From contig QCPT01000012.1 in NCBI GenBank assembly GCA_003212415.1, positions 1 to 45,672 on the forward strand: a stretch of DNA of 45,672 nt, written 5' to 3'. Positions 1 through 45,672 of this stretch are shown in pieces (position 1 is the stretch's first letter; every line of letters starts with the position of its first letter). The stretch is from Pelagibacteraceae bacterium AG-439-F23 (GTDB lineage: Bacteria; Pseudomonadota; Alphaproteobacteria; Pelagibacterales; Pelagibacteraceae). A program made the position numbers and the translations under genes. Under the pieces are notes generated by a model, which did not search any database, was not told the DNA's origin, and saw only the letters and a list, made by a program, of their open reading frames with translations.

Positions 1-198
1 ACAACAATTTTAGATGCAAATATAACAACTTTAATTGCAGCTTTCATACTTTTTTTCATGGGTTCTGGTCCAATTAAAGGTTTTTCAATTACTTTAGGTA
101 TAGGAATTTTAACAACTTTATTTTCAGTATATTTTATAGCAAGATTGTTTACAGCATTTTTTGTAATCAAAAATAAAAATAAGGAAAAATTAATATAA
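1..198 (+). CDS. secD: SecD C-terminal fragment (cut by window start)
   Basis: The frame is open from base 1 to a TAA at 196-198 and encodes the last 65 residues of a protein whose start lies outside the window. The stretch includes [17 protein letters not shown], which matches the last transmembrane region of SecD, followed by a short lysine-rich tail. SecD works with SecF in the SecDF-YajC complex, which uses the proton gradient to help pull preproteins through SecYEG. The stop directly abuts the secF start at 199, the usual secD-secF operon order. Identification rests on these motifs plus the neighbour. Confidence 0.88.
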
Positions 199-1086
199 AT
201 GAAAAATATTCAATTTAATAAATTTTACAAACAATTTAATATTATTTCTTTAATATTTATTACAGCATCTTTAATTTTATTAATTTTTAAGGGTCTTAAT
301 TATGGAGTAGATTTTAAAGGCGGCACTTTGATAGAAATTAGAGCTGAACAGGGTTCTTCTAAAATATCTTCGATAAGAGATAGTTTTAATCAAATGAATC
401 TAGGAGATGTTTCTGTAAAAAATTTTGGAAACGAAACTGATTATATTGTCAAGTTTGAAAAACAAAATTCAAATGATCCAAAATTTATTGATAATATTAA
501 AAAAAAACTATCTAGTTCAATAGGAAATGTTGATTTTAGAAGAGTAGAAAATGTAGGTCCAAAAGTTAGTGCTGAGCTTCTTAAATCAGGAATAATAGCT
601 ATAGGTTTATCATTAACTGCAATGCTTTTATATATATGGGTAAGATTTGAGTGGCAATTTAGCTTAGGTGCAATTTTAGCGTTATTTCATGATGTAATTT
701 TAACTTTAGGTATATTTTCACTTTTTTCATTAGAAATTAACCTTTCAATTGTAGCAGCGGTATTAACAATAGTAGGTTATTCAATGAATGATACAGTTGT
801 AATTTTTGATCGTGTTAGAGAAAATTTAAAAAAATATTCAGATATTAAAATTTTTGAATTAACAAATATTTCTATTAATGAAACTTTATCTAGAACAATA
901 ATTACTTCTATGACTACACTTTTGGCTTTGTTATCAATTTATTTATTTGGAGGTGAAATTCTAAAAGGTTTTTCTTTAGCAATGATATTAGGTGTAATTT
1001 TTGGAACTTATTCTTCAATATATATAGCTAATCCAATATTAGTTAAGTTAAACGTTAGCCAAAAAACAATTTTAAAAGAAGAATAA
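199..1086 (+). CDS. secF: Protein translocase subunit SecF
   Basis: This 295-residue inner-membrane protein is the partner of SecD in proton-driven late-stage protein export. Family hallmarks are visible: an N-terminal membrane segment at about residues 14-30, the GVDFKGGT motif at 36-43 opening the periplasmic domain, the RRVENVGPKVS motif near 115-125, and the conserved GYSMNDTVVIFDRVREN region near residue 195. Length is normal for bacterial SecF. It begins at the base after the secD stop, so translation is probably coupled. It converges on the next gene with only 2 nt between the two stops, leaving no room for a terminator. Confidence 0.95.
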   Translation: MKNIQFNKFYKQFNIISLIFITASLILLIFKGLNYGVDFKGGTLIEIRAEQGSSKISSIRDSFNQMNLGDVSVKNFGNETDYIVKFEKQNSNDPKFIDNIKKKLSSSIGNVDFRRVENVGPKVSAELLKSGIIAIGLSLTAMLLYIWVRFEWQFSLGAILALFHDVILTLGIFSLFSLEINLSIVAAVLTIVGYSMNDTVVIFDRVRENLKKYSDIKIFELTNISINETLSRTIITSMTTLLALLSIYLFGGEILKGFSLAMILGVIFGTYSSIYIANPILVKLNVSQKTILKEE

Positions 1087-1088
1087 AA

Positions 1089-1691
1089 TTAATAAAGGTT
1101 TTGTGCTGCTACCATTGACAATAACATTGGTAGAGAAAGTAAAGTATTTGTTCTTGAGAATAACATTGCTTTTTTTGCAGACTTAGCTTTAAGATCGGGG
1201 TCGCAGTCCACAATTCCTAATGCTCTTTTTTGATTTGGCCATATTACAAACCAGACATTAAATGCCATAATTAAACCTAGCCACATACCAATTCCAATAG
1301 CCGTATTCTTTCCACCGCCTGAACCTATACCTAATGCTAGAGCCTGATGAACATAACCATTTAAATAAGCTAATATTAATCCAGATACTATAGTTAAAAG
1401 TGCAGCCCATCTAAACCAAAATAATGCCGAAGGAGCTATTACTTTTCCTATTGCTGGTTTTTGCTCATCCGGAATTTTTGCCATGTTGGGTATTTGAACA
1501 AAATTAAAATACCATAATAAACCGATCCACATGATAGCCACAACAACATGTATATATCTAAATAACCAACTCCAAAAAATTAGATCAAAATCAAACCCAC
1601 CGTTACTAAAATATAAACCTAAAAATAAAATTACTGATATACCAATAGAAACATGAACAGTTTTTGATAGTGACTGAAGAATCGATATCAT
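1089..1691 (-). CDS. PuuD/Urate_ox_N-type membrane protein, stand-alone domain
   Basis: A 200-residue polytopic membrane protein. Histidine- and tryptophan-rich helices such as FRYIHVVVAIMWIGLLWYFNFVQ (about residues 44-66; shown in part by RYIHVVVAIMW) and the segment FNVWFVIWPNQKRALG resemble the membrane domain of PuuD-type urate hydroxylases (Urate_ox_N). Full PuuD proteins also carry a C-terminal cytochrome c domain, and none is present here: there is no CxxCH motif and the frame ends at about 200 residues. It follows uvrA on the same strand after 32 nt. The conserved histidines suggest heme or metal binding in the membrane, but no purine-degradation gene is nearby, so the urate function is unproven. 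Family call moderate, function unknown. Confidence 0.7.
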   Translation of the reverse strand: MISILQSLSKTVHVSIGISVILFLGLYFSNGGFDFDLIFWSWLFRYIHVVVAIMWIGLLWYFNFVQIPNMAKIPDEQKPAIGKVIAPSALFWFRWAALLTIVSGLILAYLNGYVHQALALGIGSGGGKNTAIGIGMWLGLIMAFNVWFVIWPNQKRALGIVDCDPDLKAKSAKKAMLFSRTNTLLSLPMLLSMVAAQNLY

Positions 1692-1723
1692 ATTACTTAT
1701 TTTATACTAGATTTTAATTATTT

Positions 1724-4600
1724 TTAAGCAGTTTTTTTAAATTTTGTGTCTAGAAGAGGTTTTAAAAATTTGCCAGTATAACTGATATCAGATTTTGCAA
1801 TTTCTTCTGGTTTTCCTTCTGAGATTATATTTCCACCTTTAATACCGCCTTCTGGACCCATATCAACTATATAATCAGCTGTTTTAATAACATCTAAATT
1901 GTGTTCTATTACAACTACTGTATTTCCAGTTGCTACAAATGTGTGTAAAATTTCAAGTAATTTTTTTATATCATGTTGATGTAATCCAGTTGTAGGCTCA
2001 TCTAGAATATACATAGTTCTGCCTGTGGATCTTTTAGATAATTCTTTTGCCAATTTAATTCTTTGAGCTTCACCGCCTGATAGAGTGGTGGCTTGTTGTC
2101 CTATTTTTATATAACCAAGTCCAACCTTTTTTAATGTTAACAATTTAGTTTTAATATTTGAAATATTTTCGAAATACTCACAACCTTCATCTACTGTCAT
2201 ATTCAAAACATCTGCTATACTTTTGTTTTTGTATTTAATTTCCAATGTTTCTCTATTATATCTTGATCCTTTGCATTCATCACAAGTAATATAAACATCA
2301 GGAAGAAAATGCATTTCGTATGTAATTACTCCATCGCCCTCACAAGCTTCGCATCTTCCTCCTTTTACATTAAAAGAAAATCTTCCAGGTTTATAACCTC
2401 TTGTCTTTGATTCTGGTAAGTTTGTAAACCAATCTCTTATTGGACCAAATGCTCCCGTATATGTTGCCGGGTTAGATCTAGGAGTTCTGCCAATAGGTGA
2501 TTGATCAATATTTATAACTTTGTCAATTAATTCTATTCCTTTATAATTTCTAAAAGGTTTAGGAATTTTTCTAGATTTATTATTATTTAAAGTAAGATTT
2601 AGTGCATTATAGAGAGTTTGAAGTATTAATGTAGATTTACCGCTACCAGATACACCTGTAACACAAGTGAAATTTCCAATAGGAATTTTTAAATTAACAT
2701 TATTTAAATTATTTCCAGTAGCTCCTTGAATTTCTAAAAACCTTCCATTTTTTGCTATTCTTCTATTTTTTGGAATCGGTATAAAACTTTTATTTGATAA
2801 ATATCTTCCAGTAATACTATTAATATTATTTAAAATTTCTTTGTAATTACCTTGTGCAACAATTTCTCCCCCTTTGTTTCCAGCCTCAGGACCTAAATCA
2901 ATAATATGATCTGCATTAATCATTGTTTCAGTATCATGCTCTACAACAATAACCGTATTACCAAGGTCTCTTAATTTTTTTAAGGCATTGATTAATTTTA
3001 TATTATCTTTTTGATGCAAACCAATTGAAGGTTCATCTAATACATATAAAACTCCCGTTAAACCTGATCCTATTTGTGAAGCTAATCTTATTCTTTGTGC
3101 CTCTCCTCCTGATAAAGTTCCTGATTCTCTTGAAAGAGTTAAATAATTTAATCCAACATTAAGTAAAAAATCTAATCTTTCATTTATTTCTTTTAATATA
3201 TGTTGAGCTATTTTTAACTGTTTTTGATCCAAATTTATTTCGAGTGATTTAAACCACACTTTTGCATCGTAAATTGATTTTTGTGTAACTTCGCTAATAT
3301 TTAATTTATTTATTTTTACGCACAAAGCTTCGTCTTTAAGTCTATATCCATTGCATCTTTCACATTTGGTATCTGATTGATATTGTGAAATTTCTTCTCT
3401 TTTCCAATCACTATCTGTTTCTAAATATCTTCTCTCTAAATTATTAACTACACCTTCGAATGTTTTTTTGTGTGAATATTTTTCATAGCCATCATCATAT
3501 GAAAATTTAATTTCTTCATCGTCAGAACCAAATAATATTATATCTTTAATTTTCTTTGGTAATTTTGACCATTTTTCATTTAATGAAAATCCATAATGTT
3601 TCGCTAATGATGAAAGAGTTTGTGCATAATACATAGAAATAGATTTTGACCATGGTTCTATAGCTCCGTCAGCTATACTTTTTTTTTCATTTGGAACTAC
3701 TAGATTTGGATCAACATTTAATTTTATACCAATACCCTCACATTCTTCACAAGCTCCATAAGGACTATTAAAAGAAAATAATCTTGGTTCTATTTCTTCA
3801 ATAGTAAATCCGCTTTCTGGACATGCAAATTTTGTAGAAAATATTAAATTTTCAGTTTTTCGAAATTTCTTAGGCAATGTCTCATTTTCATATTCTACAA
3901 AGAGCAAACCATTTGCAAGATTTACTGCTGTTTCAACACTTTCAGCCAGTCTATTGCCTAAAGATGAATTAATTATAATTCTGTCTACAAGTATAGAAAT
4001 GTCATGTTTTATTTTTTTATTTAATTCTGGAGCTTTATCAATTTCATAAAGTTTATTATCAATTTTAATTTTTCTAAAACCTCTTTTTTTGTAGCTTAAT
4101 ATTTCTTTTTTATATTCACCTTTTCGACCTCTAACAATCGGAGCATAAAGAAAAATGGTAGATTTTTTTGGAAGCTCTTTAATTCTATCTACAATTTGAC
4201 TTATAGTTTGAGAGGTAATAGGTTTACCAGTAAATGGTGAGTAGGGTATACCTGCTCTTGCATATAGTACTCTCATATAATCGTAAATTTCAGTTACAGT
4301 TGCAACAGTTGATCTAGGATTCTTTGAAGTATTTTTTTGTTCAATCGATATAGCTGGACTTAATCCTTCAATTAAGTCAACATTTGGCTTTTTCATTTTA
4401 TCTAAAAATTGTCTTGCATAAGCTGAAAGACTTTCAACATATCTTCTTTGTCCCTCTGCATATATTGTATCAAAAGCTAATGAAGATTTTCCTGATCCAG
4501 ATAGACCTGTAATTACAACAAATTTGTCTTTAGGTATTTCTAAAGAAATATTCTTTAAATTGTGCTCTTTTGCCCCTTTAATAACTATCTTTTTAAGCAT
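1724..4600 (-). CDS. uvrA: Excinuclease ABC subunit A
   Basis: UvrA (958 residues) is the damage-sensing ATPase of nucleotide excision repair; it loads UvrB onto lesions. Both ABC modules are complete. The first Walker A is [10 protein letters not shown] at residues 31-40 and the second ([10 protein letters not shown]) lies near residue 650. ABC signatures LSGGEAQRI occur near residues 500 and 840, the latter followed by [11 protein letters not shown]. Zinc-binding cysteine pairs are kept at about 258-285 (CPESGF, CEEC) and 750-780 ([12 protein letters not shown]). Length is typical. The gene diverges from ssb across 82 nt, a common alphaproteobacterial arrangement. I see no GTTC-N7-GTTC SOS operator in that gap. 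Confidence 0.97.
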
Positions 4601-4627
4601 AATTTTTGTTGCTTTAAATTAATAAAA

Positions 4628-4656
4628 TTAATATTCAACATAAATAATGTTATAAT
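4628..4656 (+). promoter_or_regulatory. Predicted sigma70-type promoter for ssb-gyrA
   Basis: In the uvrA/ssb divergent gap a perfect -10 hexamer, TATAAT, lies at 4651-4656. It is preceded, 17 nt upstream, by TTAATA at 4628-4633, which matches 4 of 6 bases of the -35 consensus. Transcription would start near 4663, about 20 nt before the ssb ATG. Chance matches are common in DNA this AT-rich, so confidence is moderate. Confidence 0.45.
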
Positions 4657-4682
4657 TAAACATATCAAAATTTTAAATTATT

Positions 4683-5132
4683 ATGGCAGGAAGTTTAAAT
4701 AAAGTACTTTTAATTGGTCGATTAGGCGCAGATCCAGAAATTAAACAAATGGTTAATGGGAAAAGCGTAGCAAGATTGAGCCTTGCGACAAGCCAATCAT
4801 GGAAAGACAAAACTACTGGTGAAAAAAAAGAAAAAACTGAATGGCACCGTATAGTTGTGTTTAATGAAGGTTTGGTTAATGTAGTTCAGCAATATTTAAA
4901 AAAAGGAGCTCAAATATATATTGAAGGTCAACTGTCTACACGTAAATGGAAAGATGAGAAAACAGGACAAGATAAGTATTCTACAGAAATTCTAATTCAG
5001 GGTTACAATTCATCTTTAACAATGCTTGGTGGAAGTTCTCAAAATAATATTTCATCTCAAGACACCAACCAAAATATTGAAAGTAATAATCCTGCTAATC
5101 AAAACGATTTGGATGATGATATTCCATTTTAG
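4683..5132 (+). CDS. ssb: Single-stranded DNA-binding protein
   Basis: SSB (149 residues) coats single-stranded DNA in replication, recombination and repair. The N-terminal OB fold spans about residues 1-110, opening with [16 protein letters not shown] and containing the typical WHRIVVF and [11 protein letters not shown] strands. A glutamine/asparagine-rich linker follows, and the acidic tip DDDIPF at the extreme C-terminus is the docking peptide for replication and repair partners such as RecG, which is also encoded in this window. It lies 5 nt upstream of gyrA, so the two are probably cotranscribed. Confidence 0.96.
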
Positions 5133-5137
5133 TTTTT

Positions 5138-7714
5138 ATGCAAAAAGAACAAATTACTAAAAATACAAATATTAAACCTATCTCAATGTATGATGAGATG
5201 AGTTCATCTTATCTCTCATATGCAATGAGTGTAATAATAAGCAGAGCTTTACCGGATATAAGAGATGGATTAAAACCTGTTCATAGAAGAATTTTATATG
5301 CAATGCATAAAGGTGGGTTTGATTGGTCAAAACAGTTTAGAAAATCAGCAAGAATAGTCGGTGATGTAATTGGTAAGTATCATCCTCACGGTGATCAAGC
5401 AGTTTATGATGCATTAGTGAGAATGGTTCAGGATTTTTCTATGAGCTTACCTTTAATTGACGGACAAGGAAATTTTGGTTCAATTGACGGAGACCCGCCT
5501 GCTGCAATGAGATATACCGAAACAAGACTTGCAAAAATTTCACAATATTTAATTGAAGATATAGAAAAAGAAACTGTATCTTTTAAAAGTAATTATGACG
5601 AAACCGAATACGAACCTAATGTTCTTCCTGCACAATATCCAAATTTATTAGTCAATGGAGCTGGAGGTATAGCGGTGGGAATGGCAACAAGTATACCTCC
5701 ACATAACCTTGGCGAGGTTATTGATGGTACTTTGGCGCTAATAAAAAATAAAGATATAAAAATTAAAGAATTAATGAAATTAATTCCTGGTCCAGATTTT
5801 CCAACTGGAGGAATAATAATTGGTAAAGATATTATTAAACAAGGTTATAAAAGTGGAAGAGGTTCTTTTAAAATAAGAGGCGAAATAACTGTTGAAAACT
5901 TAAAAAATGGTAAAGATAGATTGGTAATCACATCAATACCCTATCAAATTAACAAGTCTAATCTTAATGAAAGAATTGCTGAATTGGTTAGGGAAAAGAA
6001 AATTGAAGGTATAAGTGATATTAGGGATGAATCCAATAGAGAAGGAATTAGAGTAGCGATAGATCTTAGAAGAAGCGTTGAACCAGAAACAGTTAAAAGA
6101 CAATTATATAAATATACATCAATTGAAAGCTCATTTGGATTTAATAGTCTTGCAATTGTAGATAATAAACCCAAAACGTGCAACCTAAAAGATTTTTTAG
6201 AAAATTTTTTAAAATTTAGAGAAGATGTTGTAATTAAAAAAACTAAATATGATTTAAAAAAAGCAGAAAATAGAGCACACATTTTAGTAGGTTTGTCTGT
6301 AAGCGTTGAAAATATTGATAAAATAATTAAAATTATTAGATCATCTAAAAATCCAGATGATGCAAAAAACTCTTTAATAAAAACTAAGTGGAGAATAATT
6401 AAATCTTCAAAATTAATAAAGCTTGTTGATAGTAAAAATTATAAAAACTTGTACAGCTTATCAACTGAACAAGTTACTTCAATTTTAGAATTAAGATTAC
6501 AAAAATTAACAGCTCTTGGGATAAATGAAATTGAAGTTGAACTAAAAAAATTGGCCGACTTAATTGTTAATTACAAAAAAATAATTAATTCAAAAAATGA
6601 ATTATTGAAAGTAATAAGTAGTGATCTTCAATCTATTAAAGAAAAATTTTCTTTCCCCAGAAGAACAAAAATAATTGACGCAATATTAAATTATGACATA
6701 GAGGAAACAATACACAAAGAAGCTGTAATAATCACAATTACTCTACAAGGTTATATAAAAAGAGGAGCTTTAAGTAACGTAAAACAACAAAAAAGAGGGG
6801 GGAAAGGAAAAGCTGGTATAAAAACTAGAGATGAAGACTCCGTAGTTCAAACACTTTCTGTAAATACGCATACTTCTGTTTTGTTTTTTTCAACACAAGG
6901 TTTGGCTTACAAGATTAAAGCTTGGAAAATACCAGAAGGGTCATCAACATCAAAAGGCAAATCTCTATTTAATATATTACCACTGAAAAATCACCAATCT
7001 ATAAGTTCAATAATGCCTTTTCCAGATGACAATGTAGATAAAAAAAATATGCATATAATTTTTGCTACTAGCAAAGGGAAAATTAGAAAAAATAATTTAG
7101 AAGATTTTACTTCAATAAATGCATCTGGAAAAATTGCTATGAAGCTTGATAATGATGATATAATCATTGGTGTTAAAATATGCAAAGATGATCAAGATAT
7201 TATTTTAAACACAAAGTTAGGAAAATGTATAAGATTTGAATCAAAAAAATTAAGAGTATTTAAAGGTAGATCTTCAAAAGGCATAAGAGGTATTAATTTA
7301 GCTGAAAATGATCATATAGTCTCTTTATCTATAATAGACCATGATCAAAAAAGAACTAATAAAAATAATAAAGATTCTAAATCTGAACATTTTGCAAAAG
7401 AAAAATTTATATTGTCAATTACTGAAAATGGATATGGAAAAAGAACTTCACATTATGATTTTAGAGTTACAAATAGAGGTGGAAAAGGAATAATAGGAAT
7501 AGTTAATTCTTCAAGAAATGGCAATGTTTCTTCTTCTTTCCCCGTATTTGAAGGCGATCAAATACTTATATCTACTAATAAAGGTAGGGTTATAAGAACA
7601 TCGGTTAAAGAAATTAGAGTGGCAGGAAGAAACACTCAAGGAGTTAGAATAATTAAGTTATCTGGTGATGAAAAAGTTGTTTCAGCTATTAAACTTGATG
7701 ATAATCTTATCTAA
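5138..7714 (+). CDS. gyrA: DNA gyrase subunit A
   Basis: GyrA (858 residues) is the DNA-cleaving and strand-wrapping subunit of gyrase, which introduces negative supercoils together with GyrB. The N-terminus has the [18 protein letters not shown] signature. The active-site tyrosine sits in RYTETR at about residue 125. The GyrA box QKRGGKG near residue 552 opens the C-terminal beta-pinwheel and distinguishes this protein from ParC. The quinolone-resistance region near [17 protein letters not shown] looks wild type. It follows ssb by 5 nt and overlaps the coaD start by one base (TAATG). Confidence 0.97.
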
Positions 7715-8208
7715 TGAAAAATATAGCAATTTATCCTGGAACCTTTGACCCTATTACTTTTGGACATATAGATGTAATTGAAAAAGCATTAAAATTATTT
7801 GACAGTGTTGTAGTAGGAATTTCGGACGGAAATCAAAAAAATTTTTTATTCTCTATTCAAGAAAGAGTGGAAATTGTGCAAAGAGCTATTTTTAAAGATT
7901 TAAAATTTAAAAAAAATAAAATTAAAATAATCACATTTAATTCTTTAACAACAGAACTTTGTAAAAAGCATAATTCAAATGTAATACTAAGAGGTCTAAG
8001 AGCTGTATCAGATTTTGAATATGAGTTTCAATTAGCTGGAATGAATAGAAAACTTAATAACAAAATAGAAACAATTTTTCTTATGTCAAATCTTGAAAAT
8101 CAAATTATATCTTCACGATTTGTTAAAGAAATTGCACAACATAAAGGTGATCTAAAACAATTTACTACGAAAAGTACAATTAAATCTTTACAAAAAATTT
8201 ATGCTTAA
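7714..8208 (+). CDS. coaD: Phosphopantetheine adenylyltransferase
   Basis: CoaD (164 residues) transfers AMP from ATP to 4'-phosphopantetheine, giving dephospho-CoA, the penultimate step of coenzyme A synthesis. The nucleotidyltransferase signature YPGTFDPITFGHIDVI starts at about residue 7 and contains the TxGH motif (TFGH). The conserved LRGLRAVSDFEYEFQLAGMN block and the later ISSRFVKEIA motif are present. Length is standard. It sits between gyrA (1-nt overlap) and ppi (8-nt overlap), matching the gyrA-coaD-ppi order of other alphaproteobacteria, which implies cotranscription. Confidence 0.96.
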   Translation: MKNIAIYPGTFDPITFGHIDVIEKALKLFDSVVVGISDGNQKNFLFSIQERVEIVQRAIFKDLKFKKNKIKIITFNSLTTELCKKHNSNVILRGLRAVSDFEYEFQLAGMNRKLNNKIETIFLMSNLENQIISSRFVKEIAQHKGDLKQFTTKSTIKSLQKIYA

Positions 8209-8761
8209 ATTTTTTAAAATAATTTTTTATTTAATTTTAATTTTAACTAATAATTTATATGCAAAGGAGAATATAATGATATTAAAACTTAAGGATGGTG
8301 ATGTAAAAATTGAAATGTTTCCAGATGTGGCTCCAAATCATGTTAAAAGAATAACCGAATTAGCAAACAATGGAAAATATGATAATGTTGTTTTTCATAG
8401 AGTTATAGATGGTTTTATGGCTCAAACTGGAGATGTTAAGTTTGGTAACTCTAATTCAAAAGATTTTGATTTAAGAAGAGCTGGAATGGGTGGATCTGAT
8501 TTACCAGATTTAAAACAAGAATTTAATGATGTTCCGCATGAAAGAGGAACACTTTCTATGGCTAGATCATCAGATCCCGATAGTGCTAATAGTCAATTTT
8601 TTATTTGTTTTGCTCAAGCATCATTTTTAGATAGACAGTATACTGTTTTTGGTAAAGTTATCGAAGGTATGGAATTTATTGATATGATTAAAAAAGGTGA
8701 TAGCAATGACAATGGTTCTGTTTCTGAACCTGACAAAATAATAAGCTTTAAATCTAAATAA
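8201..8761 (+). CDS. Cyclophilin-type peptidyl-prolyl isomerase, possible dual start
   Basis: A 186-residue cyclophilin that speeds cis-trans isomerisation of X-Pro bonds. The core is clear: VFHRVIDGFMAQTGD, then ERGTLSMARSSDPDSANSQF, then a conserved FLDRQYTVFGKVIEGM block. The first 21 residues form a hydrophobic signal peptide with a plausible cleavage after LYA, so the long form should be periplasmic. An in-frame ATG at 8276 (Met26) is preceded, 6 nt upstream, by AAGGAG at 8264-8269, a much better ribosome binding site than most here, and would give a 161-residue cytoplasmic form. Rhizobia keep separate secreted and cytosolic ppi genes at this locus. The long start overlaps coaD by 8 nt. 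Confidence 0.93.
   Translation: MLKFFKIIFYLILILTNNLYAKENIMILKLKDGDVKIEMFPDVAPNHVKRITELANNGKYDNVVFHRVIDGFMAQTGDVKFGNSNSKDFDLRRAGMGGSDLPDLKQEFNDVPHERGTLSMARSSDPDSANSQFFICFAQASFLDRQYTVFGKVIEGMEFIDMIKKGDSNDNGSVSEPDKIISFKSK
8264..8278 (+). promoter_or_regulatory. Strong internal Shine-Dalgarno and start codon in ppi
   Basis: AAGGAG at 8264-8269 lies 6 nt before the ATG at 8276-8278, in frame with the ppi gene. The motif is spelled by the codons AAG GAG (Lys-Glu), whereas this AT-rich genome normally uses AAA and GAA. That fits selection for the ribosome site rather than for the amino acids alone. Confidence 0.6.
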
Positions 8762-8770
8762 CAATAATGA

Positions 8771-9883
8771 ATGGCATTAAAAAAATTTAATTTTAATGTT
8801 AAATATACTGAAAATTATTCAAGAGTAGGACTTATAGAGACACATAGGGGAACAATAAATACACCTGCATTTATGCCTGTTGGTACACAAGCAACTGTTA
8901 AAGGTGCCTTTATCGATGACATTGTTAAAACAGGAAGTGAAATAATACTTTCAAACACCTATCACTTAATGATTAGACCTGGTGTTGATAGAATATCGGT
9001 AGTAGGAGGTCTACATGAATTTATGAATTGTAGTTTACCTATATTAACAGACTCTGGCGGTTTCCAAGTCATGTCACTTTCTAAACTTAATAAGATTGAT
9101 AGAGAAAAGGGTGCTATATTCCAATCTCATATTGATGGAAAAAAATATATTTTAAGTCCAGAAGAAAGTATACGTATTCAAAAATCTTTAAATTCTGACA
9201 TTGTTATGGTTATGGACGAATGTCCAAAAAAAACTATAGATTATAATAAGATTAAAAAATCTATGGAACTATCTATGGAATGGGCTCAAAGATCTAAAAA
9301 TGAATTTGGTTTAATTCCACACAAAGCTCTTTTTGGCATAGTTCAAGGAGGACTATTTGATGATTTAAGAAATAATTCATTAGAAAGTTTAATCAATATT
9401 GATTTTGATGGTTACGCAATAGGAGGTTTGGCAGTTGGTGATACGCAAGAAGAGATGTTTAAAGTACTTGATAATTTAATGCAACATATGCCTAAAGATA
9501 AACCAAGATATTTAATGGGCGTAGGAACTCCATCAGATATATTGGGTGCAGTTAAAAGAGGTGTAGATATGTTCGATTGTGTTTTGCCTACTAGATCTGG
9601 ACGAACAGGATTGGCTTTTACTTGGAATGGTAGAGTTCAAATAAGAAATTCTAAGAATCAAAATGACAATACTCCACTTGATTTAAATATTTCAAAATTT
9701 AATTTAAATAAATATTCAAAAAATTATTTAAATCACCTATTTAATACAAATGAAATGTTGGCTTCTATGATACTTACTCTGAATAATATCAATTTTTATC
9801 AAGAATTAATGTTTGAAATTAGAAAAAATATAAAAAATGGAACTTTTGATGAATTCCATAATAAGTATATTAATTTATTATAA
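8771..9883 (+). CDS. tgt: Queuine tRNA-ribosyltransferase, lacking the zinc site
   Basis: TGT (370 residues) swaps guanine-34 of GUN-anticodon tRNAs for preQ1 on the path to queuosine. The TIM-barrel motifs are intact: MPVGTQATVKG, TDSGGFQVMSL with the base-catalytic Asp, GGLAVGD typical of bacterial preQ1-specific enzymes, and MFDCVLPTRSGRTG with the nucleophilic Asp near residue 270. The C-terminal zinc segment is different. Where the family has PLD..C.C..C, this protein reads PLDLNISKFNLNKYSKN, and the later His before the YYQ motif is Asn (NNINFYQ), so all four ligands are gone. queA, often next to tgt, is not here. It starts 9 nt after ppi. Confidence 0.93.
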   Translation: MALKKFNFNVKYTENYSRVGLIETHRGTINTPAFMPVGTQATVKGAFIDDIVKTGSEIILSNTYHLMIRPGVDRISVVGGLHEFMNCSLPILTDSGGFQVMSLSKLNKIDREKGAIFQSHIDGKKYILSPEESIRIQKSLNSDIVMVMDECPKKTIDYNKIKKSMELSMEWAQRSKNEFGLIPHKALFGIVQGGLFDDLRNNSLESLINIDFDGYAIGGLAVGDTQEEMFKVLDNLMQHMPKDKPRYLMGVGTPSDILGAVKRGVDMFDCVLPTRSGRTGLAFTWNGRVQIRNSKNQNDNTPLDLNISKFNLNKYSKNYLNHLFNTNEMLASMILTLNNINFYQELMFEIRKNIKNGTFDEFHNKYINLL

Positions 9884-9893
9884 TTTTTTTACA

Positions 9894-9921
9894 TTGAAAA
9901 ATATAAAAAAATCAATATAAA
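9894..9921 (+). promoter_or_regulatory. Predicted promoter of tRNA-Lys
   Basis: TTGAAA at 9894-9899 (5 of 6 to the -35 consensus) and TATAAA at 9916-9921 (5 of 6 to -10) are separated by 16 nt. They place a start site a few bases before the tRNA at 9932. Position and spacing are good for a stable-RNA promoter. Confidence 0.5.
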
Positions 9922-9931
9922 ACACGACGTT

Positions 9932-10007
<76 letters not shown>

Positions 10008-10010
10008 AAT

Positions 10011-10832
10011 TTATGCTATAGGTGGATATTTTATAATTATTTCACCAATCCATTCAGTTATATTATTTATTCTATTAGTTGACGAAGGATGTGTGCTCAT
10101 AAATTTTGGTGGTTCTTTTCCTTTATTTGCTTCTTTCATTCTTTCCCAGACTTTAATAGTTTCACGAATATCGTATCCTGATAATGATGCAAAAATCATT
10201 CCTAAATAATCAGCCTCTGTTTCTTGTTTCCTATTAAAAGGATTCATAATTCCAATTGAGGATAGCAACCCAACAGTGTCCATTCCAGTGGCTCTATTAA
10301 TTTCTGAAAGTTTTCCTCCAGTAGCAATATTTATTAAACTTGTTCCGGTTTTAACCAGTACACCTCTACTAGCTCTCTCAACAGAGTGTTTGGCTACTGC
10401 ATGAGCTATCTCATGACCCATTACTGCAGCCAATCCATTTGTATTTTTAGTTACATCTAATATACCTGTATAAACTGCTATTTTACCACCAGGCATACAC
10501 CAGGCATTTTTCACTTTTTTATTTTCAATTAATATGTATTCCCATTGAAAATTTGTAGTTGGATCATTTAAATTTTCTTTATAAAAATATTCAGAGATTG
10601 AATTTTCAATTTTGCTACCAATATTTTTTATAAGATTTAAGGTTTTTATATCATCACTCATTTTTTCTTTTTCTTTTACTTTTTCATAAATTTGAGCTGC
10701 TTGAGCATTTAGTTTAGATTCGGGTAATATTTTTAATTGTCTACGATCAGTAATTGGTGCTGTAGAACATGAGTGTAAACCCATTGATATACAGCCACAT
10801 CCTATCAATTGTATAAAATTTCTTCTATTCAC
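10011..10832 (-). CDS. M48-family metallopeptidase lipoprotein
   Basis: A 273-residue predicted lipoprotein zinc protease of the M48 family (Oma1/LoiP/BepA-like), probably acting in quality control at the periplasmic face of the envelope. The N-terminus looks like a lipoprotein signal ending LGSHSC-type (here GLHSCSTA), with Cys near residue 22 as the lipidation site; two arginines precede the hydrophobic stretch. The catalytic HExxH motif is in MGHEIAHAVAKHS at about residue 138. The third ligand is probably the Glu in RKQETEADYLGM near residue 203. Substrate unknown. It converges with tRNA-Lys (3 nt apart) and diverges from the DUF502 gene. Confidence 0.88.
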   Translation of the reverse strand: MNRRNFIQLIGCGCISMGLHSCSTAPITDRRQLKILPESKLNAQAAQIYEKVKEKEKMSDDIKTLNLIKNIGSKIENSISEYFYKENLNDPTTNFQWEYILIENKKVKNAWCMPGGKIAVYTGILDVTKNTNGLAAVMGHEIAHAVAKHSVERASRGVLVKTGTSLINIATGGKLSEINRATGMDTVGLLSSIGIMNPFNRKQETEADYLGMIFASLSGYDIRETIKVWERMKEANKGKEPPKFMSTHPSSTNRINNITEWIGEIIIKYPPIA

Positions 10833-10920
10833 TTTTTTTTAAAATTATAATACATGTATTTATAAAACAAATAATATTTGCAGATTTATTACATTTATTA
10901 AACAAAATTAATGATAAAAT

Positions 10921-11547
10921 ATGGCTAATTTAAAAAGAAGAACTATTTCAATTTTTGCAAAATTAAGAAATTATTTTATTACAGGTATAGTTGTTCTTGT
11001 TCCAATTGGTATAACTTTATATTTAACAAAATTTTTTATCTCAGTTTCTTCAAAACTTATTCCGTATAATCTAAATCCTAACAATTATTTACCTTATGCT
11101 ATACCTGGATTAGAAATATTATTATCAGTAATATTTATAACAATTATTGGAGGAATATCTTTATCATTTATAGGAAAAAGAATTTTAAAATTTGTAAATG
11201 ATTTATTTAAGAGAATACCAATTTTAAGAACTATATATTCTGCAATAGGACAAATGACAGAAAGTCTTGCCCCAAACAAGTCAAATAATAGAAAAAGTGT
11301 AGTTTTAATACAATATCCTCGAAAGGGTAGCTGGGCAGTAGGATTTGCAACAAAAGATAATAAAGGTGAAATATCTAAAAAAACAAATTCTGAATTAGTC
11401 AATGTTTTTGTGCCTACAACTCCAAATCCTACAAGTGGATTTTTATTAATGTTTCCAAAAGATGAAATAATTTATTTAGATATGTCTTTTGAAGAAGCTT
11501 CAAAGTTTATAGTATCAGCAGGAACATCAGAAATAACAACTAAATAA
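10921..11547 (+). CDS. DUF502 family membrane protein
   Basis: A 208-residue protein of the DUF502 family. Two long hydrophobic helices are visible, at about residues 16-40 (including FITGIVVLVPIGITLYLT) and 58-85 (PGLEILLSVIFITIIGGIS), followed by the conserved block RIPILRTIYSAIGQMTES. A soluble C-terminal half contains VFVPTTPNPTSGFLLMFPK, a DUF502 hallmark. The family is widespread in alphaproteobacteria and in plants, and its role is not established. Its end overlaps the convergent recG gene by 8 nt. Confidence 0.9.
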   Translation: MANLKRRTISIFAKLRNYFITGIVVLVPIGITLYLTKFFISVSSKLIPYNLNPNNYLPYAIPGLEILLSVIFITIIGGISLSFIGKRILKFVNDLFKRIPILRTIYSAIGQMTESLAPNKSNNRKSVVLIQYPRKGSWAVGFATKDNKGEISKKTNSELVNVFVPTTPNPTSGFLLMFPKDEIIYLDMSFEEASKFIVSAGTSEITTK

Positions 11548-13582
11548 TATCATTAATTATTGAAACTCTATCATATAATTTTAATAACTTGTAATAATCT
11601 CCTAGTTTAGAGCTATTTTTTTCAATTTTTTTAATTTCTTTTTCTGCTAGATCAAATAAATCTTTGTTTAAAATTGGATCAGCTAATTTAAATTTTTTAA
11701 TTCCACTCTGTTTAAATCCAAGTATATCTCCATAACCTCTTAGTTTCATATCATGCTCGGATATTTCAAAACCGTCATTTGAATTTTTTAAAATATTAAT
11801 TCTTTTTTTAGCATTTTCACTTAAATGAGACTTAAAAATTAAAATACAGAAACTTTTCCTATCACCTCTGCCTACTCTACCTCTAAGTTGGTGGAGTTGT
11901 GATAAACCATACTTGTTAGCATTTTCTATTACTATTACATTAGCTTTTGGAAAATCAATTCCAACTTCTATTACAGTTGTTGAGACAAGTACATCTATTT
12001 TTTTGTTTAGAAAATCATTTAATACATTATTTTTATCTTCTTTTTTCATCGAACCATGAATTAAACCAACACGTTTGTTAAAATATTTCTGTAAAAATAT
12101 ATTTTTTTCTACAGCTGATTGTTGATCCAACTTTTTTGATTTTTCAATAAGAGGACATACCCAAAAAACTTGACCTCCATTTAATATTTCCTTTTTCGCA
12201 AAACTAATTACTTCTTCGATTTTAGAATCAAGCTTGCTGTAAGTCTTAATTTCTTTTCTATTTTTTGGTTTTTCCTTTATTAACGTAACATCCATATCTC
12301 CATAAATAGTCATCATCATTGTTCTTGGTATAGGTGTCGCAGACATAACTAAAACATCGCAATCGTTACCACCTTTATCAGATAATTCTTTTCTTTGATT
12401 TACACCGAACTTATGTTGTTCATCAATTATGATCAAACCCAATTTTTTAAATTTAATTTTTTTTTGAAATAAAGAATGTGTACCTATAATTAAATTAATT
12501 TTATTGTCTTCTAAATTTTTAAGTATCTTTTTTTTATTTAAATAATCCGTCTTACTTGAAAGTAAATCAATTTTAATATCAGAACTAAAAAAATTTGAAG
12601 AAAAATTATAATGTTGTTTTGCTAAAATTTCTGTTGGAACCATTAAGGCAACTTGGTAACCTGATTTTATACTACTTAACGCCGCTATTAATGATACTAT
12701 AGTTTTTCCTGAACCAACATCTCCTTGTATCAATCTAAACATTCTTTGTTTTGAATTTAGATCATTTTCTATATCCGCAATTGCATTTTTTTGATCATTC
12801 GTTAGTTCAAACTTTAGTTTTTTAAGGTATTTGAACTTAATATTTTTATTAAATATTTTCTTTTTTTTTTTAATTTTTTTGATTTTTAATCTGATTTGTG
12901 AAGATATTAAAAAGTTAGCTAAAATTTCATCAAAAATAAGTCTTCTCAAATATTTAGAATTTTTTAATTTTTCATAATCAAAATTATGTATTTTTTCAAT
13001 AGATTGTTTCCAACTAACATTGTCAAATTTTTCTATTAAGTTTTTACTATGCCATTCCTTTAAATTTGGTATATTTTTTAAAACTTCTTCAATAATTTTA
13101 TTATATTTTGTTATTGTTAAACCTTCTGTTAAACTATAGTTTTTTAAATCTTTTATATTACCGTCTTCACTTTCTGATACAATTTTTGGATTTGTAATTT
13201 GATATTTTTCTTTGTAAAAACCTATCTTTCCATAAACAATAACTTCTTTATTAATTGGTAAAATCTTTTTAATATAACCCTCATAACTATTAAAAAATAC
13301 ACAATCAATTTTTTCATTTGAAGATAAACAATTAACTCTGTTAGGTAAATTTCTAATTCTTGGAAAATTATATTTTATTGGAATAATTTTTATAGATTGG
13401 TCTTTGCCTATTTGAAGATTTTTAATATCAGTTGTTTTTGAAGTTTCTATTTTTGAAATAGGAAGATGCCACAATAAATCAAATATAGTTTTAATCTTTT
13501 TTTTAAAAAATAATTGTATAGTTTTACTGCCTATTCCTTTAACTTTTTCTAATGACGATAATAAATATTCATAATCCTGCAT
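11540..13582 (-). CDS. recG: ATP-dependent DNA helicase RecG
   Basis: RecG (680 residues) is a superfamily 2 translocase that rewinds and reverses stalled replication forks and processes recombination intermediates. An N-terminal wedge/OB region covers about residues 1-240, starting with a helix-hairpin-helix-like GIGSKTIQLFFKK. Helicase motifs follow: Walker A GDVGSGKT near residue 288, DEQH within IIDEQHKFG, SATPIPRT, then HQLRGRVGRGDR (motif VI) and a C-terminal MKLRGYGDILGFKQSG block containing the TRG region. Length is normal. It is divergent from sdhE across only 24 nt. Confidence 0.96.
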   Translation of the reverse strand: MQDYEYLLSSLEKVKGIGSKTIQLFFKKKIKTIFDLLWHLPISKIETSKTTDIKNLQIGKDQSIKIIPIKYNFPRIRNLPNRVNCLSSNEKIDCVFFNSYEGYIKKILPINKEVIVYGKIGFYKEKYQITNPKIVSESEDGNIKDLKNYSLTEGLTITKYNKIIEEVLKNIPNLKEWHSKNLIEKFDNVSWKQSIEKIHNFDYEKLKNSKYLRRLIFDEILANFLISSQIRLKIKKIKKKKKIFNKNIKFKYLKKLKFELTNDQKNAIADIENDLNSKQRMFRLIQGDVGSGKTIVSLIAALSSIKSGYQVALMVPTEILAKQHYNFSSNFFSSDIKIDLLSSKTDYLNKKKILKNLEDNKINLIIGTHSLFQKKIKFKKLGLIIIDEQHKFGVNQRKELSDKGGNDCDVLVMSATPIPRTMMMTIYGDMDVTLIKEKPKNRKEIKTYSKLDSKIEEVISFAKKEILNGGQVFWVCPLIEKSKKLDQQSAVEKNIFLQKYFNKRVGLIHGSMKKEDKNNVLNDFLNKKIDVLVSTTVIEVGIDFPKANVIVIENANKYGLSQLHQLRGRVGRGDRKSFCILIFKSHLSENAKKRINILKNSNDGFEISEHDMKLRGYGDILGFKQSGIKKFKLADPILNKDLFDLAEKEIKKIEKNSSKLGDYYKLLKLYDRVSIINDII

Positions 13583-13590
13583 AAAATATA

Positions 13591-13596
13591 TATAAT
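13591..13596 (+). promoter_or_regulatory. Possible -10 box for sdhE in a 24-nt divergent gap
   Basis: TATAAT at 13591-13596 is a perfect -10 hexamer. It would start transcription near 13603, giving an sdhE mRNA with a leader of only about 4 nt. No good -35 was identified; any -35 would lie inside the start of recG. Low confidence because the gap is almost pure A/T. Confidence 0.3.
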
Positions 13597-13606
13597 TGTA
13601 TATTTA

Positions 13607-13861
13607 ATGAATTTAAATAAACAAAATTTAATAAATAAAATTAAATATCGTTCTCAATATAGAGGAACTAAAGAAATGGATCTTTATGTGAGCTCTTTTG
13701 TAGATAATATTATCAATGATTTAAATTTTAATGAGCTAGAACATTTAAATAAATTGATAAATTTAAATGATGAACAGATAATTGAAATTTCTAAAGGTTT
13801 TTTAAAATTTGATATAAATGAAAAAATTATAAATTTATTGATTAAATTTAAAAAAAAATAG
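13607..13861 (+). CDS. sdhE: FAD assembly factor SdhE (DUF339/Sdh5 family)
   Basis: An 84-residue protein of the SdhE/Sdh5 family, which helps attach FAD covalently to the flavoprotein subunit of succinate dehydrogenase. The signature RGTKEMD at residues 19-25 matches the family RGxxE motif. The downstream pattern, hydrophobic and acidic helices with LNDEQIIEI, fits the five-helix fold. It is a small stand-alone gene: recG diverges upstream by 24 nt, and the 3' end of tRNA-Ser begins on the very next base on the opposite strand. Confidence 0.85.
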   Translation: MNLNKQNLINKIKYRSQYRGTKEMDLYVSSFVDNIINDLNFNELEHLNKLINLNDEQIIEISKGFLKFDINEKIINLLIKFKKK

Positions 13862-13951
13862 TGGCGGAGAGACTGGGATTCGAACCCAGGAAAGAGTTGC
13901 CCCTTTGCCGGTTTTCAAGACCGGTGCTTTCAACCGCTCAGCCATCTCTCC
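13862..13951 (-). tRNA. tRNA-Ser (anticodon TGA)
   Basis: A 90-nt class II tRNA read on the minus strand. Acceptor GGAGAGA pairs with TCTCTCC, and the D arm contains TGGCTGAGCGG. The anticodon stem CCGGT/ACCGG carries loop CTTGAAA with anticodon TGA. A long variable arm (GCAAAGGGGCAACTCTTTCC region) and the T arm CTGGG-TTCGAAT-CCCAG follow, then discriminator G and an encoded CCA. The 3' end directly abuts the sdhE stop codon on the other strand. Confidence 0.98.
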
Positions 13952-14043
13952 ATTCGCTAGTTTTTATAAGTATAATAAAAGAATTCAACTAAAAAACAGA
14001 CTTTTTTTTTAAAGAATTATGTAATAGTTAATTTTTTATCTCT

Positions 14044-14925
14044 ATGAATAATAAAAATTTTAATAAAGGAATATTTTTAACTGCACTAGGTTCATTTTGG
14101 TGGGGTTTTTTTGGAGTAATATATTTTAAATATATATCTTTTGCTGGACATATTGAAGTTGTAATTCATAGAAGTTTTTGGACAACTATAACTTTATTAT
14201 TTACTACTTTTTTTTTTGCAAAATGGAAAATATTTTTTAATTTAATTAAAGATAAATATAAATTATTTGTACTTTTAATTTCTGGATTGCTTATTTTTTC
14301 AAATTGGGCTGTATGGATTTACGCCATTTCAACAAATCGTGTGATTGATGCTAGTTACGGATATTTCATAATGCCTATTATTAGTATTTTTTTAGGGTAT
14401 TTTTTTTTTAAAGAAAAAATTACTAATAAAGGAAAAATATCAATATACATTGTTATAATTTCTATTTTATATTTACTTTTTGTCGATTTTAAAACAATAC
14501 CGTGGATTGGTTTATTGGTGGCTGTACTTTGGAGTGTTTATAATTTGATAAGAAAAAAAATTAATGTAGATACAGATATTGGTTTATTAATTGAAAGTTT
14601 ATTCATCTTTCCTTTTGTTATTGTAGCTTTTTATATAATTACACAAAATAATTTTAATGATTTTGATATATCAAATCCTGCATTAATGTTAATTTTGATG
14701 TTAGCAGGACCAATGACAGTGATTCCATTATTTTTATATGTTCGAGGAGTTGAATTATCTGGACTAGGTCCTGCTGGAATGATTTTTTATATTACACCTA
14801 GTTTACAATTTTTATTGGGGTATTTTCTATTTAATGAACCTATGAATTATGAAAAGTTACTAAGTTTCCTTTTAATTTGGATTGCTGTATTTATTTATTT
14901 AAAAGACTTATATGAAAAAAATTAA
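14044..14925 (+). CDS. rarD: RarD-type EamA/DMT-family transporter
   Basis: A 293-residue inner-membrane protein with about ten hydrophobic helices, as expected for the RarD branch of the drug/metabolite transporter superfamily. It opens with GIFLTALGSFWWGFFGVIYF, and a conserved IHRSFWTT block follows near residue 42, as in RarD (HRxxWS). ASYGYFIMPIISIFLGY and the second-half block RGVELSGLGPAGMIFYITPS also match. Family members are called chloramphenicol-sensitive protein, but the natural substrate is not known. It overlaps the following transglycosylase gene by 14 nt and heads a long plus-strand run. Confidence 0.85.
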   Translation: MNNKNFNKGIFLTALGSFWWGFFGVIYFKYISFAGHIEVVIHRSFWTTITLLFTTFFFAKWKIFFNLIKDKYKLFVLLISGLLIFSNWAVWIYAISTNRVIDASYGYFIMPIISIFLGYFFFKEKITNKGKISIYIVIISILYLLFVDFKTIPWIGLLVAVLWSVYNLIRKKINVDTDIGLLIESLFIFPFVIVAFYIITQNNFNDFDISNPALMLILMLAGPMTVIPLFLYVRGVELSGLGPAGMIFYITPSLQFLLGYFLFNEPMNYEKLLSFLLIWIAVFIYLKDLYEKN

Positions 14926-15910
14926 TTTGATTACAATCTTCTTCCTGATTTTATTTAATTTGAACTCTGCTCATGCCAATGAAGAGTTTGAAGAATGGAA
15001 AATTAACTTTAAAATTTTTGCATTAAAGCAAGGTATTAAATTAACAACTTTAAATAAGTTAATAGACAAAAGTAAATTTTTACCTAATGTAATTAAATAT
15101 GACAGATATCAACCTGAATTTTATGAGGATACAAAAACTTATATATCTAAAAGAACTTCAACAAAAAAAATAAAGATTGGAAATAAAATTTATAAAGAAA
15201 ACATAGATAAAATAAATTTAATATCAAAACATTATAATGTTGATAAAAACTTACTATTATCCTTAATGGGCATAGAAACTAATTTTGGAAATTATTTAGG
15301 AAAAATGGATATAATTTCTTCATTAGCGACATTAAGTTTTGATAAAAGAAGAAGTGATTTTTTTACTTCTGAATTAATTACTCTATTAAAATTAATAGAT
15401 AATAATGTAATAGACCCAAGTACTTTATATGGCTCATGGGCAGGTGCTTTTGGGAATTTTCAATTTATGCCTTCAACTATAAAAAATTATGCAATTGACT
15501 ATGATAATAATAAAATGATTAATCTCAAGGGAACAGATGACTCTTTTGCCTCTGCAGCAAATTATTTGAGTGAATTAGGTTGGAATAATTCTTATCCATG
15601 TTTTTATAAAGTTACACTTAAAAAAAATATACCTGAAAAATACCTTAATATTTCTGCAAAAAAAATTCATAGTAATAAAAAAGTTGGTTATTTAAAAAAA
15701 TATATTAATGATTCTAATTTTTTAAATAGTTATAATGATTTAAATGCCGCTATAATTACACCTGATGCAGAAATAGTTGAAAATCCAGATAAATTATCTC
15801 CGGCTTTTATTATATTTGATAATTATAAATTAATTTTAAAATGGAATAGATCTTTAAGGTTTGCATTAGCGGTTTGTACATTGAAAGATAAATTTAAAAA
15901 TGATTTATAG
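14912..15910 (+). CDS. Lytic murein transglycosylase (MltB/SLT_2 family)
   Basis: A 332-residue envelope enzyme that cleaves the MurNAc-GlcNAc bond of peptidoglycan with formation of 1,6-anhydro-MurNAc. An N-terminal signal peptide ends near NSAHA (about residue 23). The catalytic Glu sits in SLMGIETNFG near residue 122. The family block GSWAGAFGNFQFMPSTIKNYA lies near residues 173-193, followed by DSFASAANYLSELGW. There is no lipobox cysteine, so it is probably soluble in the periplasm rather than lipid anchored. It overlaps rarD by 14 nt and the RlpA-like gene by 11 nt. Together with RlpA and DacA it forms a wall-remodelling run. Confidence 0.92.
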   Translation: MKKINLITIFFLILFNLNSAHANEEFEEWKINFKIFALKQGIKLTTLNKLIDKSKFLPNVIKYDRYQPEFYEDTKTYISKRTSTKKIKIGNKIYKENIDKINLISKHYNVDKNLLLSLMGIETNFGNYLGKMDIISSLATLSFDKRRSDFFTSELITLLKLIDNNVIDPSTLYGSWAGAFGNFQFMPSTIKNYAIDYDNNKMINLKGTDDSFASAANYLSELGWNNSYPCFYKVTLKKNIPEKYLNISAKKIHSNKKVGYLKKYINDSNFLNSYNDLNAAIITPDAEIVENPDKLSPAFIIFDNYKLILKWNRSLRFALAVCTLKDKFKNDL

Positions 15911-16661
15911 GATTATTTTTATCTTAATTTATATTTTTGCAATATCTTGTGCAGATCAATCAAAAAAAAATAATCTTTCAAGAAAATTTGTTAATTATTC
16001 TAATAAGGGATTTACACTTGTCTATGATGAAAAATTATTTCATAAAAAAATTATAAATAAAAAACTTGATGATAGGTCACTTTTAATTTTTAATAATTTT
16101 TTAGATCAAGATACACCTGTCAAAATAACTAATTTAATTAATGGTAAATATCTATTAGCAAAAGTTGGTGGAAATTCTAATTATCCTTTTTTTTACAATT
16201 CTGTAATATCTAAACGTATAGCATTAAATCTTGAAATTGATTTAAATGAACCTTACATAGAAATAAAAACATTAAATCAAAAAAATTCATTTATTATAAG
16301 TAAGGCTAAAACTTTTGATGAAGAAAAAAATGTTGCCAATAAAGTTCCAGTAAAAGGAATTGAAATTAAAAATATTTCTAGTAATAAAAATGAGGATAAA
16401 TTAATTTTAAATAAATCAAAAAATATCAATGTCTTTAAATATATAATAAAAATTGCAGATCTATATTTTGAGGACTCTGCTAATATTTTAAAAAATAGAC
16501 TTTTAAATGAGTATAATATGAACTACGTCAAAATTAAAAAAATGTCAAAAAACAGCTATAGAGTATATATAGGTCCATTTAATGATTTGGATTCTATGCA
16601 AAGAGAATATAGAAATATTATTAAATTAAATTTTGAAAATATAGAAATTATAAAATTATGA
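15900..16661 (+). CDS. RlpA-like lipoprotein with SPOR domain
   Basis: A 253-residue predicted lipoprotein. The signal segment ends in IFAISC with Cys near residue 17 as the lipidation site. The middle part (about residues 30-120) reads like the RlpA double-psi beta-barrel: TPVKITNLINGKYLLAKVGG, then ISKRIALNLEI. The C-terminal 70 residues form a SPOR domain (IIKIADLYFEDSANILKNRL and RVYIGPFNDLDSMQREY), which binds denuded glycan strands at the division septum. RlpA proteins are septal lytic transglycosylases or glycan-binding proteins; catalytic residues were not verified. Overlaps neighbours by 11 and 4 nt. The sequence is divergent, so the symbol is left blank. Confidence 0.78.
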   Translation: MIYRIIFILIYIFAISCADQSKKNNLSRKFVNYSNKGFTLVYDEKLFHKKIINKKLDDRSLLIFNNFLDQDTPVKITNLINGKYLLAKVGGNSNYPFFYNSVISKRIALNLEIDLNEPYIEIKTLNQKNSFIISKAKTFDEEKNVANKVPVKGIEIKNISSNKNEDKLILNKSKNINVFKYIIKIADLYFEDSANILKNRLLNEYNMNYVKIKKMSKNSYRVYIGPFNDLDSMQREYRNIIKLNFENIEIIKL

Positions 16662-17812
16662 AAAAAATATTAATATATATATATTCATTATTTTTCTTAA
16701 TAAATTTTACCAATGTACAAGCAAAATTTAATATAAACGCAAGAACAGCAATACTTCAAGATTTTTTATCAGGAAAAATATTATATGAAAAAGACGCAGA
16801 TCGTAAAATTTTTCCAGCATCTATGACAAAAATTATGACATCAATTATTGCATTTGATTTATTAAAAAGAAATGAAATAGATCTAGATGATAAATTTATT
16901 GTTTCTGAAAATGCATGGAGGCTTTCTGAATCTGGATATTCATCAATGTTCATCATGATTGGTGATGAAATTTCTGTTGAAAATTTACTTAGAGGTATCA
17001 TTGTATCATCAGGTAATGATTCTTGTGTTGCTTTAGCAGAAGGTATTGCTGGATCAGAAGAAGAATTTACAATTTTAATGAATGAAAAAGCCGCTGAAAT
17101 AGGAATGACAAATACAAATTTCTCGAATTCTTCAGGAATAAATTCGCCAGATAATATTTCAACAGTGAGAGACATTCTCATTATGTCAAATTATTTAATT
17201 AAAACTTTTCCTGAATATTATAAATACTTTAAAGAAAAAGAATTCACTTGGGATAGAACCGGAGGAGAGCCCATAAAACAAGGTAATAGAAATCCACTTT
17301 TATATAAAAATATAGGTGCAGATGGCATTAAAACTGGATACCTTGCCTATGAAAAATATTCATTGGCATCTTCTATTAAAAGAAAAGAAAGAAGATTAAT
17401 TGCAGTTGGAAGCGGTTTTAAAAGTAAAAATCAAAGGTCTAAAGAATCATTAAAATTGTTAACTTGGGGTTTAACTAAATTTGAAACTATTAAAATTGCT
17501 GAAAAAAACAAAAAATTTACATCTATAGATGTTTGGCAAGGTAAACAAAAAAATATAAATGCATATACTAAAACCGACATATATAAAACAATACCAAAAG
17601 CAAAAAAAAAATATTTGAAAGTAAAGATAGAATACGATGGACCTTTAGCCGCTCCTATAACTAAAAATGAAATAATTGCTAAACTTAATATTTATTATAA
17701 AGATGAAAATATTGGAACTTACGATTTGTTTTCTTCAGATAATGTTAAAAGACAAAATATTTTTTCAAGATTAATTAGCTCAATAAATTATTTAATATGG
17801 GGCGATGTCTAA
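16658..17812 (+). CDS. dacA: D-alanyl-D-alanine carboxypeptidase (PBP5/6 type)
   Basis: A 384-residue low-molecular-weight penicillin-binding protein that removes the terminal D-Ala from peptidoglycan pentapeptides and so limits cross-linking. It has a signal peptide ending near VQAKF. The three serine-enzyme motifs are complete: SMTK (the SxxK nucleophile, in PASMTKIMT near residue 50), SGN in VSSGNDSC near residue 119, and KTG in GIKTGYLA near residue 225. A C-terminal beta domain and a hydrophobic end region (SRLISSINYLIW) could anchor it to the membrane. Its last 8 nt overlap the tmk start. Confidence 0.93.
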   Translation: MKKILIYIYSLFFLINFTNVQAKFNINARTAILQDFLSGKILYEKDADRKIFPASMTKIMTSIIAFDLLKRNEIDLDDKFIVSENAWRLSESGYSSMFIMIGDEISVENLLRGIIVSSGNDSCVALAEGIAGSEEEFTILMNEKAAEIGMTNTNFSNSSGINSPDNISTVRDILIMSNYLIKTFPEYYKYFKEKEFTWDRTGGEPIKQGNRNPLLYKNIGADGIKTGYLAYEKYSLASSIKRKERRLIAVGSGFKSKNQRSKESLKLLTWGLTKFETIKIAEKNKKFTSIDVWQGKQKNINAYTKTDIYKTIPKAKKKYLKVKIEYDGPLAAPITKNEIIAKLNIYYKDENIGTYDLFSSDNVKRQNIFSRLISSINYLIWGDV

Positions 17813-18419
17813 ATATCCAGTTATTGTATTTGAAGGAATAGAGGCTTCGGGTAAATCAACTTACATTAATAAAGTCTCATAATATTTAAATAAAAAAAAT
17901 CGTAGTTTTGTAAAAATTAGGGAACCTGGAGGAACTATTTATTCCGAACTATTCAGAAAACTTATGTTAAATAAGAAATCAAAATTTAACATCAAAACTG
18001 ATTTGATGTTAATAATGGCTTCAAGATCGGAAAATGTAGAGAAATTATTAAAAAAACACTATGGAAAAAAAATTATATTGATTGATAGATTTACCGATTC
18101 AACTATAGCTTATCAACATTACGGAATGGGTATAAATTTAAATTTAATTAAAATATTAAACGAGTTCATACTTAATAATTTTAAACCAACATTTACTTTT
18201 TTAAATATTGTTAATAAAAAAAACATGAAGAACAGATTAAATAAAAGGATTAAACTAAATAGATATGATAAATTTAATTTTACATTTTACAATAAAGTTC
18301 AAAAAGGTTTTTTAAAATTAGCTAATAAAAAAAAAAATTATTTAATTATAGATACCAATATAAATAATATTGAGAAAAACCATCAAATAATATTACAAAA
18401 ATTAAAAAAAATAATTTAA
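17805..18419 (+). pseudogene. tmk: Thymidylate kinase interrupted by an in-frame TAA
   Basis: dTMP kinase makes dTDP for DNA synthesis and is normally essential. The reading frame starts at ATG 17805 (overlapping dacA by 8 nt) with MSKYPVIVFEG and the P-loop EASGKST. It then meets TAA at 17880-17882 as codon 26, and continues in the same frame with NKKNRSFVKIREPGGT, the conserved REPGGT motif, DRFTDSTIAYQ (DR motif near residue 94) and a normal C-terminus. Total span is 205 codons including the final stop, the usual Tmk length, so only one codon is wrong. An ATG at 17964 opens a 151-codon remainder that lacks the P-loop and could not be active alone. The cause could be a sequencing or assembly error, a real nonsense mutation, or readthrough. 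Confidence 0.85.
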
Positions 18420-18422
18420 TAA

Positions 18423-19343
18423 ATGGAAAGTATTAGTAAACTTATCGGCCACGATCATTTATTTAATCATTTAACTGAACTTTATTTTAAAAAAAAAATA
18501 CCAAATAAAATTTTACTAAGTGGGAAAAAAGGAATAGGTAAATTTTTATTAGCTAGTCATTATGTTAATTTTATTCTTTCACAAGATGAGGCATTTAAAT
18601 ACAATTTAAAAAACTTTGAAGTAAATAGTCAAAATAATTCATATATATTATTTAAAAATGGCACGCATCCAAACATATTTTTAATGAGTAAAAATAATGA
18701 CAAAAAATATATAGAAATATTACAGATAAGAGAAATGATTAAATTTCAAAATAATTCATCTTTTAATAATAAAAATAAGTTTATAATTATTGATAACGTC
18801 AATGATTTAAATATAAATTCTACAAATGCTCTTCTTAAATCTATAGAACAACCTAACAATAATGTAATTTATATTTTAATACATAATAATGGATCTTTAA
18901 TTCAAGACACTCTTAAATCTCGTTGTATAGAATTTAAAATTTTTTTAGATAAATCTAGTCATAAATTAATTATAAATAACTATTTTTCTAAAAATATATA
19001 CGATTCATTGTCTAATGATCTTGTCAACTATTATAATAATCCATCCTTTACAATTTCTTTAATTAATTATTTAAATGAAAATTCTCTAGATTGTACAAAT
19101 ATAAAAATTGAAGATTTAATTAGTTTAATAATTAAAAATAAAGATTATTCAAAAAATAAATTTATTAATGAAAATATCAATTTTTTTATTGAATTATTTT
19201 TTTACAAAAAAATTATTGTTACTAAAAATTTAACATTTAGATTAAAGAAACATTTTTACAATAAGTTAAGAGAAATTAATAAATATAATTTAGATATGGA
19301 ATTATTTTTTATTGAATTTAAGGATAAATTATTAAATGAGTAA
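18423..19343 (+). CDS. holB: DNA polymerase III delta-prime subunit (divergent)
   Basis: A 306-residue AAA+-type protein matching the clamp-loader subunit delta-prime. It begins ISKLIGHDHLFNHL, has a degenerate P-loop GKKGIGKF near residues 33-40 (Phe where Ser/Thr is needed, usual for non-ATPase delta-prime), then NSTNALLKSIEQPNNNVIYIL and the LKSRCIEF motif (the SRC motif). The four cysteines that bind zinc in E. coli delta-prime are not visible between the P-loop and HPNIFLM. The C-terminal third is very Asn/Lys/Ile-rich and weakly conserved. Position between tmk and metG is the standard alphaproteobacterial order, which supports the call. Confidence 0.87.
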   Translation: MESISKLIGHDHLFNHLTELYFKKKIPNKILLSGKKGIGKFLLASHYVNFILSQDEAFKYNLKNFEVNSQNNSYILFKNGTHPNIFLMSKNNDKKYIEILQIREMIKFQNNSSFNNKNKFIIIDNVNDLNINSTNALLKSIEQPNNNVIYILIHNNGSLIQDTLKSRCIEFKIFLDKSSHKLIINNYFSKNIYDSLSNDLVNYYNNPSFTISLINYLNENSLDCTNIKIEDLISLIIKNKDYSKNKFINENINFFIELFFYKKIIVTKNLTFRLKKHFYNKLREINKYNLDMELFFIEFKDKLLNE

Positions 19344-20862
19344 AAATTATTATATTACAACACCCATCTATTATCCATCTGCTAAACCACATATGGGACA
19401 TGCATATTCAAGCATTATTGCTGATTTTTTTGCTCGATTCAAAAAAATTGATGGACATAAAGTATATTTTTTAACAGGAACTGATGAACATGGATTAAAA
19501 ATTCAAAGAGCAGCAGAAAAAAATAATAAAAGCCCAAAATTATTTTGTGATGAAATTAGTAAAATTTTTGAAGATCTAACTAAAACATTAAATCTTTCTA
19601 ATACTGATTTTATAAGAACAACAGAACTCAGACACAAAAAATCTGTTCAAAATCTCTGGAATATTCTAGAGAAAAATAAACAAATTTATCTTTCCAAATA
19701 CTCTGGATGGTATTCGGTTTCAGATGAAGCTTTTTACAATGAAGATGAAGTAGAAGAAAAAAATGGTGCAAAAATTTCTAAAACATCAGGATCTTTTGTT
19801 GAATGGGTAGAGGAAGAATCTTTTTTTTTTAAATTATCTGAATGGGAAAAGCCGCTATTAAAATTTTACGATAAAAATAAAAAATTTATACTTCCAGAAA
19901 GTAGAAGAAATGAAGTTATTAGTTTTGTAAAAAGCGGGTTAAAGGACCTGTCAGTCAGTAGAAAAACATTTTCATGGGGAATTAAAGTGCCAAGTGATGA
20001 TAAACACGTAGTTTACGTATGGTTAGATGCTCTAACTAATTATTTAAGCTCATTAAAATACCCCAATAAAAACAATGATCTATACAAAAGTTTTTGGCCT
20101 GCTGATTTACATATAATTGGTAAAGATATATTAAGATTTCATGCAATATATTGGCCTGCATTTTTATTGGCTGCTAACATAGAACCACCAAAGAGAGTTT
20201 ATGGTCATGGATGGATACTTTCTGGTGATGAAAAAATGTCTAAATCTAAAGGAAATATATTAGATCCTTTAGAAATTATTAATATTTATGGTTTGGACTG
20301 TCTAAGATACTATCTTTTGAAAGAGGTATCATTTGGAAATGATGGAAATATCTCAGAAGAAAAACTAGAAAATTGTATCAATAGTGATCTTGCAAATAAC
20401 TATGGTAATTTGTGTCAAAGAGTTTTGTCCTTTGCAGAAAAAAATTGTTCATCTATTATACCAAAACATGAATTTAATAATGATGATTTAATTATTCTTA
20501 ATTCAATTTCAGACTTAGATAAAATAAGATCTTTTATTGATAATCAAGATATAAATCAATACATGAGTTTTATAGTGGATCGTCTTTTTGCATCAAATAA
20601 ATATTTTAATGATCAAGAGCCTTGGAAAAGAAAGGAAGACAAATTAAGACTTTCTACTATTGTTTATACAGCAATTGAATTAATTAGAAAAATTACAATT
20701 CTTTTGTATCCAGTAATGCCTCAAACAACTCTTAAAGTATTAAACATTTTTAATATTAAAGAAAATAAAATTGATTTTTCTTCATTAAAGATAAATGAAT
20801 TTTTAATTGAAGGATTCAAAATTAATAAATTAGATATTTTATTTAAAAAAATAGAAAAATGA
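19336..20862 (+). CDS. metG: Methionyl-tRNA synthetase
   Basis: MetRS (508 residues) charges tRNA-Met with methionine for both initiation and elongation. The class I HIGH motif appears as KPHMGHAYSS near residue 17, and KMSKS as GDEKMSKSKGN near residue 298. GWYSVSDEAFYNEDEVEEK near residue 125 is the connective-peptide motif of the alphaproteobacterial/mitochondrial type, which lacks the zinc-binding cysteine quartet of the E. coli enzyme. There is no C-terminal tRNA-binding (EMAP-II) extension. It overlaps holB by 8 nt and tatD by 4 nt, so translation is probably coupled. Confidence 0.96.
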   Translation: MSKNYYITTPIYYPSAKPHMGHAYSSIIADFFARFKKIDGHKVYFLTGTDEHGLKIQRAAEKNNKSPKLFCDEISKIFEDLTKTLNLSNTDFIRTTELRHKKSVQNLWNILEKNKQIYLSKYSGWYSVSDEAFYNEDEVEEKNGAKISKTSGSFVEWVEEESFFFKLSEWEKPLLKFYDKNKKFILPESRRNEVISFVKSGLKDLSVSRKTFSWGIKVPSDDKHVVYVWLDALTNYLSSLKYPNKNNDLYKSFWPADLHIIGKDILRFHAIYWPAFLLAANIEPPKRVYGHGWILSGDEKMSKSKGNILDPLEIINIYGLDCLRYYLLKEVSFGNDGNISEEKLENCINSDLANNYGNLCQRVLSFAEKNCSSIIPKHEFNNDDLIILNSISDLDKIRSFIDNQDINQYMSFIVDRLFASNKYFNDQEPWKRKEDKLRLSTIVYTAIELIRKITILLYPVMPQTTLKVLNIFNIKENKIDFSSLKINEFLIEGFKINKLDILFKKIEK

Positions 20863-21617
20863 TTGATTCACATTGTCATTTAGATCATGAACCATTATTT
20901 TCAAATATTAATGAAGTTATTAATAGATCTAAAAAAATAGGATTAAAAAAAATTTTAACAATTTCAACTAGTAAAAAAAGTTTTGATAATATTAAAAAGA
21001 TTATTGAAGTTGATAAAATTATATATGGAACAATAGGCATACATCCACACGAGTCAAGTAAAGACAAAATTAATTCTAACTATTTGATTGATAATGCTAT
21101 AAAATATAAAAAGATTATAGGAGTAGGTGAGACTGGTCTAGATTTCTATTATGATAATAGCAAAAAAAATGATCAAATTGAAAGTTTTATTAAACATATA
21201 GAAGCATCAATAACTTTAAAATACCCTTTAATAGTTCATTCAAGAAATGCTGAAAAGGAAACTTTTGATATTTTAAATGATTACAAAAGTAGAAATATAA
21301 AAATTCTAATGCATTGTTTCACTGGATCAAAAGAATTTGCAAAAAAAATGATGAATCTAAATGCTTATTTTTCAGCAAGTGGGATAATAACTTTTAAAAA
21401 CAGTTTAGATCTTCAAGAAACATTTAAATTTATTGATAAAAATAAAATTCTAATAGAAACAGACAGTCCATTCTTAGCCCCTATACCGATGAGAGGTAAA
21501 AAAAATGAACCATCATTTATAAAGTATACTTTGGAAAAGCTTTCTGATTTAAAGTCAATAGATTTTAATGAGTTAGAACAAATTACAAGTAACAATTTTA
21601 ATAATTTGTTTTCCTAA
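20859..21617 (+). CDS. tatD: TatD-family metal-dependent hydrolase
   Basis: A 252-residue TIM-barrel hydrolase of the TatD family, a group that includes metal-dependent DNases. Metal-binding positions are all present: the HxH motif in MIDSHCHLDH at the N-terminus, Glu in VGETGLDFYYD near residue 91, His in IVHSRNAEKET near residue 127, His in MHCFTGS near residue 151, and Asp in ETDSPFLAPIPMRG near residue 203. The usual family length is about 255-265. It follows metG with a 4-nt overlap, the common metG-tatD pairing, and is followed after 2 nt by the MBL hydrolase. Confidence 0.93.
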   Translation: MIDSHCHLDHEPLFSNINEVINRSKKIGLKKILTISTSKKSFDNIKKIIEVDKIIYGTIGIHPHESSKDKINSNYLIDNAIKYKKIIGVGETGLDFYYDNSKKNDQIESFIKHIEASITLKYPLIVHSRNAEKETFDILNDYKSRNIKILMHCFTGSKEFAKKMMNLNAYFSASGIITFKNSLDLQETFKFIDKNKILIETDSPFLAPIPMRGKKNEPSFIKYTLEKLSDLKSIDFNELEQITSNNFNNLFS

Positions 21618-21619
21618 AT

Positions 21620-22396
21620 ATGTCGATTAAATTTATCCTATTAGGCTGTGGAAGTTCTATGGGTGTGCCTAGACCAGATGGTTTTTTTGGTAACTGTAAC
21701 CCTAATAATAAGAAAAATTATAGAACAAGATGTTCTGCATTAATTAAGACATCTAATGAAAATATTTTAATTGATACATCGCCTGATTTACGTCAGCAAT
21801 TATTACGTCATAAAATAAAAAAAATTAACAAAGTATACTACTCTCATATGCATGCAGATCAAACACATGGTATAAATGATTTAAGGTCATTTTTTTTAAA
21901 TACTAAAAAACAAATTAATATATACGCGGATACAAAAACTTCTGAAACTTTAAAAAAAAGTTTTTCTTTCTGTTTTAAAAAATATTCAAATGAATATCCC
22001 GCTACATTAAAACTTAATAAACTTAATAAAAATCTAACCGTAAATCATAAAAATAAAAAAATTAAAATTAAAACTGTTCAAGTTGAGCATGGTAAAGTTA
22101 AATCAAATTGCTTTATAATTGATAAAAAATTAGCTTACATTACTGATGTGAGTGATATTTATAAAAAAGATTTTTTGCATTTTAAAAATTTGAAATATTT
22201 AATTATAGACTGTCTTTGGTATAATGATCATCCATCACATTTTAATTTAAAAAAATCATTATTTTTTATTAAAAAATTTAATCCAAAACATGCTATTTTA
22301 TCAAATTTATCAACTGTATTAGATTACAATGAACTAAAAAAAGCTTTACCAAAAAATATTATTCCAGCGCATGATGGTCTAACAATAAAATTATAA
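21620..22396 (+). CDS. MBL-fold metallohydrolase (PhnP/RNase Z-like)
   Basis: A 258-residue metallo-beta-lactamase-fold protein. It starts with FILLGCGSSMGVPRPDG, and its metal motif is SHMHADQTHGINDLR near residue 75, an HxHxDQ variant of the usual HxHxDH that I associate with alphaproteobacterial members next to tatD. Further ligands are probably in VEHGK near residue 155, YITDVSDI near residue 173 and IPAHDGL near the C-terminus. The family resembles PhnP cyclic phosphodiesterase and tRNase Z, but the substrate cannot be told from sequence. It ends overlapping the convergent gpx gene by 6 nt. Confidence 0.85.
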   Translation: MSIKFILLGCGSSMGVPRPDGFFGNCNPNNKKNYRTRCSALIKTSNENILIDTSPDLRQQLLRHKIKKINKVYYSHMHADQTHGINDLRSFFLNTKKQINIYADTKTSETLKKSFSFCFKKYSNEYPATLKLNKLNKNLTVNHKNKKIKIKTVQVEHGKVKSNCFIIDKKLAYITDVSDIYKKDFLHFKNLKYLIIDCLWYNDHPSHFNLKKSLFFIKKFNPKHAILSNLSTVLDYNELKKALPKNIIPAHDGLTIKL

Positions 22397-22936
22397 AATT
22401 TGCTCTATTTTTTTAATTAATTTCTTTGACAATGGATTTTTAAAGGATGAAAATGTTTCTTCAATTTTTCCATCTTTATTAATCAAAATTTTATGAAAAT
22501 TCCACTTGGGTACAGCTGATTTACCATAATTATCATTAGCCCATTTAAATATCTCATGGGCATTATTTCCCTTAACATCAGTTATTGTAGTTATGGGGAA
22601 ACTTATATTAAAATTAACATCACAGAATTTTTTTACTTCATCATTATTATTTTTTTCTTGATTAAATGAATTTGAAGGTATTGCTAAAACAATTAGTCCT
22701 TTTGATTTATATCTGTCCCATAATTCTTGGAGATCTTTATATTGTTTTGTAAAACCACAATGGCTAGCCGTATTGACTATAAGTACTACCTTTCCTTTAA
22801 AATCTTTAAAATCGATAATTTCTCCGGTTATACTATCAATTTTAAAGTCAAAAAATATCTTTTCATAATTTGCTGATAGAGAATTTTTAAAAAATATCAT
22901 GATTATAGCTATAAAAATTAATAACAATTTGTTCAT
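22391..22936 (-). CDS. Glutathione peroxidase-family thiol peroxidase
   Basis: A 181-residue thioredoxin-fold peroxidase with an N-terminal hydrophobic signal segment (about residues 1-21), so it probably acts in the periplasm. The redox Cys is in NTASHCGFT near residue 60; it is cysteine rather than selenocysteine. Trp and Asn of the catalytic tetrad are kept in VPKWNFHKILINKDG near residue 145. The tetrad Gln position (usual CNQFG) reads IPSNSFNQE, so Gln is replaced by Ser. A second Cys near residue 104 (VKKFCDVN) may resolve the disulfide, giving a thioredoxin-dependent enzyme. It lies 8 nt downstream of nhaA. Confidence 0.9.
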   Translation of the reverse strand: MNKLLLIFIAIIMIFFKNSLSANYEKIFFDFKIDSITGEIIDFKDFKGKVVLIVNTASHCGFTKQYKDLQELWDRYKSKGLIVLAIPSNSFNQEKNNNDEVKKFCDVNFNISFPITTITDVKGNNAHEIFKWANDNYGKSAVPKWNFHKILINKDGKIEETFSSFKNPLSKKLIKKIEQIL

Positions 22937-22944
22937 AGAGTTAA

Positions 22945-24117
22945 TTATTTGTTAGATGTAAATAGTATTAAAAAGTATCCAAATAAAGTGGATAACAATG
23001 ATCCAGTTAATACTCCTATCTTAACTCCATCCATATACTGCATATTGTCAACAAATGCTAAATTTCCAACAAATAAACTCATAGTAAATCCAATACCAGT
23101 TAAAATTCCTACTCCATATAAATTTAACCAATTAGAATTATTTGGCATTTGTGCCACTTTAAGTTTAATAGAAATATATGAAAAAATAAAAACGCCTAGC
23201 TGTTTACCAACAAATAATCCTAAAACTATGCCTAATGGAACTTTATCTAACAATGAAGAAAAAGTTAATCCTTCCAAAGAAACTCCGGCATTAGCAAATG
23301 CAAATAATGGCATAATACAAAAAGCAACATATGGACTAATGGCGTGCTCAATCTTAATTAATAAAGAAAAATCTTTTTCATTTTTTCTGTGAGGAATTGT
23401 TATTGCCAATAAAACACCTGCAATGGTTGCATGTATACCAGAATTATGTGTAAAGTCCCAAAGAAAAATCCCAACTATTAAATAAGGTAGAAATTTTTTT
23501 ATATTAAATTTATTAATTGCTATTAAAATTAAGAACGCTAATAGCATTAAAGATAAATATTTTATACTAAGATCTCCAGAGTAAAATAAAGCAATTATAA
23601 CAATGGCACCAAGATCATCTATTATAGCTAAAGCAGTTAAAAAAACTTTTAATGATAGTGGTACTTTTTTTCCTAATAAAGAAAGAACTCCTAATGAAAA
23701 AGCTATATCAGTAGCAGAGGGTATAGCCCATCCATTTAATGTTTCAACATCTCCTAAATTAATAAAAATATAAATTAATGCTGGCACAATCATTCCGCCA
23801 ACAGCAGCAATTATAGGTAACATTGCCTGTTTAATATTAGATAATTCACCTTGTAAAAATTCTCTTTTTATCTCTAAAGTTACAAAGAAAAAAAATATTG
23901 CCATTAAGGCATCATTGATCCAATGAATTATACTTAATTTTAAACCAATATTATTGATTCCAATAAATATAAATTTTTCTAAAGTATTAAAGTATAAATT
24001 TGATAGATCTGAATTACTAATAACTAGAGCAATAATTGCACTAAACAGTAAAACTAATCCACTTGCTGCTTCAAGTTTAAAAAACCATTTAAAAGGTTTT
24101 GTTACATTCTGTATCAT
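22945..24117 (-). CDS. nhaA: Na+/H+ antiporter NhaA
   Basis: NhaA (390 residues) exports sodium in exchange for protons across the inner membrane, useful in seawater. The sequence has about twelve hydrophobic helices. The ion-binding Asp pair is in LTALAIIDDLGAIVIIALFY near residue 165. Other family blocks are GWAIPSATDIAFSLGVL near residue 130 and GVGILTGIGFTMSLFVG near residue 340. Length equals the family norm. It starts 1 nt after the zinc-ribbon gene ends and is followed by gpx after 8 nt, so the three minus-strand genes look like one operon. Confidence 0.95.
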   Translation of the reverse strand: MIQNVTKPFKWFFKLEAASGLVLLFSAIIALVISNSDLSNLYFNTLEKFIFIGINNIGLKLSIIHWINDALMAIFFFFVTLEIKREFLQGELSNIKQAMLPIIAAVGGMIVPALIYIFINLGDVETLNGWAIPSATDIAFSLGVLSLLGKKVPLSLKVFLTALAIIDDLGAIVIIALFYSGDLSIKYLSLMLLAFLILIAINKFNIKKFLPYLIVGIFLWDFTHNSGIHATIAGVLLAITIPHRKNEKDFSLLIKIEHAISPYVAFCIMPLFAFANAGVSLEGLTFSSLLDKVPLGIVLGLFVGKQLGVFIFSYISIKLKVAQMPNNSNWLNLYGVGILTGIGFTMSLFVGNLAFVDNMQYMDGVKIGVLTGSLLSTLFGYFLILFTSNK

Positions 24118-24118
24118 T

Positions 24119-24562
24119 TTAATTAAATAAATCTTTTACAAAAGAATTTAAATCAAAAAAGGTCAAGTATAAATTATCTAACAATGGAATTAATATTGGT
24201 AAATAATCAGAAATATTACTTTTGAAAGTATCTAAAATTAAAATTAATGCAATAAAAGTAATAAATATTATTATTAAATTATTAAGTATATTTTCTAAAG
24301 ATATATTTTTATTTATTTTTTGATTGTTATTTTTTTTTTGTATTATAGAATGATTAATAGGAATTTTTTTTTCTCTCTTATTTGATATATTTTTATTTTT
24401 TATAGAAAGTTCAACTTTTTCTAATATTTCGTTTTCTTTATTTGATATTGTATAATGCCATTTATGATTACATATACTACATTGTAATAATCTACCTTTT
24501 TCAGGAATAAGTTTTTCATCTATATTAAATTTTTTATTACAATTTGGACAACCAACTATCAT
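24119..24562 (-). CDS. Zinc-ribbon (MJ0042-type) single-pass membrane protein
   Basis: A 147-residue protein. Its first 40 residues form a zinc ribbon with two CxxC knuckles, CPNCNKKF at residue 5 and CSICNHKW near residue 31, of the MJ0042/zinc_ribbon_5 type often found in alphaproteobacterial membrane-anchored proteins. A lysine- and asparagine-rich linker leads to one strong transmembrane helix at about residues 92-111 (LIIIFITFIALILILDTF), and a short C-terminal tail follows. The role is unknown; the ribbon probably faces the cytoplasm. It is first in a presumed operon with nhaA and gpx, and diverges from tRNA-Pro. Confidence 0.75.
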   Translation of the reverse strand: MIVGCPNCNKKFNIDEKLIPEKGRLLQCSICNHKWHYTISNKENEILEKVELSIKNKNISNKREKKIPINHSIIQKKNNNQKINKNISLENILNNLIIIFITFIALILILDTFKSNISDYLPILIPLLDNLYLTFFDLNSFVKDLFN

Positions 24563-24619
24563 ATAGTTACTTATATATTAATTTATTAAATTTTTCTTAA
24601 AAATCCTCATTAATATACT

Positions 24620-24647
24620 TTGAATTTCAATTTATCTGCTGTATTAG
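24620..24647 (+). promoter_or_regulatory. Predicted promoter of tRNA-Pro and downstream NDUFS4 gene
   Basis: TTGAAT at 24620-24625 and TATTAG at 24642-24647 are 16 nt apart and place transcription start a few bases before the tRNA at 24657. Because the protein gene starts 5 nt after the tRNA, this promoter probably serves both. Confidence 0.45.
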
Positions 24648-24656
24648 TACATCATT

Positions 24657-24733
<77 letters not shown>

Positions 24734-24738
24734 TTATT

Positions 24739-25020
24739 ATGAAAAAAGCAATTATTTATAAACCTTCAAAAACACCAATGCAGTCTGGTACTAGAAAATA
24801 CAATAAATGGATTATTGAATTTATCACAGAAAAACCAGGTATTAATCCATTAATGGGTTGGGAAAGCTCAACTGATACTTATAGTGAAATAAAACTAGAG
24901 TTTAATAATAAAGAATTGGCTATAGACTATGCTAAAAAAAACAAAATTAATTATGAACTTATTAAATCTAATATAAAAAAAATAAATAAAAAATCTTATG
25001 CAGATAATTTTACTAAATAA
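24739..25020 (+). CDS. NDUFS4-type accessory subunit of respiratory complex I
   Basis: A 93-residue protein of the ETC complex I (NDUFS4/18-kDa) family, an accessory subunit of alphaproteobacterial and mitochondrial NADH:ubiquinone oxidoreductase. The N-terminal AIIYKPSKTPMQSGTRK, the central WIIEFITEKPGINPLMGWESSTDTY region (only partly quoted: NPLMGWESSTDTY) and the pattern ELAIDYAKKNKINYEL match the family. The start is 5 nt after the tRNA-Pro CCA, leaving no room for a promoter, so the mRNA is probably released by tRNA 3' processing with an almost absent leader. The sbmA-like gene follows after 8 nt. Confidence 0.9.
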   Translation: MKKAIIYKPSKTPMQSGTRKYNKWIIEFITEKPGINPLMGWESSTDTYSEIKLEFNNKELAIDYAKKNKINYELIKSNIKKINKKSYADNFTK

Positions 25021-25028
25021 ATAATAAA

Positions 25029-26039
25029 ATGTTTAAATTTTTTACTAATAGAAAATGGTTTTTGTGGAGTATTTTTGGTTCGGTTTTTATATTAATTTCT
25101 ACCTGGTACCAAGTTCAGCTTGATGTAAGAATAAACGAATGGTTTGGTGAATTTTATGATACTTTACAAAAAGCTTTAACAACACCAAATTCAGTAAGTG
25201 AAAAAGAATTTATTGGTTACCTATTTACTTTTGCTAAAATTGCAGCTTTGTGGATATTGATTGCTGTCTTTACCGGATTTTTTACAAGTCATTGGGTTTT
25301 TCGTTGGAGAACAGCTATGGCAGATTATTACCATGAGCAATGGCTAAAAGCTAGACTTACTGAAGGAGCTTCTCAGAGAGTTCAAGAAGATACATTAAAA
25401 TTTGCTAGAATAATGGAAGGACTTGGAACTGGTTTGTTGGATAGTATAATGACTCTAATTGCTTTCACACCTATACTTTGGGGTTTATCTAAGCAAATAG
25501 ATGTATTACCCTGGATTGGTCAAGTTGATCATGCATTAGTATGGGTTGCTATAATTTCGGCTCTGGGGGGAACTATATTATTAGCTGCTGTAGGAATAAA
25601 ATTACCAGGTATAGAATATGATATTCAAAAAGAAGAAGCTGGTTATAGAAAAGAATTAGTTCATGGAGAAGATGATCCTATTAGGGCAGCCCCTCCAACT
25701 ATTGGTCAATTATATAATAGAGTTAGAGGTATACATTATAGATCTTATTTTCATTATTTGTATTTTAATACAGTTAAATGGAGTTATTTCCAAGGAATGG
25801 TGATAGTTCCTTATTTGGCTTTAGCTCCAACCATTGTTACTGGTGCAATTACACTTGGATTTGTTCAACAAATAACAAGAGCTTTTGGAAGAGTTGAGGG
25901 TTCATTACAATATTTAGTTAAAAGTTGGTCAACAATTGTAGAACTTATATCTGTTTGGAAAAGATTAAGAGAATTTGAAACTAAACTTCATTCTACAACA
26001 AATGATGCTACTATAGTTAATAATAGTGAATCTAAATAA
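25029..26039 (+). CDS. sbmA: SbmA/BacA-family peptide transporter
   Basis: A 336-residue inner-membrane protein of the SbmA/BacA family, which takes up peptides (including some antimicrobial peptides) using the proton gradient. Recognisable blocks are VFRWRTAMADYYHEQWL near residue 91, EGASQRVQEDTLKFAR near residue 113, GIKLPGIEYD, YRKELVHGEDDPIRAAPPT near residue 206, YFHYLYFNT and ITLGFVQQITRAFGRVEGS. There is no ATPase domain. Compared with E. coli SbmA (about 406 residues) some 70 N-terminal residues are missing, but the match begins at once, so this looks like a short family version rather than a broken gene. Overlaps glpX by 14 nt. Confidence 0.9.
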   Translation: MFKFFTNRKWFLWSIFGSVFILISTWYQVQLDVRINEWFGEFYDTLQKALTTPNSVSEKEFIGYLFTFAKIAALWILIAVFTGFFTSHWVFRWRTAMADYYHEQWLKARLTEGASQRVQEDTLKFARIMEGLGTGLLDSIMTLIAFTPILWGLSKQIDVLPWIGQVDHALVWVAIISALGGTILLAAVGIKLPGIEYDIQKEEAGYRKELVHGEDDPIRAAPPTIGQLYNRVRGIHYRSYFHYLYFNTVKWSYFQGMVIVPYLALAPTIVTGAITLGFVQQITRAFGRVEGSLQYLVKSWSTIVELISVWKRLREFETKLHSTTNDATIVNNSESK

Positions 26040-26967
26040 ACAATTAATCAACGATTTTGTTAACGTTACATCAAAAGCAGCTGCATCTTGTTATAAACAT
26101 ATAGGTAAAGATGATAAAATTTTAGCAGATAAATCTGCAACTGACTCTATGAGGGAAAATTTAAACAATTTGGATATAGATGGTGAAGTTGTAATAGGAG
26201 AGGGTGAGTTAGATGAAGCGCCAATGCTTTATATTGGTGAAAAATTGGGTACTGGTAAAGGACCTTTGGTAGATATAGCGGTTGATCCAGTTGAAGGAAC
26301 AAACTTTGTAGCAAAAAATTTACCTGATGCTCTATCTGTTATGTCCATTTCATCAAAAGGAAATTTATTTAATGCTCCAGAAACATACATGGACAAAATT
26401 GCAGTTAGAAAAAATGTTCCTTTTGATGCAACAGATCTAGATTTTTCTATAGAAAAAAATATTAAAAATATTGCAGAATCTCAAAACAAAAAAATTTGTG
26501 AAATAACCGCATGTTTGCTTAATAGGCCTAGACATAAAGAAATAATTGATAAATTAAGCAGTTTAAATGTAAATTTAAAATTAATTAATGATGGCGATGT
26601 ATCCGGTGCGTTATTAGTCACTAACGATAAATATAAAGTTGATATTTTTCTTGGTATAGGTGGTGGTCCAGAAGGTGTTTTGGCTGCTTCTGCATTAGAT
26701 GCTTTTGGATGTAAATTTCAAGGAAGATTTTTGTTTAAAACTGATAACGATATAGTTAGAGCTAAGAAAATGGGTATTAAAGATTTGAATAAGAAATATG
26801 AATTAAGTGAAATTATTAGAGGTGATTCATTATTTTGTGCAACAGGTATAACATCTGGCGATCTTGTTAATGGTATAAAAATTGATAATGGTAAATATAT
26901 TGCAGAAACATTATTAACTTACAAAAAAACTATTAGTATAGTAAAAAAAGAGATACCAATTACTTGA
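26026..26967 (+). CDS. glpX: Class II fructose-1,6-bisphosphatase
   Basis: GlpX (313 residues) dephosphorylates fructose-1,6-bisphosphate in gluconeogenesis, important in a cell that feeds on small organic acids and amino acids. The start codon is GTG at 26026, which lies inside the sbmA-like gene; homology begins right there (INDFVNVTSKAAASCYKHIG), so the overlap of 14 nt is real. Signature motifs are GEVVIGEGELDEAPMLYIGE near residue 53, IAVDPVEGTN near residue 84 (metal and phosphate binding) and FLGIGGGPEGVLAASAL near residue 206. Length is slightly below the usual 320-335. tRNA-Glu follows after 35 nt. Confidence 0.95.
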   Translation: MNLNKQLINDFVNVTSKAAASCYKHIGKDDKILADKSATDSMRENLNNLDIDGEVVIGEGELDEAPMLYIGEKLGTGKGPLVDIAVDPVEGTNFVAKNLPDALSVMSISSKGNLFNAPETYMDKIAVRKNVPFDATDLDFSIEKNIKNIAESQNKKICEITACLLNRPRHKEIIDKLSSLNVNLKLINDGDVSGALLVTNDKYKVDIFLGIGGGPEGVLAASALDAFGCKFQGRFLFKTDNDIVRAKKMGIKDLNKKYELSEIIRGDSLFCATGITSGDLVNGIKIDNGKYIAETLLTYKKTISIVKKEIPIT

Positions 26968-27002
26968 AAAACTATAATAATTACAATAAAAGATCTTGCC
27001 TT

Positions 27003-27077
27003 GGTCCCTTCGTCTATCGGTTAGGACACATGGTTTTCATCCATGAAAGAGGGGTTCGATTCCCCTAGGGACCGCCA
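27003..27077 (+). tRNA. tRNA-Glu (anticodon TTC)
   Basis: A 75-nt cloverleaf. Acceptor GGTCCCT pairs with AGGGACC, and the D arm reads CGTCTATCGGTTAGGACA. Anticodon stem CATGG/CCATG carries loop TTTTCAT with anticodon TTC. T arm GGGG-TTCGATT-CCCC, discriminator G and encoded CCA complete it. A TTGAAA hexamer at 26964-26969, overlapping the glpX stop, could be its -35 box. A protein gene begins 5 nt after the CCA. Confidence 0.98.
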
Positions 27078-27082
27078 AATTT

Positions 27083-27355
27083 ATGTATTTTGTTTACTTA
27101 ATAGTTTCGAAAAACAAAAAAAAGACAATTTCTTACGTTGGATATACAAATAATGTTGAAAAAAGATTGAAGAATCATAATGATTCAAAGGGTGCAAAGT
27201 TTACAAGAGGAAGAAAATGGAAATTAATCTATTTCAAAAATTACTATTCGAAAACAAAAGCATTAAAAGAAGAATATAAATTAAAAAAAAATTATTATTT
27301 AAGAAATAAAATAAAAAGAAGATTTAATGAAAATTTCAATTTTACTACCATATAA
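27083..27355 (+). CDS. GIY-YIG domain protein (UPF0213-like)
   Basis: A 90-residue single-domain GIY-YIG protein, of the YhbQ/UPF0213 size class. The motif halves are FVYLIVSKNKKKTISYVGYT (with YVGYT as the YIG part) at residues 3-22, followed by NVEKRLKNHN with the conserved Arg and the expected AKFTRGRKWKLIYF block near residues 38-51. Small proteins of this family are putative structure-specific nucleases; function here is unproven. It starts 5 nt after the tRNA-Glu CCA and its last 29 nt overlap the next glycosyltransferase gene. Confidence 0.85.
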   Translation: MYFVYLIVSKNKKKTISYVGYTNNVEKRLKNHNDSKGAKFTRGRKWKLIYFKNYYSKTKALKEEYKLKKNYYLRNKIKRRFNENFNFTTI

Positions 27356-29459
27356 AGAAAACTTTTCTCCTACTTACCCTGGGGCTGTATCTTTATTTAT
27401 AAATGATACCATTAAATTAAGTAAATATAAGAAATTTACGATAGTTTTTGGTAATACAAGTTTTAAAAAAAAATTTAAACAAAAATATAAGAATATAAAT
27501 TTAAAAAAGATTTTATTTGGTAGTCAAAACAAAGAATATGTAAATGAATTTATAAAGATAGAAAAAAAAAGAAAATCAAATTTAATAGAATTACACAATA
27601 GACCTATTTATCTAAAATATTTAATAAAAAAAATAAAAGATAGAAATTATATTCTATTTTTTCACAACGATCCTTTGTCAATGAGTGGATCTAAAACAAT
27701 ATCAGAAAGAATATTTTTGTTGAATAACTGTAAAAAAATTATTTTTAATAGTAACTGGTCAAAAAAACGTTTCATTGAAGGAATTAATAATACAATTATA
27801 AATTTTGAAAAACTAATTGTAATTAACCAATCGGCTAAAAAAAATAAAATTTCAATAAAAGATAAAAAAAATATTATAACCTTTGCAGGAAAATTAAATG
27901 AGTCAAAAGGATATGACATTTTTGGTAATGCAGTAATTAAAATTTTAGATAAATATAAAACTTGGTCAAGTATTGTTATTGGGGATGAGCCAAGAAACAA
28001 GATTGAATTTAATCATCCAAGATTAAAAAAAATGGGTTTTATAAAACATAGCGAAGTTATAAAAATTTTCAAAATAACAAGTATTGCGGTAGCATGTTCA
28101 AGATGGGAAGAGCCATTTGGTAGAACTAGCCTTGAAGCAGCAGCAAACGGTTGTGCTGTCATAATAAGTAATAGAGGTGGTTTGCCTGAAACAATTACTG
28201 ATGGAATAATTTTAAATAAGTTGTCTTATAAAGTCTTATACCAGAAAATTGACAGTCTAATTAGAAATAAAATTAATAGAATAAATTTACAAAAAAATTC
28301 CAATAAAAATTTTTATTTAACTCATAAATATATTTCTACATTAATTGATAAGATAAGAGATGAAAATTTTATACAATTTAAAAGAATTAATTATAAAAAA
28401 AAATTACCTCCTATTAGAATTCTCCATGTTACTAATTTCAATGAAAGACATAATGGTAGACTTTTTTTTAATACAGGCAGAAGAATAAATAATGGATTTA
28501 TAAGACTTGGTAATAGTGTTTTGGAATTTAGTGACAGAGATATACAAAAATACTACAAATCATACAAGGATATTTATGGTGCTAAAACTTTAAATGATAA
28601 ACTACTCAAAACTTGTAAAAATTATAAACCTGATTTAGTGGTTTTGGGACATGCAGATTTGATAAAGAGGGATACTTTGGAAGAAATTAAAAACGATTAT
28701 CCAAATGTAAAGTTAGCTCAATGGTTTTTAGATCCGCTAAATAAGAATGGCCCAGATTATCAGAAAAATAAAAGTCGTATTTTAGATAAGGCGGATCTTC
28801 TAGATGCTAATTTTATTACTACATACCCTAAAGCAATTAATTTCCTTAATACAAAAACTAGAAACTATTATATTCCTAACCCAGTCGATAAATCTTTCGA
28901 AACATTGACTAATTATAAAAACACATGTCAGAATGATGTTTTTTTTGCTTTAAGTCATGGTGTTCATAGAGGAATTTTAAAATCTAGAACTTATGATGAT
29001 AGAGAAATTTTTATCAATAAACTTGTATCACAAAACAAAAATATAAAATACGATATTTTTGGTATGGATAAGATTCAACCAATTTGGGCTGAACAATTTT
29101 TTAGATCTATATCTAATTGTAAAATGGGACTAAATTTAAGTAGAGGTGAACCAATAAAATATTATAGCAGCGATCGGATAGCTCAAATTGCTGGAAATGG
29201 ATTGGTAACATTAATTGATGAAAAAACATGCTATTCTGACTTTTTTACATCTAAAGAAATGGTGTTTTATAAAAATGTTTCTGATTTGTCAGAAAAAATT
29301 AATAAATTAAGCAGAGATGAAAGATTGAGAAAAACAATTGGAAAAAATGGTCATAAAAAGTATTTTAAGTATTTTAATTCAGAAATTGTAGCTGATTTTA
29401 TTATTACAAAAACATTGGATTTAAAAAATAATAAAAAATATTTTTGGCATAATGAATAA
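27327..29459 (+). CDS. Two-domain glycosyltransferase (GT4 plus CgeB-like)
   Basis: A 710-residue protein that reads as two glycosyltransferases joined end to end. The N-terminal half (about residues 1-345) is a GT-B enzyme of the GT4 type: a donor-site block CSRWEEPFGRTSLEAAANG near residue 254 and RGGLPETITDG follow ITFAGKLNESKGYDIFG. The C-terminal half (about 350-710) starts afresh with IRILHVTNFNERHNGRL and contains QWFLDPLNKNGPD and a CgeB-like end (LNLSRGEPIKYYSSDRIAQI, then GKNGHKKYFKYFN). It probably builds a surface glycan from two successive sugars. It overlaps the GIY-YIG gene by 29 nt and the next gene by 1 nt (TAATG). Confidence 0.82.
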   Translation: MKISILLPYKENFSPTYPGAVSLFINDTIKLSKYKKFTIVFGNTSFKKKFKQKYKNINLKKILFGSQNKEYVNEFIKIEKKRKSNLIELHNRPIYLKYLIKKIKDRNYILFFHNDPLSMSGSKTISERIFLLNNCKKIIFNSNWSKKRFIEGINNTIINFEKLIVINQSAKKNKISIKDKKNIITFAGKLNESKGYDIFGNAVIKILDKYKTWSSIVIGDEPRNKIEFNHPRLKKMGFIKHSEVIKIFKITSIAVACSRWEEPFGRTSLEAAANGCAVIISNRGGLPETITDGIILNKLSYKVLYQKIDSLIRNKINRINLQKNSNKNFYLTHKYISTLIDKIRDENFIQFKRINYKKKLPPIRILHVTNFNERHNGRLFFNTGRRINNGFIRLGNSVLEFSDRDIQKYYKSYKDIYGAKTLNDKLLKTCKNYKPDLVVLGHADLIKRDTLEEIKNDYPNVKLAQWFLDPLNKNGPDYQKNKSRILDKADLLDANFITTYPKAINFLNTKTRNYYIPNPVDKSFETLTNYKNTCQNDVFFALSHGVHRGILKSRTYDDREIFINKLVSQNKNIKYDIFGMDKIQPIWAEQFFRSISNCKMGLNLSRGEPIKYYSSDRIAQIAGNGLVTLIDEKTCYSDFFTSKEMVFYKNVSDLSEKINKLSRDERLRKTIGKNGHKKYFKYFNSEIVADFIITKTLDLKNNKKYFWHNE

Positions 29460-30319
29460 TGTTTTCAATAATAATACCCACTTTTAATAATCTTAAATAT
29501 TTAAAACTTTGCTTAAAAAGTATTAAAAAAAACTCAAAATTTAATCATGAAATAATAATTTTTGTAAATGATGGGAGCGATGGCACTCTTGATTTTGTAA
29601 AAGATAATAAATTTAAATATTGTTTCTCTAAAGAGAATGTAGGTTTATGTAAAGCTGTTAATCAAGCTGCTAAATTGGTCAAGTCTGATTATTTAATTTA
29701 TGCTCATGATGATATGTATTTTTGTCCTGGTTGGGATATTGCTTTTGATAAAGAAATTAAAAAACATAATAAAGATAAAGATTTTTTTCTATCTGGCACA
29801 ATGATACAACCTTTCAATTCATTTATTTATATGGATTGTGGAAAAAAAATTGAAGATTTTAATGAACAAAAACTTCTTAAAAATTATAATTCAATTGAAT
29901 TTGAAGATTTTCAAGGTAGCACTTGGTCTCCTTCTTTAATTCCTTTAAAAACATGGAATAAAGTTAATGGTTTTAGTGAGGAATATACTTATGGGCTTGG
30001 TTCTGATCCAGATTTTAATATGAAATTATGGAAAATAGGAGTTAGACTTCATAAAGGATTGGGTAATTGCAGAGTTTATCATTTTTCTTCATTAACTCTT
30101 AGAAGTAAAGTATGGAACGATGGTCATAAAATTTTTTTATTAAAATGGGGTATTAGTATTAAATTTTTTAAAAAATACTATTTAAATTCAGATAAAAAAT
30201 TTATAGGTGAATTAGAGAATCCTAGAACTAATATTTCCTATATTTTTAATTTTTTTATTTGTAAGCTTAAATATTACTATTTAAAAATAGTTAATATTTT
30301 AAAACCTAATTTTATTTAG
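29459..30319 (+). CDS. GT2-family glycosyltransferase
   Basis: A 286-residue GT-A fold enzyme. It starts with FSIIIPTFNNLKYLKLCLKS, the classic GT2 opening, followed by VNDGSDGTLDFV (nucleotide-sugar binding) and NVGLCKAVNQAAK. The metal-binding motif is HDDMYF near residue 83 (DxD variant), and a later GLGSDPDFNMKLW block near residue 178 probably provides the acceptor-side residues. No strong transmembrane segment is visible until a weakly hydrophobic C-terminus. It is translationally coupled to the upstream double glycosyltransferase, so the products probably act on the same glycan. Confidence 0.87.
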   Translation: MFSIIIPTFNNLKYLKLCLKSIKKNSKFNHEIIIFVNDGSDGTLDFVKDNKFKYCFSKENVGLCKAVNQAAKLVKSDYLIYAHDDMYFCPGWDIAFDKEIKKHNKDKDFFLSGTMIQPFNSFIYMDCGKKIEDFNEQKLLKNYNSIEFEDFQGSTWSPSLIPLKTWNKVNGFSEEYTYGLGSDPDFNMKLWKIGVRLHKGLGNCRVYHFSSLTLRSKVWNDGHKIFLLKWGISIKFFKKYYLNSDKKFIGELENPRTNISYIFNFFICKLKYYYLKIVNILKPNFI

Positions 30320-30390
30320 TACATTATTTTTTATATAGAATTACAAATGGATAGAATGAATTAATTTTTTATCAAATATCAACAAAAAAA

Positions 30391-31368
30391 ATGAAAATAT
30401 GCTTTTTAGATAAGACTAATTTTGAATACAATTCAAATGATATAAATTCTTATAAATTAAGAGGGGCCGAAACTATTTTAATTAACTTAACAAATGAACT
30501 ATCCATTTTAGGTCATGATATACTGGTTATTAACAATTGCTATAAAAATGAAATTTTAAATGGAGTAGAATGGAAAAATATTAATTCTTATAACCAAAAT
30601 GAAACTTTTGATATAGCTATATCTAATGGTGATACTAGACTGTTTGATAAAATTAATTCAAGTAAAAAAATACTTTTTTCACATAGTTTACAAACAATTG
30701 AAAAATTTATCAGAAAAAAACAATTCTTAAGTTACTTAAAACATAAACCAAAAGTAGTTTTTTTAGGCAATTATCATAAAAAAAATACTTCCAAAATTAC
30801 TAGTCTCTTTGGTCATATTAGAGTTGATTACGGTGTAGATAAGTTATTTATTAATACTATTTTAAGTAATAATATTGATAATAATCTTTCTGTTTTTACT
30901 TCAAGACCTGATCGTAATTTGGATTTATTAATTGATATATGGAATAAACTTATTCATCCAAAATATAATGAAGGAAAATTATTAATTACTCCACCTCTAA
31001 ATAAAATTGATCTTACAAAAAATATTTATCTTAGAAAAACAGATACTCGTGAATTAATGATTGAAGATATTAAAAAATCTAGAATATTTTTAATTCCTGG
31101 ACATAAAGCAGAGTTATTTTGTTTGGCAGCTGAGGAGGCGAGAGAACTGTGCGTCCCTATTGTTACTTTGGGCATTGGTTGTCTTTCCGAAAGAATTATT
31201 CATGAAAAAACTGGTTTTATAGCTAAAAATAATAATGAATTTTGCGACTATACTATTCAACTTTATAAAAATAATAAAATTTGGCAAAATATAAGAAGCA
31301 ACTTGATAAATATGCGTGGTAAAAGATTATGGTCAAATGTAGCTAGAGACTTTTTATCTAAAATTTAG
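30391..31368 (+). CDS. GT4-like glycosyltransferase
   Basis: A 325-residue GT-B-like enzyme. The N-terminal domain opens KICFLDKTNFEYNSND, has a loop with RGAETILINLTNELSILGHD typical of GT4 acceptor domains, and the C-terminal domain has VFTSRPDRNLDLLIDIWNK and the donor-site region GHKAELFCLAAEEARELCVPI with the Glu-rich EX7E-like pattern near residues 240-258. Sugar and acceptor are unknown. It lies 71 nt after the GT2 gene and its end overlaps the convergent integrase by 4 nt. The neighbouring recombinase suggests the glycosyltransferase set is accessory. Confidence 0.8.
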   Translation: MKICFLDKTNFEYNSNDINSYKLRGAETILINLTNELSILGHDILVINNCYKNEILNGVEWKNINSYNQNETFDIAISNGDTRLFDKINSSKKILFSHSLQTIEKFIRKKQFLSYLKHKPKVVFLGNYHKKNTSKITSLFGHIRVDYGVDKLFINTILSNNIDNNLSVFTSRPDRNLDLLIDIWNKLIHPKYNEGKLLITPPLNKIDLTKNIYLRKTDTRELMIEDIKKSRIFLIPGHKAELFCLAAEEARELCVPIVTLGIGCLSERIIHEKTGFIAKNNNEFCDYTIQLYKNNKIWQNIRSNLINMRGKRLWSNVARDFLSKI

Positions 31369-32318
31369 ATTTTAATTTTATTTAATGCATTATTTTTAAA
31401 TATATTTGCTTCTTTAATATATCTTCTAACCATTTGTGTTGTTTTGTGACCTGTCGTAGCCATTATACTTCGTTCATCAGCACCTGACTCGGCTGCTACT
31501 GTTGCAAAACCTGATCTTAAACTATGACCTGCAAAATCTTTATTTTCAATTCCAGCTAAATTTAAATATTCTTTCATTAACAAAACTACAGATTGATCTG
31601 TTAATCTTTTATCTGTTAATGATGAGCCTTTGGAAAATCTTCTAAAAATAGGTCCTGATTTGATTTTAGAAACTTCTAACCATTTTTTTAAATTAACTAC
31701 TGGACAATAAATTTCATTTGTAAAGTAGGGCAGTCCTTTAATCATTCCCTCGCCAAATTGATCTGTTTTAGATCTTTTAATAGTTATTTTTAGTCCTTCG
31801 TGAACAAATTCTAAATCCTCATGATCAATTGAAATAAGTTCTGTTCTTCTAAAACCGCCCCCAAATCCGATTAAAATTATTGATTTATCTCTAAGTTTTT
31901 TAGATTCTTCATATTTTTGTTCATTTATAACATTAATTATTGATTTTAAATGATTGATTAATATAGGTTTTTTTCCTATTTGAATGCTTCCTTTCACTCT
32001 TCTTATTCCCATTAAATTTTCAACAATAATTGGATGTTTTGTATCTAAATAATGCCCTTTAAGTTTATGAACCATGCTTATTGACACTAGTCGTCTTCTT
32101 AAAGTGCTGATTTTTGAATTTTTAGAAAGATGAGTTAGGTATAAAGAAACTATTTTAGGCTCCGATGGTAACGAATTCAAACCATGCTTAGAACAAAAAA
32201 CTCCAAAATCTTTAAAGTCTGATTTATAAGCTCTTAAAGTGTTATTTGCTTTAGAGCTTTTGAGGTTATTTAAAGTTGCCTCATGAAGGGATTTTAGATC
32301 CGTAGTTAGCTCATTCAT
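31365..32318 (-). CDS. Tyrosine recombinase / integrase
   Basis: A 317-residue tyrosine recombinase. The N-terminal SAM-like core-binding domain covers about residues 10-105 (NNTLRAYKSDFKDFGVFCSK). The catalytic domain has a full set of residues: Arg in GGFRRTELISI near 157, Lys in IKRSKTDQ near 183, the HxxR box in GHSLRSGFATVAA near 266, His in TTGHKTTQM near 291 and the nucleophile Tyr in VRRYIKEA near 300. It should be able to cut and rejoin DNA. No other phage or conjugation gene is in the window. A lox/dif-shaped inverted repeat at 32321-32357 lies just before its start codon. Confidence 0.92.
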   Translation of the reverse strand: MNELTTDLKSLHEATLNNLKSSKANNTLRAYKSDFKDFGVFCSKHGLNSLPSEPKIVSLYLTHLSKNSKISTLRRRLVSISMVHKLKGHYLDTKHPIIVENLMGIRRVKGSIQIGKKPILINHLKSIINVINEQKYEESKKLRDKSIILIGFGGGFRRTELISIDHEDLEFVHEGLKITIKRSKTDQFGEGMIKGLPYFTNEIYCPVVNLKKWLEVSKIKSGPIFRRFSKGSSLTDKRLTDQSVVLLMKEYLNLAGIENKDFAGHSLRSGFATVAAESGADERSIMATTGHKTTQMVRRYIKEANIFKNNALNKIKI

Positions 32319-32320
32319 AT

Positions 32321-32357
32321 TATTACTAATGATAACAATTAATTATCGTTAGTAATA
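32321..32357. repeat. 15-bp inverted repeat with 7-bp spacer beside the integrase
   Basis: Left arm 32321-32335 (TATTACTAATGATAA) and right arm 32343-32357 (TTATCGTTAGTAATA) are reverse complements at 14 of 15 positions, separated by CAATTAA at 32336-32342. Two 11-15 bp arms around a 6-8 bp spacer is the design of core sites for tyrosine recombinases (lox, FRT, dif). It starts 3 nt upstream of the integrase start codon, so it could instead be an autoregulatory operator. Confidence 0.7.
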
Positions 32358-32397
32358 TATTAAGTGATTATTAATGTCAATATATTAAATTAAAATA

Positions 32398-32604
32398 ATG
32401 ATTAAAGATTCTAAAGATCATCTTAAAAAAACAAATGAAACATATATCAAACACTTAATTGTTGCATGTAAAATAGGAATATCAATGATAATAGGAGGAT
32501 TTCAAGCTATATTTCATGCCTTAATACCGGGAATATTAACAAAATCAGCAAGTGATAAAATCAAGAAATTGTATGATATTGTTTCAGATAGAAGCAAATA
32601 TTAA
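32398..32604 (+). CDS. DUF6356 family small protein
   Basis: A 68-residue protein resembling DUF6356: an N-terminal charged segment (SKDHLKKTNETYIKHLIVA), a hydrophobic middle (KIGISMIIGGFQAIFHALIPG) with the conserved His-Ala-Leu-Ile-Pro motif, and a short Ser-rich helix TKSASDKIKKLYDIV. Members are common in marine alphaproteobacteria and have no known function. The middle could be a single membrane-embedded helix. It diverges from the integrase across 79 nt that contain the inverted repeat, and is followed after 7 nt by a 54-residue membrane protein gene. Confidence 0.75.
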   Translation: MIKDSKDHLKKTNETYIKHLIVACKIGISMIIGGFQAIFHALIPGILTKSASDKIKKLYDIVSDRSKY

Positions 32605-32611
32605 ATAATAT

Positions 32612-32776
32612 ATGCCAAAATATTTGATAATTGGCCTTTTAGTAGTAATCGGAACATTCATAATAATGAATTATTGGCCAAAATTAAAAGAACAGACCAA
32701 AAATCGTATATTAATGCTTATATTTGGTATTTTTTTCGTTAGTATTTTTATATTACTCTACCTCTTAATGTTTTAG
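32612..32776 (+). CDS. 54-residue two-helix membrane protein
   Basis: A short frame from ATG 32612 to TAG 32774-32776. The protein has two hydrophobic helices, residues 4-19 (YLIIGLLVVIGTFIIM) and about 34-53 (ILMLIFGIFFVSIFILLYLL), linked by a charged loop WPKLKEQTKNR. It starts 7 nt after the DUF6356 stop, so it is probably cotranscribed. I do not recognise the family. The hairpin-like membrane design and the tight spacing make it more likely real than chance, although hydrophobic frames are common in AT-rich DNA. Confidence 0.55.
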   Translation: MPKYLIIGLLVVIGTFIIMNYWPKLKEQTKNRILMLIFGIFFVSIFILLYLLMF

Positions 32777-32875
32777 TTTAACTTTTCACCAATATTCACA
32801 CCTGTTAAAAAGTTAATAAATTCAACAATAAAGTGATAGATACATCCTTCTCTGTCTGATATTTTCTAAAATGAA

Positions 32876-33058
32876 TTAAGAGGCAACTCTTAACTGACCA
32901 TCTGGGGAAAAATCGAGAGATTCAAGATCAGAGGGCAGAAAACTCTACAGAGTAGCGCTAAAATTGTAGAGTAATAGGCATGGCGGTAGCGCATACAACG
33001 ACGTGCCAAAACTACTGTTCTTTGCACCCTAAAAAGTGCAAGGAAACAGGGTTTTTTT
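32876..33058 (+). ncRNA. Candidate structured RNA or leader with five hairpins
   Basis: A gene-free stretch with about 43% G+C by my count (32881-33060), clearly above its surroundings. H1 32876-32893 is a 7-bp stem with a GCAA tetraloop. H2 32894-32938 is a longer interrupted stem (94-99/34-38, then TCTG/CAGA) capped by AATC-GAGA-GATT. H3 32942-32972 has a perfect 8-bp stem (ACTCTACA/TGTAGAGT). H4 32977-33007 is an interrupted 11-bp stem. H5 33020-33043 is an 8-bp stem, followed by a run of seven T at 33052-33058. Two GNRA-type tetraloops and a terminal U-tract argue for a real transcript on the plus strand. It matches no class I know, and no promoter was assigned. Confidence 0.55.
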
Positions 33059-33066
33059 CTCAAATT

Positions 33067-33342
33067 ATGATCCTTAAAGGAACAAAATTTCAATTAAAAG
33101 TTTGGAAGTATTTAATGAAAATTCCAAAAGGTAGTGTAAAAACCTATAAACAAGTAGCAATTGGCATAAATAGACCTAAATCAGCAAGAGCTGTAGCTAA
33201 TGCATGTGGAAAGAATCCTTATTCACCAAAAGTGCCTTGTCATAGAGTAATAAGGTCCGATGGATCATTAGGTGGTTTTTCAGCCCCCGGAGGAATAAAA
33301 ACTAAAAAAAAACTACTAAAAAAAGAGGGTTTTTTGCTCTAG
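33067..33342 (+). CDS. One-domain MGMT/Ogt-like DNA alkyl transferase
   Basis: A 91-residue protein equal to the DNA-binding and active-site half of O6-methylguanine-DNA methyltransferases. It starts TKFQLKVWKYLMKIPKG, then TYKQVAIGINRPKSARAVANACGKNPY and the active-site VPCHRVIRSDGSLGGF with the acceptor Cys intact (alkyltransferase-like ATL proteins have Trp there). The N-terminal RNase H-like domain of Ada-C/Ogt is missing. I chose ATG 33067 because homology begins there; an upstream ATG at 32980 would add 29 unconserved residues encoded by the structured element. A U-tract ends 8 nt before this start. Confidence 0.85.
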   Translation: MILKGTKFQLKVWKYLMKIPKGSVKTYKQVAIGINRPKSARAVANACGKNPYSPKVPCHRVIRSDGSLGGFSAPGGIKTKKKLLKKEGFLL

Positions 33343-33848
33343 AATCTAATAATACCAACGATTTTTTGCATATTATCCCCTATTTCTATGTTATTTTGTT
33401 TTTTCCCCCTTTGGTTGTTCTCTATATTGTATTATTCTAAAAAAAAGCACATGTATGGCCGATTAATCGCTATATTCAATTATTGCAGAGCTTGTAAATT
33501 TATATGATAAATCAGTTTTTTTTTACTAATAAAACATATCATTTAAAGATGTAATATGCTCTTAAATCCTAAGTAAATCAATTATGATCTAATAATGTTG
33601 ATTTACATAGTTTTTTATTGATCTTATTTTTTATTTTAATGGCCTTAATTTTGTGATTTGTTTATAATCTATATTATTATCTATTTTATTAGTTATTACA
33701 GCTGCTCTACTAATTAAATTTAACTTTTTATATTTTCTTATAATAATATTTACTTTAAGTTATTTAATATATTTAATAATAACAATTGTTTATAATATTA
33801 TATTAAACTAAATTATTAATTAGTAGTATAATAATAAACTAGCTATAT
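33343..33848. other. 506-nt gene-free gap
   Basis: This is the only long stretch in the window without a gene. It is extremely A/T-rich, especially in its second half. I found no tRNA, no convincing terminator and no frame with a usable start. A 10-bp palindrome, CGATTAATCG, lies at 33460-33469. A 47-codon hydrophobic open frame at 33668-33808 lacks any ATG, GTG or TTG start. It may be a decayed gene remnant at the edge of the accessory region. Confidence 0.6.
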
Positions 33849-34682
33849 TTATAAATCTCTTTTAAAAACATATATGCCTGAAGAGATAATTATAAATAAA
33901 CCTATAAAAGTCCATATGTCAGGAAAGTCATTAAAGAAATAATAACCTAAAATTATATTAGTAATAATCTCAAAATAACCAAAAGGAGCTAATTTAGATG
34001 CATCAGCATATCTTAATGAATAAATTAGCAGTAAATGACCTAAACAAGCAAATACACCCATTAAAGCAAGCCATAACCACTGGGGTTGGCTTAAATTAAC
34101 CCAAACTATTGGGACAAATAAGCTTGATATTATAGCCCCTACTACACCTGTAAATAAAAGAGTTAATAATGGATTATCTACAGTGTGTAAACTTCTGGTA
34201 ATTACTAAATACACACCATAGAAAAATCCAGTACCTAGTGCAGCAACAGTAGCAATATTAAATTCAATTAAACCAGGTCTTATTACTACTAAACTACCTA
34301 TAAATCCTACAATAACTGCAGACCATCTTTTAATACCAACATTTTCACCTAAAAATATAGGAGATAAAGCAGTTGTCACCAATGGAGCTATAAAGGCTAA
34401 TGTTAAAGCTTTAGCCATAGAAATTATTGAAATCGAATAAAAAAAACAAATATTAGCTAATAATAGAGTTATGCCTCTTAAAATTTGTAATTTTGGATTT
34501 TCGGACCATTTTAAGTTTTTTCTAAAAAAAAAAAACATAAAAGGGAATGTCCAAAAAACAGTAAAAATATATCTAGCCCATGTTATTTGAAAAAAAGATA
34601 TCTCTGATGAAAGATATTTTGCAATTGTATCCATAAACGGAAGAACTGCCCAAGCAGATAAATTTAAAATAATTGCTTTCAT
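33849..34682 (-). CDS. EamA/DMT-family transporter
   Basis: A 277-residue inner-membrane protein with ten predicted helices in two repeated EamA halves, as in the drug/metabolite transporter superfamily. The first half has the conserved RYIFTVFWTFPFMFFFF and ISMAKALTLAFIAPLVTTALS blocks; the second has ALGTGFFYGVYLVITRSLH and YSLRYADASKLAPFGYFEI, typical of the family signature. Such proteins usually export or import small metabolites, but the substrate cannot be deduced. Its start codon overlaps the stop of the upstream AEC transporter gene by 1 nt, so the two are translationally coupled and may serve one process. Confidence 0.9.
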   Translation of the reverse strand: MKAIILNLSAWAVLPFMDTIAKYLSSEISFFQITWARYIFTVFWTFPFMFFFFRKNLKWSENPKLQILRGITLLLANICFFYSISIISMAKALTLAFIAPLVTTALSPIFLGENVGIKRWSAVIVGFIGSLVVIRPGLIEFNIATVAALGTGFFYGVYLVITRSLHTVDNPLLTLLFTGVVGAIISSLFVPIVWVNLSQPQWLWLALMGVFACLGHLLLIYSLRYADASKLAPFGYFEIITNIILGYYFFNDFPDIWTFIGLFIIISSGIYVFKRDL

Positions 34683-35584
34683 TAATAAGGAAAGTATTTC
34701 AAAGATATATAAACAATTATTGGTACTGTTATTAAAGACATTAAAGTAGATACAACTATCATACTGGAAATACTGTCGACAACTTTTTTAGGTGAATACA
34801 TTTCTGCTACTAAATAGGTTAATATAGCACTAGGCATAGCTGATTGTATTAATAAAACACCTGCGGCAAAACCTGATAAATTGAAAATTTTAATTATTAA
34901 AAAACCAATGATTGGACCAATAATTACTCTAGCAATTGAGGAAATTATAGAATTTTTTAAAGAAAAAACTTTAAGTTGAGTCAAAGAAACTCCTAAAGAC
35001 ATTAAAATTAAAACAATCATTGCATATCCTAATAACATTACTGTATTGATAACTACCTTTGGCATCTCCAAATCAAAATATAAAAAGTAAACAGCAATAA
35101 TTACTGCATAGGTTGGTGGACTTTTTAAAATTATTTTCATATCAAACTTTTTACTAGCTAAAAAAATATTTATAGTAAAATGTAGTAGTATAACTAATGA
35201 CGAAATTGCAGCTGCAACACCCATTCCTAAAGCTCCATAAGCAAACAAACATATGGGTATACCCATATTTCCAGTATTAGGCAAAAAATATGGAGGTAGT
35301 TCTCTAGAAATATCTTTCTTCAAAAAAAATAAAAAAATTACACCTGTTATTGCAAAGCTACTAAGAGCTATTACTGCATAAATAAAATATTCAGAAAAGA
35401 CACTATAAGTTACTCCAGAAGATGTAATAGCAAAAATAAATAATGCGGGAGCACCAAAATTTCCAGAGTAATTAGTTATAAATGCAGTATCAAATTTTGG
35501 ATTTTTTTTACCCAAAAAATATCCTATGCCCACTATAAAAAATACTGGAAATAGTACTTCAAAAAGCTTGAGATACAAATCCAT
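34682..35584 (-). CDS. AEC-family transporter
   Basis: A 300-residue inner-membrane protein with about ten helices, matching the auxin efflux carrier (AEC) family of bacterial permeases. Features include the N-terminal LFEVLFPVFFIVGIGYFLG, the mid-protein LPNTGNMGIPICLFAYGALG block (Asn-Thr-Gly-Asn-Met-Gly, a family signature) and the C-terminal GVLLIQSAMPSAILTYLVAEMY with SAMPSA. Bacterial members move malate, malonate or other organic acids; the substrate here is unknown. It lies 3 nt after hom on the same strand. Confidence 0.9.
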   Translation of the reverse strand: MDLYLKLFEVLFPVFFIVGIGYFLGKKNPKFDTAFITNYSGNFGAPALFIFAITSSGVTYSVFSEYFIYAVIALSSFAITGVIFLFFLKKDISRELPPYFLPNTGNMGIPICLFAYGALGMGVAAAISSLVILLHFTINIFLASKKFDMKIILKSPPTYAVIIAVYFLYFDLEMPKVVINTVMLLGYAMIVLILMSLGVSLTQLKVFSLKNSIISSIARVIIGPIIGFLIIKIFNLSGFAAGVLLIQSAMPSAILTYLVAEMYSPKKVVDSISSMIVVSTLMSLITVPIIVYISLKYFPY

Positions 35585-35587
35585 CTT

Positions 35588-36877
35588 TTAAAATAATCTT
35601 ATTATAACTGGTGATTTAATTATGTTTTTATTTGCTTTAAATGACTTTAAGCATTTCTTTGAATTTAATTCATTAGCTTGATGAGTAATAATTGCTATAG
35701 AAGCTGTTTTTCTCCTATGATCTGGTATTTGAATTAATCTTTTTACAGAAATGTTGAATTTAGCTAATTGTTTTGTGATTGAAGATAATACACCAGGCTT
35801 ATCTTTGACTTCGAGTCTAAGATATAAAGGATTTGAATAATTATTTATATTGTAAATTTTTACTTTTTTCCTTTTTTTATTAGATATGCCAAATGGAAAT
35901 TTTATATTGCCTCTTAATATAGATAGTAAATCTGACATTAAAGCAGAAGATGTGGCACCAGGTCCTGCGCCCTCACCTTGAAGAACACTTTCACCAACAG
36001 GTTTACCTTCAATTATTACGGCATTCATAACTCCATTTACATTGCCAATGTAAGTATTTTTCTTCACAAGGCACGGGTGAACACGTTCAAATAGTCGGTT
36101 GTTAACTATTTCAGTTATACCTAATAGTTTTATTCTATAATTAAGTTGATCAACTATTTCGATATCTTTGTATTCAATATTTTCAATTCCCTCCATTAAA
36201 TACTTTGAATTTGATATTTTGTTATTAAATGATAATGAAGAAAGAATTTTAACTTTAGATAAGACATCATAGCCATTAAGATCTAATTTTGGATTACCTG
36301 GTTCGGCATATCCTAAAGATTGAGCTTTTCTTAATACATCTTCAAAACTATTCTTTGTAGTCTCCATTTCAGAAAGTATATAATTAGATGTACCATTCAA
36401 AATTCCGTATACTTTAGAAATTTTATTTGTTGCCAAACCTTCTTTAATAGTTCTTAAAATAGGTATTCCGCCACAAACAGAAGCTTCAAATTCTAAATTG
36501 ACTTTATTTTTTTCTGCTAATTTTGAAAGATAATTTCCATGCTTGGCAATCAAGGCTTTATTAGGCGTGATAACATGAATTTTATTTTTTATGGCAGTCT
36601 CAACTATTTTTTTTGAAATACCATCAGATAAGCCAATAGCTTCAAATAGTATATCTATTTTTTTTTTCTTTAATATTTCCAAGGGATTTGAATAAAAAAA
36701 ATTTTTACTTATTTTAAAAGATCTTTTTTTATTTTTATTTTTAGCAGAAACAGCAACAATATTAATCTTCTTACCAGTTTTGTTAAGTATATCTTTTTTT
36801 TTATTATTTAATTCATTTAATAAATAAGAACCAATTTGACCTAACCCAATAACAGCTATATTAAATTCATTTCTCAT
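35588..36877 (-). CDS. hom: Homoserine dehydrogenase
   Basis: A 429-residue monofunctional homoserine dehydrogenase, which reduces aspartate semialdehyde to homoserine, the branch point for threonine and methionine. The NAD(P)-binding motif GLGQIGSYLLNEL starts at residue 11. The catalytic region shows TPNKALIAKHG near residue 106 and GILNGTSNYILSEM near residue 165. A C-terminal ACT domain (about 350-425, LEVKDKPGVLSSITKQLAK) suggests feedback control, classically by threonine. There is no aspartokinase fusion. It overlaps the small lipoprotein gene by 1 nt. The methionine branch is encoded about 2.3 kb further on by the metY pair. Confidence 0.95.
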   Translation of the reverse strand: MRNEFNIAVIGLGQIGSYLLNELNNKKKDILNKTGKKINIVAVSAKNKNKKRSFKISKNFFYSNPLEILKKKKIDILFEAIGLSDGISKKIVETAIKNKIHVITPNKALIAKHGNYLSKLAEKNKVNLEFEASVCGGIPILRTIKEGLATNKISKVYGILNGTSNYILSEMETTKNSFEDVLRKAQSLGYAEPGNPKLDLNGYDVLSKVKILSSLSFNNKISNSKYLMEGIENIEYKDIEIVDQLNYRIKLLGITEIVNNRLFERVHPCLVKKNTYIGNVNGVMNAVIIEGKPVGESVLQGEGAGPGATSSALMSDLLSILRGNIKFPFGISNKKRKKVKIYNINNYSNPLYLRLEVKDKPGVLSSITKQLAKFNISVKRLIQIPDHRRKTASIAIITHQANELNSKKCLKSFKANKNIIKSPVIIRLF

Positions 36878-37092
36878 TATTTTTCCATTATATTAGGATA
36901 ATGACTTTTTTTTCCGTACAAAACTACATTTTTCTTAAAATCATCAAAACTTAAATTTTTATTAAAATCTAATTCAGATTTATTTCTTTCATCTTTTACA
37001 TAGTTTATATTCTCCCACAAACCACTTTTAGTATCTATAGAACAATGTGATAATATGAATATCATTAATATAAGAAAATTAAATTTTACCAT
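36877..37092 (-). CDS. Small putative lipoprotein, unknown function
   Basis: A 71-residue protein with a lipoprotein-like signal: hydrophobic residues 4-14 then LSHC with Cys at residue 17. The mature part, about 55 residues, is polar and charged (SIDTKSGLWENINYVKDERN, then FDDFKKNVVLYGKKS). I do not recognise the family with certainty. The start of the mature region vaguely resembles the N-terminus of BamB-like PQQ-propeller lipoproteins of this clade, so it could be a truncated relative, but that is memory-based. It overlaps argC by 14 nt and hom by 1 nt, which supports it being translated. Confidence 0.6.
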   Translation of the reverse strand: MVKFNFLILMIFILSHCSIDTKSGLWENINYVKDERNKSELDFNKNLSFDDFKKNVVLYGKKSHYPNIMEK

Positions 37093-38110
37093 TTAAACCT
37101 TCGCTCTCTTTAAAGTTATAAAGTATATTCATATTTTGTACTGCTTGACCACTTCCTCCTTTTATCAAATTATCAATAACAGAAAGAATAATTAATTTAT
37201 CCTTATATTTGCTATTACAAACAGAAATAATACAATTATTTGTATTTATTACATCATTCGTGCTTAAAAATGTATCAGGATTAGAAATTTTGATAAACTT
37301 TTCATTTTTGTAATATTTTTTTAACTCAGCGTTCACTTTATTTTTTGTTACACCTTTTTTTAAATCAACATAAATTGTACTAAGTATACCTCTAAACATT
37401 GGAGTCAAATGAGGTGTAAACTGAAAATTATTTATTTTCCCAGTATTTAAATCTAATTCTTGCTGAATTTCACTGTTATGTCTATGTATCGCTAAACCGT
37501 AAGCACTAAGAGACTCATAAAGATTTTGATATTTATATTTTTTATGAATTCCTCTACCAGCACCCGAATATCCCGATTTAGAATCAATTATTATATTATT
37601 ATTAGAAATTAAACTTTTTTTTAACAATGGTATTAATGGTAACAATATAGAAGTAGGATAACACCCGGGACAAGAAATTATTTTAGAATCTTTAATATTA
37701 TTTCTCTTAATTTCAGGTAAAGCGTAAATACTTTTTTTAATCATATTTATTGCCTTATGTTTAATTTTGTACCATTTTAAGAAATCATTAGATTTATTAA
37801 GTCTAAAATCTGCTGACAAATCTATTAAAATATTTTTTTTTAATAAAAGTTTTGAAATTTTTTGAGCCTCTCCATTAGGCAAAGCTGTAAAAACAACATC
37901 TACACTTGATAAAAAATTTTTATTAAATTTAACTATTTTAGGGAGTTTATATTTACTTAAACTTTTATCATATGAAGATATTTTTTTGCCTATTGAAGAA
38001 TTTCCACAAAGATATTTTATATTAACTTTTTTATGATTAACTAAAATCTTAGTTAGTTGAATTCCAATGTAACCAGTTGAACCAGAAATAAGAGCATTTA
38101 TCTTAGACAT
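37079..38110 (-). CDS. argC: N-acetyl-gamma-glutamyl-phosphate reductase
   Basis: ArgC (343 residues) reduces N-acetylglutamyl phosphate to the semialdehyde, the third step of arginine synthesis. The N-terminal Rossmann motif is ALISGSTGYIGIQLTKIL. The active-site Cys lies in IISCPGCYPTSILLPL near residue 148, and the substrate region has SGYSGAGRGIHKK and FTPHLTPMFRGILSTIY. A C-terminal GGSGQAVQNMNIL block completes the family pattern. Length is normal for the long (type 1) form. It lies 33 nt after rpsI on the same strand; the rplM-rpsI-argC order is found in several alphaproteobacteria. Confidence 0.96.
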   Translation of the reverse strand: MSKINALISGSTGYIGIQLTKILVNHKKVNIKYLCGNSSIGKKISSYDKSLSKYKLPKIVKFNKNFLSSVDVVFTALPNGEAQKISKLLLKKNILIDLSADFRLNKSNDFLKWYKIKHKAINMIKKSIYALPEIKRNNIKDSKIISCPGCYPTSILLPLIPLLKKSLISNNNIIIDSKSGYSGAGRGIHKKYKYQNLYESLSAYGLAIHRHNSEIQQELDLNTGKINNFQFTPHLTPMFRGILSTIYVDLKKGVTKNKVNAELKKYYKNEKFIKISNPDTFLSTNDVINTNNCIISVCNSKYKDKLIILSVIDNLIKGGSGQAVQNMNILYNFKESEGLNGKI

Positions 38111-38143
38111 ATTTTAATATAGCAGTTGTTGATTAAAAAGAAA

Positions 38144-38572
38144 TTATCTTTTAGAAAACTGAAAACTTCTTCTAGCTTTTGCTCTACCAGGTTTTTTTCT
38201 CTCAACAGATCTTGAATCTCTGGTTGTTAGCTTTTCTTTTCTTAATGTGGTTTTTAAATTTTCATCAAACATAACTAAAGCTCTAGAAATTCCATGTACC
38301 AATGCACCTGCCTGACCAGTATGTCCACCACCAACTACTTTAGATTTAACATCATAATCTGTTGATTGATTTATAATTTCAAAAGGTCTTAAAATTTGCA
38401 TTTTGTGTGTAGATCTTGTGAAATAATCTTCATAATTTTTTCCATTAACATAAATTTTACCGCTACCTTTTTTTAACCAAACTTTTGCTATAGAAGTTTT
38501 TCTTCTGCCAGTAGCATATTTGCAATCCTTAAAATCTAATTTAATTTTTGTAGAAGTTTGGTTCGTATCCAT
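38144..38572 (-). CDS. rpsI: 30S ribosomal protein S9
   Basis: S9 (142 residues) is a small-subunit protein whose C-terminal tail reaches the P-site tRNA. KYATGRRKTSIAKVWLKKGSGKIYVNG (quoted in part: GRRKTSIAKVWLKKGSG) and the block VVGGGHTGQAGALVHGISRAL are diagnostic. The invariant C-terminus KKPGRAKARRSFQFSKR is complete. A short N-terminal extension of about 15 residues precedes the conserved domain, as in other alphaproteobacteria. It lies 1 nt downstream of rplM, the universal rplM-rpsI pair. Confidence 0.98.
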   Translation of the reverse strand: MDTNQTSTKIKLDFKDCKYATGRRKTSIAKVWLKKGSGKIYVNGKNYEDYFTRSTHKMQILRPFEIINQSTDYDVKSKVVGGGHTGQAGALVHGISRALVMFDENLKTTLRKEKLTTRDSRSVERKKPGRAKARRSFQFSKR

Positions 38573-38573
38573 G

Positions 38574-39032
38574 TTAGTTTTTTATAATATTTTTTTTATT
38601 TAATTTTTTTAAATCAATAGATTCTGGATTTTGTGATTCATGCGGATGATTAGATCCAGAATAAATCTTTAATTTTGTTAATTGCTTTTTTGCAAGAGCT
38701 CCACTTGGCATCATTCTTTTAACTGCGAGTTTAAGAGTTTCGTCAGGTTTTTTTTTGTAAAGTTTGCTAGGTGTGGTATCTTTAATTCCGCCAGGATATC
38801 CTGTATGTCTATAATATTTTTTATCTTCAAACTTATTTCCTGTAAATTTAATCTGATCAATATTCTTTACAACTACAAAGTCTCCATGATCCATATGTGG
38901 TGTATAGGTAGTTTTATTTTTTCCTCTAATAATTTTTGAAATTATTGTCGCTAGTCTACCTACAACGGCATCTTTAGCGTCAATTTCAAACCATTTAGAG
39001 TTAATGTCGTCTTTTTTAATAAATTTAGTCAT
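38574..39032 (-). CDS. rplM: 50S ribosomal protein L13
   Basis: L13 (152 residues from this start) is an early-assembling large-subunit protein. Conserved stretches are KWFEIDAKDAVVGRLATIIS, NKTTYTPHMDHGDFVVVKN, the YYRHTGYPGGIK motif and MMPSGALAKKQLTKLKIY. The frame stays open to a TTG at 39071, which would add 13 residues. I chose the ATG at 39032 because homology begins just after it, and because that TTG is part of a perfect -35 hexamer (TTGACA), so it would not be in the transcript. A lysine/asparagine-rich tail ends the protein. Confidence 0.93.
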   Translation of the reverse strand: MTKFIKKDDINSKWFEIDAKDAVVGRLATIISKIIRGKNKTTYTPHMDHGDFVVVKNIDQIKFTGNKFEDKKYYRHTGYPGGIKDTTPSKLYKKKPDETLKLAVKRMMPSGALAKKQLTKLKIYSGSNHPHESQNPESIDLKKLNKKNIIKN

Positions 39033-39042
39033 GAATGCGGGA

Positions 39043-39071
39043 TTAATACTTTTAATTGTATATATTGTCAA
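39043..39071 (-). promoter_or_regulatory. Promoter of rplM-rpsI
   Basis: On the minus strand TTGACA (6 of 6) occupies 39071-39066, then 17 nt, then TATTAA (4 of 6) at 39048-39043. Transcription would start near 39036, giving a leader of only about 4 nt before the ATG at 39032, so the mRNA would be close to leaderless. Confidence 0.6.
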
Positions 39072-39174
39072 TTTATAATATTTTTCTCATTTTCTCATAC
39101 TTGTAATAGAATTAATTAATGTTAAAAAACCTTATTAGAAAGAAATTCAATAAAAACACTAATGGAGAAATAAT

Positions 39175-40503
39175 ATGAGTGATAAAAAAATACCTAGTCC
39201 AAAAACTTATAAATTTGATACCTTAAGTTTGCACGCAGGTTATCAGCCTCATAAAAATGCTGGATCGAGACAGGTACCAATATATCAAACAACATCATAT
39301 TTATTTGATGATGTAGATCATGCCGCTGCTTTGTTTAATTTAGAAAGAGGTGGACATATTTATAGTAGAATATCAAATCCTACCGTTGGTGTTTTGGAGG
39401 AAAGAGTAGCTTCTCTTGAAGGTGGTACAGCAGCTTTAGCAACTTCTTCTGGAATGAGTGCCATATTTTTAGCTGTAATGACTTTATGTGAAGCTGGTGA
39501 TCATTTGGTTGTATCATCACAATTATATGGTGGTACTGTAAACTTATTTAGACTTACATTGCCTAAATTTGGAATAAAATGTACTTTTGTTAAACCTAGA
39601 GATACTAAAGGCTTTAAAAAAGCTATTCAAAAAAATACAAAAGGTATATTTGGAGAATTAGTTGGTAACCCCGGAAATGAAATTATGAATATGCCTGAGA
39701 TAGCTAAGATTGCGCATGAAGCAGGCATTCCTTTAATGGTAGATGCTACTTACCAAACACCTTATCTTTGTAAACCATTTGAACATGGTGCTGATATTGT
39801 GATTCATTCATTAACTAAATGGATGGCTGGACATGGTTCATCTATGGCAGGTATTCTGGTTGAAGGTGGAAAATTTGATTGGATGCAAAATGATAAATTT
39901 CCAACTATGACAAAACCATACGAAGGTTATCATGGATTATCTTTTGCCGAAGAATTTGGACCTACTGCTTTTACAATGAAAGCACGTGCAGAAGGTATGA
40001 GAGATTTTGGTCCATGCTTAAGTCCTCAAAATGCTTGGAATGTATTACAAGGAATTGAAACTTTATCCGTAAGAATGAAAAAACATTGTTCTAATGCTGA
40101 AGAAATGGTTAAGTATTTATTAGGGCATGAAAGTGTTGCCTGGGTATCTCATCCAAGTGTACCAGATCATCCAGATCATGAATTAGCAAAACAACTTTTA
40201 CCTAATGGTCGAGGTTCAATGATAGCATTTGGAATTAAAGGTGGTAAAGATGCAGGAGTAGAATTTATCAATAATGTCAAACTAGCTTCTCACTTAGCTA
40301 ATGTTGGGGATACAAGAACTTTAGTTATTCATCCTGCTTCAGGAACGCATTCACAAATGGATGAAGCAACACTAAAATTTGCTGGTTTATCTCATGATAT
40401 GATTAGATTGTCTGTAGGTATAGAAGATATAGATGATATTAAAAATGATTTTGAGATAGGATTCAGAGCGGCGAGAAAACCAAGACTTGTTTCTAATCAA
40501 TGA
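39175..40503 (+). CDS. MetY-like PLP-dependent sulfhydrylase, paralog 1
   Basis: A 442-residue Cys/Met-metabolism PLP enzyme, closest in size and motifs to O-acetylhomoserine sulfhydrylase (MetY). Features are TLSLHAGYQPHKNAGSRQVP, YSRISNPT near residue 63, SSQLYGGTVNLF near residue 117 and the PLP lysine in IHSLTKWMAGHGS near residue 215. The family VDNT motif reads VDATYQTP, with Ala in place of Asn. A GGAG ribosome site lies before the ATG. The gene overlaps the alpha/beta hydrolase by 4 nt. Unlike the second copy, no SAM-V-like structure precedes it. It may prefer another thiol or acyl substrate. Confidence 0.85.
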   Translation: MSDKKIPSPKTYKFDTLSLHAGYQPHKNAGSRQVPIYQTTSYLFDDVDHAAALFNLERGGHIYSRISNPTVGVLEERVASLEGGTAALATSSGMSAIFLAVMTLCEAGDHLVVSSQLYGGTVNLFRLTLPKFGIKCTFVKPRDTKGFKKAIQKNTKGIFGELVGNPGNEIMNMPEIAKIAHEAGIPLMVDATYQTPYLCKPFEHGADIVIHSLTKWMAGHGSSMAGILVEGGKFDWMQNDKFPTMTKPYEGYHGLSFAEEFGPTAFTMKARAEGMRDFGPCLSPQNAWNVLQGIETLSVRMKKHCSNAEEMVKYLLGHESVAWVSHPSVPDHPDHELAKQLLPNGRGSMIAFGIKGGKDAGVEFINNVKLASHLANVGDTRTLVIHPASGTHSQMDEATLKFAGLSHDMIRLSVGIEDIDDIKNDFEIGFRAARKPRLVSNQ

Positions 40504-41318
40504 AATTTAAAGTAAACGGCCATGAAGTATTTGCTTCAACTGGTGGACGTCCATTTGACAAAAATAAACCTTTAATTATTTTTGTTCATGGAAGTGGATT
40601 AACTCATATGACTTGGGTACTTCAAACAAGATACTTTGCTTTTCATGGATACAGTGTTTTAGCTTTAGATATGCCTGGACATGGTTTATCAAGTGGTTAT
40701 AGCCTAAAATCCATTGAAGATATGGCAGATTGGGTTAGTAATGTAATTGATGCAGTTGGTTATAAAGAAGCTTCACTTGTGGGACATTCTCAAGGTTGTT
40801 TAGTTACAATTGAATGCACATCTAGATATCCAAATAAAATTAAAACATTAAGTCTAATGGGTGGTGCTGGGGCTATACCTATGAATCCTGAATTATTGGC
40901 ACTTGCAGAAAATAATGATCCAAAAGCAGTTGATTTAATGATGGATTGGGCTCATGGTCCAGCTGGCCATTTTGGAGGTCATCCTGTGCCAGGCTTGTAT
41001 CATATAAATACTGGCGGAATGCTAGCTAAATCAAGAACTATAAAAGACACTCTTGGAGTAGATTTTAGAGCTTGCGATAATTATAAAAATGGATTTGAAG
41101 CTGCTAAAAAAATAAAAATTCCAACATTATCTATACTCGCTACAGATGATAAAATGTGTCCTGTTAAAGAAGGTAAAAAGTTAGCTGATTTAATTAAAGG
41201 GAGTAAGGTAGATATAATTGATAATTGTGGTCATATGATGTTACTCGAAGAAGCAGATAGAGTTTTAAAAGTACTAAAAAATTTTATTATAATTAATTAC
41301 CCTGCAAAAAATATATAA
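40500..41318 (+). CDS. Alpha/beta-fold hydrolase
   Basis: A 272-residue alpha/beta hydrolase. The oxyanion motif is IIFVHGSGLTHMTW near residue 28, the nucleophile Ser sits in LVGHSQGCLVTIE near residue 97, the acid is probably Asp in LATDDKMCPVKEG near residue 220, and the catalytic His is in DNCGHMMLLEEAD near residue 245. The HGSGLTHMTWVLQ region and the lack of a GGSMGG motif distinguish it from MetX homoserine acetyltransferase, which is also longer. Its place between two MetY-like genes, with a 4-nt overlap to the first, suggests a linked role in sulfur or methionine metabolism; substrate unknown. Confidence 0.88.
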   Translation: MKFKVNGHEVFASTGGRPFDKNKPLIIFVHGSGLTHMTWVLQTRYFAFHGYSVLALDMPGHGLSSGYSLKSIEDMADWVSNVIDAVGYKEASLVGHSQGCLVTIECTSRYPNKIKTLSLMGGAGAIPMNPELLALAENNDPKAVDLMMDWAHGPAGHFGGHPVPGLYHINTGGMLAKSRTIKDTLGVDFRACDNYKNGFEAAKKIKIPTLSILATDDKMCPVKEGKKLADLIKGSKVDIIDNCGHMMLLEEADRVLKVLKNFIIINYPAKNI

Positions 41319-41321
41319 ATT

Positions 41322-41374
41322 TTTAGCTTGATTGTATACTCCAGTTAAAGGAAAATAATAAAAAAAAAAAGGAG
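41322..41374 (+). promoter_or_regulatory. SAM-V-like riboswitch before metY
   Basis: A short hairpin, TTTAGCT at 41322-41328 with AGTTAAA at 41343-41349 (7 bp, one G-T), encloses the loop TGATTGTATACTCC. CTCC at 41339-41342 in that loop can pair with GGAG at 41371-41374, the ribosome site of the next gene, making a pseudoknot that would block translation. This design, and the place before metY, match the SAM-V riboswitch described from Pelagibacter and marine metagenomes. High S-adenosylmethionine would then lower MetY. Confidence 0.75.
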
Positions 41375-41379
41375 AACAA

Positions 41380-42675
41380 ATGAGCAAAAACCCAGAAACA
41401 ATAGCATTACATGGCGGTGATTATAGGAGCGATCCAGCTACTACCGCTGTAGCAGTGCCCTTATATAGAACAACTTCATATCAATTTAATGATACTAATC
41501 ATGCTGCAAATCTATTTGCACTTAAAGAGTTTGGAAATATTTACACTAGAATAATGAATCCTACTAATGATGTATTAGAAAAAAGAGTTGCAGCTCTAGA
41601 AGGTGGATTAGCTGCACTAACTGTTGGCTCAGGACAAGCTGCATCAACATTTGCAATAATGAATGTTTGTCAATCCGGAGATAATTTCATTAGTTCAACA
41701 GACTTATATGGTGGAACAGTAAACTTGTTTACACATACTTTAAAAAAATTAGGTATTGAATGTAGATATGCAGATCCAGCTGATCCACAAAATTTTGAGA
41801 AATTAATTGATAAAAATACAAGATGTTTTTATGCAGAAACTTTACCAAACCCATATTTAAGAGTTTTTCCTATTAAGGAAGTTTCTGATATAGGAAGAAA
41901 GCACAATATACCATTAATTATGGATAACACTGCATCACCTGTAATATGTAAACCTATTGAGCATGGAGCAGCTGTTGTGGTGCATTCACTAACTAAATTT
42001 ATTGGTGGTCATGGTACTGTTATTGGAGGTTGTTTAGTCGATGGTGGTAATTTTGATTGGACAGCTGATCCTAAAAGACAACCTTTATTTAATGAACCTG
42101 ATATGAGTTATGGTGGTGCAAAATGGGGAGAGGTTGTTCCACAATTAACTGGAGCAAATGTATCTTTTGCTATACGTGCAAGAGTTTGTTTATTAAGAGA
42201 CCTTGGCGCACCTTTGGCGCCAGATAATGCGTGGGGTATTATTCAAGGATTAGAAACTGCACCGTTAAGAATGAAACAACATTGTTCTAATGCTGAAAAA
42301 GCTGTTGAATTTTTAAAAAAACACAAGAGTGTTGAAAGGGTTATCTACCCAACTCTTCATGAAGGTGAAATTGCAGCAAGATCAAAAAAATACTTCAAAG
42401 GTGGAAATGGAGCTTTAGTTGGTATAGAGCTTAAAGGTGGTGTGGAAGCTGGTAAAAAATTCATTGAATCATTAAAAATGTTTTACCATGTCGCTAATAT
42501 TGGTGATGCTAGAAGTTTAGCTATTCATCCAGCAACAACAACTCACAGCCAATTAACTGAAGATGAGCTTGCAGCTGCCGGTGTAACACCTGGATACGTT
42601 AGATTGTCTATTGGAATAGAACATTCTGATGATATTATTGGAGATCTAGATCAAGCTTTAAATGCAGCAGGTTAA
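41380..42675 (+). CDS. metY: O-acetylhomoserine sulfhydrylase (MetY), paralog 2
   Basis: A 431-residue PLP enzyme that makes homocysteine (or methionine directly) from O-acetylhomoserine and a sulfur donor. Motifs are TIALHGGDYRSDPATTAVAVP, YTRIMNPTND near residue 56, SSTDLYGGTVNLF near residue 107, the intact MDNTASPVICKP and the PLP lysine in VHSLTKFIGGHGT near residue 206. The C-terminus ends with AIHPATTTHSQLTEDE and VRLSIGIEHSDDI, as in the family. It has a strong GGAG ribosome site that can be masked by the SAM-V-like leader. It ends 1 nt from the convergent ctaA gene. Confidence 0.93.
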   Translation: MSKNPETIALHGGDYRSDPATTAVAVPLYRTTSYQFNDTNHAANLFALKEFGNIYTRIMNPTNDVLEKRVAALEGGLAALTVGSGQAASTFAIMNVCQSGDNFISSTDLYGGTVNLFTHTLKKLGIECRYADPADPQNFEKLIDKNTRCFYAETLPNPYLRVFPIKEVSDIGRKHNIPLIMDNTASPVICKPIEHGAAVVVHSLTKFIGGHGTVIGGCLVDGGNFDWTADPKRQPLFNEPDMSYGGAKWGEVVPQLTGANVSFAIRARVCLLRDLGAPLAPDNAWGIIQGLETAPLRMKQHCSNAEKAVEFLKKHKSVERVIYPTLHEGEIAARSKKYFKGGNGALVGIELKGGVEAGKKFIESLKMFYHVANIGDARSLAIHPATTTHSQLTEDELAAAGVTPGYVRLSIGIEHSDDIIGDLDQALNAAG

Positions 42676-42676
42676 A

Positions 42677-43693
42677 TTAGTTAGATTTTGAATTTAAATA
42701 CAAAAAATAAACAGAGGAACTAACTAAAAAAATTGAACTTATTTGGTGCATAGAAGCTAATAAAATCTGTGCACCATATAAAATTGTGTAAATTCCTAAA
42801 ATAATTTGAATAAGTAATAACAATCCAACTAAATTTATTGCAAAATATAAATTAAACAATTTTGTTCTATAAATTTTTATTAAAATAATTAAATAAAATA
42901 ATAATATAAAGTAAGCTAAGTTTCTGTGCATAAATTGTACTAAAGAAGGTTCGCTAAAGGCAGAAATTTTTAAAAGATTCATAAATTCATTATCATCAGG
43001 AAAATAAGATGATCCCATTAATGGCCATGAATTATAAATTTGACCAGCGTCCATGCCGGATACAAATGCTCCTATTAAAATTTGAAAAAATATTAAAAAT
43101 AAAAAAATAAATGGAATATTATATTTTAATTTACCATTAAAGTTTCGATTAACTTTTAAATTAAAATAATTCCATAAAATTAAAGATATTATCAAAAAAG
43201 CAATTATCAAGTGAATAGATAGACGAAAATGACTCACATCCACTCTATCAACAAGTCCACTTGAAACCATGTACCAACCAATAAAGCCCTGAAAGCATAT
43301 TAAAATGAAAATAAAATATAAGTTTATTAATTTTTTAAAACTTTCTTTAAATGTAAAAATAATTAAAGGTACTAAGAACAAAATACCTATAAGTCTTCCC
43401 AAGAATCTATGGATCCATTCCCACCAAAAAATTACTTTAAATTCATTAAGTGTCATAAAGTAATTTTGCTGTGTATATTCTGGAATTTTTTTGTATAAAT
43501 TAAAATAATTATTCCAATCTGAATCATTTAAAGGTGGAAATAAACCGGAGAAAAGCTGCCATTTAGTAATTGATAATCCTGAATCGGTTAATCTTGTAAG
43601 TCCACCAATAACAATCATTACTGAAATAATCCAATACATTGTAACCAACCAAAAGGAAACGTAATTTTTTATTTGTTTATTTTCTATGTACAT
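42677..43693 (-). CDS. ctaA: Heme A synthase (COX15/CtaA)
   Basis: A 338-residue inner-membrane protein with about eight helices, matching the alphaproteobacterial/mitochondrial COX15 type. It oxidises the C8 methyl of heme O to the formyl group of heme A for aa3-type cytochrome oxidase. Heme-ligand histidines are in EWIHRFLGRLIGI near residue 92, SHFRLSIHLIIAF near residue 155, FMHRNLAYFI near residue 256 and LASMHQISSIFLVS near residue 316. The opening block VIGGLTRLTDSGLSITKWQ (residues 32-50) is a family signature. It diverges from the chorismate mutase gene across 43 nt. Confidence 0.95.
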   Translation of the reverse strand: MYIENKQIKNYVSFWLVTMYWIISVMIVIGGLTRLTDSGLSITKWQLFSGLFPPLNDSDWNNYFNLYKKIPEYTQQNYFMTLNEFKVIFWWEWIHRFLGRLIGILFLVPLIIFTFKESFKKLINLYFIFILICFQGFIGWYMVSSGLVDRVDVSHFRLSIHLIIAFLIISLILWNYFNLKVNRNFNGKLKYNIPFIFLFLIFFQILIGAFVSGMDAGQIYNSWPLMGSSYFPDDNEFMNLLKISAFSEPSLVQFMHRNLAYFILLFYLIILIKIYRTKLFNLYFAINLVGLLLLIQIILGIYTILYGAQILLASMHQISSIFLVSSSVYFLYLNSKSN

Positions 43694-43736
43694 AGATCGA
43701 TAAATATAATAATTATTATTTAATCCAAATATATAA

Positions 43737-44027
43737 ATGTCGCCACAAAAGAAAAAAAAACTAATTTTAATACGAAAAAAACTAGATAAGTTAGATAATT
43801 CACTAATTAACCTTATAAAACAAAGAACTTTATTGGTTAAAAAAGTTTTAGATCTTAAAGATCTTAAGAAGGAAATAATTGATCATAAAAGAATAAAAAA
43901 AATTCTTAAAAATATTAAAATTAAATCTATAAAAAATAAAATTGACCCTAAAATTACTAAAAGAATATGGATAAATATGATTTATGCATATATTGATTTT
44001 GAAAAAAGAAATTTCAAAAAAAAGTAA
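43737..44027 (+). CDS. Chorismate mutase (AroQ type)
   Basis: A 96-residue all-helical protein of the AroQ chorismate mutase class, converting chorismate to prephenate for phenylalanine and tyrosine. LILIRKKLDKLDNSLINLIKQR matches the usual IRxxIDxIDxxLxxLLxxR start with Arg at residue 13 (quoted parts: LIRKKLDKLDNSL). The second helix has HKRIKKIL and the last helix ITKRIWINMIYAYIDFE resembles the family end. It is not fused to prephenate dehydratase. The N-terminal residues before LILI are lysine-rich. It abuts the rpmG stop on the opposite strand with no gap. Confidence 0.82.
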   Translation: MSPQKKKKLILIRKKLDKLDNSLINLIKQRTLLVKKVLDLKDLKKEIIDHKRIKKILKNIKIKSIKNKIDPKITKRIWINMIYAYIDFEKRNFKKK

Positions 44028-44219
44028 TTATTTACTATGAGGTGGTAATTTTTTTTCGACAAAAATTTCATGCTTTCTTGTTGAAGGATTGTATTTTTTT
44101 GCCTTTAATTTAATTTTAGCTTTTTCACCACCTGCGGGTTTTTTTACATAATAAAAGAATGGACTATCAGGTTTTGATTCAGGGACTAGTCTTACTTTGA
44201 CATGAGTTTTTTTAGCCAT
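44028..44219 (-). CDS. rpmG: 50S ribosomal protein L33, zinc-free form
   Basis: L33 (63 residues) is a small large-subunit protein. The sequence MAKKTHVKVRLVPES, FFYYVKKPAG and the C-terminal LKAKKYNPSTRKHEIFVEKK match the family. The four zinc-binding cysteines of the C+ type are absent, so it is the C- (zinc-independent) form usual in proteobacteria. It is slightly longer than the common 55 residues because of an extra loop after KKPAGGEKAK. It starts 1 nt after the MerR-type regulator gene on the same strand. Confidence 0.96.
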   Translation of the reverse strand: MAKKTHVKVRLVPESKPDSPFFYYVKKPAGGEKAKIKLKAKKYNPSTRKHEIFVEKKLPPHSK

Positions 44220-44220
44220 A

Positions 44221-44589
44221 CTATTTTTTTAATTCTTTAATAATTTTTGAAATTTTGCTTAACTTAGATTTCAAAATATTTTTTGTGTTTATAGATATAT
44301 TGGTTGTTTCGTCAAGTTTAGAATCATCACTTAATAAGTGTTTTTTAACACCTTTGATAGTCATACCTTTATCTTTAAGCAAAAATTTAATTTTTTTTAA
44401 AATTTCAATTGATTGATTATCATAATATCTTCTGTTACCAGCAAATATCTTGGGTTTAATTTGTTTAAATTCTTTTTCCCAGAATCTTAATGTGTGAGTT
44501 GAAATTTTTCCAGTATTTTGATCTACCAAATTTAATAATTCAGCAACCTCACTGATAGTTTTGTAGGCTTCATTTTTTTTGTTAGTCAT
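44221..44589 (-). CDS. MerR-family transcriptional regulator
   Basis: A 122-residue DNA-binding protein with a winged-helix MerR domain at about residues 10-80: YKTISEVAELLNL (helix-turn-helix), THTLRFWEKEFKQIKPK (the conserved R-F/Y-WE pattern of this subgroup) and NRRYYDNQSIEILKKIKFLL. The C-terminal part is short and lysine-rich and has no cysteine sensor, so the protein is not a metal or mercury sensor. This subgroup sits next to ihfA in many alphaproteobacteria; its target is not known. It overlaps ihfA by 8 nt. Confidence 0.9.
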   Translation of the reverse strand: MTNKKNEAYKTISEVAELLNLVDQNTGKISTHTLRFWEKEFKQIKPKIFAGNRRYYDNQSIEILKKIKFLLKDKGMTIKGVKKHLLSDDSKLDETTNISINTKNILKSKLSKISKIIKELKK

Positions 44590-44875
44590 TATTATTAATA
44601 TATTTTTTTAAATGTTTTGAAGGTTTAAACAAAATAACATTTCTTTCGGAAATAATTTTTTCTTCTTTTGTTTTTGGATTTCTTCCAATTCTTTGATTTT
44701 TTTTTCTTAAAGTAAAAGTACCAAATTTTGCAATTTTAACTTTTTTTTCAGAAATTATATTTTTTAACAATATTTGAAAAATATCTTCTAGAAGGTTTTC
44801 AGATATTTTTTTTGAAAAACCAATTTGCATATAAATCGAATTAATTATTTCTTTTTTTGTTAAATTAATTCGCAT
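44582..44875 (-). CDS. ihfA: Integration host factor alpha subunit
   Basis: IhfA (97 residues) forms a heterodimer with IhfB that bends DNA sharply at specific sites, affecting transcription, replication and site-specific recombination. The HU/IHF fold is clear: NLTKKEIINSIYMQIGFSKK, then VKIAKFGTFTLRKKNQRIGRNPKTKE with the DNA-inserting Pro in GRNPKT near residue 66 (quoted part: FGTFTLRKKNQRIGRNPK). Choice of IhfA over HU rests on the neighbours plsX and merR. The start codon overlaps the plsX stop by one base (TAATG), with no fabH between. Confidence 0.92.
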   Translation of the reverse strand: MRINLTKKEIINSIYMQIGFSKKISENLLEDIFQILLKNIISEKKVKIAKFGTFTLRKKNQRIGRNPKTKEEKIISERNVILFKPSKHLKKYINNND

Positions 44876-45672
44876 TAATTAATATTTTCTTTAATTTTTT
44901 CAATCAGTTTTCCTGTAACTATTTTTTCGCAAACTGATATAGCATTTGCAAAACCGACATAATCTGTTCCTCCGTGACTTTTAACTACTGGGGAATCTAA
45001 TCCTAATAAAATAGCTCCATTATACAATCTTGGATCTAATTTATTTTTAAAATAATTAATATTTTTTATATTCAATAATGATGAAATTTTACCAATCATG
45101 TTTCCTGAGAGGGCTTTTTTTAATTCAGATGTAATAAAGTTAGCAGTACCCTCGGCTGTTTTTAAAGCTATATTACCGGTAAAACCATCAGCTATTATAA
45201 CATTAACATCACCACTCATTATATTATTTCCCTCAACATATCCTTTGAATTCATAGAGTGAATTATTAAAATTTGATAATTCTTGATAAGTATTTTTTAT
45301 TACACTATTTCCTTTCAATTCTTCAGAACCAATATTTAATAATGCAACTTTTGGAAATTCATTTGGAAATAAGGATTTATGTAGTGCAGCTCCCATAATA
45401 GAAAAATCTTTCAAATTTTTTTCACTGCATTCTATATTAGCACCTAAATCTAAAACAACATTCATTCCTTTTTTATTAGGCCATAAACCTGATAATGCAG
45501 GTTTGTCGATTTTTTCAATCATCTTTAAATTTAATTTAGCAATAACAAATAATGCACCTGTGTTACCTGCGGAAAGAACAATATTTGATGTTTTGTTTTT
45601 AACACTTTCTATTGACTTCCACATACTGGTATCTTTGCCTCTTTTCGCTGCCATAAGCGGGGTGTCTTCGTT
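44875..45672 (-). CDS. plsX: Phosphate acyltransferase PlsX (cut by window end)
   Basis: PlsX converts acyl-ACP to acyl-phosphate, the first step of phospholipid synthesis in the PlsX/PlsY pathway. The visible 265 residues are the C-terminal three quarters; the frame is open to the window edge, and the residues before the first Met here (NEDTPLM) match the family DxPxxAxR region. Later motifs are IVLSAGNTGALFVIAKL, VVLDLGANIECSEK, LLNIGSEELKGNSV, VIIADGFTGNIALKTAEG and a final GAILLGLDSPVVKSHGG. All are conserved. The true start lies outside the window. Confidence 0.96.
   Translation of the reverse strand, partial: NEDTPLMAAKRGKDTSMWKSIESVKNKTSNIVLSAGNTGALFVIAKLNLKMIEKIDKPALSGLWPNKKGMNVVLDLGANIECSEKNLKDFSIMGAALHKSLFPNEFPKVALLNIGSEELKGNSVIKNTYQELSNFNNSLYEFKGYVEGNNIMSGDVNVIIADGFTGNIALKTAEGTANFITSELKKALSGNMIGKISSLLNIKNINYFKNKLDPRLYNGAILLGLDSPVVKSHGGTDYVGFANAISVCEKIVTGKLIEKIKENIN

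Follow-up and report, generated by a model that had tools for sequence, protein, structure and literature searches.

The dTMP kinase gene tmk of Pelagibacteraceae bacterium AG-439-F23 is broken in its assembly by one in-frame stop codon, and this interruption is most likely not a real feature of the organism. We consider it very probable that the organism carries an ordinary SAR11 tmk and that one wrong base in the draft sequence gave rise to the TAA at codon 26. The assembly would be a single amplified genome, in which the error probably arose during single-cell whole-genome amplification or during assembly, and the true codon 26 would have been AAA or a similar codon.

The interrupted tmk frame

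The tmk locus lies in a stretch of 45,672 nucleotides, which is called the window below. The features concerned are as follows, all on the forward strand.

16658..17812 (+): D-alanyl-D-alanine carboxypeptidase gene (dacA type; PF00768, PF07943), upstream, an open frame whose end runs into the first codons of tmk
17805..18419 (+): the tmk gene for dTMP kinase (PF02223, TIGR00041), its frame broken in the assembly by a single stop
17880..17882 (+): in-frame TAA at codon 26 of tmk, where 45 of 77 other copies encode Lys (mostly AAA) and none has a stop
17964..18419 (+): residual tmk ORF from an internal ATG (codon 54), lacking the P-loop, as given in the ORF list
18423..19343 (+): holB, DNA polymerase III delta-prime subunit gene (PF13177), downstream of tmk, open frame
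19336..20862 (+): metG, methionyl-tRNA synthetase gene (PF09334), open frame

The sequence-only reading had described one tmk frame that is hit by a stop and then carries on through further motifs to a normal end, and re-reading of the DNA bore this out: the frame opens at ATG 17805, is interrupted at codon 26 by the TAA (17880-17882) and resumes without a shift until a final TAA at 18417-18419. The frame count, 205 codons counting the terminal stop with no net insertion or deletion, agrees with the earlier claim that codon 26 alone is wrong. The P-loop region EGIEASGKST lies 5′ of the stop, and REPGG and DRFTDSTIAYQ lie 3′ of it, all in one frame; we take GIEASGKST to be the P-loop and DRFTDSTIAYQ to hold the DR and later motifs.

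Translated with X at codon 26, the frame scored 124 bits against PF02223 (cut-off 27; profile positions 1-184 of 185) and 130.2 bits against the dTMP kinase family TIGR00041 (cut-off 83.25; positions 6-196 of 196), and these near-full-length matches rule out a chance ORF. Both the family match and the single-frame motifs expected of a dTMP kinase gene were thus found, and an uninterrupted frame was not found in the assembly. The next ATG, GTG or TTG in frame after the stop is codon 54, and the ORF listed from there (ATG 17964, 151 aa) has neither the P-loop nor REPGG. Its product cannot restore activity, as had been stated before, since it starts at codon 54 and the P-loop is absent.

Codon 26 in related genomes

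A total of 96 tmk loci was assembled from a search of 61 genomes and from genome_contigs (66 loci titled Pelagibacteraceae, Pelagibacter or Pelagibacterales), and codon 26 was readable in 78 of them, the window's own included, with some representing the same contig twice (L020, L069). When codon 26 was compared among these related SAR11 copies, a check that the sequence-only reading had proposed, all 77 other alignable copies displayed a sense codon and none a stop. The encoded residues were Lys (45 copies; AAA 42, AAG 3), Asn (17), Ser (6) and Arg (4), with Thr, Val, Ile, Gln and Glu occurring once each. The window copy resembles SAR11 Tmk (TIGR00041, PF02223) in length, motifs, gene neighbours and identity to its three closest copies (L033, L032 and L031; 73.5, 72.1 and 70.6%, with AAA, AAA and AAT at codon 26, respectively), and differs in that a stop interrupts it once in the assembly.

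True tmk matches were obtained in 43 of the 61 genomes, comprising 41 full-length copies (own included), a split copy in G012 and a partial one in G027, and among the 41 an internal stop was found in the own genome only. Across the order, tmk was above the cut-off in 231 of 297 genomes, and among the matches listed the own copy was again the only one with an internal stop. The segment 3′ of the stop has in the window a mean identity of 59.2% to a panel of 61 relatives; its three nearest copies reach 59.0, 58.0 and 58.0%. For dacA, compared with the relatives' panel, the value is 68.9% in the window versus 69.2-69.7%. Judged by such identities, tmk beyond the stop does not look relaxed. A pattern for same-species tmk in which the stop codon was left free gave no exact match in viral_contigs.

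The second broken tmk among the 43 genomes is that of G012, a relative assembled in one contig, in which a frameshift at a nine-A run splits the gene (L108:1904-2519; G012:C1 about 600400-601020). A homopolymer error is the probable cause of this split, and slippage may rescue the gene; on that reading the split was rejected as evidence that a broken tmk is tolerated. Altogether 920 own ORFs were matched in G012, and 14 of them looked frameshifted there, tmk included, some being poor matches.

Eleven genomes of the same genus have no full-length tmk match, and HolB was searched in these and in G012. There was no match in G001 and G020; nine genomes gave weak matches only (E 3.6e-11 to 2.6e-7, frames of 545-582 aa), which would represent the DnaX subunit, and in G012 holB adjoins the split tmk. 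Loss of tmk within the genus was not accepted as a reading of the 11 drafts: the whole region seems absent from them, so they are uninformative on this point.

Other broken essential genes and the expected error rate

For a genome-wide screen, ORFs of at least 80 aa were listed on every contig of both the own genome and G012 and compared by tblastn; 959 of 1394 G012 ORFs were matched in the own genome. Fifteen G012 queries had stop-containing best matches. We kept tmk and murE, in which the stop falls within a conserved gene and identity is good both before and after it, and discarded the other 13 as lying past gene ends, as probable antisense ORFs or as poor matches, judged by the alignment near the first stop. 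Five queries looked frameshifted; pheS and pheT were kept as breaks within genes, and three were discarded after DNA inspection.

The murE break is one in-frame TAA in a joint MurE-MurF ORF (L162:11491-11493, equivalent to G000:C1:71491-71493); murE was above the cut-off in 48 of the 61 genomes, with an internal stop in the own genome only. The gene pheS has one frameshift and pheT three, in or beside A/T runs, and the two are adjacent on the 9.2-kb contig C24 (L200:3421-6886). The own pheT is listed in three pieces, and the own pheS frame has 318 aa versus 355-371 in most of the genus, with G029 (270) and G005 (218) also short. No intact second murE, pheS or pheT was found above the cut-off in the own assembly.

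Each of tmk, murE, pheS and pheT is essential to nearly all bacteria. That a living cell should have all four broken and no further copies is not believable; sequence errors must therefore lie behind most of the breaks, and the tmk stop then needs no separate cause. This argument holds for the set and is no proof for each break singly. Among other genomes, G023 has its pheT as two overlapping pieces of a single contig, and a partial murE at a contig start in G025, below the cut-off, has two stops; both breaks make the own genome look less special, and they agree with errors being frequent in drafts of this kind.

For an expected error rate we turned to work on single-cell assemblies. The extract of PMC6122165 on which we draw gives, for benchmark cultures, means of 1.5 misassemblies, 3.0 indels and 5.0 mismatches per 100 kbp, and states for marine single-cell genomes that contigs had to exceed 2,000 bp to be retained; the shortest own contig, 2,008 bp, fits such a workflow and is no proof of it. 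An extract of PMC5519541 attributes the fewest errors to assemblies of P. marinus, which are small and repeat-poor. The calculation took the own coding DNA that aligned to G012, 894 genes with 777,738 bp in total, in which 5.8% of random substitutions create a stop, 55% of such stops being TAA. At the 5 mismatches per 100 kbp of that extract, 2.2 false nonsense codons are predicted versus two observed, both TAA. For indels, a rate of 3 per 100 kbp predicts 23 in this coding DNA versus four found, in two genes, by a screen that misses shifts near gene ends and in unshared genes, and this count fits poorly.

The own assembly, whose single-cell origin is our inference, thus resembles the assemblies covered by these extracts in its nonsense count and in scattered mismatches and indels that strike genes regardless of importance, and differs in having fewer indels than the benchmark mean. 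A base-call or assembly error was one of three options offered by the sequence-only reading, and it gains support from the three further broken essential genes and from the nonsense count matching the published rate. The sense codons in all 77 other copies, and a segment beyond the stop no less conserved than in its nearest copies, speak for it as well. Several observations count against it: the contigs of tmk (45.7 kb) and murE (103 kb) are long; tmk is the only break flagged within the window, with no local mark of a poor site; and, if AAA was the true codon, A was replaced by T, a transversion unlike the C-to-T change that DNA damage typically leaves. As a caution, about two false nonsense codons are to be expected per genome of this size at the rate in the extract, and anyone who finds one essential gene broken in a draft SAR11 genome should consult reads or a second genome before inferring recoding or loss of the gene.

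Backup kinases, readthrough and a two-piece enzyme

The stop could be a recent, genuine nonsense mutation in a cell that obtains its dTMP kinase from another enzyme, encoded in the quarter of the genome that the assembly lacks. The own assembly (1,084,689 bases in 41 contigs) is 75.89% complete, which leaves room for such a gene, and replacement has a precedent: as described in the extract of PMC10653934 used here, a normally essential tmk also looks broken in the genome record of P. putida KT2440, where a 65-kb genomic island splits the gene and brings a T4-type dNMP kinase that replaces it. Unlike in that strain, a single codon is affected in the window, and no match to the T4-type dNMP kinase (DNMK family PF21448) was found in the 76% assembled. 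The only PF02223 match there is the broken tmk itself, and a profile built from the tmk of seven relatives retrieved no second tmk at E values up to 10. The proposed search for another dTMP kinase therefore returned nothing from the assembled part, which goes against the option of a real mutation backed by a second kinase. Weak second PF02223 matches occur in many relatives and were rejected as a second tmk, since the two that were read (G009 and G036), located between secY and rpsM, are adenylate kinase. The breaks in murE, pheS and pheT would, moreover, each need a backup of their own. We regard a real mutation of this kind as unlikely, and as very unlikely the variant in which dTMP phosphorylation has moved to an unrelated enzyme on the unsequenced quarter and the other breaks are part error, part genuine loss with replacement.

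Alternatively, the stop might be real, with a suppressor tRNA or leaky ribosomes reading through it to give full-length Tmk, in keeping with the conserved sequence after the stop and with the other nonsense codon of the genome, in murE, likewise being TAA. With 55% of random stop-making changes giving TAA, two TAA codons are unremarkable. The suggested search for a suppressor tRNA found no anticodon tta, which would read UAA, among the 23 tRNAs of the own assembly; the complete relative G012 has 32, so about nine are missing, and a suppressor could conceivably lie in the part of the genome not assembled. Release factor 1 is present and intact (G000:C13:22200-23255), and 794 of 1049 mechanically called ORFs end in TAA, which would make suppression costly; the frameshifts in pheS and pheT would also be left unexplained. 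Readthrough, the third option of the sequence-only reading, is accordingly highly improbable. TGA terminates 149 of the 1049 ORFs, and for release factor 2 the incomplete assembly yielded no separate prfB, giving only a below-cut-off cross-match to prfA; prfB probably lies on the missing quarter. There is next to no chance that residues 1-25 and the restart product form an active enzyme from two pieces: both segments are conserved in sequence, but a restart at codon 54 omits residues 27-53, REPGG included, and in P. putida, according to the same extract of PMC10653934, a two-segment Tmk was among the hypotheses tested and the tmk pseudogene was called non-essential.

Elsewhere in the window, positions 27327-29459 hold a 710-aa ORF that combines two distinct glycosyltransferase domains (PF00534, PF13524) in one frame.
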